This document shows positions 1 to 64,000 of a stretch of DNA of 64,000 nt, piece by piece; position 1 is the first letter of the stretch, and each line of letters opens with the position of its first letter. This stretch comes from Urbifossiella limnaea (GTDB lineage: Bacteria > Planctomycetota > Planctomycetia > Gemmatales > Gemmataceae), in assembly GCF_007747215.1 (NCBI RefSeq), contig NZ_CP036273.1, positions 124,001-188,000 on the forward strand, read 5' to 3'. The notes beneath the pieces were generated by a model. It searched no databases, was not told the origin of the DNA, and saw nothing but the letters and a program-made list of their open reading frames with translations. Position numbers and translations under genes: made by a program.

Positions 1-1883
1 ACACCGCGTACACGCTCGGCCTCCTCGGCAGCGCCGCCAAGCCGGTCGCGTCGTCGCTGCAGCGCCTCTGCTCCGACCCCGACGCCAAGGTCGCCGCCGT
101 CGCGTTCGACGCCGTGGCCAGCGTCGGCGTCGCGGACATCACGGCGTTCGTGCCGCTGCTGACGAGCGAGAACGAGGCCACGAAGCGCCGCGCCGCCGAG
201 ATCGTGGGGGTGCTCCCCGAGGTGCCCGGCGACGCCGTGCCGACGCTCGCCCGCGCCCTGGCCGACGCCGACCCGCTGGTCCGCGCCGCGGCCGCGTCCG
301 GCATCACCGCCGCGAACGGCAAGGGCGTCACGGCCAAGACCGGCGAGGCGGTCGGCGCCGCCATCCGCGCCAGCTTCCCGACGAAGGCCGAGTCGGAGGT
401 GGTGCGGCTGGACGCGCCAGAGTTCGCGCTGTGGCCGGCGCTGCGGAGCTGCGGCAAGCACGCGGCGAAGCCGGCCGCCGACCTGCTCGGCCACGGCAAC
501 CCGCTCGTCCGCCAGCTCGCGGCGCGGGTGCTCGGCGACCTCGGCCCCGACGCGAAGGAGGCCGCCGAGCCGCTGCGGAAGGCGCTGGCCGACGACTTCG
601 CCAACGTCGCGCTGGAGGCCGGCGGCGCCCTCGTCCGCATCGGCGAGAAGGCGGACGAAGTGGACGCCCTCGTCCGTGCCGCGCTGGCGTCGCTGAACCC
701 GGGCGTGGCCGCGGAGGCGATCGGCGCCGTCGGCCGGATGGGGCCGGCCGGCGCGACGCACCACGCGGCCGTGCTCGGCAAGCTGGATTCGCCGCTGCCC
801 GACGCCCGGTTCGCGGCGCTGGGGTTCGTCCGGACGCTGCCGCCGGCCGAGCGCGTGAAGCAGCTGCCGGCGATCGGCAAGGCGCTGGGCGACATGGAGC
901 CGCTGGTCCGCGGCCGGGCGGCGGGGATTCTCGAAGACCTGGGGCCGGCCGCCGTCCCCGCCGCCGGCGCGGCCCGCGACGCCCTCTCCAAGGAGGAGGA
1001 GCCCGGCGTGCAGGAGCAGCTGGTGAACGCGCTGGCGGCGATGGGGCCGGGGGCGAAGGCGGCGGTGGGGGCGCTGCTGCCGCTGATCGCCGACCGCGCC
1101 GCCGGCACCGCCTTCCGCGAGAAGCTGATCGCCACCGCGGCGGCGCTCGACCCCGCATCCGCCGAGGTGGCCGGCGCCGTGAAGCATGCTGCCGCCTCGC
1201 CGGACGTGGGGGTCCGCTGTGCGGCGGCGCGGGCGCTCGGCACCCTCGACCCACTCCCGCCGGACGCGGCGGCGACGCTGGCGAAGATGGCGCGGACGGA
1301 CCAGGAGGTGGCGGGGCGAATCGCGGCGCTGCGCGGGCTGGTGGCCGCCGGGCCGCGGGCGAAGGCCGTGCGCGCGGACGTGCAGTCCGTCGCCGAGAAG
1401 GGGATGCCCGGCGCCGACGTGTGGGCGAAGGTGGCGCTCGCAGCGATCGACGGCGACGTGACGAAGGCGGCGCCGACGATCCGCGAGAACCTGTCGAGCC
1501 GCAACACGAACGCCCGCGCGGCGGCGGCCGCGGCGCTGCCGCTGGTCGGCCCGACGGCGGCGGACGTGCCGGCGCTGACGCGCGTCCTGCGCGACCCGTC
1601 GCCGGCGGGGAAGGCGGGCGCGGCGGCGGCGCTGGCGCGGCTCGGGCCGGCGGCGAGGGACGCGATCCCGAAGCTGGTGCCGCTGATTACCGACGCCGAG
1701 TCGGAGGTGCGGGTGGCGGCGGCGGACGCGGCGGCGGCGGTGGGGCTGCCCGCGGCGGCGCCGGCGGTGCCGCGGCTGCGGGACGCGCTGCGCGAGTTCC
1801 CGAACGACCCGCCGACGGTCGCCGCCGCGCGGCGGGCGCTGGCGCGCCTGGGGGCGGAGGTGGAAGCCCCGCGGGCGCGGTGA
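1..1883 (+). CDS. HEAT-repeat protein, 5' truncated by window edge
   Basis: The reading frame is open from base 3, so the start lies outside the window; 626 residues are visible before the TGA at 1881. The protein is a continuous array of about 35-40-residue alpha-helical repeats rich in Ala, Leu, Gly and Pro, with recurrent 'LGPAA', 'ALGDxxP' and 'VRxAAAxAL' patterns. This is the HEAT/PBS-lyase-type repeat pattern that makes a solenoid for protein-protein binding. No catalytic domain or C-terminal membrane segment is seen in the visible part. In planctomycetes such arrays are often attached to kinases or secreted cytochrome proteins, so an N-terminal domain may lie upstream. The repeat assignment is firm; the cellular role is unknown. 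Confidence 0.85.
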   Translation, partial: TAYTLGLLGSAAKPVASSLQRLCSDPDAKVAAVAFDAVASVGVADITAFVPLLTSENEATKRRAAEIVGVLPEVPGDAVPTLARALADADPLVRAAAASGITAANGKGVTAKTGEAVGAAIRASFPTKAESEVVRLDAPEFALWPALRSCGKHAAKPAADLLGHGNPLVRQLAARVLGDLGPDAKEAAEPLRKALADDFANVALEAGGALVRIGEKADEVDALVRAALASLNPGVAAEAIGAVGRMGPAGATHHAAVLGKLDSPLPDARFAALGFVRTLPPAERVKQLPAIGKALGDMEPLVRGRAAGILEDLGPAAVPAAGAARDALSKEEEPGVQEQLVNALAAMGPGAKAAVGALLPLIADRAAGTAFREKLIATAAALDPASAEVAGAVKHAAASPDVGVRCAAARALGTLDPLPPDAAATLAKMARTDQEVAGRIAALRGLVAAGPRAKAVRADVQSVAEKGMPGADVWAKVALAAIDGDVTKAAPTIRENLSSRNTNARAAAAAALPLVGPTAADVPALTRVLRDPSPAGKAGAAAALARLGPAARDAIPKLVPLITDAESEVRVAAADAAAAVGLPAAAPAVPRLRDALREFPNDPPTVAAARRALARLGAEVEAPRAR

Positions 1884-1956
1884 CGGCGGCGGGGCGCCGG
1901 CCCCGCCGGACGAAGCGCCGGAATCGATGGAAACGATGAGAGCCCGCGCTTTTCGC

Positions 1957-1985
1957 TTGCACCCGCGGCGCGGCTCGCGTAGCAT
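1957..1985 (+). promoter_or_regulatory. candidate sigma-70-like promoter of the DUF1559 gene
   Basis: TTGCAC (1957-1962) and TAGCAT (1980-1985) are separated by exactly 17 nt in the 189-nt gap between the HEAT gene and the DUF1559 gene. They would give a leader of roughly 80 nt. Four of six bases match the sigma-70 consensus in each box. This is a pattern match only. Confidence 0.35.
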
Positions 1986-2072
1986 TCACACACTCCCTTC
2001 TCTCCAACCCTCCCTCTACCCTCCCGGCTTGCGGGCGCCACGCCCGGTCCTCATTCGTCGGAGTTTCTTCCC

Positions 2073-3035
2073 ATGTCCGCCGTCCGTCCCACCCGCGGCG
2101 CCGCCGCGCGGCCGCCGCACCGCCGCGGCTTCACGCTGATCGAACTGCTCGTCGTCATCGCCATCATCGCCATCCTCATCGGCCTGCTGCTCCCCGCGGT
2201 GCAGAAGGTCCGCGAGGCGGCCGCCCGCGCCAAGTGCCAGAACAACCTCAAGCAGGTCGGCATCGCCCTGCACGCCTACCACAGCGCGATGGAAAAGTTC
2301 CCCATGGGCCAGGGCGCCGGCGTCGGCACCGCCGGCTGGCGCATCACGCTCCTGCCGTACATGGAGCAAGACCCCGTGTTCAAGCAGGTGAACCTCGCCG
2401 ACACGTTCAACTCGGCCGTGCTCCAGAACCTGGCCATCTCGACGTTCGTGTGCCCGTCGATGACGCTGTCGCCGACCCCGGCCCCGGTGCCGAGCTGGTA
2501 CAGCGCCACGGTGCAGCAGCAGGTGCCGTCGTACATCGGCGTCATGGGCGCCTACCCGGACCCGGCCGGCCGCACCACCGGCACCATCTACGCCTCCAAC
2601 TACGGCGGCTGGTGGTCGAACGCGGGCATGCTGATCACCAACGAGACGGTCAACGTGCTCGGCGCCACCGACGGGTCGAGCAACACGTACATCGTGGCCG
2701 AGCAGTCGGCGGCGGTGGGCCTGAACGACTACCGCAGCCGGTACTACAGCCCGTGGGGCAGCTTCACCCGCAGCGGCCCCCTGGCGAGCTGGGCGGCCGG
2801 GCAGGACACCTGGGGCATGGGCCTGACGTGCGTGGCCTACGCGCCGAACAGCAAGACCGCCGCCGCCGGCGCGAACATCACCTACGGCGGCAACACCATC
2901 ATCAACTCGAACCACACCAGCGGCGTGAACATGCTCCGGGCCGACGGGTCCACGACGTTCGTGTCCGAGTCCGTGAACTTCGTCGTGTACCAGGCCATGT
3001 GCTCCCGCAGCGACGGGGTCGTGACCTCGGAGTAA
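2073..3035 (+). CDS. DUF1559 domain protein with type IV prepilin-like N-terminus
   Basis: 320 residues. The N-terminus is a basic stretch followed by a prepilin cleavage/methylation motif ([10 protein letters not shown], about residues 22-31) and a 20-residue hydrophobic helix ending near [15 protein letters not shown]. The rest is the DUF1559 (SBP_bac_10-like) pseudopilin fold, with the family's 'NNLKQ.G.ALH.Y' pattern around residues 52-66 and an 'H.GGVN.L..DGS' type C-terminus (here [13 protein letters not shown]). DUF1559 proteins are greatly expanded in planctomycetes. They are thought to be exported by a type II secretion or type IV pilus-like machine and probably stay at the cell envelope. 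A GGAG lies about 10 nt upstream of the ATG. A small lipoprotein gene follows after 26 nt, a common arrangement for this family. No exact function is known. Confidence 0.93.
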
Positions 3036-3061
3036 CCCCCACCCCCAGCGGAGGCGACGAC

Positions 3062-3454
3062 ATGCGACGGTTCGACGCCGGCCGGTGGCCGGTGCTCCTG
3101 GTGGTGGCGCTGGTCGGGTGCGGCGGCGGCAAGCCGACCGGCACCGTGGCCGGCACGGTGAGCTACAACGGCGGCCCGGTCCATTCGGGCAGCCTGAACC
3201 TGATCTCGACCAGCGGCGCCGCCGCGCTGGCGAAGATCGGCGACGGCGGCGCGTTCAAGGTGGACGGCGAACTGCCCGCCGGCGACTACACGGCCTACGT
3301 GACGCCGCCGGTGCCCGAGCCGCTGCCGCCGGGGACGAAGGCCGCGGCGCCGAAGAAGTTCGAGGTGCCGGCGAAGTACCAGGCGCCGACCACCAGCGGC
3401 ACCACGGTGACCGTGCAGAGCGGCAGCAACGACCTGAAGGTGGACTTCCGCTGA
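3062..3454 (+). CDS. small lipoprotein, carboxypeptidase-regulatory-like fold
   Basis: 130 residues from the ATG at 3062, which has GGAGG about 9 nt upstream. The N-terminus is a signal sequence ending in a lipobox (LVGCGGG, Cys at residue 20), so the mature protein should be lipid-anchored. The remainder looks like a small beta-sandwich of the carboxypeptidase-regulatory or transthyretin-like type: 'GTVAGTVSYNGGPV', 'GDGGAFKVDGELPAGDYTAYV' (quoted in parts) and a beta-rich C-terminus. Such a lipoprotein directly behind a DUF1559 gene is a recurrent planctomycete pair, so the two are probably co-transcribed. The fold is inferred from motif spacing. Confidence 0.85.
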   Translation: MRRFDAGRWPVLLVVALVGCGGGKPTGTVAGTVSYNGGPVHSGSLNLISTSGAAALAKIGDGGAFKVDGELPAGDYTAYVTPPVPEPLPPGTKAAAPKKFEVPAKYQAPTTSGTTVTVQSGSNDLKVDFR

Positions 3455-3461
3455 CCGATCC

Positions 3462-3503
3462 GCCGCTTGCGGCGTGGCGCCACGACGCCACGCCGCAGGC
3501 GGC
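3462..3503. terminator. palindrome between convergent genes (family B)
   Basis: Two 18-nt arms (3462-3479 and 3486-3503) pair with one mismatch around a 6-nt loop. They fill the gap between the plus-strand lipoprotein and the minus-strand ankyrin gene, so a bidirectional terminator is likely. The arm word GCCGC-TTGCGGCG recurs at 6111, 52020 and 56616. Confidence 0.6.
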
Positions 3504-3504
3504 T

Positions 3505-4101
3505 TCACTTCTTCAAGAACGGCACCGGCCGCAGCTCGATCTTCTTCACCGTTTGCAGGTACTCGAGCGTCGCCTCCGCGTCGCGGCCGCCGACCTGCGC
3601 GTGGAAGTGGAGCGTGAACCCGTGCGGCCCGCGGGCGTCGATCAGCTTCGGCTGCAGCGTCAGGAAGGCGCGCACCGTGTCGGTCATCCCGAGCATGGCG
3701 GCGCAGAACAGGTCCGGCCGGGCGCCGCGCTCCAGCAGCACGCTCACGATGTCGCGCCGCCCCATGTGGCTGGCGCCGCCGAGGCCGCTCTCCCAGTCGC
3801 CGCCGCCCCAGTCCATGTAGGCGTTCACCAGCGCCGGCTCCTTGTCGAGCAGCCGGCTTGTCATGGCGGGGTCGGTGTGGGCGTAGACGACGAAGTCGGC
3901 GACGAGGCGGCGGTTGATCTGCGGCCGCCGCCAGCTGGGCTGGAAGTTCGGCGGCGGGTAGTCGAGGTCGAGCGGCGCCTCGGTCGGCGCGGCGCGGGGC
4001 ATCGGGGCCACGTCCGGCGCGGCGGTGAGGTCGGACGCGGCGCCGAGCACGAACCCGGCGGTCAGAGCCGTGAACGCGCGGCGGTCGGGCAAGTCGGACA
4101 T
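3505..4101 (-). CDS. ankyrin-repeat protein with export signal
   Basis: 198 residues from the ATG at 4101; an upstream ATG at 4164 is in frame but would put an odd extension before the signal. The N-terminus has an Arg pair followed by a hydrophobic segment (DRRAFTALTAGFVLGAASDL), which looks like a Tat or Sec export signal. Ankyrin-like repeats follow from about residue 80: paired helices with 'LLDKEPALVNAY', 'GRRDIVSVLLERGARPDL' and 'GFTLHFHAQVGG' elements. Ankyrin repeats bind proteins; no enzymatic domain is visible. It is convergent with the lipoprotein gene. The C-terminus is short and basic. Confidence 0.8.
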   Translation of the reverse strand: MSDLPDRRAFTALTAGFVLGAASDLTAAPDVAPMPRAAPTEAPLDLDYPPPNFQPSWRRPQINRRLVADFVVYAHTDPAMTSRLLDKEPALVNAYMDWGGGDWESGLGGASHMGRRDIVSVLLERGARPDLFCAAMLGMTDTVRAFLTLQPKLIDARGPHGFTLHFHAQVGGRDAEATLEYLQTVKKIELRPVPFLKK

Positions 4102-4119
4102 GATGGGGGTCCAGAAGGC

Positions 4120-4221
4120 ATTTTTGACAGGATGAAACAGGACGGAAGACAGAGACAAAACCAAGATTGATTTCTGTCTTCGATTTCAATCCTGTTTCAT
4201 CCTGTTCATCCCGTCAAAAAT
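4120..4221. repeat. long imperfect AT-richer palindrome
   Basis: TTTTTGACAGGATGAAACAGGA (in parts, 4121-4142) is mirrored by CCTGTTTCATCCTG...GTCAAAAA near 4191-4220, with a further GAAGACAGA/TCTGTCTTC pair inside. It is strikingly poorer in GC than its surroundings. It separates the minus-strand DUF1501 gene (whose stop is at 4231) from the ankyrin gene and may terminate transcription of DUF1501. Confidence 0.6.
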
Positions 4222-4230
4222 CGGGTCATC

Positions 4231-5721
4231 CTACGCCAGCACGTCGCGGACCACCTGGCCAGTCGGCACCAGCGGCACCGGGCGGTTCGCGCGGTCGGTC
4301 AGCATCGTCTCCAGGTCGTGGCCCAACAGGTGGAACGTCGTCGCCAGCACGTCCTTCGGCGACACCGGGCGGTCCGCCACCGTGCCGCCGATGCTGTCGG
4401 TCTTGCCCACCACCTTGCCGCGGGCGACGCCGCCGCCGGCGAGCAGCGCCGAATACGCCTGCGACCAGTGGTCGCGGCCGGCGCCCTTCGCGTTGTTCAG
4501 CTTCGGCGTCCGGCCGTGCTCGCTCAGCACCAGCACCAGCGTGTCGTCGAGCATGCCGCGCTGGTGGAGGTCGGCGATCAGGCCGCTGTAGCCGCGGTCG
4601 AAGCCGGGCATCAGCTCGTTCCGCATCCGCGGGTAGTGCTCCCAGTGCGTGTCCCAGCCCGAACCCGCGAGGCCGAACTCGTCCCAGAACACCGTCACGA
4701 AGCGGCTGCCAGCTTCCACTAATCGGCGCGCCGCGAGGCAGCCCTGGCCGAACACGGTGTGGCCGTAGCTGTCGCGGGTCTTCGCCGGTTCGCGGCGCAC
4801 GTCGAGGGCCTGGCGCAGCGTCTCGGAGCCGATCAGCGAGTACGCCATCTCGCGGTACGGGTCGCTCGGCGGCGTGCGGTCGGCGGCGCGGCGGGCGTCC
4901 TCGAACTGCTCCAGCAAGGAGCGCCGGCCGTTCACCCGGTCGAGAGTCAGGTCGGCGACGCCGGGGTCGCCGAGCGTGAAGTGCGCGTCCGGGGCGATGC
5001 CGACGTACGGCTCGTCGAACTCGATCGTGCTCGTGGTCAGCGTCTTGGTGATCTTCTTGTTCGCCGTGCCCTGGAAGGTGGCGTAGTGCGGGTTGTAGGC
5101 GTTGCCGAGGAACGCCGCGTACGGGCCGGCGCGATGCACCTCGCCCGTGCGCCGGCTGCTGAACTGCCACGGCAGCGCCACGTTGTCGGGCACCGGCTTC
5201 CGCAGCGCCGCGAGGCCGTGCTTCTGGCGTTCGAGGTACGACACCACCGAGCCGATGAACGGCCAGTGGCGGGCGTCGTGCGGGCTCAGCTCCATCGCCA
5301 CGTCGATGTCGGGCACGGCGGTGGTGGCGTAGGCGACGCCGTGGATCGGGTGCTTGTGCGTCAGCGACCGCAGCACGGTGACGTGGTGCATCACCCGCGA
5401 CGTGTGCGGCAGCAACTCGCACACGTCGCACCCCGGCAGCGACGAGCGGATCGACCCCAACTCGCCGCGCACTTCGGCCGGCGCGTCGGGCTTCTGGTCG
5501 GCGAGTTCGATCTGGCTCGGGGAGCCGTACAGGAACAGGAGGATGCACGCCTTCGCCTTGCCGAACCCGGGCTCGCGGCCGACCGGGCTCGGGGTGGAAG
5601 CCTGCGCGCGGAGGAAGTCCGGGAGGGTGAGCCCGAGCGGGGCGAGGCCGCCGGCGACGAGGAAGTCGCGGCGCGAGGTGCCGTCGCAGAGGCGCTTGGG
5701 GTTGCCGAGGACGCGCAGCAT
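4231..5721 (-). CDS. DUF1501 (sulfatase-like) exported protein
   Basis: 496 residues. The N-terminus carries a twin-Arg motif (SRRDFLVAGG, about residues 16-25) and a hydrophobic run, so Tat export is likely. The body matches DUF1501, a planctomycete-expanded family related to the alkaline phosphatase/sulfatase superfamily. Visible family signatures are 'ILLFLYGSPSQIELADQKPDAP', 'SMTHKHP.HG'-like (here SLTHKHPIHG), 'VFGQGCLAARRLVEAG', 'WDTH' and 'SEHGRTP' (quoted in short parts). DUF1501 genes usually sit beside DUF1549/DUF1553 cytochrome genes; here that partner is about 5 kb away (11,001). The substrate is unknown. A 389-nt gap without any other gene lies upstream. Confidence 0.92.
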   Translation of the reverse strand: MLRVLGNPKRLCDGTSRRDFLVAGGLAPLGLTLPDFLRAQASTPSPVGREPGFGKAKACILLFLYGSPSQIELADQKPDAPAEVRGELGSIRSSLPGCDVCELLPHTSRVMHHVTVLRSLTHKHPIHGVAYATTAVPDIDVAMELSPHDARHWPFIGSVVSYLERQKHGLAALRKPVPDNVALPWQFSSRRTGEVHRAGPYAAFLGNAYNPHYATFQGTANKKITKTLTTSTIEFDEPYVGIAPDAHFTLGDPGVADLTLDRVNGRRSLLEQFEDARRAADRTPPSDPYREMAYSLIGSETLRQALDVRREPAKTRDSYGHTVFGQGCLAARRLVEAGSRFVTVFWDEFGLAGSGWDTHWEHYPRMRNELMPGFDRGYSGLIADLHQRGMLDDTLVLVLSEHGRTPKLNNAKGAGRDHWSQAYSALLAGGGVARGKVVGKTDSIGGTVADRPVSPKDVLATTFHLLGHDLETMLTDRANRPVPLVPTGQVVRDVLA

Positions 5722-6110
5722 GGGGACGACCGACGGGTCGGGGGGCGGGTAAGGCTATGATGCGCCGTTCGGGCGGTGGCCGCAAGCGAAATGCACTCGT
5801 GGGACGCCGGCCCCACCAAAACGCGACCGGGCGGCGGTCGCGGGGTCGAACCGCCGGGAATGTCCTCCCCGGAGTCGTATCCGCGTCCGCCGCCCGGCGT
5901 TGGTTCGGCAGGGTGTTCCGGTCCCCGCCGTGCCTCTTCTCCCCGGCCCCACGTGGTCGATGGGTCCGACCGAGATGGTGGAGGGGAAAGCAAGCCTCGT
6001 GCCAGACGCGAAAAGAGCGAAAACCCCGGCAAAAACGCGGGGCGCCGGCGGCGGGCGTGTAGGAATTACAACCGCGGCGGGGGTGGGTGGAAAAAGCTAC
6101 ATGCAACTTT
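5722..6110. other. intergenic stretch without a recognised gene
   Basis: High-GC DNA between DUF1501 and the CotH gene. I see only shadow frames, no convincing start or domain, and no strong repeat. It probably holds the DUF1501 promoter on the minus strand, but no clear boxes could be picked out. Confidence 0.5.
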
Positions 6111-6158
6111 CGCCGCTCGCGGCGTAGCGGGGCTTGCACCGCTACGCCGCAAGCGGCG
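6111..6158. terminator. palindrome after the CotH gene (family B)
   Basis: 20-nt arms at 6111-6130 and 6139-6158 with one mismatch and an 8-nt loop, just past the CotH stop codon at 6165. A factor-independent terminator or REP-like element is likely. It shares arm sequence with the elements at 3462, 52020 and 56616. Confidence 0.6.
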
Positions 6159-6164
6159 GGAGAG

Positions 6165-8144
6165 TTACTTCTTCGCCGGCACCCCCGGCGTCGGCGGCGG
6201 GGGGACCGCGTCCTTCACCTGGGCGTGGCTCAGCAGGTACGCCCGGCGGGCGTCGGCGAAGCCCCGCAGTGTCATCCCCCGGCCACCGCCGCCGGCACCC
6301 GGGGCGTCGCTCGTGGCCCGGTCGAACGCCGCGTAGCCGTCCAGGCTGCGCGTCTCCTGCTTCACCTCGTCGGCGATCAGCGCCCGCCGGGCGCTCACCA
6401 CCGGGCCGAGCTTGCTCCAGTCGAGCGCGTCCGCGGCGATGGCCTTCACACAGCCGAGGTACCTGGCCTTCAGCGCCGGCACCGCCAGCACCTTGCTCCG
6501 CAGCGGCTTGCGCGGGTCGTCGAGCGCCACCAACGGGTCGAGTTCGACGCCGCCGCCGCCCTTGCCCATCATGCCGCCCGGCGGGCCGAACCCGCCCGGC
6601 CCGCCCGGGAACCCGCCGGGACCGCCCGGGGGCTGCCCGAACCCACCCGGCCCGCCCGGGGGCTGCCCGAACCCGCCCGGCTGCATCGGGAAGCCGCCGG
6701 GGCCGCCCGGGGGGAAGCCACCGGGGCCGCCCGGCGGGCCGAACCCGCCGGGGAAGCCGGGGCCGGCGTCGCGCATTTCCTTGAACTGCTTCCGCTGCTC
6801 CGGTGTCAGCAGCTTTTCGATCTTGGCGTCCACGTCCTTCTGGAGCGCGGCCAGCTCCTTCTGTTGCGCCTCGGTGAGGCCGAGCATGCCGGTCAGCGGC
6901 GGGGGCAGCACCTCGCCGGGCCGGCCGAGCCGCATCACGAACCCCCCGCCCGGCCCGCCGCCGGGGCCGCCCATCGCGCCGTGGAACGCCTCGTTCATGT
7001 CGTGCGGCATGAAGTGGAACTTCCCCTTCGCGTCCAGGAAGATGGTGAAGTCGCTGGCGCGGACCCAGTAGCCGTCGTTGTTGATGAGCGCCACGTCGAG
7101 GGCCAGGAACCACAGCAGGCTGTCCACGTCGCAGACCGGCCGCAGCTTCGCCTCCAGCTCGGCGGGCGGCGTCTGGGCCATCACCTTGCACAGGTTCACC
7201 AGCGCCCGCCACGCCTTCTCGTCGTCGCCGCCCTTGATCTGGTAGCGCCCCTTGTACGCCTCGATGTTGTCGCCGAGGTAGTCGAGCCCGCCGCCGCCGC
7301 CGGGGCTGCCGCGCACCTTCCACCGGGTGCCCTTGCTCTCGCCGAAGGTCTCCTTCAGGAACACCTTGTCGAACTGCTGCACGTTGGCGTACACGCCCCA
7401 GCTCTCGCCGTTGATGACGACGCGGACGTGGTTCGCCTGCGGCGTCGGCGTGTACCGGCGGGCGATCTGCGAGTACAGGACGGTGCTCATCAGCGACGCG
7501 TCGTCGTGGCTGTTGAGCAGGTTCAGCGTGTCGTAGCCGTACAGCTTCTGCTTCTTGTCCAGCAGGTCCATGGTGAGGTTGAGCGACCGCTTGTACCCGG
7601 CCGGGACGCCCATGTAGGACGACATGCCGCGGAAGTGGACGCCGACGTTCGGGTAGCGCTTGCCGTCCACCACGAGGGTGCAGGGGACTTCCACGTCGGT
7701 GTTGTGGAACGTTTCGAGCTCGGTCTCCCAGTCGGGGTTCTCGAACTCCAGGAACAGCGTGCGGAGGACGGAGCCGTCGTACAGCGGCCGGTCGGGGAAG
7801 CTCTGCACGTCGGCGGGGCTGACCTTGCGGCCGGGCTTCGCCGGCTCGCGGCCGAAGCCCATGCCGCCCTTGCCGCCGAACCCGCCCTTGCCGCCGAAGC
7901 CCTTGCCGCCGCCGTCGTTCTTCATCCCCTCGCGGGCGGTCTGGCGCTCGGCCTTGTTCAGGATGCCGTCGCCGTCCGCGTCGTACTTCGCCAGAACCTT
8001 CCGCTCCTGCCCGCCGGGGGGGCCGAAGCCGAAGCCGCCCTTCTTGTCGCCGCCGCCGAACGGGGGCTGCGAGAACGCCGCCGGCCCGCCGGCGACGAGC
8101 GCCACGCCGAGGAGTGCTGCTGGGAGTGCCGGCCACCGCGTCAT
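6165..8144 (-). CDS. CotH kinase family protein with EF-hand and Gly-Pro repeat
   Basis: 659 residues from the ATG at 8144, chosen because a clear signal peptide starts there (MTRWPALPAALLGVALVAGG). Residues about 45-65 carry an EF-hand calcium loop (DADGDGILNKAE). The central part is a CotH domain: 'VHFRGMSSY', 'RSLNLTMD', 'LNLLNSHDD', 'NGESWGVYANVQQFDK' and 'FMPHDMNEAF'. CotH proteins are atypical kinases that phosphorylate spore-coat or surface proteins in other bacteria. Around residues 460-540 lies a low-complexity stretch of GGPGGF/GGFGQPP repeats, possibly a flexible extracellular linker. The C-terminal 120 residues carry no known domain. EF-hand plus CotH fusions occur repeatedly in planctomycetes. 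The substrate is unknown. Confidence 0.9.
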   Translation of the reverse strand: MTRWPALPAALLGVALVAGGPAAFSQPPFGGGDKKGGFGFGPPGGQERKVLAKYDADGDGILNKAERQTAREGMKNDGGGKGFGGKGGFGGKGGMGFGREPAKPGRKVSPADVQSFPDRPLYDGSVLRTLFLEFENPDWETELETFHNTDVEVPCTLVVDGKRYPNVGVHFRGMSSYMGVPAGYKRSLNLTMDLLDKKQKLYGYDTLNLLNSHDDASLMSTVLYSQIARRYTPTPQANHVRVVINGESWGVYANVQQFDKVFLKETFGESKGTRWKVRGSPGGGGGLDYLGDNIEAYKGRYQIKGGDDEKAWRALVNLCKVMAQTPPAELEAKLRPVCDVDSLLWFLALDVALINNDGYWVRASDFTIFLDAKGKFHFMPHDMNEAFHGAMGGPGGGPGGGFVMRLGRPGEVLPPPLTGMLGLTEAQQKELAALQKDVDAKIEKLLTPEQRKQFKEMRDAGPGFPGGFGPPGGPGGFPPGGPGGFPMQPGGFGQPPGGPGGFGQPPGGPGGFPGGPGGFGPPGGMMGKGGGGVELDPLVALDDPRKPLRSKVLAVPALKARYLGCVKAIAADALDWSKLGPVVSARRALIADEVKQETRSLDGYAAFDRATSDAPGAGGGGRGMTLRGFADARRAYLLSHAQVKDAVPPPPTPGVPAKK

Positions 8145-8321
8145 CGTGTGTCCCCCGGGAGTGCGTTCACACCACCTAAACGGCATCTTCACGATTCGGG
8201 GACCGGGAATCCCGTGAGGACGGGGTGAGAGGCGGCGCCGCTTGCGGGCGGCGATTTGCGGCCCACCGACCCCGCCGCGCGGGTACACTCAACTCATCGC
8301 TCGCGCAAACCCGGAACCGCA

Positions 8322-10937
8322 ATGCTCGCTCGTTTCTCCCTGGAGCTGCTGGAGCGCCGCGACAACCCTGGGTTCGTCAGCAACCTGAGCGGGGCGACCG
8401 CCAGCGTCGCCGGCGACAGCGGCGCGGACACGCTCGTCATCACCGAGAGCCTCGGCTTCCTGCACCACAACCGCCAGTCCGCCGGCGACCCCGGCTTCGT
8501 CTCCGACTTCGACTGGGTCAGCGGCACCGCCGGCGAGCAGCGGCTGGCCGCGAGCAGCGCGTCGCGGGTCACCATCGTCACGCTCGGCGGCGGGGACGAC
8601 ACCCTCATGCTCGGCAGCGGCGGGTCGCCGTTCAGCGCCCTGCTCGCCCCGATCACGATCAGCGACGGGGGGGCCGGGAACGACCGGCTCATCGTCGACA
8701 ACTCCCAGTCCCCGGGCTCGAAAACGTACGCGTACTCGAGCACGGGCGTGACCGGGGCCGGGCCGGCGATCGACAACGCCGCCACGTTCGAGAACGGCGA
8801 GACGTACCTCTGCGGCCCGAGCCCGGACTCGTTCAACGTGAGCAGCGCGAAGAACAACCTCACGATCGTGAACAGCGGGGGCGGGTCCGACACCGTGACC
8901 GTGGGCAGCGGTGGGAGCATGGAGACCGTCGTCTCCCGGGTCACGGTCAACAACAACGGCAGCCTGCCGACGGACCTTCGGATCGACGACCGGAACGACC
9001 CGACCGCGGACACGGTCACGATCTCGTCGAGCGGGCCGCAGACCACGGTCGCCGGGCTGTCGGCCGGCAGCGTGGCCTACGACGAGGCCGACGTGAACCT
9101 CCTCACGGTCATCGGCGGCGGCGGGGACGACTCGTTCGCCGTCTCGACCGACGACACGGACGTGACGATCGCCGTCCTGGGCCGTGGCGGGAAGGACACG
9201 TTCACGGTGGCGGCGGACGCGGGCGGGGCGAACACGACGGTGCGACTGGTCGGCCAGGACGACGCCGACACGTTCATCGTCACCGGGGCGGGGGTGCCGT
9301 CGTTCGTCGTCAGCGTCCTCGGCCAGGCTGGGGCGGATGTGTTGCGGGTGACCGCCCCGGCCGGGGCGACGGCGGTCGTCACACCCATCCGGCCGGGCGT
9401 CACCTTCGACGGGGTCGAAGTCGGGTCGTTCACTCCCGCGGCCGGCGCGGGGCCGGTGAACTTCGAGACGATCGAGTCGGTCGTCGTCGCCGGCACCCCG
9501 GCGGAGTTGGAGGTTCGCCTGAAGGCGGGCGGGAACCCGGCGGTCGTCCTCGGCGACGACGGGACCGCGGCCGACCCGGACGGCACCCCGAACGCCGGGG
9601 TCTCGCTCGTCAGCGGCAGCACCCTCATCCCCGTCGCGTTCGCCAACCCCACCGGCAGGCTGACCGTGTTCCTCGGCGACGGCGGCGACACGATCGCGAT
9701 GAACGCGATGGACGCCGCGTTCGCCCCCGCCAACGCTGCGACCCTGACCGGCGGGGCGGCGGCCGACACGTTCGTCGTCACGCCCGGCGCCGTCCCGGTG
9801 GCGGTGAACGGGAACGCCCCGACGGCCGCCCCCGGCGACACGCTCCGCATCCCCACGCCCGTGCTCGTCGCCGCGCTGACGAAGCCGAGCGGGTCGCTGG
9901 GCGTCGCGCCCGGCCGGGTGGCCTACCAGGGCATCGAGACGCTCGACATCCCGCAGCCGGTGTTCGCCGACCGCGAGTTCGCCGCCGGGGCGGATACCGG
10001 CGGCGGCGGGGGGCGGTTCTTCAACCCCGACGGCACCGAGCGGTTCACGCTCACCCCGTTCGGGGCGGGCTTCGCCGGCGGGGTGCGCGTGGCCAGCGCC
10101 GACTTCACCGGCGACGGCGTCGCCGACGTGGTGGCCGGCACCGGCCCCGGCGGGCCGACTCGCGTGATCGTGTTCGACGGCGTGACGAAGGCTGTGTTGT
10201 TCGACGTGGCTCCGTTCGAGCCGGCGTTCACCGGCGGCGTGTACGTCGCGGCCGGGGACGTGAACGGCGACGGCGTGCCGGAGCTGGTCATCACCCCGGA
10301 CGAGGGCGGCGGGCCGCGGGTGAAGGTGATTTCCGGCGCCACCTTCGGCCTCCTCGCCGACTTCTTCGGCATCGACGACGCCAACTTCCGCGGCGGCGCC
10401 CGGGCGACCGTCGGCGACATCGACGGCGACGGGTTCGGCGAGTTGGTGGTGTGCGCCGGGTTCGGCGGCGGGCCGCGGGTGGCGGCGTTCAAGGGGTCGG
10501 CGGCGTTCGCCAACAACGCGCCGAAGCTGTTCGCCGACTTCTTCCTGTTCGAGCAGGCGCTCCGCAACGGCGCGTTCGTGGCGGTCGGCGACGTGAACGG
10601 CGACGGCAAGGGCGACCTGATCGGCGGCGGCGGCCCCGGCGGCGGGCCGCGGGTGTTGATCCTCAGCGGCGCCGACCTGACGGCGGCGAAGGCGGACGGG
10701 TCGGCGGTGCTGGCGAACTTCTTCGCCGGCGACACGGCCAGCCGCGGCGGCATCCGCGTGGCGACGCGCCACCTGGACGCCGACACGACCGCGGACCTGG
10801 TGGTCGGCGCGGGGACGGGCGCGGGGAGCCGGGTGACGGCGTACCTGGGGAAGAACCTGACCCCGGCCGGCACACCACCGGAGGCGCTGGGGTTCGACGC
10901 CTTCGTCGGGTTCAGCGGCGGCGTGTTCGTGGGTTGA
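8322..10937 (+). CDS. large surface protein, FG-GAP/VCBS repeats at C-terminus
   Basis: 871 residues from the ATG at 8322. There is no classic signal peptide; instead the N-terminus reads MLARFSLELLERRDNPG, matching the planctomycete 'LExLExRxxPG'-type N-terminal motif found on many of their large surface proteins. Residues 15-570 are beta-rich and Asp/Gly-rich with RTX-like 'GGGDDT' turns. Residues about 590-860 hold three to four FG-GAP/VCBS repeats (DFTGDGVADVV, DVNGDGVPELVI, DIDGDGFGELVV, DVNGDGKGDLIG) that should form a calcium-binding beta-propeller. It is expected at the cell surface or outside the cell, where such propellers often bind proteins or polysaccharides. The next gene starts 63 nt downstream in the same direction. 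Confidence 0.88.
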   Translation: MLARFSLELLERRDNPGFVSNLSGATASVAGDSGADTLVITESLGFLHHNRQSAGDPGFVSDFDWVSGTAGEQRLAASSASRVTIVTLGGGDDTLMLGSGGSPFSALLAPITISDGGAGNDRLIVDNSQSPGSKTYAYSSTGVTGAGPAIDNAATFENGETYLCGPSPDSFNVSSAKNNLTIVNSGGGSDTVTVGSGGSMETVVSRVTVNNNGSLPTDLRIDDRNDPTADTVTISSSGPQTTVAGLSAGSVAYDEADVNLLTVIGGGGDDSFAVSTDDTDVTIAVLGRGGKDTFTVAADAGGANTTVRLVGQDDADTFIVTGAGVPSFVVSVLGQAGADVLRVTAPAGATAVVTPIRPGVTFDGVEVGSFTPAAGAGPVNFETIESVVVAGTPAELEVRLKAGGNPAVVLGDDGTAADPDGTPNAGVSLVSGSTLIPVAFANPTGRLTVFLGDGGDTIAMNAMDAAFAPANAATLTGGAAADTFVVTPGAVPVAVNGNAPTAAPGDTLRIPTPVLVAALTKPSGSLGVAPGRVAYQGIETLDIPQPVFADREFAAGADTGGGGGRFFNPDGTERFTLTPFGAGFAGGVRVASADFTGDGVADVVAGTGPGGPTRVIVFDGVTKAVLFDVAPFEPAFTGGVYVAAGDVNGDGVPELVITPDEGGGPRVKVISGATFGLLADFFGIDDANFRGGARATVGDIDGDGFGELVVCAGFGGGPRVAAFKGSAAFANNAPKLFADFFLFEQALRNGAFVAVGDVNGDGKGDLIGGGGPGGGPRVLILSGADLTAAKADGSAVLANFFAGDTASRGGIRVATRHLDADTTADLVVGAGTGAGSRVTAYLGKNLTPAGTPPEALGFDAFVGFSGGVFVG

Positions 10938-11000
10938 CGCGCCGGCCCCGGTCGCCGACGATGTGGCTATCCCGCCGCCCCGTTCCCGGGGGTTCTCGCC

Positions 11001-13439
11001 ATGCCCGCTCGCGCCCTCGTTGCCCTCCTGCTCGCCGCCGCGACCGCCCACGCCGGGCCGCCCCCCGGCGCGCCGCAACGGCTGCTCGTCCACCCGGCGC
11101 GGGTCGCGTTCGCCGGCCCGCGCGAGCAGCAGCAGCTCGTGGTCACCGGCGTCTGGCCCGACGGCCGACGTTACGACCTCACCCGCGCCGCCGCCTTCGC
11201 CGCCGACCCGAAGGTGGTGAGCGTCGTCGCCGGCGTGGCGCGCCCCGTCGCCGACGGGGCTACCACCATCGCCGTCACCGCCGCCGGCGCCAGCGCCGCC
11301 GTGCCCGTGACGGTCGAGAAGGCGACCGCGGACGAGCCCGTGAACTTCACGCGCGAGATCGTGCCGATCCTGACGCGCGCCAACTGCAACGGCGGCGGCT
11401 GTCACGGCGCCCAGCACGGCCGCGGCGGCTTCCGCCTGTCGCTCGCGGGGTTCGACCCGGCGTTCGACTTCGCGCAGATCGTACAGAGCAACGAGGGCCG
11501 CCGCGTCGTGCCGCACGACCCGGAGCGCAGCATCCTGCTGGCCAAGCCGGCGCTGGTGATGGAGCACGGCGGCGGCGAGAAGCTGAAGCTCGGCGGCCGC
11601 GACTACGCCCGCGTCCGCCAGTGGCTCGCCGACGGCGCCCCCGGCCCCGCCGCGAAGGAAGCCACCGTTTCGCAGCTCGAAGTGTTCCCGGCGGCGCGCG
11701 TGCTGGTCCCCGTCGAGCAGCAGCAACTGGCCGTCACCGCCGTGTGGTCCGACGGCCGCCGCGAGGACGTGACGGCGTCGGCGCAGTTCGACCACCTGAA
11801 CGAGAGCGTCGCCGCGGTCACGCCGGCCGGGCTGGTCACCGCGAAGGGCGCCGGCGAGACGCACGTCATGGTGCGGTTCGCGGGTCAGGTCGGCGTGGCG
11901 CAGCTGACGCTGCCGTTCGCCACCCTCGCCGCCTACCCGAAGGTGCCGACCAACAACTTCATCGACGAGAAGCTCGTGGCGAAGTGGCGCGAGCTGGGCC
12001 TCACGCCGTCGCCGCTCTGCTCCGACGACGAGTTCCTCCGCCGCCTCTACCTCGACGCCATCGGCACCCTGCCGACGCCGGACGAAGTTCGCGCCTTCCT
12101 CGCCGACGCCGACCCGCTGAAGCGCCAGAAGGCGATCGACCGCGTGCTGGAGCGCGCCGAGTTCATCGACTGGTGGGCGCTGAAGTGGGGCGACCTGCTG
12201 CGCATCAACCGCACGGCGCTGCAAGACAAGGGGATGTGGAGCTTCCACAACTGGGTGCGCGCGATGATGCGCGACGGCACCCCGCTGGACGTGTTCGCCC
12301 GCGAGATCGTGACCGCGGAGGGGAGCACGTTCCTCGACGGCCCGGCGAACTTCTACCAGATCGGCCGCACGCCCGAGGACTGGGCCGAGTCGGTGGCGCA
12401 AGTCTTTCTCGGCATCCGCGTCGGCTGCGCCCGCTGCCACCACCACCCGTTCGAGCGCTGGGGCCAGGACGACTACTACGGCCTCGCCGCGTTCTTCGCC
12501 CGCCTCGGCACGAAGAACAGCCAGGAGTACGGCATCTTCGGCCGCGAGACGGTGATCTTCCTGCGGCCGACCGGCGAGTCGAACCACCCGCGCACCCGCG
12601 CCGTGATGCGCCCGACGCCGCTGGACGCCGACAAGGGCCGCAGCTGGGACGACCCGTTCGACCGCCGCAAGCAGCTCGCCGCGTGGCTGACGGCGCCGGA
12701 CAACGGCATGTTCAGCCGCAACCTGGTGAACCGCTTCTGGGGCTACACGATGGGCCGCGGCCTGGTCGAGCCGCTGGACGACATCCGCGCCACGAACCCC
12801 GCCAGCAACCCCGAACTGCTCGACGCGCTGGCCGCCGACTTCGTGCGGGCCAAGTTCGACATGAAGCACCTGCTGCGGACGATCTTCAACAGCCGCGCCT
12901 ACCAGCTCGATTCGACCCCGACGGACGGCAACCGGGCGGACGCGGCGAACGTCCACTTCGCGCGCTACACGGTGCGCCGCCTCACGGCCGAGCAGCTGGC
13001 CGACGCCATCGACTTCGCCACCGGCACGCGGGAGAAGTACCCGGGCCTGCCCTTGGGGACGCGGGCGATCCAGCTGCCGGACAGCGAGGTGAAGAGCTAC
13101 TTGATGGACACGTTCGGCCGGCCGGCGCGGCAGGTGCTGTGCGAGTGCGAGCGGACGACGCGGCCGAACATCGCGCAGGCGATGCACCTGCTCAACGGCG
13201 ACTTCCTGAACAAGAAGATCGCCGACAAGGCCGGCCGCGTCGAGAAGCTGATGGCGGCGAAGACGCCGGTGCCGAAGGCAATCGACGAGCTGTTCCTGGC
13301 GACGTGGTCGCGGCCGCCGTCGGCTGCGGAGCGGACGCGCGCCGAGGGCTGGGTCGCGGCGGCGCCGACGCCGCGCGAGGGCTTGCAGGACGTGCTATGG
13401 GTGCTGGTGAACAGCCGGGAGTTCCTGTTCAGCCGGTGA
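11001..13439 (+). CDS. DUF1549/DUF1553 protein with Ig-like domains and haem motif
   Basis: 812 residues with a signal peptide (MPARALVALLLAAATAHA). In order: a group-2 bacterial Ig-like domain (about 25-115), a haem-type CNGGGCHG motif near residue 133 (spacing CX4CH, usual for this planctomycete family), a second Ig-like domain (about 225-310), DUF1549 (about 320-530; 'VGCARCHHHPFERWGQDDYYGLAAFF' region) and DUF1553 (about 550-790; 'LAAWLTAPDNGMFSRNLVNRFW' region). The CARCH box near residue 475 is a second possible c-type haem site. These proteins are abundant in planctomycetes, exported, and usually paired with DUF1501 partners; the function is unresolved. A role in redox chemistry on extracellular polymers is only a suggestion. 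Confidence 0.93.
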   Translation: MPARALVALLLAAATAHAGPPPGAPQRLLVHPARVAFAGPREQQQLVVTGVWPDGRRYDLTRAAAFAADPKVVSVVAGVARPVADGATTIAVTAAGASAAVPVTVEKATADEPVNFTREIVPILTRANCNGGGCHGAQHGRGGFRLSLAGFDPAFDFAQIVQSNEGRRVVPHDPERSILLAKPALVMEHGGGEKLKLGGRDYARVRQWLADGAPGPAAKEATVSQLEVFPAARVLVPVEQQQLAVTAVWSDGRREDVTASAQFDHLNESVAAVTPAGLVTAKGAGETHVMVRFAGQVGVAQLTLPFATLAAYPKVPTNNFIDEKLVAKWRELGLTPSPLCSDDEFLRRLYLDAIGTLPTPDEVRAFLADADPLKRQKAIDRVLERAEFIDWWALKWGDLLRINRTALQDKGMWSFHNWVRAMMRDGTPLDVFAREIVTAEGSTFLDGPANFYQIGRTPEDWAESVAQVFLGIRVGCARCHHHPFERWGQDDYYGLAAFFARLGTKNSQEYGIFGRETVIFLRPTGESNHPRTRAVMRPTPLDADKGRSWDDPFDRRKQLAAWLTAPDNGMFSRNLVNRFWGYTMGRGLVEPLDDIRATNPASNPELLDALAADFVRAKFDMKHLLRTIFNSRAYQLDSTPTDGNRADAANVHFARYTVRRLTAEQLADAIDFATGTREKYPGLPLGTRAIQLPDSEVKSYLMDTFGRPARQVLCECERTTRPNIAQAMHLLNGDFLNKKIADKAGRVEKLMAAKTPVPKAIDELFLATWSRPPSAAERTRAEGWVAAAPTPREGLQDVLWVLVNSREFLFSR

Positions 13440-13455
13440 CGGCTCGGCGGCCTCC

Positions 13456-13699
13456 GTAGGACGGGTCGAGTCTTCGAGACTCGACGCGGGGCGCGAGTAC
13501 CTCACGGCGAAGCCCCGCGAGTCTCGCGGCGCGGGGTTTTGAGCCCGGAGGGCGACGGCGCCTAGCCCGGGGCAACCCCGGGCGGCCTCCGGCGGAGTTC
13601 GCTCCGGGCTCAAAACCCCGTGGCGCATTCGCCCCCGACTCCAACGCGTTCGCCGATCGCGCCCCGCGTCAGGTCTCGCAAAGCCTCGACCCGACCTAC
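13456..13699. repeat. nested palindromes (families C and D)
   Basis: The outer arms (from 13456 and ending at 13699) share the word GTAGG-CGGGTCGAG, the same as the element at 54215, with several mismatches. Inside is a second palindrome, GGTTTTGAGCCCGGAG...CTCCGGGCTCAAAACC, related to the one at 16083. The composite fills most of the gap between DUF1549/1553 and the next gene. Confidence 0.65.
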
Positions 13700-13718
13700 G
13701 GGAGACTACGGAAGACCT

Positions 13719-15308
13719 ATGCCCCGCCTCCTCCTCGCCGCCGCGGCCGTCGCCCTGCTCGCCCCCGCGGGCCGCGCCGACCCCACCTACTGGACCGACG
13801 TCCGCCCGATCCTCCGCAAGCACTGCACCGTCTGCCACGCCGAGCGCAAGCTCGCCGAGCCCGACGTGTCCGCCGGCCTCGCGCTCGACAAGCCCGACCT
13901 CATCCGCGCCGGCGGCAAGAAGGGGACCGTCCCCGTCGTCGTGCCCGGTCAGCCCGACAAGTCGCTGCTCGTCACCCTGCTCACGACGAAGGACAAGAAG
14001 CGCGCCATGCCGCTCGACGCCGACCCGCTCGCCGCCGCGGACGTCGCCACGCTCCGCCGCTGGGTCGAACTCGGCATGCCCGAAGGAACCCGCCCGAAGG
14101 ACACCGAAGCGGTCGCCAGCATCCCGACCGTCGCGGTGCGGAAGCTGCCGGTCACGTTCGCCACGAAGGCCGTGCTCCCGAAGGACGCGAAGCAGCCGGG
14201 GCCGATCGACTTCACGCTCCCCGTCGGGCCGCTGCCGCCGGTCGCGGCCGTCGCCTTCTCGCCGGACGGCAAGCTGCTGGCGACGGGGAGCTACGGCCGC
14301 GTCACCGTGTGGGAGCTGGCGAAGGCGGCGCCCGCCAAAGTGCTCACGAACGTGCTCGGCGCCGTGAACGACCTCCGCTTCTCGCCGGACGGCAAACTCC
14401 TCGCCGTGAGCGGCGGGCAGCCGTCGGCCCGCGGCGACCTGCGGCTGTTCGCCACCGCCGACTGGTCACTCGTCGCCGCGCTCGGCGGCCACCTCGACAC
14501 CGTCAGCGCCGCGGCGTGGTCGGCGGACGGCAAGCGGCTCGTCTCGGCCAGCTTCGACAAGACGGTCCGCCTGTGGGACGTGGCCGACGTGAGGGCGCCG
14601 AAGGTGCGGCACACGTTCACCGGGCACTCGGACTTCGTGTACGCCGTCGCCTTCGCGCCGGGCGGCGAGTGGTACGCGACCGCGAGCAAGGACCGCACCA
14701 GCCGGCTGGTCGATGCGGCGACCGGCAAGAGTCTGTTCACCCTGAGCGGCAACGCCGACGAGGTGCTGGCCGTGGCCGTGAAGGCGGACGGGACGCAGGT
14801 GTTCACGTCGGGCCTGGAGTCGGCGGTAAAGGTGTGGGACGCCAAGACCGCGGAGAAGCTGAAGCAGGGGGCCGGCCCCACCGGCGGCACGCACGAGCTG
14901 GCCGCCGACGGCAAACTGGTCGCCGCCGCGGGCGCCGACGGCACCGTGCGCGTGTTCGCCGACGCCGCCGTGCTGAAGGTGCTGAACGGCGGCTCGCCGG
15001 TGTTTGCGGTGGCGATCGACCCCAGCGGGAAGCGCGTGGCCGCGGGCAGCGCCGACGGGCTGGTGCGGCTGTGGGACGCGGCCGAGGGGCGGCTGCTGGC
15101 GACGCTCTGGGGCGGCGCCGACGGGTGGGTGGCGTTCACCCCGGAGGGGCACGTCTCGGCGGCCGACGGGCTGGCGGCGCGGGCGAGTTGGCGCGCCGGC
15201 GGGCGGCCGCTGACGGAGGCGAAGTGGCTGGCCCCGCTGGCGGCGCCGGCGGAGGTGGCGCGGGCGGCGCGCGGCGGGAAGGTGGACGGGCCGGCGTTCC
15301 CGAAATAA
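13719..15308 (+). CDS. secreted c-type cytochrome fused to WD40 beta-propeller
   Basis: 529 residues from the ATG at 13719, where a signal peptide begins (MPRLLLAAAAVALLAPAGRA). Residues about 22-125 are a planctomycete cytochrome C domain with one CTVCH haem site and the usual 'DVRPIL..HC' and 'PG.PD.S.L' patterns. Residues about 165-505 contain WD40 repeats, each with 'FSPDGK.LA', 'SASFDKTVRLWD' or 'GSADGLVRLWD' signatures, enough for one seven-blade propeller. The product should be exported and bind haem; the propeller likely docks a partner. It follows the DUF1549/1553 gene in the same direction, a common association. A long palindrome separates the two genes. Confidence 0.92.
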   Translation: MPRLLLAAAAVALLAPAGRADPTYWTDVRPILRKHCTVCHAERKLAEPDVSAGLALDKPDLIRAGGKKGTVPVVVPGQPDKSLLVTLLTTKDKKRAMPLDADPLAAADVATLRRWVELGMPEGTRPKDTEAVASIPTVAVRKLPVTFATKAVLPKDAKQPGPIDFTLPVGPLPPVAAVAFSPDGKLLATGSYGRVTVWELAKAAPAKVLTNVLGAVNDLRFSPDGKLLAVSGGQPSARGDLRLFATADWSLVAALGGHLDTVSAAAWSADGKRLVSASFDKTVRLWDVADVRAPKVRHTFTGHSDFVYAVAFAPGGEWYATASKDRTSRLVDAATGKSLFTLSGNADEVLAVAVKADGTQVFTSGLESAVKVWDAKTAEKLKQGAGPTGGTHELAADGKLVAAAGADGTVRVFADAAVLKVLNGGSPVFAVAIDPSGKRVAAGSADGLVRLWDAAEGRLLATLWGGADGWVAFTPEGHVSAADGLAARASWRAGGRPLTEAKWLAPLAAPAEVARAARGGKVDGPAFPK

Positions 15309-15334
15309 CGGCGGGTCGGGCGCGGCGGTGGCGC

Positions 15335-15399
15335 GTTAGGCCGGGGCGCAAGCCCCGTCAGGGTTGGGATGCCCGACGGGGCTTGCGCCCCGGCCTAAC
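15335..15399. terminator. perfect 25-bp palindrome (family A)
   Basis: Arms 15335-15359 and 15375-15399 are exact reverse complements with a 15-nt loop. It lies 26 nt after the WD40 gene. The same arm, GTTAGGCCGGGGCGCAAGCC, occurs at 26472 and (one base changed to give CGCGAGCC) at 33807. Confidence 0.75.
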
Positions 15400-15467
15400 A
15401 GGCCGCCCGCCCGCTATACTGTCCGGGTTCCCCGGGGCGTCGCCCCGCCTTAACAGGAGTCACGCGG

Positions 15468-16067
15468 ATGCAGCGGATGTTGCGGACGGCGGCGGCCACG
15501 GCCGTTCTTGTCGTGCTGGTCGGGTCGGCGGGCGGCCAGGGGCCGGCCGCCCCGGACCTGTTCCCGACCAAGGTCGGCGCCAAGTGGACGTACAAGATCA
15601 ACGACCAGGACGTGACCGTCACCGTGTCCGGCACCGAGAAGGTCGGCGACAAGGACGGGTTCAAGTTCGACACCGCGGTCGGCGGCCAGGTGAAGCAGAC
15701 CGAGGTGTACTACGTCGCCGCCGACGGCGTCTACCGGGCCAAGGTGGGCGACAAGAAGGTGGAGCCGGCCGTCCGCATCCTGGCCCTGCCGGCGAAGAAG
15801 GACGCCGCCTGGGACATCGACTCGAAGGTCGGCTCCGAGGGGCTCAAGGGGAAGTTCAAGGTGACCGACGAGAAGGCCAAGGTGAAGGTCGCCGGGGCCG
15901 ACGTCGAGGCCGTGCTCGTGGAGGCCGTCGACTTCGACGTGGCCGCGACGAAGATCGCCATCAAGCAGTGGTTCGCCCCCGGCAAGGGCGTGGTGAAGGT
16001 CGAGTACACGATCCAGGGCACGACCACCACGATGGAGCTGAAGGACTACGCCGAGGCGAAGAAGTAA
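15468..16067 (+). CDS. secreted hypothetical protein, 199 aa
   Basis: 199 residues with a signal peptide (about residues 1-24, ending in GSAGG). The mature part is beta-rich and highly charged: 'FPTKVGAKWTYKI', 'DGFKFDT', 'YVAADGVYRA' and a C-terminal 'GVVKVEYTIQGTTTTMELKDY'. The pattern suggests a single beta-barrel or lipocalin-like domain of a type often seen in planctomycete periplasmic proteins, but I do not recognise a named family. The start is supported by the signal peptide and an AGGAG 8-12 nt upstream. Palindromes flank the gene on both sides, so it is probably transcribed alone. Confidence 0.75.
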   Translation: MQRMLRTAAATAVLVVLVGSAGGQGPAAPDLFPTKVGAKWTYKINDQDVTVTVSGTEKVGDKDGFKFDTAVGGQVKQTEVYYVAADGVYRAKVGDKKVEPAVRILALPAKKDAAWDIDSKVGSEGLKGKFKVTDEKAKVKVAGADVEAVLVEAVDFDVAATKIAIKQWFAPGKGVVKVEYTIQGTTTTMELKDYAEAKK

Positions 16068-16082
16068 GCGGCGCGGGCTCTC

Positions 16083-16222
16083 AGCCCGGAGGGCGTCGGC
16101 GAGTAGCCCCGGGTGGAACCCGGGGCGGCCTGCGGCAGAGTCCGTGCGGTTCCGCTCTCCGGATCACCGCCGACGCCCGCCCCGGGTTCCACCCGGGGCT
16201 ACTCGCCGACGCCCTCCGGGCT
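16083..16222. repeat. perfect 43-bp inverted repeat (family D)
   Basis: Arms 16083-16125 and 16180-16222 are exact reverse complements over 43 nt, with a 54-nt spacer. The inner ends (CCCCGGGTGGAACCCGGGG) are themselves near-palindromic, so each arm can also fold alone. It sits 16 nt past one stop codon and 45 nt before the next start. Confidence 0.8.
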
Positions 16223-16267
16223 CAAATCCGCCGGTCGCTCACCTTTCTCTCCAGCACGGGAACCGCC

Positions 16268-18283
16268 ATGAAGCCCCTCGCCGCGCTCGCCGCGCTCGTG
16301 CTGCTCCCTGCGGCCGTTCGCGCGCAGACTTCTTTCCCGATGGTGACGCACGTCACCCCCACCGCGGTGCAGCGCGGCACCACCGCCGAGGTCACCGTCG
16401 TCGCGCAGGCCAGCACCCTCGCCGGCGCCCACAAGGTGCTCTTCGACGGCACCGGCGTCAGCGCCGAGCCCGTCGCCGCCGCCGACGCCAAGACCAGCCT
16501 GAAGCTCAAGGTGACGGTCGCGGCCGACGCCGCCCCCGGGGTGCGCGAGTTCCGCGTCGCCTGCCCGCACGGCGTCTCGTCGCTCGGCCAGCTGGTCGTC
16601 GTGGACGCGCCGGTTGTGCAGGAGGCGCCCGGCAACAACACGCCCGACAAGGCGCAGCCGATCCCCGTGCCGAGCGTCGTGTGCGGCCGCACCGAGGCCG
16701 CCGAGAACGTGGACTACTACCGCTTCGCCGCGAAGGCCGGCGCCGTGCTCACGTTCGAGGTCCACGGCGCCCGCATCCAGGACAAGATTCACGACCTCCA
16801 GAAGCACGCCGACCCGCTGATCGCCGTGTTCGACGCCACCGGCAAGGAACTCGCCGCCAACGACGACGGCTACTTCGCCGACCCCGTGCTGGAGTTCAAG
16901 GCGCCCGCCGACGGCGAGTACCGCGTCGCCGTCCGCGACGCCAAGTTCGACGGCGACGCCCGCTGGACCTACGCCCTCACGGTCACGGACAGGCCGTACG
17001 TCCAGCACCTGTTCCCACTCGCGGCGAACCCCGGCAAGCTGACGCCGTTCGCACCCGTCGGCACCGCCCGCCTCGTTCAGCCGCTCTGGCCGCTGACCGT
17101 TCCGTCGGAGTCCGGCTTGCGCCTGGTGTCGCTCCCCGGCCCGACCGGACTGACGAACCCGGCCCCGCTCGTGGTGACGCCGCTGCCACTCGTCACCGAG
17201 GCCGAGCCGAACGACGACCCGAAGCAGGCCACCCGCGTGGCGATGCCCGGCGGCGCCAACGGCCGCGTCGGCACCCGCGGCGACCTGGACCACTTCGTGT
17301 TCGCGGCGCAGAAGGGGAAGGCGGTTCGGCTCGAAGTGCTCGCCCGCCGCTTCGGCACGGTGCTGCGCAGCCGGCTCGACGGCGTGCTCGACGTGATGAC
17401 GCCGGACGGCAAGGTGCTGATGTCGAACGACGACCTGAACGGCAAGGACCCGGGGCTCGTGTTCGCGCCGCCGGCCGACGGCGACTACGTGGCCCGCGTC
17501 CGCGACCTGAACAACCGCGGCTCCGACGCCCACGTCTACTACCTGGAGCTGGCCCCCGCGGCGCCCGACTTCACGATCAAGTGCGACCCGTCGAAGGCGT
17601 CGGTCGGCCAGGGCGGGCGCACCGCGTGGTACGTGCAGGTGACGCGCACGAACGGCTTCGCCGGTCCCGTGACCGTGGACGTGGAAGGCTTGCCGAAGGG
17701 CGTGACCGCGAGCGCGCTGACGATCCCGCCGGCGATGACGCAGGGGTGCGTGGTGCTGTCGGCCGCGGCCGACGCGAAGCTCGACGCCGCGGCCGTGCGC
17801 GTGGTCGGCAAGGCCGACGGGCTGGTGCGGACGGCGGTGCCGGTGGAGGAGATTTACCTCCCCGGCGGCGGCCGCGGCCGGTTCGACGTGGGGATGCCGG
17901 CGGTGGCTGTGTGCCGCCCGCTGGACATTTTGGACGTGAAGGTGAAGACGACGCGGGTGGAGCTGAAGCCGGGCGAGGAGGTGAAGCTGGACGTGGAGGT
18001 GGTGCGCGCCCCCGGCTACGACAAGACGCTGACGCTGGACGTGCTGTTGCAGCACCTCGGCGGCGTCCACGGCAACCCGCTGCCGCTGGGCGTGACGGTG
18101 GTGGGGGCGAAGAGCAAGACGCTGCTGGGCACGGGGAGCGTGGGTCACATCGTGCTGCGGGCGGCGCCGGACGCGGCCGCGTGTGCGGACGTGCCGGTGT
18201 GCGTGCAGGCGTACGTGCCGATCAACTTCGTGGTGAAGACCGGCTACGCCAGCGCGCCGGTGCTGCTGACGGTGCGGCGGTGA
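16268..18283 (+). CDS. exported protein with PPC domains
   Basis: 671 residues from the ATG at 16268, which begins a signal peptide (MKPLAALAALVLLPAAVRAQ). Residues about 25-115 look like an IPT/TIG-type Ig fold ('VTHVTPTAVQRGTTAEVTV'). Two bacterial pre-peptidase C-terminal (PPC) domains follow, around 135-240 ('NVDYYRFAAKAG', 'GEYRVAVRD') and 310-430 ('DLDHFVFAAQKGK', 'GDYVARVRD'). The C-terminal 240 residues are further Ig-like beta domains. PPC domains usually help secretion or binding of exocellular enzymes, yet no peptidase domain is present here. The PPC-repeat layout is common in planctomycete secreted proteins of unknown role. Confidence 0.88.
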   Translation: MKPLAALAALVLLPAAVRAQTSFPMVTHVTPTAVQRGTTAEVTVVAQASTLAGAHKVLFDGTGVSAEPVAAADAKTSLKLKVTVAADAAPGVREFRVACPHGVSSLGQLVVVDAPVVQEAPGNNTPDKAQPIPVPSVVCGRTEAAENVDYYRFAAKAGAVLTFEVHGARIQDKIHDLQKHADPLIAVFDATGKELAANDDGYFADPVLEFKAPADGEYRVAVRDAKFDGDARWTYALTVTDRPYVQHLFPLAANPGKLTPFAPVGTARLVQPLWPLTVPSESGLRLVSLPGPTGLTNPAPLVVTPLPLVTEAEPNDDPKQATRVAMPGGANGRVGTRGDLDHFVFAAQKGKAVRLEVLARRFGTVLRSRLDGVLDVMTPDGKVLMSNDDLNGKDPGLVFAPPADGDYVARVRDLNNRGSDAHVYYLELAPAAPDFTIKCDPSKASVGQGGRTAWYVQVTRTNGFAGPVTVDVEGLPKGVTASALTIPPAMTQGCVVLSAAADAKLDAAAVRVVGKADGLVRTAVPVEEIYLPGGGRGRFDVGMPAVAVCRPLDILDVKVKTTRVELKPGEEVKLDVEVVRAPGYDKTLTLDVLLQHLGGVHGNPLPLGVTVVGAKSKTLLGTGSVGHIVLRAAPDAAACADVPVCVQAYVPINFVVKTGYASAPVLLTVRR

Positions 18284-18334
18284 ACGCGATGCTGTCGTCG
18301 ATGTAGAATGCGGTACGATCCGCGGAGGCGTTCA

Positions 18335-18556
18335 ATGGTGGCGGACGATCGGATCACGTTCAATCCGCTCCAGTGCGGCGGGCGGCCGTGCGTGCGCGGG
18401 ATGCGCATCCGCGTCAGCGACGTGCTCGACCTCCTCGCCGCCGGCCTGTCGCACGCCGACGTGGTCGCCGAACTGCCCGACCTCGAACCGGCCGACGTGG
18501 TCGCCTGCCTGCGGTACGCCAGCGCCCTCACCGCCCGGCCGGAGGCCGCCGCGTGA
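18335..18556 (+). CDS. DUF433 antitoxin
   Basis: 73 residues from the ATG at 18335; GGAGG at 18324-18328 gives ideal spacing and decides against an ATG at 18308. The sequence matches DUF433: 'ITFNPLQCGGRPCVRGMRI' (short part), then a winged-helix-like 'VLDLLAAGLSHADVVAELPDL'. DUF433 proteins are DNA-binding antitoxins that pair with DUF5615 PIN-like toxins. The stop TGA overlaps the GTG start of the next gene (GTGA), so the two are translationally coupled. The protein probably neutralises the toxin and represses its own promoter. Confidence 0.9.
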   Translation: MVADDRITFNPLQCGGRPCVRGMRIRVSDVLDLLAAGLSHADVVAELPDLEPADVVACLRYASALTARPEAAA

Positions 18557-18900
18557 CGGTCTGGCTGGATGCGCACCTGTCGCCGGCCCTGGCGCCGTGG
18601 CTGGCCGCAACGTTCGGGGTGACGGCGACGGCCGTCCGTGACCTCGGCCTGCGCGACGCGCTCGACCCGCCGATCTTCGACGCCGCGCGGGCGGCCGGGG
18701 CAGTCGTGATGACGAAGGACGCCGACTTCGCGGAAATGGTCGGCCGACTCGGGACACCGCCCCAGGTGGTCTGGCTCCGGTGCGGGAACACGTCGAACGC
18801 CGCGCTTCGGACTCTCTTGACCGCCGAGTTTCCCGCGGCGATGGCGCAACTCGCCGCGGGCGTTCCGCTCGTCGAGGTCGGAGCCCCCGGCGTTCCCTGA
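18553..18900 (+). CDS. DUF5615 PIN-like toxin
   Basis: 115 residues from a GTG that overlaps the antitoxin stop by 4 nt. The N-terminus VWLDAHLSPALA and the following 'DLGLRDALD', 'VVMTKDADFAEM' and 'VWLRCGNTSNAAL' are the conserved DUF5615 blocks, including the Asp residues expected at a PIN-type metal site (D5, D32-D36 region, D56/D58). The family is a predicted Mg-dependent RNase toxin of type II toxin-antitoxin systems. The pair is compact (about 0.57 kb) and complete. It ends 17 nt from the convergent eutB gene. Confidence 0.9.
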   Translation: MTVWLDAHLSPALAPWLAATFGVTATAVRDLGLRDALDPPIFDAARAAGAVVMTKDADFAEMVGRLGTPPQVVWLRCGNTSNAALRTLLTAEFPAAMAQLAAGVPLVEVGAPGVP

Positions 18901-18917
18901 CGGTCGCCGCACGCCCC

Positions 18918-20303
18918 TCAGCCGCCCAACGCCGACAGGTGCGCCAGCAGCGCCGGCCGCGCGGCGGCCGGCGCCAGCCGGCCGGCGCGGAACACCCCGC
19001 GCGCCTCCAGCCACGCCGCGAACTCCGGCGCCGGGTGCAGCCCGAACAGCTCCCGCACCGTCGCCGCGTCGTGGTAGCTCGTGCTCTGGTAGTTCAGCAT
19101 CACGTCGTCGGCACACGGCACCCCCATCACGTAGTTGCACCCCGCCGCTGCCAGCAACAGCAGCAGGTTGTCCGCCGAGTTCTGGTCGGCGTCGGCGTGG
19201 TTCGTGTAGCACACGTCCACGCCGATCGGGAGCCCGAGCAGCTTGCCGACGAAGTGATCTTCCAGGCCGGCCCGCACGATCTGGCGCTCGTCTGCCAGGT
19301 ACTCGGGGCCGATGAACCCCACCACGCTGTTCACCAGGAACGGGTCGAACGCCCGCGCCACGCCCTGCGCCCGTGCCTCCAGCGTCAGCTGGTCGATCCC
19401 GCCGTGCGCGTCCGCCGACAGGGCGCTCCCCTGCCCCGTCTCGAAGTACGTCACCTGGTCGCCGACCCAGCTCACCGCGCGGCCGCGGTGCGACTCGCGC
19501 ACGCGCTCCAGTCCTTCCTTTAGCATCGCCGGCGTGACGCCAAAGCTGCGGTTCGCCGCCTCCGTCCCCGCGACCGACTGGAACAGCAGATCGACCGGCG
19601 CCCCGCGCTCCAGCGCCGCCAGCTGCGTCGTGACGTGCGACAGCACGCAGTGCTGCGTCGGCGCCCCGGTCACGTCGATGAGGCGGTCGAGGGCGCGGAG
19701 GACCGCCGCGACGGTGTCCACGGACTCGGTGGCCGGGTTCACGCCGATCACCGCGTCGCCGCAGCCGTAGCACAGGCCGTCGATCGCGGCGAGGAGGATG
19801 CCGCCGACGTCGTCGGTCGGGTGGTTCGGCTGCACCCGCACGCCGAACACGCCGCGTTCGCCGAGCGTGTTCCGGCAGCGCGTCACGACGCGAATCTTCG
19901 CCGCGACGTAGACGAGCTCCTTGTTCCCCATCAGCTTCGCCACCGCCGCCGCGACCTCGGGCGTGATCGCGCGGTGCAGGCCGGCCAGTGCGGCCCCGTC
20001 GGTGCGGTGGTCGAGGAGGAACTCGCGGAAGCCGCCGACGGTGAGGGAGCGCAGCGGCGCGAACGCCCCGCGGTCGTGGCCGGCGGCAAGGAGGCGGGTC
20101 ACGTCGTCGTCGATCAGCGGCGTGTCGGCGATGTCGCCGAGGGGGACGTCGGCGAGGGCCAGCTTGGCGGCGACGCGCTCGCGCTCGGAGCGCGCGGCGA
20201 GGCCGGCGAGGGCGTCGCCGGACTTCGCCTCGTTGGCCTTCGCCAGCAGGTCGCGCAGGTCGGGGAAGACGAACCGCTCCCCGCGGACGACGTGGGCGTA
20301 CAT
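18918..20303 (-). CDS. eutB: ethanolamine ammonia-lyase large subunit
   Basis: 461 residues from the ATG at 20303, close to the usual length of about 455 for EutB. Conserved blocks are visible: 'GFREFLLDHRTDGAALAGLHR', 'VRVQPNHPTDDVGGI', 'AIDGLCYGCGDAVIGVNPATES', 'SVAGTEAANRSFGV', 'GIDQLTLEARAQGVARAF' and 'NHADADQNSADNLL' (each quoted in part). EutB forms the (beta/alpha)8 barrel that, with adenosylcobalamin and EutC, converts ethanolamine to acetaldehyde and ammonia. EutC normally lies immediately downstream, but here that place is taken by the DUF433/DUF5615 pair on the other strand. No eutA, eutH or aldehyde dehydrogenase is in the window. An upstream in-frame ATG at 20426 is less likely because it adds a Cys-rich leader. 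Confidence 0.93.
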   Translation of the reverse strand: MYAHVVRGERFVFPDLRDLLAKANEAKSGDALAGLAARSERERVAAKLALADVPLGDIADTPLIDDDVTRLLAAGHDRGAFAPLRSLTVGGFREFLLDHRTDGAALAGLHRAITPEVAAAVAKLMGNKELVYVAAKIRVVTRCRNTLGERGVFGVRVQPNHPTDDVGGILLAAIDGLCYGCGDAVIGVNPATESVDTVAAVLRALDRLIDVTGAPTQHCVLSHVTTQLAALERGAPVDLLFQSVAGTEAANRSFGVTPAMLKEGLERVRESHRGRAVSWVGDQVTYFETGQGSALSADAHGGIDQLTLEARAQGVARAFDPFLVNSVVGFIGPEYLADERQIVRAGLEDHFVGKLLGLPIGVDVCYTNHADADQNSADNLLLLLAAAGCNYVMGVPCADDVMLNYQSTSYHDAATVRELFGLHPAPEFAAWLEARGVFRAGRLAPAAARPALLAHLSALGG

Positions 20304-20614
20304 GTGGCCCCCTTCGCGACACCCGCAGCCGAGTCGGGCGAGTGGCCCCCGACAGCCAGGCGCCGTGCCGTATAACTTCCCGATGCAGAAGCGGTCTCGC
20401 TGATGCACACCATGCGCACGATGCATGAAAACTAGGGGTTTTCGAGGCCGGCGGCCCGATCGAGGTGCGTCGTCAGAGTCGGTTTTGCACCCCGCGCACG
20501 CACTTCCGTGTCAATTCCGTGCTCGTGTCGCTAGCCCTTCGTTACGAAGTGGTAGAGAGGCCAGCGGACAAGCGGTGACGCTTGAAATGCCTCGGACGAG
20601 ACGCCGGCGGCCGC
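20304..20614. other. eutB upstream region, no gene recognised
   Basis: This stretch is poorer in GC than its neighbours and should carry the eutB promoter. On the minus strand TTATAC near 20368-20373 could be a -10 box, but no convincing -35 element is seen. The sequence near 20401-20430 is a direct/inverted jumble of GATGCA words. No coding frame stands out. Confidence 0.4.
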
Positions 20615-20725
20615 TCAGAACCGCTTGCGGATTAATTTGACGAGCTCCACCGGCATGCTCATCAGCGACACGACCAGCAGCACCAGCCCGTCGAGGGCCA
20701 TGTGCCAGGGCATGTCGCCGAACAT
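20615..20725 (-). CDS. possible 36-aa membrane peptide
   Basis: A short frame encodes MFGDMPWHMALDGLVLLVVS followed by LMSMPVELVKLIRKRF: one hydrophobic helix (about residues 10-31) and a basic tail. A GGGAAG lies about 10-15 nt upstream of the ATG. The IS3 element begins only 22 nt upstream, so it may have replaced the promoter. It could be a real small membrane peptide or the remnant of a longer gene. Support is limited to hydrophobicity, start and stop. Confidence 0.35.
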   Translation of the reverse strand: MFGDMPWHMALDGLVLLVVSLMSMPVELVKLIRKRF

Positions 20726-20758
20726 CCCTGATCTTCCCGAAGAAAAATGGAGTCGAAG

Positions 20759-21664
20759 TTAACGGTGGGTCTGGTGGTACGTCCGCTCGAACTCCTCGGG
20801 GGACACGGACCCCAGGGAGGAGTGGCGGCGGACGCGGTTGTAGAACACTTCCAGGTACTCGAGGATCACGGCCTGGGCGTCCTCCCGGGTGGCGAACATC
20901 GTGCCCGGCGCGATCCCGACCTCGCACTTCAGCCGGCCGAAGAAGCTCTCGACCGGGGCGTTATCCCAACACTGCCCCACCCCGCTCATGCTGCACACGA
21001 TCCCGGCCCCGGTGAGGACGCGTTGGTAGTGCTCGCTCGCGTACTGGCTCCCGCGGTCCGAGTGCGCGAGCAGCCCGACCCCGGGACGGCGGCGGGCCAA
21101 CGCCAACTCCAGGGCGTCCACGACCAGCCGGCTCTCCATCGTCGCCGCCATGCTCCACCCCACGATCATCCGGCTGAACAGGTCCTCGACGACGGCCAGG
21201 TACACCCACCCCTCGCGGGTCGGGACGTAGGTGATGTCGGCCGACCAGGCGGCGTTCGGGCGGGCCGGCGTGAAGTCCCGGTCGAGTCGGTTGTCGGCGA
21301 CCGGGTGGGCGTGCCCCGAGTCCGTCGTCCGCACGAACCGACGCGGCGTTCTCGCCCGGATTTCGTGGGCCGTCATGAGCTTGGCCACGGCGTTCTCCGA
21401 GCACGCCTGACCCCGGGCGTTCAACTCGGCGGTCATGCGCGGGCTGCCGTACCGCTCCCTCACCTCGGCGTGGACCTCCCGGATCGCCGCGACCAGCTCC
21501 CGCCGCCGCTGCTCGGCCGCGCTGTCGGCCCGTGACGCCCAGGCGTAGTACCCGCTGGCCGACACCTCCAGGGCGTCGCACATCCACCCGACCGGCCACT
21601 CGGCGGCGTGGTCGGCGACGAACCGGAACGTCAGGTCGGCGGGTTGGCGAAGTACGCGGCGGCT
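20759..21664 (-). CDS. IS3 transposase OrfB region (DDE catalytic domain)
   Basis: Read as the second part of an OrfAB fusion after a -1 slip at the A7 run; 301 residues follow the slip and the fusion would be about 389 residues, typical for IS3. The first 100 residues contain the HTH_21-like 'VSASGYYAW' region. The rve-type catalytic core then shows WSADITYV (first Asp), LAHSDRGSQYAS (second Asp) and CWDNAPVESFFGRLK (Glu), with D to E spacing near 35. It catalyses cut-and-copy transposition of the element. OrfB could also be made alone from an internal start, but none is compelling. Confidence 0.92.
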   Translation of the reverse strand, partial: SRRVLRQPADLTFRFVADHAAEWPVGWMCDALEVSASGYYAWASRADSAAEQRRRELVAAIREVHAEVRERYGSPRMTAELNARGQACSENAVAKLMTAHEIRARTPRRFVRTTDSGHAHPVADNRLDRDFTPARPNAAWSADITYVPTREGWVYLAVVEDLFSRMIVGWSMAATMESRLVVDALELALARRRPGVGLLAHSDRGSQYASEHYQRVLTGAGIVCSMSGVGQCWDNAPVESFFGRLKCEVGIAPGTMFATREDAQAVILEYLEVFYNRVRRHSSLGSVSPEEFERTYHQTHR

Positions 21665-21927
21665 TTTTTTAACAAGTCCCGCTCGGCACGAAGTCGTGCG
21701 TTCTCGGCGCGGAGTTGGCGGAGCTCCTCGTCGGCCGGGGACGGGTTGCCGTGCCCCGGGAAGGCGGCGTCGCCGCGACCCCGGTGGGCCTTCCGCCACT
21801 CGTGGAGGACGTTCTCGTTGACCCCGAGGCGGCGTGCGGCCTCGGCGACGGAGAGCTTCTGGTCGGTGATCATCTTTACCGCGCGGAGCTTGAACTCGGC
21901 GGTGTACGTCGCACGCAGTCGGGCCAT
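21631..21927 (-). CDS. IS3 transposase OrfA (HTH_Tnp_1)
   Basis: 98 residues from the ATG at 21927. The N-terminal half is a helix-turn-helix (YTAEFKLRAVKM...SVAEAARRLGVNENVLHEW), and the C-terminal half is a leucine-zipper-like coiled coil (LRQLRAENARLRAERDLLKKAAAYF). It binds the terminal repeats and dimerises; alone it often acts as a repressor of transposition. The end of the gene overlaps the OrfB frame, with the slippery run inside its LLKKAA codons. Confidence 0.93.
   Translation of the reverse strand: MARLRATYTAEFKLRAVKMITDQKLSVAEAARRLGVNENVLHEWRKAHRGRGDAAFPGHGNPSPADEELRQLRAENARLRAERDLLKKAAAYFANPPT
21662..21672 (-). promoter_or_regulatory. programmed -1 frameshift site in the IS3 element
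   Basis: On the minus strand the codons TTA AAA AAA GCC of orfA contain seven consecutive A (21664-21670). Slipping back one base continues as AGC CGC CGC in the orfB frame. This is the standard way IS3 elements make the OrfAB transposase. Confidence 0.8.
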
Positions 21928-21971
21928 CGGTGTACTCCTCCTCGGAGCATACACCGTTAACTTCGACTCCA

Positions 21972-22636
21972 CGAAACTTGGGGAGGGTCAGGTGAAGGTG
22001 GGTGACTTCTCCCGCGGTGGTGAGGGCCGGGCGGCGGAGGGGGTGAGGGCGCTCAATCACGACATGTCCCCCGAGGCGGTGCTGGTGCCGTTCGGGGTGC
22101 TGGAGTTGAACCGCGGGGCGGTGCCGATCCACCAGCCGTGGTTCCTGTTCGGCCGCTCGCGAGAGACGAGCGACTTCCTGGCCGACGGCCTCGACCTCTG
22201 GTGGCAGGAGCGGAAGGCGGTCCACCCCGGCGTCACACGCCTGCACGTGGAGTTGGACAACGGCCCCGAGATCGGCAGTTCGCGGACCCAGTTCCTGAAC
22301 CGGATGGTGGGGTTCGTGGACCGGCACCGGGTGGCGGTGGAGTTGGTGTACCTGCCGCCGTGTCACAGCAAGTACAACCCGATCGAGCGGTGCTGGGGGA
22401 TCCTGGAGCGGCACTGGAATGGGGCGTTGCTGTCGTCGGTGGCCGACGTGCTGCGGTGGGCGGGGACGATGACGTGGCGGGGGCTCCGGCCGATCATCCG
22501 GGAGACGACGGCCGTGTACGAGCGGGGCGTGCGGCTGACCAAGGCGGCCTTTCGTCCCATCGCCGCACGACTGACCCGCTCACGCACACTACCCAAGTGG
22601 AGCCTCACCATCCAACCCAAAGGACTGGGAAGGTAA
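21972..22636 (+). pseudogene. 3' part of an ISAzo13-type DDE transposase
   Basis: About 220 residues match the C-terminal half of ISAzo13 ('Rhodopirellula transposase') proteins: 'VKVGDFSRGG', 'LDNGPEIGSSRTQFLNRM', 'PPCHSKYNPIERCWGILE' and 'HWNGALLSS..DVL.WA.TMTWRG'. The second Asp (LDNGP) and the Glu (NPIERCWG) of the DDE triad are present. The N-terminal half with the DNA-binding region and first Asp is missing; the frame begins exactly at the right end of the IS3 element. The missing half is not found on the left side of IS3, so this is a broken gene rather than a simple insertion. It is not expected to be active. Confidence 0.85.
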
Positions 22637-22651
22637 GATCCCGCTCATGCC

Positions 22652-24307
22652 TTACTCGTCCGCGGTGCGGAGGAACACGAGCGGCCGCGGCGGCTTCGCC
22701 CCGGTGAACTGCTCCAGCCGGCCGACCTCCACCAGCCGCCGCACCTTCACGATCTCGCCGGCGGGGTAGACGTACTCCGGCGGCATCACCACGAACCGCG
22801 GCCCCGGCTCGCGCAGCCACGCCGCCAGGTCGTGCCACTCCACCTTCGTGTCGATCGGCCGGCGGAGGTGGAACGCCAGCAGGTGCGACTCGGCGCGGAA
22901 CATCAGTACCGGTTCCGGCTCCGGCGCCTGCGAGCGGATGAACGCGGCGAACGCCCGCTTCCCCTCGCGTGCCTCCTCCGCCGGTTCCACCACCTGCGTC
23001 ATCACGCCCCAGCCGACCGCGACGCCGGCCAGCACCAGCGCGAACGCCCACGTCGCGCGGCGGACGGTGCGCGTGTTCGACCGCGTGGCGAGCCAGCGCT
23101 CGGCGGCGCAGCCGAGCACGACGGCGGCGCCGGGGTACAGCGGCAGGAGGTAGTCGGCGCGCTTGAACTTCGCCGCTGACAGGACCGCGAACATCGTCAC
23201 GACCCACACCACGCCGAAGCGGAACAGCGGGTCGGCCCGCCAGCCGCCGGTGCGCACGGCCCACGCGGTCAGCAGCGCCAGCGCGGGCGTCCACGGGAGG
23301 AAGTCCGCGGCGAGGCGCGGCAGGTAGTACCACACCGGGTGCGACGCCAGCGTCGGCGACGTGCCTGCGAACCGCTCGACGTTGTGGTGCCAGAAGAAGA
23401 CGCGGACGAACTCACCGTCGGTGGCGGCGTTCGCCCACAGGAACCACGGCGCGGCGAGGCCCAGCACGACGGTGACGCCAAGGAGCGCGGCGGGGACGGG
23501 GAGGCCGCCGCCGCCGCGCGGTTTCACCACGAGCCACGCGACCGCGGCGGGGCCGACCAGCGCGAGCGCGACCGGGCCTTTGAGCAGCACGCCGGCGGCG
23601 GCGGCGACGGCGGCGAGGAGGAAGTACGGGTGGCGGAACGGCGAGCGGCCCGCGTCAGCGGGCTGTTCCTCAGCGCAACTGTGGCGCTGAGGAACAGCCC
23701 GCTGACGCGGGCCGCTCGCCGGGGCGTTCGTTCCACGATAAAAGGCCACCAGCGCCACCGCCACCGCGCACGTCAGCGGCACGTCGATGCGTGCGGTGCG
23801 CGAGATCGCGGTGAAGTGCCCGGCCGTCGCCAGCGTCAGCGCCGCGACAACCGCCGCGACCGGCCGGCCTTCGCGGCGCAGCCAGCCGTACACGAGCGCG
23901 ACAGTGAGCAGCCCCGCTAGCGCCGCCGGCAGCCGGGCGCAGGCCTCGGTCACGGTGCCGCCGTTGAGCCACCCCGCGGCGGCGACGAGCCAGTAGTAGC
24001 CCGGCGGCTTCTGCAGATCGACCTGCCCGTCGAACAGGACCGGCAGCCCCCATTCACCGGTGTCGAGCATCCGCTGCGCGTTCTGGGCGGCGCGCGCCTC
24101 GTGACTGCTGACCAGCTCGCGGCTGCCGAGCCCGGCGGTGAACAGCGCGGCGACACCCACGACGGCCGTGACGTGAAACCACACGCTTCGACGAGCCGCG
24201 ACCGAAAGGGAGCGGCTGCTGTGATCGACGATCTGCGTACGGAGGATGGGCGCAGACGCGGCCGCTCCCGGGCGGTCGCGGCTCGTTGAGGTGTCCGCGG
24301 CGCTCAC
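22652..24307 (-). CDS. ArnT-like family 39 glycosyltransferase with palindrome-encoded inserts
   Basis: 551 residues from a GTG at 24307 that overlaps the stop of the ABC exporter gene by 4 nt (GTGA). The core is a GT39/GT83-type membrane transferase: 'LGSRELVSSHEARAAQN' with the acidic pair in the first periplasmic loop, 'DGQVDLQKPPGYYWL', about ten to twelve transmembrane helices and 'KFKRADYLLPLYPG'. Such enzymes move a sugar from a polyprenyl-phosphate donor to a lipid such as lipid A or to a protein. Residues about 7-39 and 196-223 are encoded by two palindromes (24191-24286 and 23639-23721) and are hydrophilic and unlike the rest. The second falls in a loop between helices. The C-terminal 130 residues are soluble. 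Confidence 0.88.
   Translation of the reverse strand: MSAADTSTSRDRPGAAASAPILRTQIVDHSSRSLSVAARRSVWFHVTAVVGVAALFTAGLGSRELVSSHEARAAQNAQRMLDTGEWGLPVLFDGQVDLQKPPGYYWLVAAAGWLNGGTVTEACARLPAALAGLLTVALVYGWLRREGRPVAAVVAALTLATAGHFTAISRTARIDVPLTCAVAVALVAFYRGTNAPASGPRQRAVPQRHSCAEEQPADAGRSPFRHPYFLLAAVAAAAGVLLKGPVALALVGPAAVAWLVVKPRGGGGLPVPAALLGVTVVLGLAAPWFLWANAATDGEFVRVFFWHHNVERFAGTSPTLASHPVWYYLPRLAADFLPWTPALALLTAWAVRTGGWRADPLFRFGVVWVVTMFAVLSAAKFKRADYLLPLYPGAAVVLGCAAERWLATRSNTRTVRRATWAFALVLAGVAVGWGVMTQVVEPAEEAREGKRAFAAFIRSQAPEPEPVLMFRAESHLLAFHLRRPIDTKVEWHDLAAWLREPGPRFVVMPPEYVYPAGEIVKVRRLVEVGRLEQFTGAKPPRPLVFLRTADE
23639..23721. repeat. perfect 38-bp palindrome inside a coding region
   Basis: Arms 23639-23676 and 23684-23721 are exact reverse complements with a 7-nt loop (AACTGTG). 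The whole element is in frame within the glycosyltransferase gene and encodes a Pro/Arg/Gln-rich loop of about 27 residues. A transcript would fold into a very stable hairpin in mid-message. Confidence 0.9.
24191..24286. repeat. palindrome at the 5' end of the glycosyltransferase gene
   Basis: Arms 24191-24216 and 24261-24286 (ACGAGCCGCGACCG...AGCGGC) pair at 23 of 26 positions; the three mismatches are adjacent (AAA against CCC). A smaller hairpin lies in the 44-nt loop. It begins about 20 nt after the GTG start and encodes residues about 7-39. Confidence 0.75.
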
Positions 24308-26391
24308 GCCGCCTCCCGCTTCGCCGGCGGCTCGGACGGCTTGGGCGACGGCGGCTCGTCTTCGCCGCGCTGCCCGGGGTCGCACAGGCGGCGGTACAGC
24401 GGGCACGTCGCCAGCAGCTCGGCGTGCGGCCCCACGGCCACGATCTTGCCGGCGTCCATCACCACCACGCGGTCGGCCAGCTCCGCCGCGGCGTGCAGCC
24501 GGTGCGTGATCATGAACACCGTCCGCCCCTTCACGAAGTCCTTCAGCGCCGCGTGAATCTCGGCCTCGCTCGTCGGGTCGATCTGGCTCGTGAACTCGTC
24601 CAGGATCAGCACGTCCGGGTCGCGCAGGATCGCCCGCGCCAGCGCGATCCGCTGCCGCTGCCCGCCGCTGATCTTCCCCGCCAGGTCGCCGATCATCGTC
24701 TTGTAGCCGGCCGGCAGCTCCTTCTCGATGAAGTCGTGGGCGTGCGCCTTCTTCGCCGCCGCGACCACCTCGGCTTCCGTCGCCCCCTTCTTGCCGTAGG
24801 CGATGTTGGCGAACACCGTGTCGTCGAACAGCTGCGTGTCCTGCGTCACCAGGCCGATGCGGCGGCGCAGGCTCCGCAGGTGCGCCTGCCGCACGTTCAC
24901 GCCGTCGATGAAGACCGCGCCGTGGTCGGGGTCGTAGAACCGCGGCAGCAGCCCCAGCAGCGTCGTCTTGCCGCACCCGTTCGGGCCGACCAGCGCCACC
25001 GTCTCGCCGGCCTTCACCGTCAGGTCCACCAGGTCGAGCGTCGGCGTGTCCGAGCCGGGGTTGTAGCTGAAGCAGACGTGCCGGAACTCGATCCCCTTCT
25101 TCACGCGGCCCACGCGCGGCCCGGCCGGGTTCGCGCCCACGCTCGGCACCCGGTCGAACACCTCGAACACGCGGTTCGCGGCCGCCTCGCCGCTCTGGAG
25201 CTTCGTGTACACGCTGGCCAGCTTCCGCACCGGGTCGGCGATCGCCGCCAGGAAGGCGTACAGCTGCAACAGCGTGGCGAACTCCAGCGGCTGGCTCGTC
25301 ATCCGCATGCCGAAGATGTGCGTGTGCTTCGTCACCACCAGGTACGTGCCCGCGGCGAGGGCCAGCCCCACGGCCAGCACGCCGAGCAGCTCGATGAGCG
25401 GGTTGGCGAAGGCGTCGATGTACACGACGCGCATGGCCTTGCGGTTGTAGTCCTCGGTGGCCTTGCGGAACCGGCGGCGCTCGTGCGGCTCGCGGGTGAA
25501 CGCCTTCACCGCGCGGGCGCCGTCCAGCACCTCCCGCAGCAGCTTGTACAGCACGCTCATCCGCTCCAGCACCTTGCGGGCGGCGCGGCGCATCGCCCGA
25601 CTCACGCGCATGAGCGTGATCATCACCAGCGGCACCACGACGCAGAACACGACGGTGAGCTGCCACGAGATGCTGCACGCGACGGCGAGGCAGGCGACGG
25701 CCTTGAGCGGCTCGGCGACCATGCGGCCGAACAGGATCTTCAGCCCCAGGCCGAGCTGCTCGGTGTCGTTCGTGAACCGCGCCATCAGGTCCGGCGTGCC
25801 GGCCGCGGTGATCTGGCGGATGTCCTGGTGGATGAGCCGGCGGAAGCAGCGGTTGCGGATGTCGAACAGCGTCCGGTTCATCACGCTGCCGACCAGCGAC
25901 TCGTGGGCGAACTCGAACACGCCCTTCACCCCGACGCAGCACACGACCCCGCCCATGATGACCATGAACGTGGCGAACCGGTCCTCGGGCAGGAGCGTGA
26001 TGACGCGGTCGCGGAGCAGCCGGTAGCGGTACTCCCACGTGGCGTGGTAGAGGAGCGTTTCCTCGACCTTGGCGACCTCGTGGCCGACCTTGCGGATTGC
26101 CGTCTCGCGGTCGGCGCCCTCGGGCAGCTGCTCGGCGGCGCGGAGCTCGGCGCGGAGGCCGTCCAGCTTGGCCTGCCGGTCGGGGCGGTTGCGCTCCTTC
26201 ACGCAGGTGTCGATCTCGTCGTCCACCCACTGCTGGAGGTTCTTGTCGGTGCTGAGGATTTTCAGCACCGGGTAGATGGCCGAGAGGTTGACGCTCCACA
26301 AGACGGCGACGACGAGGGCGCAGCCGAAGGACGCGGCGAGGCGGCCGCGGTACGGCCAGGCGTACTTCAGCGTGCGCAGGAAATTCCGCAT
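24304..26391 (-). CDS. MsbA-like ABC exporter (fused permease and ATPase)
   Basis: 695 residues. The N-terminal about 370 residues form an ABC type-1 transmembrane domain with six helices ('SFGCALVVAVLWSVNLSAIYP', 'VVCCVGVKGVFEFAH', 'AVACLAVACSISWQLTVVFCVVVPLVMI'). A long charged insert follows the first helix (about residues 50-120). The ATPase domain has Walker A GPNGCGKTT, signature SGGQRQRIALA, Walker B DVLILDEFTS and the H-loop His in MITHRLH. It probably flips a lipid or lipid-linked sugar across the inner membrane. The coupled glycosyltransferase downstream and the phospholipid genes upstream support a lipid substrate, but this is inferred. The C-terminus is a Pro/Lys-rich tail. Confidence 0.92.
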   Translation of the reverse strand: MRNFLRTLKYAWPYRGRLAASFGCALVVAVLWSVNLSAIYPVLKILSTDKNLQQWVDDEIDTCVKERNRPDRQAKLDGLRAELRAAEQLPEGADRETAIRKVGHEVAKVEETLLYHATWEYRYRLLRDRVITLLPEDRFATFMVIMGGVVCCVGVKGVFEFAHESLVGSVMNRTLFDIRNRCFRRLIHQDIRQITAAGTPDLMARFTNDTEQLGLGLKILFGRMVAEPLKAVACLAVACSISWQLTVVFCVVVPLVMITLMRVSRAMRRAARKVLERMSVLYKLLREVLDGARAVKAFTREPHERRRFRKATEDYNRKAMRVVYIDAFANPLIELLGVLAVGLALAAGTYLVVTKHTHIFGMRMTSQPLEFATLLQLYAFLAAIADPVRKLASVYTKLQSGEAAANRVFEVFDRVPSVGANPAGPRVGRVKKGIEFRHVCFSYNPGSDTPTLDLVDLTVKAGETVALVGPNGCGKTTLLGLLPRFYDPDHGAVFIDGVNVRQAHLRSLRRRIGLVTQDTQLFDDTVFANIAYGKKGATEAEVVAAAKKAHAHDFIEKELPAGYKTMIGDLAGKISGGQRQRIALARAILRDPDVLILDEFTSQIDPTSEAEIHAALKDFVKGRTVFMITHRLHAAAELADRVVVMDAGKIVAVGPHAELLATCPLYRRLCDPGQRGEDEPPSPKPSEPPAKREAA

Positions 26392-26471
26392 AGCCGCGGG
26401 TTATACCCGCGCGGCGGGAACGGGGGCAAGAGGGGAAAACACGCGGGCGCGCCCGGGGATTTCGGGCTGCC

Positions 26472-26536
26472 GTTAGGCCGGGGCGCAAGCCCCGTCGGGA
26501 TTCTGACGCCCGCCGGGGCTTGCGCCCCGGCCTAAC
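26472..26536. terminator. perfect 23-bp palindrome (family A)
   Basis: Arms 26472-26494 and 26514-26536 are exact reverse complements. It lies 10 nt past the stop of the methyltransferase gene (26546) and 80 nt before the ABC exporter start, so it may partly separate the two halves of the lipid gene block. Same family as 15335 and 33807. Confidence 0.75.
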
Positions 26537-26545
26537 GTAAAGCGG

Positions 26546-27250
26546 CTACCCGGGCGCCCGGAACGCCACCTGGGCGCTCGTCGCCAGCGGCCAGCACTTG
26601 TACCGGCCCAGCGGCTCGAAGCCGGCCTCCCGCATCCGCCCGGTCAGCGCCGCGGTCGGCAGCGTCGGGCCGTCGTCGAGCACCGCCACCCCGCCGGGCG
26701 CCAGCACCCGCCGCACCTCCGCCACCAGCGGCTTCACGGTTTCGGCGTCGAGGTGGTGGCCGACCACGCCGCTGCTGTTCACCACGTCCACGGACGCCGC
26801 CCGCACCACCTCGCCCGCCGGGTCGCGCAGCGGCTCGGTGATCCCCTGACACACGAACCGCACCGTCACACCCGGGGCGTAGGCCCGCCGGGCGGCGACC
26901 TCCGCGAGCTGCGGCGCCAGCTCGTAACCGGTCACCTCCGAGCCCGCCGGGGCGCACGCGGCCAGGACGCGCGTCGACGTGCCGGTGCCGCAGCCGAGGT
27001 CGAGCGCGCGCCACGGGCGGGCGGGCACGCGGCCCTTCAGCGCCCGCGGGATGGTCCGCCAGTTGGCCCACGTCTGCCGGGCGTTCGACGTCTCGAACTC
27101 GTCCTCGGTCATGGCCGCGTAGGCGGCGGCGACGACGGCTTGGTCGGTGGACCGGTAGCGGACGCCGCGGCGGGCCAGGGCGCGCTCGGCCCGCCACTGC
27201 CGCCAGCAGATGAGGAGGATGATCCCGGGCGGCTTCGTGGGGTCGGTCAC
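26546..27250 (-). CDS. class I SAM-dependent methyltransferase
   Basis: 234 residues from a GTG at 27250 overlapping the pssA stop by 4 nt. A Rossmann-type methyltransferase core begins near residue 85: motif I LDLGCGTGTST, motif II acidic end GYELAPQ, 'VDVVNSSGVVGHH' and the post-I/IV region 'APGGVAVLDDGP'. The N-terminal 80 residues are basic and amphipathic and might lie on the membrane surface. Placement between pssA and an exporter, with a phospholipid methyltransferase at the head of the operon, suggests a lipid head-group or quinone substrate. Exact substrate not determined. Confidence 0.85.
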   Translation of the reverse strand: MTDPTKPPGIILLICWRQWRAERALARRGVRYRSTDQAVVAAAYAAMTEDEFETSNARQTWANWRTIPRALKGRVPARPWRALDLGCGTGTSTRVLAACAPAGSEVTGYELAPQLAEVAARRAYAPGVTVRFVCQGITEPLRDPAGEVVRAASVDVVNSSGVVGHHLDAETVKPLVAEVRRVLAPGGVAVLDDGPTLPTAALTGRMREAGFEPLGRYKCWPLATSAQVAFRAPG

Positions 27251-28134
27251 GGCCCGTCTCCGGTGCCGGTCGGCGGCGTCGCCGGGCGCGGGAACGTCGC
27301 CGGCGCCGGCGGCTGGCCGCGGAGGTAGCGGTTCCACCCGGCCACCGCCGGCGGGGCGAAGGCGTACCAGCACACCAGGATCGGCACCGCCACCCGCGGC
27401 ACGGCCATCACCACGGCCAGCGCGAACACCACCACCAGCAGCAGCTTCCGGTTCCGCCCGCGCCGCAGCAGTTGCTTGAACAGGTGGGCGTACCGCACCC
27501 GCGACACCATCAGCAGCGCCACGCCGAACGTGACCAGCGGCAGCAGCCGGGCCGCCCACAGGTCCATCTGCGCCGCCGCCCCCGACGGCTCCACGTCGGA
27601 CACCAGCTGCGGCCCGAACAGCGCGATTGGGAACGACGCCACCACCGACGCCGCGGCCGGCGACGGCAGCCCGGTGAAGCCCTTCGCCTTCTCCTCGGCG
27701 GCGAGCTCCGGCGGGGGCGGCGGCTCCACGTTGAACCGCGCCAGCCGCAGCACCGCCCCCACCACGTACAGCGCCGCCGCCACGAACAGCAGCCGCGGCG
27801 GGATGCCCACCTGCTCGAACTTCGCCAGCTCCAGCATCAGGAACGCCGGCGCCGCCCCGAACGTGATGGCGTCGCACAGCGAGTCGAGCTCGGCGCCGAA
27901 CTTACTCGTCTGCCCGGCCCAGCGGGCGGCGGCGCCGTCGAGGCCGTCGAACAGCATTCCCAGGAAGATGAGGCACCCGGCCGCGAACAGCGCCGTGGCC
28001 GGCTCGTACCCGGCCCACCCGGACGCGAACGCGATGGCCCCGAACCCGCACACCGCGTTGGCGAGCGTGAGGAGCGTCGGCAGCACGGCGAACGCCTTCG
28101 GCCGCGGCCGCCGCCCGCGCAGCTTCAGCTTCAT
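27247..28134 (-). CDS. pssA: CDP-diacylglycerol-serine O-phosphatidyltransferase
   Basis: 295 residues from the ATG at 28134, which overlaps the psd stop (ATGA). The CDP-alcohol phosphotransferase motif is complete: DGLDGAAAR followed by FGAELDSLCD, giving the D-x2-D-G-x2-A-R...G-x3-D-x3-D pattern around residues 64-90. Seven or so transmembrane helices are predicted. The enzyme joins CDP-diacylglycerol and serine to make phosphatidylserine in the inner membrane. The next enzyme (psd) is directly upstream in the same operon. The C-terminal 40 residues are Pro-rich. Confidence 0.94.
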   Translation of the reverse strand: MKLKLRGRRPRPKAFAVLPTLLTLANAVCGFGAIAFASGWAGYEPATALFAAGCLIFLGMLFDGLDGAAARWAGQTSKFGAELDSLCDAITFGAAPAFLMLELAKFEQVGIPPRLLFVAAALYVVGAVLRLARFNVEPPPPPELAAEEKAKGFTGLPSPAAASVVASFPIALFGPQLVSDVEPSGAAAQMDLWAARLLPLVTFGVALLMVSRVRYAHLFKQLLRRGRNRKLLLVVVFALAVVMAVPRVAVPILVCWYAFAPPAVAGWNRYLRGQPPAPATFPRPATPPTGTGDGP

Positions 28135-29123
28135 GTCGCCCCCGGCGTCTCGTACTCGGCCAGCACCGAGAGACCCGCCTTCACCTTGTCGCCGACCTTC
28201 GTCACGACCTTCAGCCCCGCCTCGCGCGGCATCACCAGCTCCGTCCGCGAGCCGAACTTGATCATGCCGAACCGCTCGCCGCGGCCGACCGTGTCGCCGG
28301 GCTTCAGCCAGCACACGATGCGGCGGGCGATGGCCCCGGTGATCTGGCGGACGACGTAGCGGCGGTACGGCGGCGCGTCCTCCTGCATCCGCACGGCGAG
28401 CTGCTCGTTCTCCCGCGCCGACTCGGGGCGGATGGCGTTCAGGAACTTCCCCATCTTGTAGCGCAGCCCGACGACGCGGCCGGCCACGGGGGCGCGGTTC
28501 AGGTGGCAGTTGAAGATCGACAGGAAGATGCCGATCTGCACCGCCGGGCCGCCGACGAACTCGTCGTACTCCAGCTCCTCGACGAGCACGACCTTGCCGT
28601 CGGCCGGGGAGATGACGAGGCCCGGGGCGGCGGGCACGGCGCGCTCGGGGTCGCGGAAGAACCACACGACGAGGAGCCACGCCACGGTCAGCGCCGCGAC
28701 GAGCACCCAGCCGGCGCCGGCGAGCACGCCGTCCGCGCCGCCCCAGATCAGCCACGCGGCGACCGCCTTGGCGGAGCCGGCGGTGAGGACCGAGAAGACG
28801 AGCAGCTCGGCGAGGCCGGCGCGGGCGAACGGGATGCGGTCGCGCCAGCGGAACGGGTCGTCCTGCGGCTCCCAGTGGTAGCCCGGCTGGTTGCGGTAGA
28901 ACTTGAGGTCGCGCGGGTCGAGGACGGGGAACGGGCAGGGGTTCGTGTCGCCCTTGCGGAGCGCGGCCATGCGGCGGACGTAGCCGGGGCGGAAGGTGCG
29001 GAGGTAGGCGCGGCGGACGGCGCCCCAGGCGAGTTCGAGCCGCATCACCACGCCGCCGCCGGGCTGGATCGTGGTGAGCTTGGGGTCCATCGGCTCGGGC
29101 GGGAGCGGGGCGGCGGACGACAT
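28131..29123 (-). CDS. psd: phosphatidylserine decarboxylase proenzyme
   Basis: 330 residues from the ATG at 29123; ATG codons at residues 12 and 27 are alternatives. The N-terminal 110 residues are an unusual extension with a basic region and two hydrophobic helices ('LAELLVFSVLTAG', 'LVAALTVAWLLVVWFF'). The catalytic part starts at 'FRDPERAVP' and includes 'VISPADGKVV', 'QIGIFLSIFNCHLNRAP' and the self-cleavage site near the end, KFGSRTELVMP, where the chain should be cut before Ser to form the pyruvoyl group. This FGS form is typical of the short Psd subtype. It makes phosphatidylethanolamine from phosphatidylserine. It is followed by pssA with a 4-nt overlap. Confidence 0.94.
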   Translation of the reverse strand: MSSAAPLPPEPMDPKLTTIQPGGGVVMRLELAWGAVRRAYLRTFRPGYVRRMAALRKGDTNPCPFPVLDPRDLKFYRNQPGYHWEPQDDPFRWRDRIPFARAGLAELLVFSVLTAGSAKAVAAWLIWGGADGVLAGAGWVLVAALTVAWLLVVWFFRDPERAVPAAPGLVISPADGKVVLVEELEYDEFVGGPAVQIGIFLSIFNCHLNRAPVAGRVVGLRYKMGKFLNAIRPESARENEQLAVRMQEDAPPYRRYVVRQITGAIARRIVCWLKPGDTVGRGERFGMIKFGSRTELVMPREAGLKVVTKVGDKVKAGLSVLAEYETPGAT

Positions 29124-29143
29124 GCGGGTTCCGGGGAGTTCGG

Positions 29144-29710
29144 TCAGTCGGTGCGCGTGAACGGCAGCACGACCGCGGGCGGGAAGTTCCGCCACACCCG
29201 GCGCGGCGGGTCGGGCCGGAAGCCGGTCGCGTCGAACCGCCGCCACGCCTTCTGGGAGTAGGTGAATTGTACGAACCGGCGGCCCGGCCGCAGCGCCCCC
29301 GCGACCGACCCGAACACCCGCCGCGGCAGGTCGCCCGGGAGCACCAGCAGCGGCAGCCCGCTCACCACCGCGGCCACGTCGTGGGCGGTGCAGCCGAGGC
29401 CCGCCAGGTGCGCGTCCAGCCGGGAGGCGCAGCCGTTCACGACGGTGGCGCCCGGCACCGCGGTGCGGAGGTGGCCGGCGAACCGGTCGTTCAGCTCGAC
29501 GGCGACGACGCGCGCCGCGGGGAAGCGGCGCACGAGTTCCCGCGTGAACACGCCGGTGCCCGGCCCGAGTTCGAGAATCACCTGCCCGGCGGCGACGGGG
29601 CCGACGGCGTCGGCCATGGCGCGGGCGAGGACGGGGCCGCTCGGGCCGATGGCGCCGGTGACCCGCCAGCGGCGAACGATCTCGCCGTAGAACATCAGCG
29701 TTTCGCGCAT
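29144..29710 (-). CDS. pmtA: PmtA-like phospholipid N-methyltransferase
   Basis: 188 residues. SAM-binding motif I is ILELGPGTGVFTREL (about residues 45-59), the acidic motif II is VAVELNDRF, and the C-terminal half has 'VVSGLPLLVLPGD' and 'FVQFTYSQK', all typical of the Rhodobacter/Rhizobium PmtA group of phospholipid methyltransferases. It converts phosphatidylethanolamine to its methylated forms and possibly to phosphatidylcholine. It heads the lipid operon: 20 nt separate it from psd, and psd and pssA overlap. The rRNA dimethyltransferase (KsgA) family shares the fold, but the length and the neighbours favour PmtA. Confidence 0.82.
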   Translation of the reverse strand: MRETLMFYGEIVRRWRVTGAIGPSGPVLARAMADAVGPVAAGQVILELGPGTGVFTRELVRRFPAARVVAVELNDRFAGHLRTAVPGATVVNGCASRLDAHLAGLGCTAHDVAAVVSGLPLLVLPGDLPRRVFGSVAGALRPGRRFVQFTYSQKAWRRFDATGFRPDPPRRVWRNFPPAVVLPFTRTD

Positions 29711-30025
29711 CGGCCGGGCTCTCCGGGGGCGGGTAGTAGTCTTATCGCGCCGGGGCCGCCGGGCGAGGGCGCATCGTGGGGCCGCCGGCCGCGGCTACCG
29801 GGCAACCGTAGCACGCATCGGTGCCGAGGTGGCGGAGGCGCGGGGCTACGCCCACGGCTACAGGGCGAGCTTCACCGCGAGATCAAACCCGCAAACCGGC
29901 TGCCGGACCCGGCCGGCACCGTGTGAGTCACCGACCCCGGCCTCGCGAAAACGCACCGCCGTCGCCGTCCTGACCCCCGCCGCCGATACGCTACCGGCGA
30001 CGCCCCCGACCCCGCGGACGCCCCC
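29711..30025. other. divergent intergenic region, 315 bp
   Basis: Separates the minus-strand lipid operon from the plus-strand zinc-ribbon/regulator pair and must contain both promoters. No clear boxes, repeats or small genes could be recognised. It includes CCGGCCGCGG-rich palindromic patches near 29780. Confidence 0.4.
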
Positions 30026-30319
30026 ATGCCCGTCCCGTGCCCGTGCTGTAAGGCGAACAACGACGCCGGCCCCGCCTGCCGCCGCTGCAAGGCCGACCTG
30101 GCGCTGCTGTTCGCCGCCGACGCCGACGCCTCGCGCCTGCTCGCCGCGGCGCGAGCCGCCCTCGCCGCCGGTCGCGTCGCCGACGCCGACGCGCTCGCGC
30201 AGCAGTCTGCCTCCATCCGCCGCACGCCGGACGCGCTCCGCACCCGTGCCGCGGCGCGGCTCATGAGCGGCCGGTTCGCCGACGCCCTGGCCGCGTATCA
30301 TGAACTGGCGGAGGGGTGA
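30026..30319 (+). CDS. small zinc-ribbon protein with TPR-like tail
   Basis: 97 residues. The N-terminus carries CPCC...CRRC (Cys at about 5, 7, 8, 19 and 22), a likely four-Cys zinc ribbon. The remaining 70 residues are Ala/Leu-rich helices with tetratricopeptide-like spacing ('AAARAALAAGRVADADALA', 'AARLMSGRFADALAAYHELA', in parts). It ends 1 nt before the start of the REC-GAF regulator, whose ribosome-binding site (GGAGGGG) lies in this gene's last codons, so expression is coupled. The function is unknown; an adaptor for the regulator is possible. Confidence 0.75.
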   Translation: MPVPCPCCKANNDAGPACRRCKADLALLFAADADASRLLAAARAALAAGRVADADALAQQSASIRRTPDALRTRAAARLMSGRFADALAAYHELAEG

Positions 30320-30320
30320 C

Positions 30321-31544
30321 ATGACCGACGCCGTCCTGATCGTCGACGACGAGGAGCCCGTCCGCCGCACCTTCGAGGAGTGGCTCAAGGGGAGCGGCCT
30401 CGGCGTCCGCGTCCTCGCCGCCGCCGACGCCGAGGCCGCGCTGACCATCGCCAACCAGACGCCCATCGACCTCGCCGTCCTCGACTGGAACCTCGGCTCC
30501 GGGTCCGACGGCCTCCGCCTCCTCGAAGACCTCGTCGTCTTCCAGCCGGAAATCGTCGCCGTCATGGTCACCGGCTTCGCCCACCAGGCGACGCCGCTCG
30601 ACGCGCTGCGGATGGGCGTCCGCGACTACCTCGACAAGAGCACCGACCTGACCCGCGAGGCGTTCGTGGCGGCCGTGGGCCGGCAGCTCGACCGCATCCG
30701 CCCGGCGAAGCGGCAGCGCGAGGTGAACCGCACCCTCGCAGCGTTCCGCGAGGCCGTCGAGAAGGTGCTGCCGATCGTTCGCTCGGCGGCGGCGCTGAAC
30801 GACCCGGTGCCGCTGCCGATGGCGGTGAAGTCGCTGCTCAAGTTCGCCGGCCGGGCGGTCGGCGCCGCCGACGGCGCGCTCGTCATCCGCCACCACTCCC
30901 CGGACGGCACCGACGTGACGGTCGCCTACGGGCCGGACGGGCAGTTCCTCTCGACCGGCGACGTGCCGTTCAACCGGTCGCTCGCGGCGTCGGTCGTGAG
31001 CCGGACGGAGCCCGCGGTGCTGAACGACTTCTCCGGCGGCTCGGCCGGCGTGCTCGACCTGTTCCCGTTCGAGCACGGCCGCGCCGCCGTGCTGGCGGCG
31101 CCGCTGGCCGTCGGCGGCAGCACGCTCGTGGCGCTGGAACTGTTCGACAAGCCGGGCGGCTTCACCGACGACGACCGCCGCCTCGTCGCCGCGGCTGCCG
31201 AAGTCGGCGCGGACCTGCTGCGGCAGGCGGTGGCGGAGCGGCAGACGCACCGGCTCCTGTTCGACGCGGTGGAGGCGGCGCTGCGAGCGAGTTCGGGCGT
31301 GGAAGCGGCGATGTCGTCGGCGGGGCTGCCGGGGCCGCCGCCGGACGCGGTGATGGCGAGGCTGCGCGAGGGGCTGGACGCCGACGCGAACGCGGTGGTG
31401 GACGCCGACACGGCGCTGGGGCTGGTCGAGGCGGTGCGGGCGCTGGCGGTGCGGCACGGCCCCGCGGCGGTGGCCCACTGCACCCGCCAGGTCGAGGAGC
31501 TGCGCAAGCTGCTGGACGGCATCACGGGGTATAGCGGGGGGTAG
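30321..31544 (+). CDS. response regulator with GAF domain
   Basis: 407 residues from the ATG at 30321 (GGAGGGG 6 nt upstream). Residues 1-125 are a receiver domain: VLIVDDEEPVRR, phospho-acceptor Asp in VLDWNLG, Thr/Ala switch VMVTGFA and the DYLDKST Lys. A helical linker (about 135-175) leads to a GAF-type sensory domain (about 175-305, 'GAADGALVIRHHSPDGTDVTV', 'FEHGRAAVLAAPLAVGG' in parts). The C-terminal 90 residues are helical without a DNA-binding motif, so the output is probably protein binding. The stop codon lies inside a 47-bp palindrome. No histidine kinase is adjacent. Confidence 0.88.
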   Translation: MTDAVLIVDDEEPVRRTFEEWLKGSGLGVRVLAAADAEAALTIANQTPIDLAVLDWNLGSGSDGLRLLEDLVVFQPEIVAVMVTGFAHQATPLDALRMGVRDYLDKSTDLTREAFVAAVGRQLDRIRPAKRQREVNRTLAAFREAVEKVLPIVRSAAALNDPVPLPMAVKSLLKFAGRAVGAADGALVIRHHSPDGTDVTVAYGPDGQFLSTGDVPFNRSLAASVVSRTEPAVLNDFSGGSAGVLDLFPFEHGRAAVLAAPLAVGGSTLVALELFDKPGGFTDDDRRLVAAAAEVGADLLRQAVAERQTHRLLFDAVEAALRASSGVEAAMSSAGLPGPPPDAVMARLREGLDADANAVVDADTALGLVEAVRALAVRHGPAAVAHCTRQVEELRKLLDGITGYSGG

Positions 31545-31700
31545 AGAAGAGGATTAACCACAGAGTCACAGAGAGCACAGAGGGAAGACACAAAGCCGAG
31601 TGAAGAGCAGAATTTGAATTCAAATCTTGGCTCTCCTCGGTCTTCTGTCTTCTCTCTGTGCTCTCTGTGACTCTGTGGTTAATCCTCTTCTCTACCCCCC
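31536..31700. terminator. perfect 47-bp inverted repeat between convergent genes (family F)
   Basis: Arms 31536-31582 and 31654-31700 are exact reverse complements, with the ACCACAGAG/CACAGAG words seen in intergenic repeats of many bacteria. The left arm contains the last codons and stop of the REC-GAF gene; the right arm ends against the ftr stop codon. The spacer holds a further GAATTTGAATTCAAAT near-palindrome. It is very likely a bidirectional terminator. Confidence 0.85.
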
Positions 31701-32609
31701 TCACGCCGGCTGCTTCTCGGGGTGCAGGTACACGAAGCTCTTCCCCAGCTTCCCCCCGTAGTTCCCCGCCGAGATCGTCAGCAAGTCCGGCGTGTCCTTC
31801 GCCGCGGCGATGGCGGCCTGCGTCGCCGCGGCGATCGTCGCCAGGTCGCGGCCGTTGATGATGATCTCCTGCACGCTCGCCACCCCGGCCGGCAGCTTGC
31901 TCGCGCCGCCGAGCGCGTCCCGCAGCGTCGGGCAGTACTCGGCGTAGGTGCTGGCGACGGCGAACTTGTACTTGCTCCCCGCCTTCGACCCGCTGCTCGC
32001 CACCCCGCCGGGGAACGGCAGGATCACGCCCGGCGTCTGCGCCGCGGCCGCGGCGGCGCGGGTCGCCGCTTCGAGCGCCCCGTCGGCGGTGGCGCCGAAG
32101 AACCACAGGTTGCCGCCCATCAGGCCGTCGGCCCAGCCGCAGCGGCGCTCGATCACGAACTCGCCGCTGAGGATCGGCACCACCCAGCAGCGCCGCCCGA
32201 ACCGCTCCGCCGCGAACTGGTGGCCGTCGCCGAAGTACGACACCTTCCGCCCCAGCGGGAACCACTTCTCGTCGGCCGGCAGCACGTTGAACGCGGCCGT
32301 GGTCGGGCACGTCAGCACGTTCTGGCACACGCGCACGAGCACGCTCCGCTCCAGCCTCGCCTCGCGGTCCTTCCAGAAGCGCGGCACGTGGAACTGCACG
32401 ACCGCGCCGGGCCGGCCGTCGGGCGTGTCGCTCGCGTCGAGGTAGCGGTCGAGGCCGGCTTCGCAGTCGCAGAGGATGGCGGAGCTGGCGTTGCCGGTGG
32501 CGGCGGTGATGGCGTGGTCGAGCCAGGTGCGGTCGCGGGCCGTCACCAGCACCGACGCGTAGATGCTGCGGAACGCCTCGGCATACGTGTCGTCGATCGT
32601 CGCCGGCAT
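31701..32609 (-). CDS. ftr: formylmethanofuran:tetrahydromethanopterin formyltransferase
   Basis: 302 residues from the ATG at 32609, matching the usual length of about 297. Family blocks are plain: 'IDDTYAEAFRSIYASVLVTA', 'CEAGLDRYL...TPDGRPGAVVQ', 'RVCQNVLTCPTTAAFN', 'SYFGDGHQFA', 'PFPGGVASSGSKAGSKYKF', 'YCPTLRD' and 'TISAGNYGGKLGKSFVYLH' (in parts). Ftr transfers a formyl group between methanofuran and tetrahydromethanopterin in the cytoplasm. In planctomycetes the pathway is thought to oxidise or detoxify formaldehyde. The gene stands alone here: no fhcABD, mch, mtdB or fae gene is in the window. Confidence 0.93.
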   Translation of the reverse strand: MPATIDDTYAEAFRSIYASVLVTARDRTWLDHAITAATGNASSAILCDCEAGLDRYLDASDTPDGRPGAVVQFHVPRFWKDREARLERSVLVRVCQNVLTCPTTAAFNVLPADEKWFPLGRKVSYFGDGHQFAAERFGRRCWVVPILSGEFVIERRCGWADGLMGGNLWFFGATADGALEAATRAAAAAAQTPGVILPFPGGVASSGSKAGSKYKFAVASTYAEYCPTLRDALGGASKLPAGVASVQEIIINGRDLATIAAATQAAIAAAKDTPDLLTISAGNYGGKLGKSFVYLHPEKQPA

Positions 32610-32966
32610 GTCGGGCTCCCGGGGGGCAGCGGTGATTGTCCGCATTCCCGGCCCACGGTCAAGCCAACCACATTGTGTGTCTCCGCACCCCCCGGGGGGT
32701 CAGGGCACGCAATGAGTCGATGCCACAAAAGAATGCTGGAGCCTTGCTGGCGAATGCGCGATGACCGTGCAATTTCGCGGGCAATTTGCTGGCATATCAG
32801 GCAAGTCGTTCTGGATCGGTATCCTGTCACGTCCCGCGGTCAATTTTTCTGACCGCCAGAAGTCGTGCCGTGATGACACTTTAGGCGTCGCTATGCCACG
32901 CTCGTGACGCCACGCCGCGGCCGTGGCACGCACCCTGCTTTATCCTCAGGCGGCGAGAGCCTGACA
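32610..32966. other. AT-richer intergenic region without a recognised gene
   Basis: About 360 bp of clearly lower GC than its surroundings, lying upstream of ftr (minus strand). Short frames exist on both strands but none has a recognisable domain or supported start. It likely includes the ftr promoter; a small RNA or old insertion remnant is possible but not shown. Confidence 0.4.
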
Positions 32967-33014
32967 CCGCACGGTTGGTCGACTGAGGGGAGAGGCAGTC
33001 GGCCAACCGTGCGG
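32967..33014. terminator. hairpin downstream of the MBL hydrolase gene
   Basis: 19-nt arms (32967-32985 and 32996-33014) pair with one mismatch around a 10-nt loop. It lies 19 nt after the stop of the minus-strand MBL gene (33033), the expected place for a terminator. Confidence 0.65.
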
Positions 33015-33032
33015 ATCGTCGTTTCTGTCTCG

Positions 33033-33683
33033 TCACAATCCCTTGCCGACAAACGGGTTCGTCCGCATCTCGTGCCCCACGGTCGTCACCGGACCGTGAC
33101 CCGGGTACACCACCGTGCCGTCCGGCAGCGGCCACAACACGCGCTCGATGTGGTGCTTCAGCGTTGCGAAGCTGCCGCCGGGGAAATCGACCCGGCCGAT
33201 GCTGCCGCGGAACAGCACGTCGCCGCCCAGCACCGTCGGCGGGCTCGTCTCGCGGATCACGTAGACGACGTGGCCCGGCGAGTGGCCCGGCACGTCGAAC
33301 ACCTCCAGCTCGATCCCCGCGACCGTGAGACGCTCGCCGTCGGTCACCAGCCGGTCGGCCGGGGGGCTCGTCACCGGCACGCCGTACGGGCCGCTCAGGT
33401 TCAGGTCGGCGTCCGTCAGCATGGGCGCGTCCCCCGGGCCGATCAGGATGGGGGCGGCGGGGAAGTCGCGCTTCAGGGCGGCGTTGCCGGCGATGTGGTC
33501 GACGTGGCCGTGGGTGCAGACGATGGCCGCGAGCGTGAGCTGCCGCTCGGACAGCGCCTCCAGGATGAGGTCGGGCTCGAACCCGGGGTCGATGACGAAC
33601 GCCTCCGTGCCGCCGTCGCGCCACACGACGTAGGAGTTCTCGGCGAACGGCTGCGACTCGACGGTGAGAATCTGGATCGGCAC
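33033..33683 (-). CDS. MBL-fold hydrolase, glyoxalase II-like
   Basis: 216 residues if started at the GTG at 33683; an ATG 19 codons upstream is possible but adds a low-complexity leader. The metallo-beta-lactamase signature is CTHGHVDHIAG (about residues 60-70), followed by FDVPGHSPGHVVY, 'VLGGDVLFRGSIGR' and VYPGHGPVT, which supply the His and Asp ligands for two metal ions. The HxHxDH set and the short length place it with the glyoxalase II/YcbL hydroxyacylglutathione hydrolase-like group. It probably hydrolyses a thioester in the cytoplasm. Palindromes lie on both sides, so it is likely a single-gene unit. Confidence 0.88.
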   Translation of the reverse strand: MPIQILTVESQPFAENSYVVWRDGGTEAFVIDPGFEPDLILEALSERQLTLAAIVCTHGHVDHIAGNAALKRDFPAAPILIGPGDAPMLTDADLNLSGPYGVPVTSPPADRLVTDGERLTVAGIELEVFDVPGHSPGHVVYVIRETSPPTVLGGDVLFRGSIGRVDFPGGSFATLKHHIERVLWPLPDGTVVYPGHGPVTTVGHEMRTNPFVGKGL

Positions 33684-33806
33684 GGGAGCCTCGGCGCGGT
33701 GGGGGTCGGCCCAACGACCGGAGCCGCCCCGTCGTCTCACCCAGGTTAGAGACGCCGGGAGTCGGCGTCAGGGGCGCGTGTGCCTGCCGGATTCGGCGGC
33801 GCCGTC

Positions 33807-33865
33807 AGGCCGGGGCGCGAGCCCCGTCGGGATTCCGAGCCCCGACGGGGCTCGCGCCCCGGCCT
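33807..33865. repeat. perfect 25-bp palindrome (family A variant)
   Basis: Arms 33807-33831 and 33841-33865 are exact reverse complements with a 9-nt loop. Both arms carry the same compensating change (CGCGAGCC instead of CGCAAGCC) compared with the copies at 15335 and 26472, which keeps the stem intact. Confidence 0.75.
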
Positions 33866-33899
33866 AACGGGCTTCTGGCCCCGACCCGCGGGCACGGCG

Positions 33900-34607
33900 T
33901 CAGGGGCGCGGGGTCGGCCCCGCCGGCCGGACCACGACGACCGACAGGCTGCCGTCCGTGCGCCAGGGGTCGCCGCCGCCGTTGCGCCCCTCCAGGGTTT
34001 TGTGGAAGCCGGGCACGGTGAACGCCTCGGCCACCCCGCCCGTGCGGTCGAGTGTGCCGACGAGGTGGTCGCGCTCCGCGTCGAGGTCCGGGGCGATGTG
34101 GTGGGTGACCTGCCCGGTGGTGTGGCTCAGGCCGACGTGCTCGTCGAAGGTGGCCGACCCGAACCACACCGGCCGGCCGGCCGGGCCGGGCTGGTCGCCC
34201 TTCCAGAAGCGGACGTGGTGCCGCTTCCGCGGGCTGTCGCCCACCGGCTGCTCGAAGGCCAGGTCCTGCTTGCGGCCGAACAGGAACAGGTTGCTGACCG
34301 GGGCGTCGGCGTAGGGCCGCTTCAGGACGGAGGCCTCGGCGATCTCCAGGCAGCTCTCGAGGGTCAGCGGGTCGGCCGGGTACCACCCCGCGGCGACGAG
34401 GAGCTTCTTCACCTCCGCCTCGGTGCCGACCAGGGCGACGTTGAGCGGGTCGCCCGGGATGCCGTCGCCGGTGTGGGTGATCCGGGGCGCGGCCGCCCAG
34501 GCCGGGTGGCGGCGGGCGTCCTCCCGCCACAGCGCCGGCACGAGCAGGTAGGCCACGGCGAGGTACAGCAGCACCAGGGCGAGGGCGCCGGCGGCGGCCC
34601 GCTTCAT
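33900..34607 (-). CDS. LssY C-terminal domain protein
   Basis: 235 residues from the ATG at 34607, which begins one hydrophobic helix (AAAGALALVLLYLAVAYLLV, residues 4-23); an ATG 12 codons upstream is an alternative. The soluble part matches the LssY_C domain: 'GDGIPGDPLNVALVG', 'YADAPVSNLFLFGRKQDLAF', 'KRHHVRFWKG', 'PVWFGSATFDEHVGL' and 'THHIAPDLDAERDHL' (in parts). In Legionella the domain is found in a protein of the Lss type I secretion locus and elsewhere behind PAP2 phosphatases; here it stands alone with a membrane anchor. The biochemical role is unknown. It is 64 nt downstream of the DUF4239-like gene and probably co-transcribed. Confidence 0.8.
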   Translation of the reverse strand: MKRAAAGALALVLLYLAVAYLLVPALWREDARRHPAWAAAPRITHTGDGIPGDPLNVALVGTEAEVKKLLVAAGWYPADPLTLESCLEIAEASVLKRPYADAPVSNLFLFGRKQDLAFEQPVGDSPRKRHHVRFWKGDQPGPAGRPVWFGSATFDEHVGLSHTTGQVTHHIAPDLDAERDHLVGTLDRTGGVAEAFTVPGFHKTLEGRNGGGDPWRTDGSLSVVVVRPAGPTPRP

Positions 34608-34671
34608 GGTGCGGGAGCGGCCGCTCGTCGGGGGCACGGGCATGGGACGGGCCTTTCGCAAGCCGGGTCGG

Positions 34672-35436
34672 TCACTTGCCGAGCTGGAGGACGGCGTCGC
34701 GGAGCGGCTGGCTGGGGATGCGGATCACCCCGCCGAAGCCCTGGTCCAGTTCCAGGATCAGGAACACCGCGCTCGACACCACGAACGCGCCCAGGAACAG
34801 CACGACGAAGGTCGTGGCGTGGCGCGGGGCGAACAGGCTGTACGCCGCGAACATGACCGCCAGCCAGGCCACGATCAGCACGAGGAAGACGGGCGGGATC
34901 GAACTGCCGCCGTGCGACCGCAACTGCCCGCGGAGCTGCGCCGTGTCGTGGAGGACGGTCACCGCCTGGGCCTGCGTCGTCCGCTGGGCGTCGGTCTTCG
35001 GCTGGAGGGCCAGGACGCGGTCGTACACCTCGTCGTACCGCCCGTCGGCCCCGACGGGCTCCGCCGGCGTGCCCGGCGGCGCGGGTTCCGCCGGCCACGT
35101 CCGGCGGACCAGGTCGCAGGCGGAGTCGCGGAGCGCGGCGCGGGCCTCCCGGGCCTCGGGGCCGTAGTGCGCCAGCGCCCGGTCGGTCACGACGACGTTC
35201 GCCGCCAGCCGGGCCACCCCGTCCCGCTGGGCGTCGAAGGAACTCTTGGCCGACGTGACGAGCAGCCCGAGGACGATTCCGGTCAGGGTGCCGACGACGC
35301 CCATGATCAGCGTGACGGTGTCCTTGGTGTCCGCATTCACGTGCGCGTCGGGGAACCGGGGCCGCAGGCGGACCCCGGCGACGGCGCTGGCGAAGATGCA
35401 GACGAGTACGGCGGTGCTGATCGCGAGCGCGCTCAC
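34672..35436 (-). CDS. DUF4239/bestrophin-like membrane protein
   Basis: 254 residues from a GTG at 35436 with GGAG 9 nt upstream; an ATG at 35499 would add a Pro-rich leader. Four transmembrane helices are seen as two pairs: ALAISTAVLVCIFASAVAGV and TVTLIMGVVGTLTGIVLGLLV near the N-terminus, and IPPVFLVLIVAWLAVMFAAY and FVVLFLGAFVVSSAVFLILEL near the C-terminus, with a 110-residue helical soluble region between. This is the DUF4239 layout. 'DTKDTV..I.G..GTL.GIVLGLLV' is the conserved region. The function is unknown; a channel-like role is speculative. Confidence 0.8.
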   Translation of the reverse strand: MSALAISTAVLVCIFASAVAGVRLRPRFPDAHVNADTKDTVTLIMGVVGTLTGIVLGLLVTSAKSSFDAQRDGVARLAANVVVTDRALAHYGPEAREARAALRDSACDLVRRTWPAEPAPPGTPAEPVGADGRYDEVYDRVLALQPKTDAQRTTQAQAVTVLHDTAQLRGQLRSHGGSSIPPVFLVLIVAWLAVMFAAYSLFAPRHATTFVVLFLGAFVVSSAVFLILELDQGFGGVIRIPSQPLRDAVLQLGK

Positions 35437-35622
35437 CGGCGGTGCTCCGGAACCTCGTGAGGGCCCGCGCGGTCCGGGCGGTGCACAAGGTGTGATCATA
35501 GGCCGTTCCGCCGTCGTGCGGGTGAATTCGGGCGGCCGCCCGGCCGGTTTGACTTCCCCCCGCCGCACGGGTACGCTAATTCACAGCCTGCCCCACCGTC
35601 CGCGCCCGCGGAGCCCGTCGCG

Positions 35623-37014
35623 ATGCCCGCCCGCCCCTGCCCCGGCCCGAGCCGCCGGGACGCGCTCAAGTTCGGCTCCGTCGCCCTCGCGTCCGCCGCC
35701 CACGGCCTCACCGCCCACGGCAGCCCGGACGACCACACCACCAACGACCCGGCCGTCATCTTCGTGTGGCTCCCCGGCGGGCCGCCGCACCAGGACACGT
35801 TCGACATGAAGCCGGACGCGCCGGAGGAGTACCGCGGCGCCTACCGGCCGGTCCGCACGAACGTGACCGGCATCGACGTCTGCGAGCACCTGCCGCGGCT
35901 CGCCACGATGGCCGACAAGTACGCCCTGATTCGCTCGGTGTCGCACCGCTTCGCCGACCACGGCGGCGGCCACAAGCGGTTCCTCACCGGCCGCGACCCG
36001 GCGCAGCCCGTGGGCTTCGTCAACGACACGCCGATGGTCGGCTCGATGGCCGCCGAGGTGCTCAAGCACAAGCACGCCGCGGTGCCGAACTACGTCTGCG
36101 GCGTGGACGGCGGCCGGCAGCAGATCGACACGTTCAGCTTCGGGTCGGCGTACCTCGGCCCGCAGAGCCACCCGTTCACCTTCCACGGCGACCCGTCCGA
36201 CCCGAAGTTCGACATCCAGGGGCTGAGCGCGCGGCCGGAGCAGTCGGCGCGGCTGGCCGAGCGCGTGGGTGTTCTTGGCGCCCTCGACCGGCCGCTGCGC
36301 GGCTCCGACATCACCGGCGCCGCCGGGGCCGTCGACACCCACCGCGGCCGGGCGCTGGAGCTGGTGACGACGGACACGGCGCGGAACGCCTTCGACCTGC
36401 GCCGCGAGGACGCCCGCACCCGCGACCGCTACGGCATGCACCGCTACGGCCAGCGGGCGCTGCTGGCCCGGCGGCTGGTCGAGCACGGGGCCAGCTGGGT
36501 GACGATGGTGATGGAGAACGCCACGCCGTTCGGCGGCGAGATGAAGAAGAACCACACCTACAACTGGGACTCGCACGCCGTCAACTGCCACATCTTCGAC
36601 GACACGCAGTACAAGCTCGGCTTCCTGGACCAGGCGATCGCGGCGCTCATCGACGACCTGTACCTGCGCGGCCTGAACCGCCGGGTGCTGCTGGTGGTGA
36701 CGGGCGAGTTCGGGCGGACGCCGAAGGTGGAGTACACGAAGGGCTCGCAGACGGGCGTGACGCAGCCGGGCCGCGACCACTGGCCGAACGCGATGAGCAT
36801 CCTGGTGAGCGGCGCGTGCAAGACGGGGCAGGTGGTGGGGAGCACGACGGCGCGGGCGGAGGTGCCGAAGGACCGGCCGCTGTCGCCGAACGACCTGTGG
36901 GCGACGGTGTTCCGGCACCTGGGGATCGACCACAATCGGACGAGCTTCCCCGACGGGAGCGGCCGGCCGATGCCGATGCTGCCGCACGGCGACGTGATCG
37001 GGGAGCTGGTGTAG
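35623..37014 (+). CDS. DUF1501 (sulfatase-like) exported protein
   Basis: 463 residues. A Tat-like signal (SRRDALKFGSVALASAAHG, residues 10-28) precedes a DUF1501 domain: 'VIFVWLPGGPPHQDTFDMKP', 'HLPRLATMADKYALIRSVSH', 'HGGGHKRFLTG', 'NWDSHAVN', 'VTGEFGRTPK' and 'GRDHWPNA' (in parts). It belongs to a different subgroup from the gene at 4231: the two share motifs but little else. It is transcribed alone, with the minus-strand selenocysteine tRNA 27 nt past its stop. The substrate is unknown. Confidence 0.93.
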   Translation: MPARPCPGPSRRDALKFGSVALASAAHGLTAHGSPDDHTTNDPAVIFVWLPGGPPHQDTFDMKPDAPEEYRGAYRPVRTNVTGIDVCEHLPRLATMADKYALIRSVSHRFADHGGGHKRFLTGRDPAQPVGFVNDTPMVGSMAAEVLKHKHAAVPNYVCGVDGGRQQIDTFSFGSAYLGPQSHPFTFHGDPSDPKFDIQGLSARPEQSARLAERVGVLGALDRPLRGSDITGAAGAVDTHRGRALELVTTDTARNAFDLRREDARTRDRYGMHRYGQRALLARRLVEHGASWVTMVMENATPFGGEMKKNHTYNWDSHAVNCHIFDDTQYKLGFLDQAIAALIDDLYLRGLNRRVLLVVTGEFGRTPKVEYTKGSQTGVTQPGRDHWPNAMSILVSGACKTGQVVGSTTARAEVPKDRPLSPNDLWATVFRHLGIDHNRTSFPDGSGRPMPMLPHGDVIGELV

Positions 37015-37041
37015 GGCCGGGCGGTCGGCGGTCGCGGCGGG

Positions 37042-37137
37042 CGGGGGTGGATGGGAATCGAACCCACCAGGGGCGTTGTTCACACCCCTCACCGGTTTTG
37101 AAGACCGGGGCCGGCACCAGCCGAGCAAACACCCCCC
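37042..37137 (-). tRNA. selC: tRNA-Sec (anticodon UCA)
   Basis: Read on the minus strand, the sequence folds into a type II tRNA. The anticodon loop is CTTCAAA on a stem CCGGT/ACCGG, which gives anticodon TCA at 37099-37101. The variable arm is long, with an eight-pair stem (AGGGGTGT/ACGCCCCT type, one wobble). The T arm is GTGGG-TTCGATT-CCCAT. The 3' acceptor strand has eight bases (CCACCCCC) and is followed by G, the discriminator base of bacterial tRNA-Sec; seven of eight acceptor pairs form. CCA is not encoded. A UGA-suppressing tRNA other than Sec is unlikely given the long arm and 8+5 acceptor/T domain. No selA, selB or selD is in the window. Confidence 0.87.
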
Positions 37138-37212
37138 TACCCGTCCGCGGCATTGTAAGGCCCGTGGGACCGTGGGGAAGACGGGTCGTCGTCGCGTTCG
37201 GGGCCGGCGGGG

Positions 37213-39741
37213 TTAGACCCGCACGGCCAGCAGGTCGCGGACCTCGCGCAACAGGTCCTCGCGGCTGAACGCCCCCTTCTGGAGCACCCGCCGGCCCGCC
37301 CCGCTGAGCATCAGCGACCCGTTCAGGAACCCCCGGTCCTCCGGGGTCAAGTCCTTGGCCGTCACCACCATCACCGGGATCGACCGCCAGTCCGGGTGCC
37401 GCTGCAACTCCGTCAGAAATTCGAACCCATCCATCTCCGGCATCATCAGGTCGAGGACGATCAGTCCCGGCTTCGCCCGCCCCACGCACGCCAGCGCCTC
37501 CCGCCCGTTGCCCGCCTCGGCCACCGCCCACCCGTCGCTCTCCAGCATCCGCCGCACGATCTCCCGCGTCGGGCCGTCGTCCTCGACCATCAGCGCCAGC
37601 CCCCGCCGGGCCGGCGCGTGCCGGCGGACGGTCGCCAGCAGCCGGCCCGGGTCCACCGGCTTGAACAGGTAGTCGGCCGCGCCGAGGGCGTGCCCCAGGC
37701 TCCGGTCCTCCACGATCGTCAGCATGATCACCGGGATCCCGGCCAGCTCCGGGTCGGCCTTCAGCGCGGCCAGGACCGACCACCCGTCCACCTCCGGCAT
37801 CATCACGTCGAGGGTGACGGCCGCGGGCCGGACCTCGCGGCACACCCGGACGGCGTCCGCCCCCCGCGGCACCGCCACCACCCGGTACCCCTCGCCGGTC
37901 AGGTACCGCGTCAGGATGTCGAGCACCGCCGGGTCGTCGTCCACCGCCACCACCGTGTTCCCGACCCCCGGCCGGGGCAGGGCGGCGGCCGCGACCGGCG
38001 CGGCCGTGAGCGCCGGCGCGGCCGCCGGGCGGGCCGGGAGCTCCAGCGTGAACTCCGTCCCCCGCCCGGCCTCGCTCGCCACCCGCACCTCCCCGCCCAT
38101 CATCCGGGCGAGCTTGCGGGTGATGGTCAGCCCCAGCCCGGTCCCGCCGTACTTCCGCGTGGTCGAGAGGTCGGCCTGGACGAACGGCTGGAAGATCCGG
38201 CCGAGCTGCTCGGGCGTCATGCCGATGCCGGTGTCGCGGACGCGGAACACCACCCACCCGGCCCCGCCCCGCTCCTCCCGTGCGACCTCCAGCCGAACCT
38301 CCCCGCGGTCGGTGAACTTGCCGGCGTTGCCGAGCAGGTTGTACAGGCACTGGCGGACCCGCGTCGGGTCGGCCGTGAGCTCGCCGGCGCCGGCCGGGCA
38401 GTCCACCACGAACGTGTTTCCGTTCTTCTCGACCAGCGGGCGGATGGTGGTGGCCGCGGTGGCGACCAGCGCCGGAACGTCCACCGCCTCCGGGGCCAGG
38501 GTGACCCGCCCGGCCTCGATCTTGGACAGGTCGAGGATGTCGTTGATGAGGGTGAGCAGGTGCTTCCCGGCGGCGTGGATCTTCCCCAGGTCGGGCAGGT
38601 ACTCGGAGCGGCCGTCGTCGCCGGCCGCGTCGGCCAGCAGCTCGCTGTACCCGATCACCGCGTTGAGCGGGGTCCGCAGCTCGTGGCTCATGTTCGCCAG
38701 GAACTGACTCTTGGCCCGGTTGGAGGCGTCGGCGGCGTCGCGGGCGGCGCGGAGCTCGTCGAGGACGCGGCACCGCTCGGCCTCGGCCCGGTCCAGCTGC
38801 CGGGCGATGCCGCGGGCGAACCGGACCACGACCGCCGCGACCACCCCGGCGGTGACGACCGTCCACAGGGCGCAGACCAGCGGCTGGTAGTGCTTTGCGA
38901 CCAGCGGGTCCTGGCTCGTCGTCCCGTAGGTGAGGTTGTGCAGGGCGCTGGCGACCAGCAGGGCGGCCAGGGTGACCGGGAGGAACGCCCGCAGCAGCCG
39001 GGCCTCCGTGGACGCGGCCCCCACCACCCGCCGCAGCGGCCACCGGTCCGGCCCGGCCGCCGCCATCAGCGCCGCCCCGAGGAACACCCAGGCCAGCCCG
39101 GTCTGGACGGAGATGAACACCGTGGAGCGGTAGACCAGCTCGGCCCCGAGGGCGTAGTCCACGAGCAGCAGAGCGTTGACCGTGACTACCAGCGCGGCCA
39201 GCGCGGCGGCGGCGGCCCGGGTTCGGGGGTGAGCCCACGACAGGAGGGCCAGGGCCACGCCGGCCAGGGCGAAGTTGGCGGCGGTGATCGGGGACATCAC
39301 CGCGTCGCCGGGCCCGGCCGCCCCGACCCGCCAGAAGGCTTCCAGGAGGCGGTACTCGGTCGTCTCGTGGTCGGCCCGCCCGGCCAGCGCCTGGGCGATG
39401 CGGACCACCCCCCAGACGACCGCGAGGGCGGCGACCCCGGCCGCGACCGCCCGCGCCCGCGGGCAGGTCGGGCGCTGGACCCGGGCGAGGACGGCCGCCG
39501 CAATCAGGACGAACCCCAGGCTGACGCTCGGGGCCAGGGTGTAGTAGGAGTCGCGCTGGCCGAGCGGGCCGAGGGCGAACCACCAGCCGGCCAGGCAGAG
39601 GAGCCCGACGGCCGCCCCGACGGCGCCGCCCACGCGGGTCACCCGGCGGCAGGTGCGAACGGGGTCGGGCGGTTCGACCGCCGGGAACCCGGTCGGTGCC
39701 GGCCCGCACGCCCGCGGGCCGGCCTCGTCAGCCTCGCTCAT
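37213..39741 (-). CDS. membrane hybrid histidine kinase with two receiver domains
   Basis: 842 residues. The first 310 residues hold about eight transmembrane helices, resembling a MASE-type sensory module. A HisKA domain (about 335-400) has the phospho-His in [16 protein letters not shown]. The HATPase_c domain (about 440-560) shows [12 protein letters not shown] (N box), VRDTGIGM (G1) and [14 protein letters not shown] (G2). Two receiver domains follow: [10 protein letters not shown] with Asp in [10 protein letters not shown] (about 590-700) and LMVEDDGPT with Asp in [10 protein letters not shown] (about 715-842). It is the last gene of a three-gene signalling operon, 15 nt behind the cyclase gene. 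The signal sensed is unknown. Confidence 0.93.
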
Positions 39742-39756
39742 GCCAGGACCTCCACG

Positions 39757-41247
39757 TCAGCCGGCGGCCACCCGGTACACCGGCATCGGCCCCTTCCCCT
39801 TCACCTCGACGGTCCCGTGCGGCTCCCCCTCACACGCCCCGGCGGCGTGCTCCCAGGCGTCGCCGCTGAGGGTGACGTGGCCGGGGAGCCCGTGGCTCTC
39901 CATCCGGGCGGCCGTGTTGACCGTGTCGCCCCACAGGTCGAACAGGTACTTCTGCCGGCCGATCACCCCGGCCACCACCGGCCCCCAGTGGACCCCGACC
40001 CGCAGGTCCCACCCCACCCCCAGCGCCCGCGTGGCGGCGATCATGTCCCGCCCGCACCGGACGGCGTGCCGCACCGGGTGGTCGTCGGTGCGGCGGAGCA
40101 GCCCGGCCGCGACCATCATGCAGTCGCCGACCGTCTTCACCTTCTCCGCCTGGTGCCGGCGGGCCGCCTCCTCCCACCCCTCGATCAGCCGCTGGAGGAG
40201 CTCGACCACCAGCTCCGGCGGGTTGCGGTCGCAGAACGGGGTGAAGTTGACGACGTCGGCGAACAGCACGGCCACCCCGTTGAACCGGCGCGGGCGGACC
40301 GTGCCGGTCTCCTTCAGCTCCCCGACCACCTCCGGCGGGAGGATGCCGTGGAGCAGCTCGTCGGCGCGCCGCCGCTCCCGGTCGAGTTCGCGGACGTACA
40401 CCGCCTCGCGGTCGCGCAGCCGCTTCTTCTCCAGGCACGCCCCGACCCGGGCGCGGAGCAGAACGGGGTCGCACGGCTTGGGGAGGTAGTCCTCGGCGCC
40501 CATCTCGATGCACCCGGCGGCGCCGCCCACGTCGGACAGGGCGGTCACCATGATGACCGGGATGTGGGCCAGGCGGGCGTCGGCCTTCAGCCGCCGCAGG
40601 GCCTCGACCCCGTTCACCCCGGGCATCACGACGTCGAGCAGGACGACGTCCGGGAACCAGGACCGGGCCTGGTCGACGGCGGCCGCCCCGTCCGCGGCCT
40701 CCGCGACCTGGTGCCCGTCCAGTTCCAGCCGGCGGCGCAGGATGTCCCGGTTGGCCTCGTTGTCGTCCACCACCAGGACGCGGCCTCGGCGGAGCAGGTC
40801 GCAGGTGTGCGGGCGGGCCACGGCGTCCGCGGCCCGGGCGTCCGCGGTCGCCCGGTTCAGCTGGTCGAGGACGCCCGCCGCCAGCCGCCGCAGCTCCCGC
40901 AGGTCGCCGACGAACCCCTCCAGCAGGTACTCGGCCGCGTCCTCCAGCCACAGCTCGGCGTACCCGAGGACGTGGTTGAGCGGCGTCCGCAGCTCGTGCC
41001 GGACCTCGCGGGGGAGCGGCGCCGGGGCCGTAGGGGCGAGCGCGTCCTCCAGCCCGCCCACCAGCCGGGCGGCGGCCGCGACCACCTTCCGCAGGTCGGC
41101 GGCGAACTCGTCCGGCCCGCGCGGCTCGGCGTCGGCGAGCATCCGGGCGGCCAGGTCGCGGGCGGCGACGGCCGGGGTGAGCAGCGCCTCGGCGGCGTGG
41201 GCCTGCCAGTCCGGGTCGGCTGCGGCCGGTAAGGTGGCGGCGGTCAT
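39757..41247 (-). CDS. REC-class III adenylate cyclase with HisKA-like helix pair
   Basis: 496 residues from the ATG at 41247 (ATGA overlap with the upstream REC gene). Residues about 85-150 contain a HisKA-like motif, [18 protein letters not shown], but no HATPase domain follows. A receiver domain spans about 165-285 (VLVVDDNEANRD, Asp in LLDVVMPGVNG, Lys in DYLPKPCD). A coiled-coil linker leads to a class III nucleotide cyclase (about 315-490): metal Asp residues in LFADVVNFT and VKTVGDCMM, base-selecting Lys in EKVKTVGD and Asp in FDLWGDTVN, and the transition-state Asn/Arg in NTAARM. These residues fit adenylate rather than guanylate cyclase. It probably makes cAMP in response to phosphorylation by the downstream hybrid kinase. 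Confidence 0.92.
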   Translation of the reverse strand: MTAATLPAAADPDWQAHAAEALLTPAVAARDLAARMLADAEPRGPDEFAADLRKVVAAAARLVGGLEDALAPTAPAPLPREVRHELRTPLNHVLGYAELWLEDAAEYLLEGFVGDLRELRRLAAGVLDQLNRATADARAADAVARPHTCDLLRRGRVLVVDDNEANRDILRRRLELDGHQVAEAADGAAAVDQARSWFPDVVLLDVVMPGVNGVEALRRLKADARLAHIPVIMVTALSDVGGAAGCIEMGAEDYLPKPCDPVLLRARVGACLEKKRLRDREAVYVRELDRERRRADELLHGILPPEVVGELKETGTVRPRRFNGVAVLFADVVNFTPFCDRNPPELVVELLQRLIEGWEEAARRHQAEKVKTVGDCMMVAAGLLRRTDDHPVRHAVRCGRDMIAATRALGVGWDLRVGVHWGPVVAGVIGRQKYLFDLWGDTVNTAARMESHGLPGHVTLSGDAWEHAAGACEGEPHGTVEVKGKGPMPVYRVAAG

Positions 41248-41621
41248 CCGTTCCCCCCGTGGCCGATCAGGGCGCGAATCTTGTCGAGGAGGCGGGGGAG
41301 GTCGACGGGCTTGGTGTCGTAGTCGTCGCACCCGGCGGCGAGGGCCTTCTCCCGGTCGCCGGTCATGGCGTCGGCCGTGAGCGCGATGACCGGCGTGGGC
41401 CGGGTGTCGGGCTCGGCCTTGAGCCGGCGGGTGACCTCCCACCCGTCCATCACCGGCAGGTGCATGTCCATCAGGATCAGGTCCGGCCGCTCCGCCCGGG
41501 CAACCCGGTAGCCGTCCTCCCCGTCCACGGCGCAGACCACCCGGAACCCCTGCCGCTCGAGCCGGCGGGAAAGCATGTCGCGGTTGAGCTCGTTGTCCTC
41601 GACGAGTAGCAGCGTGAACAT
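41244..41621 (-). CDS. single-domain response regulator
   Basis: 125 residues from the ATG at 41621; the frame stays open upstream but has no domain there. A lone receiver: LLLVEDNELNRDML (acidic pair), phospho-acceptor Asp in ILMDMHLPVMDG, ALTADAM switch and DDYDTKPVD with the conserved Lys. It is first in the operon with the cyclase and the hybrid kinase and may shuttle phosphate between them. Its stop overlaps the cyclase start. Confidence 0.92.
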   Translation of the reverse strand: MFTLLLVEDNELNRDMLSRRLERQGFRVVCAVDGEDGYRVARAERPDLILMDMHLPVMDGWEVTRRLKAEPDTRPTPVIALTADAMTGDREKALAAGCDDYDTKPVDLPRLLDKIRALIGHGGNG

Positions 41622-41959
41622 GGCCGGCTCCGCGGCGGGGGTGGGGCTCCGGGTGACCGACGGGATCGCACGCGGCGGTCGGTCGGTCCGGGTCCGGTCC
41701 CCTACCCGAAAGAACGAGCGCCGGGGGGTTGATCGGACACGGATTATCCGGATTGTGCGGCCCCCGCCCGCCGCCGTTCCCGGGCTTGGTTCCGCCCAGT
41801 CAAGCGGAAGTGGCGCGGCCGACTGGACACGTCGCGCTCGATTCTCCGCCGCCGACCGTGGGCCGGGGCGGGGAGTCGGTCGAGGGGGAATTACGCCAGG
41901 GGGCCGCGGACGGGCTGGTATGTTACAGCACACGCCCGCCGCACCGGAGCCGGCCGCCG
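41622..41959. other. divergent promoter region between signalling operon and ECF sigma gene
   Basis: 338 bp between divergently transcribed genes. A near-palindrome CGGATTATCCGGA lies at about 41741-41753 and could be an operator, but no sigma-factor boxes are certain. No gene or RNA is recognised. Confidence 0.4.
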
Positions 41960-42559
41960 ATGCCCGACGAGTTCAACACGCTCGCGCTGGAAGGCCTGCT
42001 GGTCCGCCTCCGGGCCGGGGACCCGGCCGCCCGGGACGAGATCATCCGCGCCTGCCAGAAGCGGCTGGAGGCGCTCGCCCGCAAGATGCTCCGCAAGTAC
42101 CCGGCGGTGCGCCGGTGGGCGGAAACGGGGGACGTGTTCGTGGCCGCCGCGCTCAAGCTGCTCAAGGCGCTGGAGAAGGTGCCGGTCGCCGACACGCGGG
42201 CGTTCTTCGGCCTGGCCGCCCGGATCATCCGGAACGAGCTGATCGACCTGGCCCGGCACTTCCTGGGGCCGCGCGGGATCGGGGCGAACCACGCGAGCGA
42301 CCCGGGCCAGGACACGCCCGAGCCGGCGGCCCCGGCCGACGACCCGGCGGAGCTGGAGCGGATGGCCGCGTTCCACGAGGCGGTGGAGGACCTCCCGGCG
42401 GAGGAGCGGGAGGTGGTGGGGCTGATGTACTACCACGGCTGGACCCAGGCCCAGATCGCGGAGCTCCTCGACCGCGACGAGCGGACCGTCCGGCGGCGGT
42501 ACTGCCGGGCGGTCGAGCTCCTGGCGGAGCGTCTCGGCGACAACTACCCGACCGGCTGA
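41960..42559 (+). CDS. ECF-type RNA polymerase sigma factor
   Basis: 199 residues from the ATG at 41960. Sigma region 2 spans about 10-85 ('IIRACQKRLEALARKML', 'TGDVFVAAALKLLKAL', 'FFGLAARIIRNELIDLARH'); region 4 spans about 135-190 with the helix-turn-helix HGWTQAQIAELLDRDERTVRRRY. It resembles the ECF groups that are expanded in planctomycetes and often linked to Ser/Thr kinases; a large kinase gene starts 5.4 kb away and reads towards this gene. No anti-sigma factor is adjacent. Target promoters are unknown. Confidence 0.9.
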   Translation: MPDEFNTLALEGLLVRLRAGDPAARDEIIRACQKRLEALARKMLRKYPAVRRWAETGDVFVAAALKLLKALEKVPVADTRAFFGLAARIIRNELIDLARHFLGPRGIGANHASDPGQDTPEPAAPADDPAELERMAAFHEAVEDLPAEEREVVGLMYYHGWTQAQIAELLDRDERTVRRRYCRAVELLAERLGDNYPTG

Positions 42560-42574
42560 CCCCCGCGCGGGGGG

Positions 42575-43309
42575 CTACCGGCAGATGCGCCGCGAGCGGA
42601 TCCGGTCGAACAGCGAGCAGTGGTGCTTCTCGACGGGGACAGGGTAGCAGACTGGGAGTGAAACCCGGTCCATGACAGGTTCCGGCTCACAGCACTTCCG
42701 ACCGTTGTACAAGTCTTCGCCGTCCTTGCAAACGGTGAAGTACATCGCGTCCTTTCGGGTGCGGAGCCCACACGCCTCTTTACAGTCGCGGAATTCGATA
42801 CAGTTCGCATTCAGCGGGGAGTCGTAGAGGCACTGGAAGCTAGGGTTCGTATCCTTGTAGACCCATTTGTCCTCGCAGTGGTAGAGGCAGAAATTGAGTT
42901 GCCCCGGGTCGGTCGAGTTCGGGTTGGGAGGAGACCCGCCGTCGAGCGTGATCGTGTATATAACGAGGTCGGTGGCTGTCCGGAGCGTCGCAGCCTCGTT
43001 CCAATACTGGGGATGGACGAGCCGCCAGCCTTGGTTCGACTTGCCGGTATAGTGTAGCGCCTTGTGGGATTTGTCTTCCACCTCCTTGCCCTGCTTATCC
43101 TTAACTTTTTTCCACTTGTCGGTGGGGCCTTGGTACTTCCAGAGGTAGTATTTGGGGTCCTTTTTCGGCACGCCCTTCTGGACCGCGTCAGGAGCACCCC
43201 CTTCGGGGGAATCGCTCGCCTGCGCGCCGGCGAGGGCGGGGAGGCCAGCCACACTGAGGGCGGCCAGACCGAATGCGAGGAGGGCGATGCGAATCCGCGT
43301 CGGGCACAT
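42575..43309 (-). CDS. secreted Cys-rich hypothetical protein
   Basis: 244 residues from the ATG at 43309, where a signal peptide begins (MCPTRIRIALLAFGLAALSV, cleaved after LAGAQA). The mature part has about a dozen Cys residues, mostly in the C-terminal 110 positions (FCLYHCEDKW, CLYD, CIEFRDCKEACG, VCKDGED, RKCCEPE, CYPVP, HHCSLF), which suggests disulphide bonds outside the cytoplasm. Many Lys and Trp residues precede them. I do not recognise a family. The gene is noticeably less GC-rich than its neighbours, with codons such as TAT, AAT and TTT, so recent transfer is possible. It is convergent with the ECF sigma gene, 15 nt from its stop. Confidence 0.75.
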   Translation of the reverse strand: MCPTRIRIALLAFGLAALSVAGLPALAGAQASDSPEGGAPDAVQKGVPKKDPKYYLWKYQGPTDKWKKVKDKQGKEVEDKSHKALHYTGKSNQGWRLVHPQYWNEAATLRTATDLVIYTITLDGGSPPNPNSTDPGQLNFCLYHCEDKWVYKDTNPSFQCLYDSPLNANCIEFRDCKEACGLRTRKDAMYFTVCKDGEDLYNGRKCCEPEPVMDRVSLPVCYPVPVEKHHCSLFDRIRSRRICR

Positions 43310-43474
43310 GGATCGCTCCGGGCTACGAGAATCGGAATAAACCCGCCACCTTGACAGTCCAACATACACTCTCGTGTGCTTGCGCCTCCCCCGATGTTCC
43401 CGTCCGCGTTCATTCCACAAATGGGCGTGCTCGCCCAATCGGTACAACCCGCACAACCGGTCTCGTCGCCACGG

Positions 43475-46400
43475 TCAGGGGACGGTCCGGATGGGGCGAA
43501 AGCCGAAAAAAGGGTCGGCTCGGTCCGGTAAGAAGCCGGTTGCGGCCGGGGACGTTGGCCTCTGGTTGTAGTAGCCCCCAATCACCGCGCGGGAGAGCGC
43601 CCGGCGTACCGGTACGAACTCGCCAACCGGCTCCGGGCCCTTCGCCGGCACAGTTTCGTCCTGGCACCACTCGGCCACGTTTCCAAGAGTGTCGAACAGC
43701 CCCGCGTCGTTTGGCTTGAGCGATCCGACGGGCCAGGCCCGGGCGACGCCGTTGGGCTCCGAGGTGGGGAGGAACCAAGCGTACCCGGGGACGAGGCCCT
43801 GGTCGCCGCACGGCCAGGGCGTCGCCGCCCCGGCGGCCGCGGCGAAACGCCATTCGGCCACCGTCGGCAGCCGGTAACCCCGCCGCCGGAGGTAGTCGCG
43901 GGCCACCGCCATGCCGGGGCCGTACTCCCCGTCCGCGTTCGGCTGATAACACCAGTCGGACGGGGGGATGTTCTCCCCTTTGCTGAGCCAGTTGCAGTAC
44001 GCGGCGGCGGTATACCACGACACCCCGCCTACCGGGCGCTTCGTGTCCGGTCCTGCCGGTCCGTTGAACACGTACCCCGGGTTGGCGGCCTGAAACGCCT
44101 GGAACTCGGCGACCGTGACCTCCTTCGTTCCAATCGCGAAGGCGTGATCGACCACAAGTTCCTGCCGCTCCTCCTTCTTGCCCACTTGAACCTGTAGTCG
44201 CAACCGGCCCGGCTCGATCACCGCCAGCGTCTGGCCCTCCGGGGTGAGCAGCCACCGGCCCCGCGGCGCGGCCGGCGCGGGCGGGGGCCGCTTCCACTGC
44301 CGCAGAGCCCACTCGGCCGACGAGTGGACGCCCGGGTCGGGGTCGGTCGCGTACAGGTCGAGCAGCAGCCGCTCCGCCGACTGCGACCCCGCCTCGAACC
44401 CGCCCAGCGCCTGGATCAGCGCCCGGCGGACGTACACGTCCTGCTCCTCCCGCAGCCGCGACTCGATCACCCCGGCGGCGGCCCCGCCGGGGGCGAGGCG
44501 CTCGATCAGGTAGCCGCGGAGGGTGTTGTCGTCGGCCCGGCTGAGGAGCGGCCACACCCGGTCGGGGCGGCCGAGAACCACCAGCGCCCCCGCGAGGTTC
44601 GCCCGCCGACGGGCCGCGTCCGCGTCCGCCGGCGGACCGTCGCCCAGCCCGGCTTCCAGGCTGGCGATGTCGGCGGTGGTGCCGAACGCGCGGAACAACT
44701 CGATCGCGGTCCGCCGGCGGGCGGGGCCGGCCTTCTCGTCCTGGAGCGCGGCGGCCAGCGGCGCGAGGAGGTGGCGGCCGGCGGGGCGCACCGCCGCCGC
44801 CCAGTCGGTCACCGCGAGCCCCGACTCGCCCGTCAGCCGTGCGGCGACGAACGGGGCCGCGGCCACCCACCGCGGGTCGTCCGGCGCGTACGCGGCCAGC
44901 GCCGCGGCGGCGCGGAACCGCCGCTCCGGGTCGCGGTCGGACGCCAACTCGGCCCAGAGCCGGGCCGTCAACTGGTCCGCGTGGGGCGCGAGCGACTGCC
45001 GGATGGCGGCGAACTCGTCGGGCCGGGCGCGGAGCAGCTTGGCGAAGAGGTCGTCCGCCCGGTCCGGCTCCGACGGCAGAAGGGCGAGCGCCGCGTGCAG
45101 CTCCTTGCGGGATTCGCCCGCCTCCCGCGCCTCGACCTCGGCCTGCCGTAACAGCGGGTCGAGGCGGCGGCGGTACGGGGCCATCTCGGCGACGACGGCC
45201 GGCACGTCCGCCGTCACGGCGGTCAGGAGGCGGTCGCGGAGGTCGGCGGCCCGCGACCGGACGTGATACTCCCAGCCGGCCAGCCCCAGTAGGGCGGACG
45301 CGGCGAGGACCACGGCGGCCCGGACGGCGTGGGCGCGGGCCGCCCGCCGCATCATCACCCGCTGCGGCTTCCCCCACTGCCGCTTGCGGGTGACCACCCG
45401 CAGGTACGCCCACTCCCACCACCCCGGCAGGTTCCGCCGCTCGGGGCGGGCGGCGTAGGCCGCGGCCATCTCCTCCAGCCGGAGCTCGGCCCGCCCCCGC
45501 CGCGTCTCCCGCCGCTTGCGGGTCAGCCACTCCCGCAGCGCCGGGACGAGGTAGTCGTGGGTCAGCTGGTAGTACCGCCGCTCCCCCGGCTCCGCCCCGG
45601 CGGGGGCCGCCGCGCCCGGGTCGTGGTCGGTCGCCGTCACCAGCCGCAGCCCGCCGTCGAGGATGCGGAGGAGTTCGTCGAACTCGGCCGGCCGGCCGGC
45701 GTACCCCGACGCCGCCAGGAGCTCGGCGCGGGACCGCATCGGCCCCTTGATGTCGGACCCGCCGGCCGGGAGCAGCTCGGCCAGGACGGCCCGCGCCGCC
45801 CGCTGGTGGGCCCGGTGGTGCGGCGGCGCGGTCGCCCCGAACGCCTCCTCCAGGAACGCCACGCCCACGCCCCCGGCCCCGCCGACCGCCTTCCACGTCG
45901 CCGGCGTCCACTCCTTCCCCTTCACCATTTCGGCGAACAGGGCCAGCCGCACCGGCACCACCTTGCCCCCCTCCGCCAGCCCCTCGACCGCCAGCTCGAG
46001 GAACCGCGCCTGGGCGGCCGGGAGGTCGCCGAGGGGGAGCGCCCCGTAGGCCCGGCCGAGGGCGGCCAGCACCTTCCGCGCGTGCCGGGGGTCGAACAGG
46101 TCCACCGGGGCGCAGTTGCGGCCCTCGACCAGCGGGACCTCCAGCTCGCGCATGAACCGGCTGATCCCCATCCAGAAGTCGTCCCGCACCAGCAGAAGCG
46201 CCTGGACGTGCACCCCGTCGCACTGCCGCAGGGCCTCCGTCAGGGCCGCGCCGGCCTCCCCCGGGTGGGCGTGGAGCCACTGCTCGAATTGGTCGAACAC
46301 GAGGACCACCTTCCCTCCCGGCGGGAGGTCGCGGCCGCGGCGGAGGCGGGCCAGCGCGTCGGCCGGGGTGATCCCCGCCGGCAGCCCCGGGCAGCGGCGG

Positions 46401-47974
46401 CGGAGGCCGGTCAGCAGCCGGGCCTCGGTGTCGTCGGCCGTCGCCTCGACGTACACCGCGGCGACGTGCCCGGCCAGCCGCGGGAGGAGGCCGGCCTTCA
46501 CCAGCGACGACTTGCCGCACCCGCTCGGGCCATAGACCAGGCTGACGCGGCAGGCCCGGCCCTCGTCGGTGTCCTCCAGCTGCGCCTTCCAGAACCGGAC
46601 GCTCTCGGGGACCCCGCCGCGGCCCCGCGGCCCGGGGAGGAGGTCGAGGAAGAAGTCGGCGTCCTCCGGCTCGAACGACCGCAGGCCGCGGGGGACGACC
46701 GGGTCGGCCAGCCGGGAGCTCGCCGGCTCCGCGGGCCGGGCCGCCCCGTCGGCGGTCGAGACCGTGGGCGGCGGGGCCGCGGCGGCGGGCCGGTCGGCGG
46801 CCAGCCACTGGCGCAGGTCCTCGGCCAGGTCGAGGGCCGTGCTGTACCGGTCCGACGCCCGCCGGGCCATCGCCTTCACGCAGACCCGGTCCAGCTCCCG
46901 GGGGACGGCGTCGTCCACCTGCCGCGGCGGCCGCGGGTCGCCCCGGGCGACGAGTTCGAGCATCTCCGACAGGCCGGCGGCGCGAAACGGCCGGCGGCCG
47001 GTGAGCAACTCGTACAGCACGACGCCGAGGCCGTACACGTCGGTCCGGGCGTCCACCAGGTGCCCCTCGCCGCGGGCCTGCTCGGGGCTCATGTACGCCG
47101 GCGTCCCGGCGGTCTTCGGCCCCCGGCCGTAGTCCTCCTCCCGCAGCGCCAGCCCGAAGTCGGCGACGACCGGGCGGCCGTCGGCCTCCAGGAGGATGTT
47201 GCCGGGCTTGACGTCGCGGTGGACCAGGCCGGTCCGGTGGGCGTGGTGGAGGGCCTCGGCGGCGGCCGCCACCAGCCCGGCCGCCTCGACTGGCGCGGGG
47301 CGGCCCGCCGCGAGCCGGTCGGCCAGCGACCCGCCGGGGACGAGCTTCGACACGAGGTAACACCGGCCGTCGTCGGTCTGGCCGAAGTCGAACACCGGGA
47401 CGATCCCGGGGTGGTGGAGCTGGGCGAGGACCTGGGCCTCGGCGAGGAACGCGCGGGCGTCCTCCGCGGACGTCCCGCGGTGGGGGTGGGGAACCTTGAT
47501 CGCCACCTCGCGGGCGAGGGCCTCATCCCGCCCCCGGTAGACGACCCCGAACCCGCCCCGGCTGATGACGGCGACGACCGGGTACCGGCCGATCCGGGCG
47601 GGCGGAGGCGGCTCGGCCGGGGCCGAGGCGGCGCGGTCGTTTGCGACCGGGGCGGGGTCGAGAGCGATCAGCGGCCGGAGGGCGAGCCAGTGCAGCGGGA
47701 AGCGGCGCTGGTACTCCTCGACCCCGGGGCGGTCGCCGACCTCCCCGCGGAGCAGAACCTCATTCACGATCAGGTCGAGGATGACGTCCGCTTGCCCGGC
47801 GAGCGCCGGCACCACGGCGAGGTATTCCTCCACCGGAACGCGCTCGCCCGCTCGCCACCGCCGGGCCTGATCCCGGGGGAGTACGTCGGCGAGGTCGGCC
47901 CCGGACCACCCGACGGCGGCCGCGCGCAGTTCCGGCGCGGGCGTCTCGTGGGGGAAGTCACCGGTCTCGTCCAT
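43475..47974 (-). CDS. giant Ser/Thr kinase - STAND-type NTPase - HEAT - FGE-like fusion
   Basis: 1499 residues from the ATG at 47974. Domain order: a 125-residue N-terminal region; Ser/Thr kinase (about 130-395) with SRGGFGVVYRG, VAIK, HRDVKPGNILL, DFGLA and GTPAYMSPEQA; STAND-like NTPase (about 445-770) with Walker A YGPSGCGKSSLV and Walker B VVLVFDQFEQW; one transmembrane helix near 855; HEAT-like repeats (about 890-1240); and an FGE-sulfatase/C-lectin-type domain (about 1265-1499; EVTVAEFQAF, GVSWYTAAAYCNWLS, GYRLPTVAEWRFAA, LGNVAEWCQD). The two copper-binding Cys of true formylglycine-generating enzymes are absent from the C-terminal segment (AVIGGYYNQRPTSPAA), so this domain is probably a ligand-binding module. 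It probably couples ligand sensing and NTPase switching to phosphorylation. Confidence 0.93.
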   Translation of the reverse strand: MDETGDFPHETPAPELRAAAVGWSGADLADVLPRDQARRWRAGERVPVEEYLAVVPALAGQADVILDLIVNEVLLRGEVGDRPGVEEYQRRFPLHWLALRPLIALDPAPVANDRAASAPAEPPPPARIGRYPVVAVISRGGFGVVYRGRDEALAREVAIKVPHPHRGTSAEDARAFLAEAQVLAQLHHPGIVPVFDFGQTDDGRCYLVSKLVPGGSLADRLAAGRPAPVEAAGLVAAAAEALHHAHRTGLVHRDVKPGNILLEADGRPVVADFGLALREEDYGRGPKTAGTPAYMSPEQARGEGHLVDARTDVYGLGVVLYELLTGRRPFRAAGLSEMLELVARGDPRPPRQVDDAVPRELDRVCVKAMARRASDRYSTALDLAEDLRQWLAADRPAAAAPPPTVSTADGAARPAEPASSRLADPVVPRGLRSFEPEDADFFLDLLPGPRGRGGVPESVRFWKAQLEDTDEGRACRVSLVYGPSGCGKSSLVKAGLLPRLAGHVAAVYVEATADDTEARLLTGLRRRCPGLPAGITPADALARLRRGRDLPPGGKVVLVFDQFEQWLHAHPGEAGAALTEALRQCDGVHVQALLLVRDDFWMGISRFMRELEVPLVEGRNCAPVDLFDPRHARKVLAALGRAYGALPLGDLPAAQARFLELAVEGLAEGGKVVPVRLALFAEMVKGKEWTPATWKAVGGAGGVGVAFLEEAFGATAPPHHRAHQRAARAVLAELLPAGGSDIKGPMRSRAELLAASGYAGRPAEFDELLRILDGGLRLVTATDHDPGAAAPAGAEPGERRYYQLTHDYLVPALREWLTRKRRETRRGRAELRLEEMAAAYAARPERRNLPGWWEWAYLRVVTRKRQWGKPQRVMMRRAARAHAVRAAVVLAASALLGLAGWEYHVRSRAADLRDRLLTAVTADVPAVVAEMAPYRRRLDPLLRQAEVEAREAGESRKELHAALALLPSEPDRADDLFAKLLRARPDEFAAIRQSLAPHADQLTARLWAELASDRDPERRFRAAAALAAYAPDDPRWVAAAPFVAARLTGESGLAVTDWAAAVRPAGRHLLAPLAAALQDEKAGPARRRTAIELFRAFGTTADIASLEAGLGDGPPADADAARRRANLAGALVVLGRPDRVWPLLSRADDNTLRGYLIERLAPGGAAAGVIESRLREEQDVYVRRALIQALGGFEAGSQSAERLLLDLYATDPDPGVHSSAEWALRQWKRPPPAPAAPRGRWLLTPEGQTLAVIEPGRLRLQVQVGKKEERQELVVDHAFAIGTKEVTVAEFQAFQAANPGYVFNGPAGPDTKRPVGGVSWYTAAAYCNWLSKGENIPPSDWCYQPNADGEYGPGMAVARDYLRRRGYRLPTVAEWRFAAAAGAATPWPCGDQGLVPGYAWFLPTSEPNGVARAWPVGSLKPNDAGLFDTLGNVAEWCQDETVPAKGPEPVGEFVPVRRALSRAVIGGYYNQRPTSPAATGFLPDRADPFFGFRPIRTVP

Positions 47975-48280
47975 CGGAAGCCCCTGGCGTGGGGACTGCC
48001 ATTGTCCGCGGGCGTGCCGGCGCGGGCAAGCGACGGGGGCGTTGAACCACCGCGAGCGACCCGGGACGCGCTGCCCGCGCGCCGGCACGGGTCGTCCCGT
48101 CGGGGCGGTGGCGCCGGTCGTGCGGGCTGGGTCGGACGCGGGCCCCGCGGCGAGTCTGCCGGTTGCGGAACACGGCCGGACCGGGACCGGACCGGATGGC
48201 ATACTTGGACCGCGTGCGCGCCCCAACCGCCCGCGGGACCGGGCCGCCGGCCCCGGCCGACGAATCGAAAAGGTGGGTCG
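47975..48280. other. divergent promoter region
   Basis: 306 bp between the divergent kinase-fusion gene and the NlpC/P60-like gene. It is very GC-rich with short CCGGACCGGG-type direct repeats near 48176-48200. No gene, RNA or certain promoter box was recognised. Confidence 0.4.
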
Positions 48281-49285
48281 ATGCTCCCGACGCTGGTCCT
48301 GACACTCGGCCTGGCCCCGGGGGTGGACGTGTTCGGCGGGGCCCGGCGCGACCCGACCGGGCCGGCGGCGTACCCCCCGATCTACGTCCCGGCCGAAGCC
48401 CCGTACGGATACGTCTACCAGCCCGCGGTCGACCTGCACATGGTGCCGCGCCTCCCGGCCGAGAAGTACTGCCCCCAGCCCGGCGACGTGCTCCTCCTGA
48501 GCGACCCCGACCCGCTGTTCGACGTGCTCTACGTGCTGTCCCGGACGGGGAAGCCCGGGCACACGGGCGTGGTGGTCCGGATGCCGGACGGCCGGCTGGG
48601 GCTGCTGGAGGCCGGGTTCAGCTTCACCCCGTTCACCCGAATCACCCCGCTGGAGTACACGATCAACCTGTACGCCGGGTGGGTGTGGGCCCGGCCGCGC
48701 CAGACGCCGCTGACCGAGGAGCAGGACCGGCGGCTGACCGATTTCGCCGTCCAGGCCGACGGCGGGGCGTACAACCTGAAGCGGTTCGCCGCCCAGATTT
48801 CGCTCGTCCGGTCGCGGGCGCCGCTGGTCACCCGGTTCGCCGGCAAGCCGGTCGGCCCGGGCAAGGAATACACGTGCGTGCAGATCGTGGTGGAGGCGCT
48901 GGTGCACGCCGGGCTGGTGGACGGGGCGACCGCCCGGCCGGCGGCGACTCACGCCCAGGACCTGTTCTACGACCGGTCGCGGAACCCCTACATCGACCGG
49001 CACCCGCCGCTGGCCGGCCGGGGGTGGGGTGCCCCCCGGCTGTGGACGCCGATCCCCGGGACGGCCCGCCGCGGCAGCAGCCGGCCGAAGCCGCCGGCCG
49101 CGTGGCCCGGCCCCGGCGGGGCGTACGTGTACACCCCGGCCCCGCTGAGCGGGCCGGAGGTGCCGGCCCCGGTCGCGACCGCGTACGAGCCGCCCGACCC
49201 GCGGCCGATCGCCCCGGTGGAGGCCGAGCCACCGCGGATCGGCTTCTTCGACCGGCCGTACCGGCTCCTGTCGCGTCGGCGTTGA
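48281..49285 (+). CDS. exported protein, probable permuted NlpC/P60 (YiiX-like) fold
   Basis: 334 residues from the ATG at 48281 (AGGTGGG 6 nt upstream). A short signal-like segment (MLPTLVLTLGLAPGVDV) starts the protein. The core (about 65-230) has 'PQPGDVLLLSDPDPLF', 'GKPGHTGVVVRMPDG' and 'LLEAG', then a later 'GKEYTCVQIVVEALVHAG'. This order, His first and Cys later, is that of circularly permuted papain-like enzymes such as YiiX, which cut or remodel amide or ester bonds. The C-terminal 90 residues are Pro-rich and disordered. It lies head to head with the giant kinase gene. Fold assignment rests on a few motifs only. Confidence 0.7.
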   Translation: MLPTLVLTLGLAPGVDVFGGARRDPTGPAAYPPIYVPAEAPYGYVYQPAVDLHMVPRLPAEKYCPQPGDVLLLSDPDPLFDVLYVLSRTGKPGHTGVVVRMPDGRLGLLEAGFSFTPFTRITPLEYTINLYAGWVWARPRQTPLTEEQDRRLTDFAVQADGGAYNLKRFAAQISLVRSRAPLVTRFAGKPVGPGKEYTCVQIVVEALVHAGLVDGATARPAATHAQDLFYDRSRNPYIDRHPPLAGRGWGAPRLWTPIPGTARRGSSRPKPPAAWPGPGGAYVYTPAPLSGPEVPAPVATAYEPPDPRPIAPVEAEPPRIGFFDRPYRLLSRRR

Positions 49286-49297
49286 GCCCGGCCGCCG

Positions 49298-50326
49298 TCA
49301 GCGGACCGCGCGGATCACCCGGTCCGCGAAGCGCTCCATCTCTTCGAGCTGCGGGCTGCACTGCAACAGCAGCAGGTTCACGCCCGCCGCCTCGAACGCC
49401 GCCACTCGGTCGGCCACCTGGGACGGCGTGCCGACCAGCCCGGCGCGGAGGCCGCGGTTGCTCACCGAATAATCCTCCAGCGACACCCGCTGTTCGAGCT
49501 GCGTGCCGGCCAGCCACTGCTGGTAGTTGTGGTACCCGGCGGCGCTCTGCTTCACGTCGGTGATGCGGGCCAGTTCCGTCTGCGCCTCGGCTTCCGTCTC
49601 CCGCACGATGCTGTACCCGGCGACGCCGTACTGCATCGGCGGCAGCCCGAGCCGGTCGCGGCGGGCGGCCATGTCGTCGATCTTCGCCTTCACGCGCTCC
49701 GGCGGGTCGCCGTGCATCACGTAGGCGTCGCAGGTGCGGGCGATGAGCTCCTTCGCCGTCTCGCTCTCGCCGCCGGCATAAATCACCGGCCGCGGCTTGC
49801 TCGCCGGCTTCGGCTGAAGGATGGTGTCCTTCACGCGGTAATATTTGCCCTCGAAGCTGTAGCCGTCGTGCTTCCACAGGTTGTCCACGACGGTGAGCCA
49901 CTCGGCGGTGCGGGCGTAGCGGTCGTCGTGCTGCTCGAAGCCGACGCCGTACTGGATCGCCTCGTCCTTCCACCAGCTGCTGACGACGTTGAGCGACAGC
50001 CGGCCGCCGCCGCCGATGTGGTCGATGTTCGCGGCCTGCTTGGCGAGCAGCGCCGGGTTGTGGAACGTGGGCCGCACCGCGACCATGTATTCGAGCCGGT
50101 CGGTGACGGCGGTGAGCGCCGCGGCGGTGCTCCAGGCGTCGAGCGACGGGGCGGCCTCGCCCTTGATGTCGTTGAGGTTCAGCTCGGCGACCAGCGACAG
50201 GTCGAAGCCGATCTGCTCGGACCGCTGCGCGAGCCGCTTGCTGTACGCCCACGAGGCGTCCATCCGCTCGTCGTCGACGTTCCGCAGCCACCCGCCGAAC
50301 ACCGGCATCCAGTACCCGAAGCGCAT
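49298..50326 (-). CDS. LLM-class flavin-dependent oxidoreductase (SsuD-like)
   Basis: 342 residues from the ATG at 50326. A luciferase-like TIM barrel: 'FGYWMPVFGGW', 'SEQIGFDLSLVAELNLND', 'AALTAVTDRLEYMVAVRPTFHNPALLAKQAANIDHI', 'GRLSLNVVSSWWKDEA' and 'LVGTPSQVADRVAAF' (in parts). The sequence is closest to the alkanesulfonate/dimethylsulfone monooxygenase group, which uses reduced flavin to release sulfite from sulfonates. No sulfonate transporter or flavin reductase is nearby, so the substrate is open. It is divergent from ccoO with a 102-nt gap. Confidence 0.88.
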   Translation of the reverse strand: MRFGYWMPVFGGWLRNVDDERMDASWAYSKRLAQRSEQIGFDLSLVAELNLNDIKGEAAPSLDAWSTAAALTAVTDRLEYMVAVRPTFHNPALLAKQAANIDHIGGGGRLSLNVVSSWWKDEAIQYGVGFEQHDDRYARTAEWLTVVDNLWKHDGYSFEGKYYRVKDTILQPKPASKPRPVIYAGGESETAKELIARTCDAYVMHGDPPERVKAKIDDMAARRDRLGLPPMQYGVAGYSIVRETEAEAQTELARITDVKQSAAGYHNYQQWLAGTQLEQRVSLEDYSVSNRGLRAGLVGTPSQVADRVAAFEAAGVNLLLLQCSPQLEEMERFADRVIRAVR

Positions 50327-50428
50327 GAGGGGCTCCAAGAGTGCAAGGCCCATCGTAGCCGGGGCGCGGGGGAACGTCGCGGCCGGGGGCGGCTCGTATC
50401 ATCAACTCCGGTCGGTTCCGGAGGCGAC

Positions 50429-51211
50429 ATGGACCGCGGGACGGTGATCTTCGTCGGCGCCATGCTCACGTTCGCGTCGAGCTGGGTCGGGCTCGTGTAC
50501 CTGCCGTACCAGCAGCTCAACGGCCAGCAGCCGTTCACGGCGCCCGGCGAGGACGCCTACCCGCGGCCGTACAGCGACAAGGCCGCCGCCGGGGCCGGCG
50601 TGTACGCCGCCAACGGGTGCATTTACTGCCACAGCCAGCAGGTGCGGAGCGAGAAGTTCGGCAACTGGTGGGAGAACGGCGAGGAGAAGACCGGCGCCGA
50701 CATCCGCCGCGGGTGGGGCTCGCGCCGCAACGTGTCCCGCGACTACCTGAACGACCGGCCGCCGTTCCTCGGCACCATGCGCACCGGCCCCGACGTGGCG
50801 AACGTCGGCAGCCGCTACTCCGCGGCGTGGCAGCACCAGCACCTGTTCAACGCCCGGTCGTTCAACTCGTGGAGCACGATGCCGTCGTTCGCCTTCCTCT
50901 ACCGCAAGGAGAAGGTCGAGGGCACCCGCGCCCCGAACGCGCTGCGGCTCGGCCGCGAGTGGACGGTCAACCCCGGCTACCGCTGGCGGCCGACCGACGC
51001 CGAGTGGGACACCATCCTCGCCGCGCAGCCGAACCTGTCCGTCGGCTTCGAGACGACTACGCCCGAGGGGAAGTCGCGGCTGTTGGGCCTGTGGCTGACC
51101 AGCGAGGAGGAGGGCCACCAGGTCGTGCCGACGGCCGACGCCGAGAACCTGGTGGCGTACCTGCTGGAGCTGCGGAAGGCCGAGACGCCGCTGCCGGAGG
51201 CCAAGGAATGA
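50429..51211 (+). CDS. ccoO: cbb3-type cytochrome oxidase subunit II
   Basis: 260 residues from the ATG at 50429 (GGAGG 5 nt upstream). One N-terminal helix (VIFVGAMLTFASSWVGLVYLP) anchors a mono-haem domain: CIYCHSQQVR near residue 64 and axial Met in STMPSFAFLY near residue 150. These are CcoO/FixO signatures, including 'RGWGSRRNVSRDYL' and 'LGTMRTGPDVANVG'. It passes electrons to CcoN in a high-affinity terminal oxidase. Its stop overlaps the start of the next gene (ATGA). The catalytic subunit ccoN lies about 3.4 kb away on the other strand, an unusual split. Confidence 0.92.
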   Translation: MDRGTVIFVGAMLTFASSWVGLVYLPYQQLNGQQPFTAPGEDAYPRPYSDKAAAGAGVYAANGCIYCHSQQVRSEKFGNWWENGEEKTGADIRRGWGSRRNVSRDYLNDRPPFLGTMRTGPDVANVGSRYSAAWQHQHLFNARSFNSWSTMPSFAFLYRKEKVEGTRAPNALRLGREWTVNPGYRWRPTDAEWDTILAAQPNLSVGFETTTPEGKSRLLGLWLTSEEEGHQVVPTADAENLVAYLLELRKAETPLPEAKE

Positions 51212-52005
51212 ACCCCACACCCCCAGCCGAGCCGACGCCCGAGGTGCCGGTCGACTCCGTGCAGGCGCTGCACGCGCCGGTGATGCAGGCGATGAACGAC
51301 CCGGTGATGCTGTCGCCCGGGGCCGACCCGGTGGACGACCAGCCCGGGGCCGGCGGCCAGGACAGCGTGCAGTCGATGCACGGTATTCTGATGCGCGAGC
51401 ACGCCGAGCCGCGCGACGGGTTCGAGCCGGTGCCGTTCTGGGTCATGGTCGTGTTCGCCGCGCTGCTGATGTGGGGCGGGTACTACGCCGGCAGCGAGTC
51501 GGCCGACTTCCGCCGCGACGTGTACGACACCGACGAGCGGAAGTTCTCCGGCCTGCCGGGCGACCCCGGCAACCCGCCGGCCGACCCGCAGCCGAAGACG
51601 GTGGCCGAGCTGGTGGCGATCGGCCGGGCGCGCTACGCGCTGACGTGCGCCGCGTGCCACAAGGCCGAGGGCGAGGGCGACCCGGCGTTGAAGGCGCCGC
51701 CGCTGAAGGGGTCGGCGTGGGTGGTCGGCGCGGAGGCGAGCCCGGCCCGGCTGGCGCGGCTGGCGCTGTACGGGCACGCGCCGGGGGCGACGCCGGCGGC
51801 GAAGGATTACGAGGTGGCCGCGGTGCTGACGTTCGTGCGGAACTCGTTCGGCCACAAGGCCGACGCCGACGACGCGAACCCGACGATCCCGGTAGCGGCG
51901 GTGGCGGCGGCGCGGGCGAAGGAGAAGACGCGCGGCCCGTACACGCTGGCCGAGCTGAAGACGATCCCGCCCGACTACAAGGACGCGGTCGCGGAGAAGA
52001 AGTAG
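51208..52005 (+). CDS. ccoP: CcoP-like subunit of cbb3 oxidase, single haem
   Basis: 265 residues. An N-terminal 70-residue hydrophilic region is followed by one helix (FWVMVVFAALLMWGGYYAG, about 76-94) and one cytochrome c domain with CAACHKAEGEGD near residue 148. Classical CcoP has two haem domains; only one CXXCH is present. In related cytochromes the distal ligand is Met in a GxxMPAF block before 'VAAVLTFVRNSFG'; here the block reads GATPAAKDY, so that Met is missing. The C-terminal 55 residues are Lys/Ala-rich. Assignment as CcoP rests on the ATGA overlap with ccoO and the anchor-cytochrome layout. Confidence 0.75.
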   Translation: MNPTPPAEPTPEVPVDSVQALHAPVMQAMNDPVMLSPGADPVDDQPGAGGQDSVQSMHGILMREHAEPRDGFEPVPFWVMVVFAALLMWGGYYAGSESADFRRDVYDTDERKFSGLPGDPGNPPADPQPKTVAELVAIGRARYALTCAACHKAEGEGDPALKAPPLKGSAWVVGAEASPARLARLALYGHAPGATPAAKDYEVAAVLTFVRNSFGHKADADDANPTIPVAAVAAARAKEKTRGPYTLAELKTIPPDYKDAVAEKK

Positions 52006-52019
52006 GGCGGCTGGGTTTC

Positions 52020-52063
52020 GCCGCTCGCGGCTTCGCGTCGCCCAGCGCGAAGCCGCAAGCGGC
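52020..52063. terminator. palindrome between convergent genes (family B)
   Basis: 18-nt arms (52020-52037 and 52046-52063), one mismatch, 8-nt loop, exactly between the ccoP stop (52005) and the stop of the minus-strand permease (52071). A bidirectional terminator is likely. Confidence 0.7.
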
Positions 52064-52070
52064 AACGCGA

Positions 52071-53177
52071 TTAAGCGGTCGCCAGCCGCGCCGTCGGCAC
52101 GGGCGCCGCAGCGGGGCTCAGCTCCCCCCGCTCCTCCGGGTGGAGCCGGCGGTGCCACACGTCGATGAGCCCGAGCGTCACCGCGACGGCGACCGGCCCC
52201 AGCACCATGCCGCTGACGCCGAACACGGCCAGCCCGCCGACGTAGGCCACGAGCACCGGCACCGCGTGGAGCCGCATCCGGCCGCCGGCCAGGTACGCGT
52301 ACAGCCAATTCCCCACCGGCCCCGACCACAGCACCCCCCAGCCCAGCACCGCCGCCGCGGGGCCGACGCGGTCGGTCATCAGCAGCAGCACGCCGGCCGG
52401 CAGCCACACCAGCACCGCGCCCACCACCGGCAGCACGCCGAGGACGAACATCACCGTCGCCCACACGACGACGTTCGGCAGCCCGGCCCACCAGAACACG
52501 AGCCCGCCGGTCACGGCCTGCGCCAGCGCCGCCACCACGGTGGCGTACACGGTCGCGTGGATCGTGTCGTCCACCCGGGTGAACAGGTAGTCACTCTCGG
52601 TGCGGGTCATCGGCAGGGTGTCGCGGACGGCGGCGAGGAGCCGGCGGTGGTCGCGGAGGGCGTAGTACAGCACGAAGACGCACACCAGCCCTTGCAGGGC
52701 CGCCCCGAGCGTGCCCTGCGCGAACAGCGCCGCGTCCCCGGCGAGCCGGCCCACGAGCTTCCGCGCCTCGTCGTTGACGTCCACATGGTTCCGCACCCAG
52801 TCCAGCGCCCACGGCCCGCTCGGCACCGTTTCCGCCATCTCGTCGAGCCGCCCGGAGTTGACCGCCACCTCGGCCCGCGTCACCGCCGACGCCGTCTCCC
52901 TCGCCAGCTGCCCGCCGACGAGCGCGACCGGCACCAGGACCGCGGCCACGACGAGCGTGGTGGTGACGCCCGCCGCGACGCCCGGGTACGGGATGACGGC
53001 TTCGAGCCGGCGGTGCAGCGGGTACGCCATGACGGCGAGCGCCACGGCCCACGCCAGCGCCGGCAGGAACGGGACGGCGATGAGGACGCACACGGCGACG
53101 CCGGCGAGCGTGAGCAGCGCCAGGGCGGCGACGCGCGGGCGGGTCGGGTCGGCGGGGGCGGGCGTGTCGGCGGGCAT
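52071..53177 (-). CDS. AI-2E family (UPF0118) membrane transporter
   Basis: 368 residues from the ATG at 53177 with GGAGG 8 nt upstream. Eight transmembrane helices in the family arrangement: an N-terminal pair, 'AWAVALAVMAYPLHRRLE', a long amphipathic region with 'VNSGRLDEMAETV', then a block with FWWAGLPNVVVWATVMFVLGVLPVVG (in parts) and 'GPVAVAVTLGLIDVW'. Members export the quorum signal AI-2 in some bacteria or act as Na+/H+ antiporters; the substrate here is unknown. It is divergent from the ATP-grasp gene. Confidence 0.9.
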   Translation of the reverse strand: MPADTPAPADPTRPRVAALALLTLAGVAVCVLIAVPFLPALAWAVALAVMAYPLHRRLEAVIPYPGVAAGVTTTLVVAAVLVPVALVGGQLARETASAVTRAEVAVNSGRLDEMAETVPSGPWALDWVRNHVDVNDEARKLVGRLAGDAALFAQGTLGAALQGLVCVFVLYYALRDHRRLLAAVRDTLPMTRTESDYLFTRVDDTIHATVYATVVAALAQAVTGGLVFWWAGLPNVVVWATVMFVLGVLPVVGAVLVWLPAGVLLLMTDRVGPAAAVLGWGVLWSGPVGNWLYAYLAGGRMRLHAVPVLVAYVGGLAVFGVSGMVLGPVAVAVTLGLIDVWHRRLHPEERGELSPAAAPVPTARLATA

Positions 53178-53264
53178 GGCAGTTCCTCCGGTCGACGGGG
53201 AAGCAACTCGGGTGCCGGCGCCGCGGCCCGGGGCTACTCTGACACCCCACCCCCGGAGGCCGCC

Positions 53265-54212
53265 GTGCGACCGTTCGCCATCTACCACGAGCACCCGGAC
53301 TGGTTCCGCCCGCTGTTCGCCGAGCTCGACCGCCGCGGCATCGCGTACGCCCGCCTCGACCCGCGGGCGCACCTGTACGACCCCGCCGACGGCCGGCCGC
53401 CGTACTCGCTGCTGTTCAACCGCATGAGCCCGTCGGCGTACCTCCGCGGCGGCGTGCAGGGGATGTTCTTCACCCTCGGCTACCTCGCCCACCTGGAGCG
53501 CGTCGGCCTGCCGGTCGTGAACGGGTTGCAGGCGTTCACCGTCGAAACGTCGAAGGCCCGGCAGCTGACGCTGCTGACGGGGCTCGGCCTGCCGTACCCG
53601 AAGGCGCGGGTCATCAACCACGCCAGCCGCGCCGTAGAAGCCGCGGAGGGCTTGCGCTTCCCGGTGGTGGTGAAGGCGAACGTCGGCGGCAGCGGGGCCG
53701 GCATCGTGCGCTACGACACCCCGCTGTCACTGGCCGCGGCCGCGGCCGACGGGCGGCTCGACTTCGGGGTGGATCACACGGCGCTGGTGCAGGAGTTCGT
53801 GCCGGCCCGCGGCGGCCACATCACGCGGGTGGAGACGCTCGGCGGCAAGTTCCTGTACGCGATCAAGGTGTACACGACGGGCGAGTCGTTCAACCTGTGC
53901 CCGGCCGACATCTGCCAGCGCGCCGACGGCGTGGAGCTGGTCCGCGGCGCCTGCCCCGTGGACGCGCCGCGGACGGGGATGAAGGTGGAGGGCTACACGC
54001 CGCCGGCCGAGGTGATCGCGGCGTGCGAGAAGATCATGCAGGCCGCGGGCATCGACGTGGGCGGCATCGAGTACATGACCGACGACCGCGACGGCGGCAT
54101 CGTCTACTACGACGTGAACGCGCTGTCGAACTTCGTGGCCGACGCGCCGAACGTGGTGGGCATCGACCCGTTCGCGCGGCTGGTGGACTACCTCGAACGC
54201 CGGGCGGGGTGA
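53265..54212 (+). CDS. ATP-grasp enzyme, RimK-like
   Basis: 315 residues from a GTG at 53265 with GGAGG 5 nt upstream. The ATP-grasp fold is visible: pre-domain (1-95), 'SKARQLTLLTGLGLPYPKARV' at the A-domain start, Lys in FPVVVKANVGGSGAGIVRY, 'ALVQEFVPARGGHITRVETLGG' and metal ligands in 'VGGIEYMTDDRDGGIVYYDVNALSNF' (in parts). ATP-grasp enzymes join a carboxylate to an amine or thiol via acyl phosphate; RimK-type members add amino acids to peptides or small molecules. No peptide substrate gene is adjacent, so the substrate is unknown. Confidence 0.88.
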   Translation: MRPFAIYHEHPDWFRPLFAELDRRGIAYARLDPRAHLYDPADGRPPYSLLFNRMSPSAYLRGGVQGMFFTLGYLAHLERVGLPVVNGLQAFTVETSKARQLTLLTGLGLPYPKARVINHASRAVEAAEGLRFPVVVKANVGGSGAGIVRYDTPLSLAAAAADGRLDFGVDHTALVQEFVPARGGHITRVETLGGKFLYAIKVYTTGESFNLCPADICQRADGVELVRGACPVDAPRTGMKVEGYTPPAEVIAACEKIMQAAGIDVGGIEYMTDDRDGGIVYYDVNALSNFVADAPNVVGIDPFARLVDYLERRAG

Positions 54213-54214
54213 TT

Positions 54215-54333
54215 CCCGTAGGTCGGGTCGAGGCTTTGCGAGACCTGACAGCGCTTTGCCCGGCCGTAGGGATGGCCCCGAACGCGACCTGCGCCACCGT
54301 CAGGTCTCGCAGAGCCTCGACCCGACCTACGGG
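54215..54333. repeat. 33-bp inverted repeat (family C)
   Basis: Arms 54215-54247 and 54301-54333 (CCCGTAGGTCGGGTCGAGG...) pair with one mismatch over 33 bp and enclose a 53-bp spacer. The left arm begins 3 nt past the ATP-grasp stop codon. The same arm word appears in degenerate form at 13456-13699. Confidence 0.75.
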
Positions 54334-54373
54334 AACTGGCGATGCGGATAGCACTCCCGGAACAGTTGACAGC

Positions 54374-54559
54374 TCAGTAGCCGAACTTCGATAACACGAA
54401 CACGATCAGCACGAAAACGATAATCGTAATTGGCATACCAATAAGCATGGAAAGCGTGTTGCCAATTCCAGCATGGAGTTGGAGTGAGGCAGAGACAACG
54501 CTCCCCGCAATTCCTGAAATCAGCAAACACAACGTCAGTAAGACAGTGTTCTTTCTCAT
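54374..54559 (-). CDS. small two-helix membrane protein, 61 aa
   Basis: 61 residues from the ATG at 54559 (7 codons downstream of another in-frame ATG). Two hydrophobic helices, VLLTLCLLISGIAGSVVSA and LSMLIGMPITIIVFVLIVFVL, with a short loop between. The DNA is markedly AT-richer than its surroundings, and the gene sits between a palindrome and ccoN. No family recognised; it may be a recently acquired or rapidly changing gene, or a spurious frame. Confidence 0.5.
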   Translation of the reverse strand: MRKNTVLLTLCLLISGIAGSVVSASLQLHAGIGNTLSMLIGMPITIIVFVLIVFVLSKFGY

Positions 54560-54592
54560 GGGCTCATGCAGGGCAATCAAAGGCCGAGAACT

Positions 54593-56077
54593 TCAGTCCG
54601 CCGCCGCGCCGGCCAGCTGCTTCTGGTCGGCCGGGGGCGGCTCGGCGAACCACGTCGGCCCGGTGCCGCGGCGGCGGCCCCAGCCGGCCAGGTTCATCAC
54701 CAGCAGCACGGCGAAGGCCACGTGCCCCACCCCCATCAGCACGCCCGACACCGACCGCGTGAACAGGTACGGCTTCATGTACTCCACGATGTTCCCCCAC
54801 GGCACGTTGGGGTCGTTCATCATCCGCCCCTGCGTCCAGCCGGGGAACGTCAGCGCCACGAAGTAGATGCTGATGCCGATCGCGTCGCACCAGAAGTGCA
54901 GGCTGATCAGCCGGGCGCTGCACCACTCGCGGCCGGTCAGGCGCGGGATCATGTAGTAGAGCTGCCCGAACATCACCATCGTGAAAAACCCGTAGGCGCC
55001 GAGGTGGGCGTGCGCCACCGTGTAGTGCGTGAAGTGCGCCACCTCGCTGAAGCCCTTCAGCGATTCGATACTCCCCTGGAAACTCACCGCCGTGTACGTC
55101 ATCGCGCCGAACACCGTGAACCGCAGCGCCGGGCTGTAGCGCAGCATGTGGAAGCTGCCGAGCATCGTCATGTGGTGGTTGATCGCCACGGCGATGACGG
55201 GGATGAACATCATCATGCTGCCGACGGTGCTCGCGGTCGCCAGCCAGGCCGGGATCGGGCCGCCGATCAGGTGGTGCATTCCGGCCCACGAGTAGAACAG
55301 CGCCAGCGACCAGAACCCCACGATGCTCAGGTAGTAGCTGTGGACCGGCCGGCCGATGATCTTGGGGATCAGGTAGTACGCCGACCCCACGCCGAACGGC
55401 GTCAGCCACAGGCCCAGGTAGTTGTGCCCGAACCACCAGTTCACCACCATCTGCACCACGCCCGTGGACGGCACCCAAAAAATCATCGCCACCGTGATGA
55501 GGTACAGCACCGGGAACCAGAACACGGCCGCGAAGATGTACCACTGCGTGACGTAAACGTGCGGCTCGCGGCGGCGCACGAACGTGGCCGCGGTCCACGC
55601 CGAGAAGATGGCGACGGACGTGATGAGGAACGGCGCCGTGTACCGCGGGGCGTCGAGCCACTCGACCGACTGTCCGTGCCCGAGCAGGATGCCGACGACG
55701 TTCGCCACCATGCCGACATTCCACAGCGTCGCCGCGACGAGGAGGAGCCTCGGGTACGGCAGCGTGGCACGGCTCAGGCGGCACATCAGCCAGCACCCGC
55801 CGGCCATCGCCGACATCCCGCTCCAGCCGACCCCGACGGCTTGAAGGTGCGCCATCCGCACCCGGCCGAACGTCAGGTACGGCGAGTCGGTGAGGAAGTA
55901 CGGGCTGTGCAGTTTGATCGACGCGATGACGGCGAGGACCGTGCCGACGAGGAGCCAGAACACGGCGCTAGCCGCGTAGTACAGCACCGGCCCGCGGCAC
56001 GACGTGTCGATCTCGGCGCGCTCGCGGGCGGCCTGGGCGCGGTCGGCGGCGGTCGGGGCGGGCGGCGTCACGGCCAT
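54593..56077 (-). CDS. ccoN: cbb3-type cytochrome oxidase subunit I
   Basis: 494 residues with about twelve transmembrane helices. Haem-copper ligands of the CcoN class are present: His in RMAHLQAVGVGWSG (low-spin haem), HxxxY-type region FYSWAGMHHLIGGP (copper site His pair) and the HFTHYTVAHAHLGAYGFF block for the high-spin haem. It is the O2-reducing subunit of a high-affinity oxidase used at low oxygen. ccoS lies 17 nt upstream in the same operon. ccoO and ccoP are on the other strand at 50,429-52,005, separated by a permease and an ATP-grasp gene. Confidence 0.93.
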   Translation of the reverse strand: MAVTPPAPTAADRAQAARERAEIDTSCRGPVLYYAASAVFWLLVGTVLAVIASIKLHSPYFLTDSPYLTFGRVRMAHLQAVGVGWSGMSAMAGGCWLMCRLSRATLPYPRLLLVAATLWNVGMVANVVGILLGHGQSVEWLDAPRYTAPFLITSVAIFSAWTAATFVRRREPHVYVTQWYIFAAVFWFPVLYLITVAMIFWVPSTGVVQMVVNWWFGHNYLGLWLTPFGVGSAYYLIPKIIGRPVHSYYLSIVGFWSLALFYSWAGMHHLIGGPIPAWLATASTVGSMMMFIPVIAVAINHHMTMLGSFHMLRYSPALRFTVFGAMTYTAVSFQGSIESLKGFSEVAHFTHYTVAHAHLGAYGFFTMVMFGQLYYMIPRLTGREWCSARLISLHFWCDAIGISIYFVALTFPGWTQGRMMNDPNVPWGNIVEYMKPYLFTRSVSGVLMGVGHVAFAVLLVMNLAGWGRRRGTGPTWFAEPPPADQKQLAGAAAD

Positions 56078-56094
56078 GTCGCGGCGGGCTCCGT

Positions 56095-56292
56095 TCAGGC
56101 GGATTCACCGGGGAAGGCGTCGGTCGATTCGCCGACCGGCTCGTCCGCGCCGAAGATCGACCGCGACCCGCGGTCGAAGTTCTCGAACTGACCGGCCCGG
56201 AACGCCCACCCCATCGCCAGCACGACCGCCCCGCCGAACAGGACGACCGACCCGACGACGGTAGCGAGGACGGCGAGATCGACCGAACTCAC
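56095..56292 (-). CDS. ccoS: cbb3 oxidase assembly protein CcoS
   Basis: 65 residues: one transmembrane helix (LATVVGSVVLFGGAVVLAMGW) followed by FRAGQFENFDRGSRSIFGADE, which matches the CcoS pattern WAVRSGQFDDLE...IL.DD. CcoS helps haem and copper insertion into cbb3 oxidase. It is the first gene of the ccoS-ccoN pair, the reverse of the usual position downstream of ccoI. Its small size is normal for the family. Confidence 0.85.
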   Translation of the reverse strand: MSSVDLAVLATVVGSVVLFGGAVVLAMGWAFRAGQFENFDRGSRSIFGADEPVGESTDAFPGESA

Positions 56293-56527
56293 GGCGGCAA
56301 CTCCGGGGCCGGACGAAATCGGATTGGTACGTCCATTTCATCCGCGGGGCGGGTCATCGGCAACCCGCCCGTCGCGCCGGCTCACGCGGATTCCCACCCC
56401 CGGACAGAAAATCCGTTCCACCATGAGTGTGAATGTTCCACAATTCCCAGTCACTTCCACGCAACGCATGGTTGACCCACGAGCGGTGGGCGGGTACGGT
56501 ATAAAATGCTGAAAAACGTAACGGTTT
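56293..56527. other. upstream region of ccoSN, AT-richer
   Basis: Contains a GGACGAAATCGGATTGG...CCATTTCATCC imperfect mirror near 56310-56343 and an AT-richer tract (56400-56520). The ccoS promoter should lie here on the minus strand. No clear FNR-type TTGAT-N4-ATCAA site was found. Confidence 0.35.
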
Positions 56528-56569
56528 GGAGCGTTTTCCGGTCGTGGGTTCGAGTCCCACCCGACTCGT
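56528..56569 (+). tRNA. 3' fragment of a tRNA gene (remnant or attachment site)
   Basis: The sequence holds a perfect T arm (GTGGG-TTCGAGT-CCCAC, 56544-56560) followed by an acceptor-like CCGACTCG. No matching 5' acceptor strand (CGAGTCGG) or anticodon arm is found within 100 nt upstream, so this is not a whole tRNA. Such 3' tRNA copies are typical remnants of integration by tyrosine recombinases, or decayed tRNA genes. No integrase gene is nearby. Confidence 0.45.
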
Positions 56570-56615
56570 GCCGAATCGCATGATCGCGTGGATTCGCGAT
56601 CATCCCCTCACCAAA

Positions 56616-56662
56616 CCGCGACGCCGCAAGCGGCGAACCCTCCGCCGCTTGCGGCGTCGCGG
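56616..56662. repeat. perfect 20-bp palindrome (family B)
   Basis: Arms 56616-56635 and 56643-56662 (CCGCGACGCCGCAAGCGGCG) are exact reverse complements with a 7-nt loop. A smaller hairpin, ATGATCGCG/CGCGATCAT, lies just before it at 56580-56603. Both sit in the 5' region of the dihaem cytochrome gene. Confidence 0.7.
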
Positions 56663-56869
56663 CCCGGCCGGTACCGTGACCGATCAACCGGATTCGGGAT
56701 CACCCGTGCCGGGCGCTGCCAGCCGGGCGAGACCGGACTCCACGACGGCGTGGGGGAACCGACACGAGGGAGGGCAGCCGGTATTATTCCTACTCACCAG
56801 GAAGGCGAATTCGGCTCGCCCCCACGCGGGCCCGGTCTTGCAATCGCCGGTAGCGAACTCGGAGATGAC

Positions 56870-57850
56870 ATGACGACGACGACGGGCCAGCCCCAAACCG
56901 AAGCCCCGTCACCCGTGAGCCCGACCGGGCCGATCGGCGTCCCGGCAGCCGACCCGGCCGGGATCCACGGCCCGCGGTGGCAGTGGGTGGTGCTCGGTGC
57001 CCTGCCGTTCGTCCTTGTTCTCGTCGTGTGGGTCGCGCCGGCCGCGTACATGCTCCGCGCGAAGGCGGAGCCGGCACCCGTCGACGCCCCGCACCAGCCG
57101 CCCAGCGGCATCGCGCTGTACGAGCGGCACTGCGCCCAGTGCCACGGGGACAAGGGCGACGGGGCCGGTCTGACCGCGGCCAGCCTGTGGCCGCTGCCCC
57201 GGAACTTCGGGGAGGGGCGGTTCCGGCTGGTGACGACCCAGAACGGGATCCCGACCGACGACGACCTCCTGGCCGTCCTCCGCAACGGCATCCCGGGGTC
57301 GTCGATGCCCGCGTTCGGCCACCTCGGCGAGCCGGAATTGCGGGCCTTGATCGAGCGCGTCCGGGCCTTGACGTACGCGGGCGTCCTCGAACGGTTGCTG
57401 CGGCAGGCCGACGACGGCGACATGGAACCGGCCGAGGCGTACCGGATCGCCGCCACCCGCTGCGCCCCCGGCCCCGTGCTGGCCGTCCCGAAGCAGTTCC
57501 CTCCCCCGACCGCCGCCTCGCTCGCCCGCGGCCGGGAGGTGTTCGCGAAGGTCTGCGCGTCCTGCCACGGGCCATCCGGGCGGGGGGACGGGCCGCAGGT
57601 CGCCCAGTTGGTCAACACGGACGGCTCCCGGGCCCGGCCCCGCGACCTGACGGTTGGCCGGTTCAAGGGCGGCGCCGACCCGGCGCAGGTGTACGCCCGG
57701 ATCATGCTCGGCCTGCCCGGCTCCCCGATGCCGGCCAGCAACCTCCTGCCCCAGGAGGAGATCCTGGACCTGGGCAACTACGTCCTGTCGCTCTCCCGAC
57801 CCGGGGCCGCAGCCGGACCGGCAGGCGACCGGTCGAGCCGCGCCCCCTGA
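56870..57850 (+). CDS. membrane-anchored dihaem c-type cytochrome
   Basis: 326 residues from the ATG at 56870. An N-terminal helix (WVVLGALPFVLVLVVWVAPAAYM, about 38-60) anchors two cytochrome c domains. Domain 1 (about 75-165) has CAQCHGDKGDGAG and axial Met in GSSMPAFG; domain 2 (about 220-315) has CASCHGPSGRGDG and Met in GSPMPASN. It should carry electrons on the outer face of the inner membrane. It is divergent from ccoSN with a 577-nt gap and may be the electron donor to the cbb3 oxidase, standing in for the missing second haem of the CcoP-like subunit; this is inference. Confidence 0.9.
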   Translation: MTTTTGQPQTEAPSPVSPTGPIGVPAADPAGIHGPRWQWVVLGALPFVLVLVVWVAPAAYMLRAKAEPAPVDAPHQPPSGIALYERHCAQCHGDKGDGAGLTAASLWPLPRNFGEGRFRLVTTQNGIPTDDDLLAVLRNGIPGSSMPAFGHLGEPELRALIERVRALTYAGVLERLLRQADDGDMEPAEAYRIAATRCAPGPVLAVPKQFPPPTAASLARGREVFAKVCASCHGPSGRGDGPQVAQLVNTDGSRARPRDLTVGRFKGGADPAQVYARIMLGLPGSPMPASNLLPQEEILDLGNYVLSLSRPGAAAGPAGDRSSRAP

Positions 57851-57923
57851 GCGCGACGCGGACCGGGCACGCCGGGCACCACCCCGGTCGGCCCGCCCCG
57901 TAAAAGTGCGTCTTGAAAGTCGC

Positions 57924-57969
57924 CGGCCCACTCCGTGTGCCGTGGGGATCGCAACGGCACACGGAGTGG
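57924..57969. terminator. perfect 18-bp hairpin between convergent genes
   Basis: Arms 57924-57941 and 57952-57969 (GCCCACTCCGTGTGCCGT) are exact reverse complements with a 10-nt loop. It is in the 143-nt gap between the dihaem cytochrome stop and the aldo/keto reductase stop, so a bidirectional terminator is likely. It belongs to none of the other palindrome families. Confidence 0.8.
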
Positions 57970-57993
57970 GCTTATTACGCTCTCGTGACGGCG

Positions 57994-58977
57994 TCAGTCC
58001 GGCCCGCGGACGTGCGGCCGCACCTCGGCCCGGTAGAACGCCGCCAGTTCCGCGTGCAGCGCGGCCGGCAGTGGCGGTCGGTCGGCTGCGGCGGCGTTCG
58101 CCCGCGCCTGTTCCACGGTCCGCGCCCCGGGGATCACCGTCGTCACCGCCGGGTGGTCGAGGCACCAGCGCAGCGCGAACTCGGCCATCGTCCACCCCGC
58201 CGGCACCCGCGGCCGTAGCTTCTCCACCAGCCCCACGCCCGTCTCGAACGGCAGCCCCGCGAACGTCTCGCCGACGTTGAACGCCGCCCCGTCGCGGTTG
58301 TACGTGCGGTGGTCGCCCGGCGGGAACGTCGTGCCGGCCGTGTACTTCCCCGCCAGCAGCCCGGACGCCAGCGGCAGCCGCACGATCACCGCCACGCCCT
58401 CCCGCTCGCACCGGTCGAACAGCTCGAACACCGGCGACTGGCGGAACACGTTCACGATGAGCTGGAGCGAGGCGCAGTCGGCCTGGCGGATACACTCCTT
58501 CGCCTCGGCCACCGACTCGACGCTCGCCCCGAACCGCCGGATCTTCCCCTCCTTCGCCAGCGCCCGGAGCGTCTCCCAGGTGTCGTCGTTGGTCAGCACG
58601 CTCATCGGCACGCAGTGCAATTGCGTCAGGTCGATCGCGTCCACGCCGAGCCGCTTCAGCGACGCCTCGGTGTGCGCCCGGATGGCGGCGGGGGTGAAGT
58701 TGCCGGGCCAGCCGGGCTGCGGGAAGCGGCCGAACTTCGTGGTGACGAAGAAGCGGTCGCGGCCGGCGTCCTTCAGGAACTTGCCGATGAGCTCTTCGCT
58801 GCGGCCGAGGCCGTACACGTCGGCGGTGTCGAGGAACGTGACGCCGGTATCGGCCGCGGCGCGGAGCACGGCGAGCGCGTCGGCGTCGGGCAGGTCGCCC
58901 CAGTCGGCGCCGCCGAGCTGCCAGCAGCCGAGGCCGACCTCGGAGACGGGGGTGGTGCCGAACGGGCGGAGCTTCAC
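57994..58977 (-). CDS. aldo/keto reductase
   Basis: 327 residues. The (beta/alpha)8 reductase fold with the catalytic tetrad visible: Asp and Tyr in FLDTADVYGLGRSE (about 48-61), Lys in FVTTKFGRF (about 77-85) and His in TQLHCVPM (about 119-126). The cofactor site is 'TVIPGARTVEQARAN' near residue 285. Enzymes of this group reduce aldehydes and ketones with NADPH in the cytoplasm. It is 27 nt downstream of the ABC-ATPase/acetyltransferase gene and may be co-transcribed. The substrate is unknown. Confidence 0.92.
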   Translation of the reverse strand: MKLRPFGTTPVSEVGLGCWQLGGADWGDLPDADALAVLRAAADTGVTFLDTADVYGLGRSEELIGKFLKDAGRDRFFVTTKFGRFPQPGWPGNFTPAAIRAHTEASLKRLGVDAIDLTQLHCVPMSVLTNDDTWETLRALAKEGKIRRFGASVESVAEAKECIRQADCASLQLIVNVFRQSPVFELFDRCEREGVAVIVRLPLASGLLAGKYTAGTTFPPGDHRTYNRDGAAFNVGETFAGLPFETGVGLVEKLRPRVPAGWTMAEFALRWCLDHPAVTTVIPGARTVEQARANAAAADRPPLPAALHAELAAFYRAEVRPHVRGPD

Positions 58978-59004
58978 GGCGGCCTCCGGGGTGAGTGCGT
59001 TAGC

Positions 59005-60150
59005 CTACAGCCGGTTCCGGTTGTCGAACACGTAGTACACCGGCTCGCTGAACCGCCGCCGGTAGTCGCCGTCGCCGCGCTTGCGGACCACGCCGACGCG
59101 CACGAACCCGGCGCGCTCGAAGAACGGGTTCGCGTGCCCCATCGCGGCCAGCGACTCGACCCACGGCACCGGGCACAGCTCGCACGCCCGCCGCACGAAG
59201 TCCGCGGCGATGCCGGCCCCGCGGTAGGTGGGATGAAGCACGACCCGTTGCAGCACCCACAGCTGCTCGTTCAGCGCCGCCAGGGCCACGCCGCCGCGCG
59301 GGTTGCGCAGCCCGAAGTGCCGCGTCCGCAGGGTCAGCGACGCCGCCGGGGTGCCGAACACGCACACGCCCACCGGCTCGCGCCCGTGCCACAGCACCGT
59401 CACCCGCGTGACGAACCCGAGGCCGTGGCCGCGGTAATGCCACCGAGCGAAGTACGCCCAGTCGGATCGGGTGCCGGCGGACAGCCACAGGTCGTCGGCG
59501 AACGACACGCGGCGTCTTTTCCGCCCCCGGCGCCCGGCCTCGACGCGGCCCTCCCCGTGGCACTTCACCCACAGGTCCGGGGCCAGGTCGGCGGCGATGT
59601 CGTCGTGCGTGGTCGCGGCGAGCACGCCGACGCCGGTGCGGGTGGCGAGCTTCCGCAGGTTGAACGCCACCACCTTCGCCAGCGGCCGGTCGAGCGCGGC
59701 GGTGAACTCGTCGGCGAGGAGGAACTGCCCCGCGGCGAGCCGGGCGACGGCGAACGCCAGGCGGAACCGGTAGCGCTGCCCGTCGCTGAGCTCGGCCGGC
59801 GTGCGGAGCACGAGCCGCGCCTCGCCGAGGCCGCAGCCGGCGAGCGTCGCCAGCCGTTCTTCCACGGTGCCCGGCAGCGCGTCGATCAACGGCACGTTGG
59901 GGAGGTCGGCGGCGAACGCGTCCGCGGCGCCGAGCTGCTTGCCGACTTCGCGCAGCAGCGACGACTTGCCGCTGCCGCTGGGGCCGGTGAACAGCGCCAC
60001 GTCGCCGGGCCGCACGTCGAGCGTCAGGTTGTCGGCGACGGTGTGTGGCGGCTCGTGTTCCGGCAGGCCGAACAGGTCCGCGACGGCGCCGGTGGCGAGC
60101 GACCGGCGGGCCGGGCGGAAGGCGTAGCGGACGGTGATGGGCTGGAGCAT
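59005..60150 (-). CDS. ABC-type ATPase fused to GNAT acetyltransferase
   Basis: 381 residues. Residues about 10-215 are an ABC ATPase: Walker A GPSGSGKSS, signature LSDGQRYRFRLA, Walker B FLLADEFTA and 'VLAATTHDD' as switch His. There are no transmembrane segments, so it is not a transporter. Residues about 240-381 resemble a GNAT N-acetyltransferase ('LQRVVLHPTYRGAGIAADFVRRA' is the acetyl-CoA-binding R-x-x-G-x-A segment; 'NPFFERAGFVRVG' the C-terminal part). The layout matches the COG2401-type ATPase/acetyltransferase fusions known mainly from archaea and phages. The substrate is unknown. The start is well defined by the MLQPITVRYAF N-terminus. Confidence 0.85.
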   Translation of the reverse strand: MLQPITVRYAFRPARRSLATGAVADLFGLPEHEPPHTVADNLTLDVRPGDVALFTGPSGSGKSSLLREVGKQLGAADAFAADLPNVPLIDALPGTVEERLATLAGCGLGEARLVLRTPAELSDGQRYRFRLAFAVARLAAGQFLLADEFTAALDRPLAKVVAFNLRKLATRTGVGVLAATTHDDIAADLAPDLWVKCHGEGRVEAGRRGRKRRRVSFADDLWLSAGTRSDWAYFARWHYRGHGLGFVTRVTVLWHGREPVGVCVFGTPAASLTLRTRHFGLRNPRGGVALAALNEQLWVLQRVVLHPTYRGAGIAADFVRRACELCPVPWVESLAAMGHANPFFERAGFVRVGVVRKRGDGDYRRRFSEPVYYVFDNRNRL

Positions 60151-60178
60151 GACGCGCCTCGCGGGGTGAAGTTGGGGA

Positions 60179-60277
60179 ACGACGGGCCGGCCGGTCGCGC
60201 CGGACGAGCTGTTGCGGATGGCGAACGGGGACCACTACGAGCTGATCGACGGGGTGCCGCGGCGGAATTGGAAGCGC
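60179..60277 (+). pseudogene. fragment of a Uma2-family nuclease gene
   Basis: About 33 codons encode RPVAPDELLRMANGDHYELI followed by DGVPRR, matching the N-terminal 'T.EELL.MPDDG.RYELIDGE' block of Uma2 (restriction-endonuclease-like) proteins, which are greatly expanded in planctomycetes. The frame then runs into the palindrome at 60285 and no catalytic core follows. It looks like a gene cut off by rearrangement at a palindrome. Confidence 0.5.
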
Positions 60278-60284
60278 CGTGGGT

Positions 60285-60479
60285 TTTCAGGCCGAAGGCC
60301 TGACAGCCCTCAGCCCAGGGCAACGCCCTGGGTACGGGGTGAGAAAGGCCGTGCAGGCTGAAGGCCTGCGAGCCGGCTGGCAGGCCTTCAGCCTGCGGGG
60401 TGATTCGTGCCGCCGACCCAGGGCGGCGCCGCTCTGCGGCTTGCCCTGGGCTGAGGGCTGTCAGGCCTTCGGCCTGAAA
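60285..60479. repeat. compound palindrome with perfect 39-bp outer arms (family E)
   Basis: Outer arms 60285-60323 and 60441-60479 are exact reverse complements over 39 bp. Inside, 60353-60369 and 60380-60396 form a further perfect 17-bp hairpin, and smaller CGCCCTGGG/CCCAGGGCG pairs occur between. A DNA or RNA copy would fold as a multi-arm cruciform. A second member lies at the right edge of the window. Confidence 0.85.
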
Positions 60480-60491
60480 GCCTCGTCCGCG

Positions 60492-61187
60492 TCAGTCCTT
60501 CGCTTCGGTCACGGCGAAGTGGTCGAACGTCACCTCGACGGCCACGCCGGTCGTGTTCTCGGCGATCAGCCCGAGCGTCACCTCGCCGGCCCAGCCCACC
60601 TCCTGCTTGCCGTACTCGCGCCACGCCTTGCCGTCGGTGCTGGTGGCGAATTGCACCTGCGTCCCCTTCCGCGCCAGCCGCAGGAACAGCCGCGTGTCCG
60701 AATCCTTGCCGGCGCCGGTGCCCGACCCGCCGCCGCCGCCGTTGGCCATGCGGAAGGCGCTGCCGTAGGCCGTGCGGTGGCCGCCGTCCATCTTCTCGAA
60801 CTTGCGGATGCCGGCCCGGCTGCCGCGGCCGTCCTCGGCGGTGAGCCCGGCGGCGACGAACCGCGACTGCCCGCCGGCGTTGCCGAGCCGCTCGTCCGGC
60901 TGCCGCGGCACCTCGGCCCGCACGCTGGCGCTGAAGTCGCCGTTCATTCGCCGGACGAACCGCGGGGCGTCGATCGGGCCGGGCATGTACTCGATGATGC
61001 CGCGCGGGTACTCGGGCAGGCGGACGTGCAGCCGCGGCCCGGCGGCGCGGAACGAGCACCCGCCGAGCGGGTCGGTCCACGCGCCGTAGACCCGCGCGAC
61101 GGCGAGCCGGTCGCGCTCGGCGTCCGGCAGCGGGGCCGCGAGCGCCGGCACGGCGAGCAGCAGGGCGAGTGGGATGGTGCGGGTCAT
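60492..61187 (-). CDS. exported DUF1349-like protein
   Basis: 231 residues with a signal peptide (MTRTIPLALLLAVPALAAP). The remainder looks like a concanavalin-type beta sandwich of the DUF1349 kind: 'YPRGIIEYMPGPIDAPRFVRRMNGDFSASVRAEV', 'SRFVAAGLTAEDG', 'TQVQFATSTDGKAWREYGKQEVGWAGEVTLGLIAENTT' (in parts) and C-terminal 'VTFDHFAVTEA'. Such domains bind carbohydrate or are linked to glycoside hydrolases. A Gly/Ser loop (NGGGGGSGTGAGK) splits the domain near residue 155. It ends 13 nt from the compound palindrome. Confidence 0.75.
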   Translation of the reverse strand: MTRTIPLALLLAVPALAAPLPDAERDRLAVARVYGAWTDPLGGCSFRAAGPRLHVRLPEYPRGIIEYMPGPIDAPRFVRRMNGDFSASVRAEVPRQPDERLGNAGGQSRFVAAGLTAEDGRGSRAGIRKFEKMDGGHRTAYGSAFRMANGGGGGSGTGAGKDSDTRLFLRLARKGTQVQFATSTDGKAWREYGKQEVGWAGEVTLGLIAENTTGVAVEVTFDHFAVTEAKD

Positions 61188-61256
61188 GTGCGTTTCCTCC
61201 GGTGCACCCAGCTCGCCTACGGCAGGGGGCAGTATTGCTCTGTGGTCGGGAAAAGC

Positions 61257-61580
61257 CTACCAGCCCCCGTCGTCTGGCGCGGTACTTGGTTCGACGGCCT
61301 CGACCGCCGCCGACCACTCCGGGAATTGCGTCAGTGCGTCGGCCAGGCACCCGCGAAGGTGCCGGGCCTCGTCCGGCAGTTGGGCTGCGAACCCAGCCCA
61401 CCCGACCAGCCTGAGCCGCCGGGGCATCTCGACCAATCCTGTGATGGCATCCCAGAACGCCGCCCAGTTGCGACCGTAGAAGTCCGGGAACCCGAGCGCA
61501 CTCGCCAGCACGGTGTGCAACTCACCCGGTGTGGTCACGGCGGACAGGTCGATCTCGATCGCCTCCCGCCGCTCGTCCAT
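61257..61580 (-). CDS. barstar-family RNase inhibitor
   Basis: 107 residues from the ATG at 61580; an ATG 16 codons upstream is also in frame. Barstar signatures are clear: 'IEIDLSAVTTPGELHTVLASALGFPDFYGRNWAAFWDAITG' (in parts) with the YGRNWAAFWD block that binds the barnase active site, and a C-terminal 'FAEW..AVEA'-like region (FPEWSAAVEAVE). The protein should inhibit an RNase toxin. No barnase-like gene is beside it, so it may be an orphan immunity gene. Confidence 0.85.
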   Translation of the reverse strand: MDERREAIEIDLSAVTTPGELHTVLASALGFPDFYGRNWAAFWDAITGLVEMPRRLRLVGWAGFAAQLPDEARHLRGCLADALTQFPEWSAAVEAVEPSTAPDDGGW

Positions 61581-61667
61581 CCACTTGCCCTCCTCCGACG
61601 AATCTGAAGTATTGTCGCCAACGGACACCGGCGCCGCAAGCTGCCGATTCGTGAGACCGCCGCCGGG

Positions 61668-61877
61668 CTACCAGTCTTCCTCCCACTCCGGCGGGCCGGG
61701 CGGGTTGGGGTTGTACAGCGCCACCCAGAAGCCGTACGTGCCGAGCGCCACGCCGGCGCACACACCGCCGCAGCCGATGAACACGATGCCCCTTCCGGCG
61801 AGAGACACGCCGAAGGTTGCTGCGCCGAACCCGACCACCATCAGGATTAAACCGAGAACCGGGCGTCGTTGATCCAT
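61668..61877 (-). CDS. small membrane protein, 69 aa
   Basis: 69 residues with two transmembrane helices (VLGLILMVVGFGAATFGVSL and IVFIGCGGVCAGVALGTYGFW) and an acidic, Pro-rich tail (NPNPPGPPEWEEDW). The ATG at 61877 follows MDQRRP. No family recognised. It lies 87 nt upstream of barstar on the same strand and may share its transcript. Confidence 0.6.
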   Translation of the reverse strand: MDQRRPVLGLILMVVGFGAATFGVSLAGRGIVFIGCGGVCAGVALGTYGFWVALYNPNPPGPPEWEEDW

Positions 61878-61979
61878 CGTCCCACCTCGAAGGCCGACCA
61901 GCGGAGCGACGGTAACGAGTAGCGGCCCGCCGGGGCGGGCGGCAAGCCGCAGGGCGCCGAACGTGAATCGAGTCTGCCG

Positions 61980-63326
61980 TCACCACACCCGCGGCGGGCG
62001 GCGGTCCAGCAGGTGCGCCACGCCCGTCGCGGCGGCGTCCAGCAGGTCGTCGTGCGCCCCGAACGGGAACGTCACCAGCTCGTCGTACAGCCCCTGCTGG
62101 CCCGCATCGACGCCGCCGCGGCCGTCGCCCTTCAGGCGGAACGCGCCGTTCTCCACCGCCACGCTGAAGCCCGCCACCCGCGCCGCCTTGTCCGCCGACT
62201 GCGTCACCCCCTTCACCCGCGGGCCGAACCGGGCGTGGCACACCAACAAGTCCTTGATCCCCTGGAACGCCGCGTTCTGCTCGAACAGGATCACCCCCGG
62301 GTTCCAGCGGCGGTCGGCGGCGTCGATCAGGTTCACCAGCTCCGGGGCCGCGACGCGGCGGGCGGTCGCCTCCAGGACGTGGATCTCGGTGCGACTCGCG
62401 CCCAGGAAGCCGGCCGCCGCCTCGCCGGTGCGCCCCAGCACCACCAGCGCCGACGCGTCCGCCTTCTCCCGGGTCGATACCGCGGGATCGACCGACAGCA
62501 CGGTCGCGTCATAATCCGCCGGGTCGGTCCAGGTGCGAACCCACTCCGCCCGCACGGCCGTCTCGCCGTCGGCCACCGGCAGCAGGCGGTAGCCGCGGGC
62601 GAAGCTGGCGGTGCCGATCTCGGCGCGGCGCTCGGCCAGCTTCGCCCGCGGCCACTTCGCCGGCCACACCGGTTGCAAGTCCTCGCCCACGGCCCGGCGG
62701 AACAGCGCGAACGCCGGGTTGCGCTTCAGCCGGGCGTTCAGGTCGTCCGGGTGCCACGGCGTACACAGCCCCCAGAATCGGCCGTCGGGCTCCAGCAGGT
62801 TGAGCAGGTTGTCGTGGAAGAACGCCGCCGCCCGGTCGCGCTCCGCCCGGCTCGTCAGCGCCTTCACGTCCACCACGTCGTCGCACACGAGTAGGTCGGC
62901 GCGGGTGCCGGTGCTGCCGGCCCCGACGCCGAACGCCGCCACGCTCGGGCCGATCACGTCGGCCGGGCGCGCCACCGTGAACGCCTCCGCGGCCCACGGC
63001 TGGCCCGGCTTCAGCCCCGGGAACACCTTCTCCACCCAGGGGTTGCCCGCGATGGCGTCGCGCAGGAACCGGCTCCGCTCGGCGGCGACGCCCTCCGTGG
63101 CGCACACCACCTTCACCCGCAGGCCGGGGTTGCGGCCGAGCTCCCACACGATGCGGGCGCACACCTGGAACGTCTTGCCGTGGTCGCGCGGCAGCTCCAC
63201 CAGCGCCCGCCGGTTCGCGCTCAGGAAGGCGTGCAGGTCGCGGTGAACGTCGCCTTGTTCGACCGGCCGGCCGCTCGAATCGGCGAAGCAGACGGCGACG
63301 AAAACCGAGGCGTCAATCCGCGCCAT
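61980..63326 (-). CDS. phage terminase large subunit-like protein
   Basis: 448 residues from the ATG at 63326, which overlaps the small-subunit gene by 14 nt; an upstream in-frame ATG at 63410 would lie deep in that gene. The ATPase part has a Walker A-like ELPRDHGKTFQVCARIVWEL, Walker B-like DLLVCDDVVDVKAL and 'LCTPWHPDDLNARLKR'. The nuclease part shows VLSVDPAVS, 'VILFEQNAAFQGIKDLL' and 'FGAHDDLLDAAATG', the Asp/Glu set of the RNase H-like terminase nuclease. Large terminases package phage DNA into heads. No portal, head or tail genes are seen before the window ends. Confidence 0.85.
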   Translation of the reverse strand: MARIDASVFVAVCFADSSGRPVEQGDVHRDLHAFLSANRRALVELPRDHGKTFQVCARIVWELGRNPGLRVKVVCATEGVAAERSRFLRDAIAGNPWVEKVFPGLKPGQPWAAEAFTVARPADVIGPSVAAFGVGAGSTGTRADLLVCDDVVDVKALTSRAERDRAAAFFHDNLLNLLEPDGRFWGLCTPWHPDDLNARLKRNPAFALFRRAVGEDLQPVWPAKWPRAKLAERRAEIGTASFARGYRLLPVADGETAVRAEWVRTWTDPADYDATVLSVDPAVSTREKADASALVVLGRTGEAAAGFLGASRTEIHVLEATARRVAAPELVNLIDAADRRWNPGVILFEQNAAFQGIKDLLVCHARFGPRVKGVTQSADKAARVAGFSVAVENGAFRLKGDGRGGVDAGQQGLYDELVTFPFGAHDDLLDAAATGVAHLLDRRPPRVW

Positions 63327-63786
63327 CCGGATGGCGTTGAAGCTCTGCCACAGGTGGGGCAGGGGTTGCGGCGGTGTGCACCGTGGCCGCGAGCCGCGCG
63401 AGGTCGTCATCGGAGTGGCTCTCCAGAAAGGCGACCAGCCGGCGGGCGTCGGCCGATCGGGGGGTCGGGAGGGGGTCGGACGTGTCGGGCGGGGCGACGA
63501 GCTTGAACCGCAGCTCCAGCAGGAACCGGGCGGCGTCGCGGCGGACCTTCTCGTCTTCGGCCCGGAGCAGCTGCCGGAGGATGAGCACCGCCTCGGCCCC
63601 GGCCTCGACGGCGACGCGCTTCTCGGCGTCGGCGAGAAGCGGCGGCCAGCGGTCGGCGTACTTCTCGGGCCATTTCAAGACCGTCTCGACGGCCTTGCCG
63701 AGCTGCGCGGCGACGGACTCCCACGAACACCCGGCGGCGCGGAGCTGTGCGGCGCGGGCCAGCGTGGCGTCGATCGTGGTGGGCAT
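63313..63786 (-). CDS. terminase small subunit-like HTH protein
   Basis: 157 residues. The N-terminus has a helix-turn-helix (LARAAQLRAAGCSWESVAAQLGKAVETVLKW, in part) like those that recognise packaging sites, and a long helical middle ('LLADAEKRVAVEAGAEAVLILRQLL', 'RRDAARFLLELRF'). The gene is directly upstream of, and overlaps, the large terminase gene, which supports the assignment more than sequence similarity does. The C-terminal 50 residues are low-complexity. Confidence 0.65.
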   Translation of the reverse strand: MPTTIDATLARAAQLRAAGCSWESVAAQLGKAVETVLKWPEKYADRWPPLLADAEKRVAVEAGAEAVLILRQLLRAEDEKVRRDAARFLLELRFKLVAPPDTSDPLPTPRSADARRLVAFLESHSDDDLARLAATVHTAATPAPPVAELQRHPDGAD

Positions 63787-63849
63787 GGGGAACCTCGGGG
63801 TGGGGGGTGTGAATGAGAGGGAATCGTTTACCCGGTTTTCAGGCCAACG

Positions 63850-64000
63850 GCCTGACAGCCCTCAGCCCAGGGCAAGCGACGAAGTCGCGCCGCCCTGGGT
63901 AGGGGTGCGAAGGCCGTGCAGGCTGAAGGCCTGCGAGTTTGCGCCGCGAACCCAGGGCGGCGGTGCTACGCACCTTGCCCTGGGCTGAGGGCTGTCAGGC
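63850..64000. repeat. compound palindrome at right edge (family E, cut by window)
   Basis: Arms 63850-63876 and 63974-64000 match over 27 bp and continue past the window on the right; the inner GCAGGCTGAAGGCCTGC and CCCAGGGCGGC words repeat those of the element at 60285. The two copies flank the segment from the DUF1349-like gene to the terminase genes. Confidence 0.8.

Follow-up and report, generated by a model that had tools for sequence, protein, structure and literature searches.

The palindrome within the GT39 gene

Why does the gene for a membrane glycosyltransferase contain a perfect palindrome in mid-gene, and where did this palindrome come from? The gene was encountered in the window, which is the whole 64,000-nt stretch of DNA that was analysed, and the following features were annotated there.

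22652-24184 (open frame to 24307), minus strand: GT39/PMT-like membrane glycosyltransferase CDS that carries the insert (Pfam, orthologues, AlphaFold, ArnT fold)
23640-23720, no strand: 81-bp REPIN-like palindromic element (family A), GGC...GCC; limits from 44 aligned genomic copies
23639-23676, plus strand: left 38-nt arm, exact reverse complement of 23684-23721
23684-23721, minus strand: right 38-nt arm, exact reverse complement of 23639-23676
23643-23668, plus strand: left REP-like unit GAGCGGCCCGC-GTCA-GCGGGCTGTTC, 11-bp hairpin with tetraloop; fold -22.6 kcal/mol
23692-23717, minus strand: right REP-like unit, inverted twin of the left unit by element symmetry
23639-23719, minus strand (read 23719-23639): 27 codons read from the element, ASGPRQRAVPQRHSCAEEQPADAGRSP; GT39 frame open throughout
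24183-24294, no strand: a second, different imperfect inverted repeat (I8, 81% complementary), between the ABC-transporter stop and the probable GT39 start

The arms were originally predicted to be exact reverse complements around a 7-nt loop, and they pair at 38 of 38 positions around the loop AACTGTG. The outermost of these base pairs is flanking DNA that pairs by chance and lies outside the 81-bp element. The next-longest perfect arms in the window have 25 nt, and the longest in random Markov windows have 11-13 nt. As RNA, the complete hairpin folds with -99.6 kcal/mol (z = -15), and no Rfam family matched the palindromic element. It had also been claimed that the palindrome keeps the frame open and adds a loop of about 27 residues, and the minus-strand GT39 frame indeed reads through it with 27 codons.

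The assignment of the host protein as a GT39 membrane enzyme was borne out by Pfam matches (PF02366 and PF13231, PMT/GT39-like) and by an ArnT-like fold (structure 5F15, E 4e-18); a PDB sequence search with the protein gave no match. An AlphaFold2 model (32 sequences, 511 residues) has a mean pLDDT of 91, and values below 50 occur solely at residues 168-180, inside the insert (157-183 of the model), which sits between predicted helices 135-154 and 186-203. As modelled, the insert is a disordered 27-residue loop between two membrane helices and the one disordered stretch of the enzyme. A DDE-type transposase remnant (21608-22636, IS630-like by eye) ends close to the stop codon of the GT39 gene, at a distance of about 15 bp.

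Family A, a genome-wide set of palindromic elements

A search of the 7.8-Mb genome with the arm sequence returned 47 forward and 47 reverse matches (at most 2 mismatches), while the reversed-pattern control returned none; the arm thus recurs about 50 times. With a covariance model, about 68 places are recovered (137 matches over both strands), some of which belong to family B, an 82-bp sibling of family A. The limits common to the aligned copies (n=44) define an element of 81 bp, GGC...GCC, which consists of GGC and an 11-bp hairpin with a GTCA or GTGA loop, followed by an inverted copy of that unit. Each half folds alone into such a hairpin, and the element therefore represents two REP-like units in inverted order. 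As in REPINs, the two hairpins are about 70-80 bp apart, and the copies are scattered and overrepresented within one genome.

The outer 28 nt are conserved while the inner arms are variable yet covary. Changes on both sides were seen at 16 pairs and account for 61 cells, whereas shuffles give 20.5 and slid controls no more than 25. The conserved end is GGCGA; an unpaired GTAG/CGTC tag at one end of the stem was not found in family A. No target-site duplication is visible around 48 family-A copies. The arm is species-biased, with 51 arms per strand in this genome and only 0-4 matches to the arm among five congeners. In congener G001, by contrast, family B is abundant (123 matches, both strands).

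Two copies occur in conglomerates with other repeats. One (G000:C1:2968705; L073 2490-2600) lies at the midpoint of a second inverted repeat (GAGAATCGGTACAGGC / GCCTGTACCGATTCTC) and looks like an insertion into the loop of a hairpin. The other (G000:C1:894739; L061 2440-2610) has a different palindrome (AGGATGAACAGGAT...) in its spacer, which is a nested insertion.

Copies behind genes and copies within genes

Gene context was assigned by a simple home-made gene caller based on codon usage. Most copies are intergenic and closely follow a stop codon, with about 0-25 bp between copy and gene 3' end. Nine or more family-A copies reach 18 nt into the gene end and provide its TGA stop (GERPA*), which comes from the GTGA loop; some sibling copies give TAG at the rim. 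According to the original prediction, such elements are intergenic elsewhere in the window. This is correct for most, though not all, family-A copies outside the window, but the window's other palindromes belong to unrelated families and so are not the same element as the GT39 palindrome.

Six full family-A copies are intragenic and in frame: in the GT39 gene of the window, a second GT39 gene and the genes for RNase R (where the copy lies inside the region that matches the RNB domain), a DcuC-type carrier, a PSCyt2/PSD1 (DUF1553) protein and a histidine kinase. Half copies are in frame in three further cases (the linker of PDH-E2, a SQHop-cyclase-like protein and a type III PKS), and sibling-family copies in two (UvrA and an FAD-oxidase). 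All six full copies have exactly 81 bp, while the length of other copies is 77-83 bp. Frame 1 is used by 11 of 11 intragenic copies, with the family-A reading ASGxRxxAV...QPAxAGRSP, even though frame 2 is open in 90 of 96 copies and frame 1 in only 71 of 96 (P about 1e-4). Judged from the gene sequences, the GT39 gene of the window appears to carry one of about ten palindrome-derived protein insertions in this Gemmataceae-type planctomycete genome.

The original prediction had likened the GT39 palindrome to Rickettsia palindromic elements (RPEs), which are about 150 bp long and AT-rich. The analogy holds for the behaviour, as family A is inserted in frame in unrelated genes just as RPEs are; its architecture is nearer to that of REPINs.

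Orthologues and sister species

When the GT39 protein was aligned with its orthologues, the expected gap was found, at residues about 197-223. In 49 sequences, the segment bounded by two conserved motifs has a median length of 38 residues; it exceeds 54 residues in only 7 of the 49, the window protein included. Five of these seven long segments have a palindromic DNA score of 14 or more, while no other sequence scores above 11. No insert is present in the loop of congeners G001, G002 and G003; that of G004 contains a family-C palindrome. With orthologues that are devoid of the insert and an arm that recurs throughout the genome, the proposal of a mobile palindrome that invaded a coding region and was kept as a loop is well supported. 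The same loop peptide without palindromic DNA would have spoken against it, but the extra residues of sister species are encoded by other repeat sequences. The sign of movement is this comparative absence from orthologues; copies caught excised or newly inserted were not seen.

Equivalent observations were made for other genes. In the RNase R loop, family A is present in this genome, a GGGGGGC-type palindrome in G002 and G004 and other repeats in G001 and G005, while nothing palindromic is found in G003 and G009. The DUF1553 protein of G005 has a perfect 28-bp GGGGGGC-type palindrome at its insertion site, and in UvrA similar residues are present in G002 and G005. These loops are therefore refilled by different families. 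Either new elements entered them repeatedly or an older insert gave way to another one.

Candidate mobilizers and other palindrome families

Four Y1/RAYT-like genes were found in the genome. The one at G000:C1:6914152 has family C (about 12 copies in the genome) on both flanks, which is the arrangement of REPINs around RAYT genes. Family E is found on both flanks of the RAYT-like gene at G000:C1:986429, and family F adjoins that at G000:C1:388571. Family A itself flanks none of the four (0/4) and does not share this arrangement. Against the TnpA-REP/RAYT model NF047646, the RAYT-like proteins reach at best 46 bits, below the curated NCBIfam cut-off of 80. Because no RAYT gene flanked by family A was found, its mobilizer can only be inferred. 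Family-C elements share the GGCGA end and the GTGA loop with family A, and our best guess is that family A is moved in trans by the family-C RAYT.

The Y1 gene at G000:C1:118501 (118.5 kb) was considered as family-A mobilizer and rejected; it is IS200-like and lies beside another repeat family (G). Eight family-A copies occur within about 110 kb of this gene (G000:C1:8500-228500), where about 1.5 are expected, a weak signal (scan-corrected p = 0.026).

Some of these other families also occur in the window: family E palindromes (GGCCGGGGCGCAAGCCCCG) at 15335-15399, 26471-26537 and 33802-33870, family F palindromes at 6111-6158 and 56616-56662, and the composite repeat of family G (CAGGCCGAAGGCCTG ... 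CCCAGGGC), which is the one beside the IS200-like gene, at 60282-60482 and 63850-64000.

Origin of the GT39 insert

We consider it very probable that a REPIN-like non-autonomous mobile element was inserted in frame into the loop between two transmembrane helices of the GT39 enzyme and is tolerated there as a disordered loop. The 81-bp element with its two inverted REP-like hairpins would have entered the loop without target-site duplication in the lineage of this species. Since 81 bp correspond to 27 codons and the element has one open frame with a hydrophilic reading, the GT39 protein would stay in frame and gain a disordered loop that is translated and tolerated in vivo. Gene-breaking insertions would be purged by selection, so that copies survive where they follow a stop codon or fall into a permissive loop of a protein. 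Mobilization would be provided by a RAYT/TnpA-REP-like Y1 transposase acting in trans. In related species, insertions of different palindrome families would recur in the same permissive loops.

Four other explanations were weighed. The element could be a selected structural RNA, such as a terminator or an mRNA-stability hairpin, that lies in the GT39 gene by chance. The position of most copies close to gene 3' ends and the covariation of the hairpin agree with this, but a strong terminator in mid-gene would cut the enzyme short, and the approximately 11 in-frame intragenic copies, the species bias of the family and the lack of an Rfam match leave this explanation unlikely. A 3'-end role may exist alongside mobility. 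Even less probable is that ribosomes bypass the hairpin, which is very stable and in mid-gene, or that it is excised like an intron, resulting in a protein that has no extra loop and in which the peptide ASGPRQRAVPQR... is absent: every intragenic copy preserves the frame, one open frame is used, and the full family-A copies have exactly 81 bp.

That the loop is ancestral and its palindromic DNA incidental might be suggested by several other species with long loops at the GT39 site. Given the short median segment, the unrelated repeats in the few segments of at least 55 residues and the three congeners that have no insert at all, we regard this as very improbable. Chimeric reads can yield perfect 38-nt palindromes, but a fold-back artefact of assembly or amplification is hardly conceivable for dozens of independent copies with common limits and sequence, and for sibling elements at equivalent sites in unrelated assemblies.

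Returning to the insertion of a REPIN-like element, a wider proposal can be made only tentatively and we consider it rather doubtful: Gemmataceae REPIN-like elements might be a standing source of protein segments, with fixed permissive loops (GT39, RNase R, UvrA, DUF1553) being refilled by the active family of each species, and with a frame kept hydrophilic and stop-free through frequent translation. The several in-frame insertions, empty sites and reused loops provide a natural comparison set for disordered protein loops that originate from selfish DNA, which also bears on whether being read as protein constrains the REPIN sequence.

Comparison with known systems

The closest architecture is that of the REPIN/RAYT system (Bertels and Rainey 2011, PMC3116915). 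Common traits are two inverted REP-like hairpins, a length of about 80 bp, conserved ends with a variable spacer, folding into hairpin or clover structures, tens of species-biased copies and the lack of target-site duplications; sibling palindromes flank RAYT-like genes also in this genome. Unlike for REPINs, no RAYT flanked by family A itself was found, the RAYTs are divergent, and many copies are intragenic and predicted to be translated.

Dimers of GTAG/CGTC REPs encode 20-30 residues within genes, uvrA included, their termini provide stop codons, and copies occur near gene 3' ends (Di Nocera et al. 2013, PMC3733652; Gemmata is absent from that study). Likewise, copies of family A and its siblings code for residues within genes, reach uvrA, supply stops and sit near 3' ends. 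In contrast, the tag is GGCGA, the stop is a TGA from the GTGA loop, and different families occupy the same loops in sister species. For such reuse, the only description that we found is a short comment on recB of Xanthomonas in the same study.

The classical coding palindromes are RPEs (Ogata et al. 2000, 2002, as summarised in PMC10969869). As described in that summary, they too are mobile palindromes that occur in frame in unrelated genes and are tolerated as extra loops; they are described from Rickettsia, and the likeness to family A is one of behaviour. REPIN architecture, intragenic coding REPs and coding RPEs have thus all been described before, and the GT39 case is a variant of these. 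Family A is the variant of a planctomycete and lacks the GTAG/CGTC tag; with it, translated mobile palindromes, hitherto reported chiefly for Rickettsia and bacterial REP repeats, are extended to a planctomycete family.
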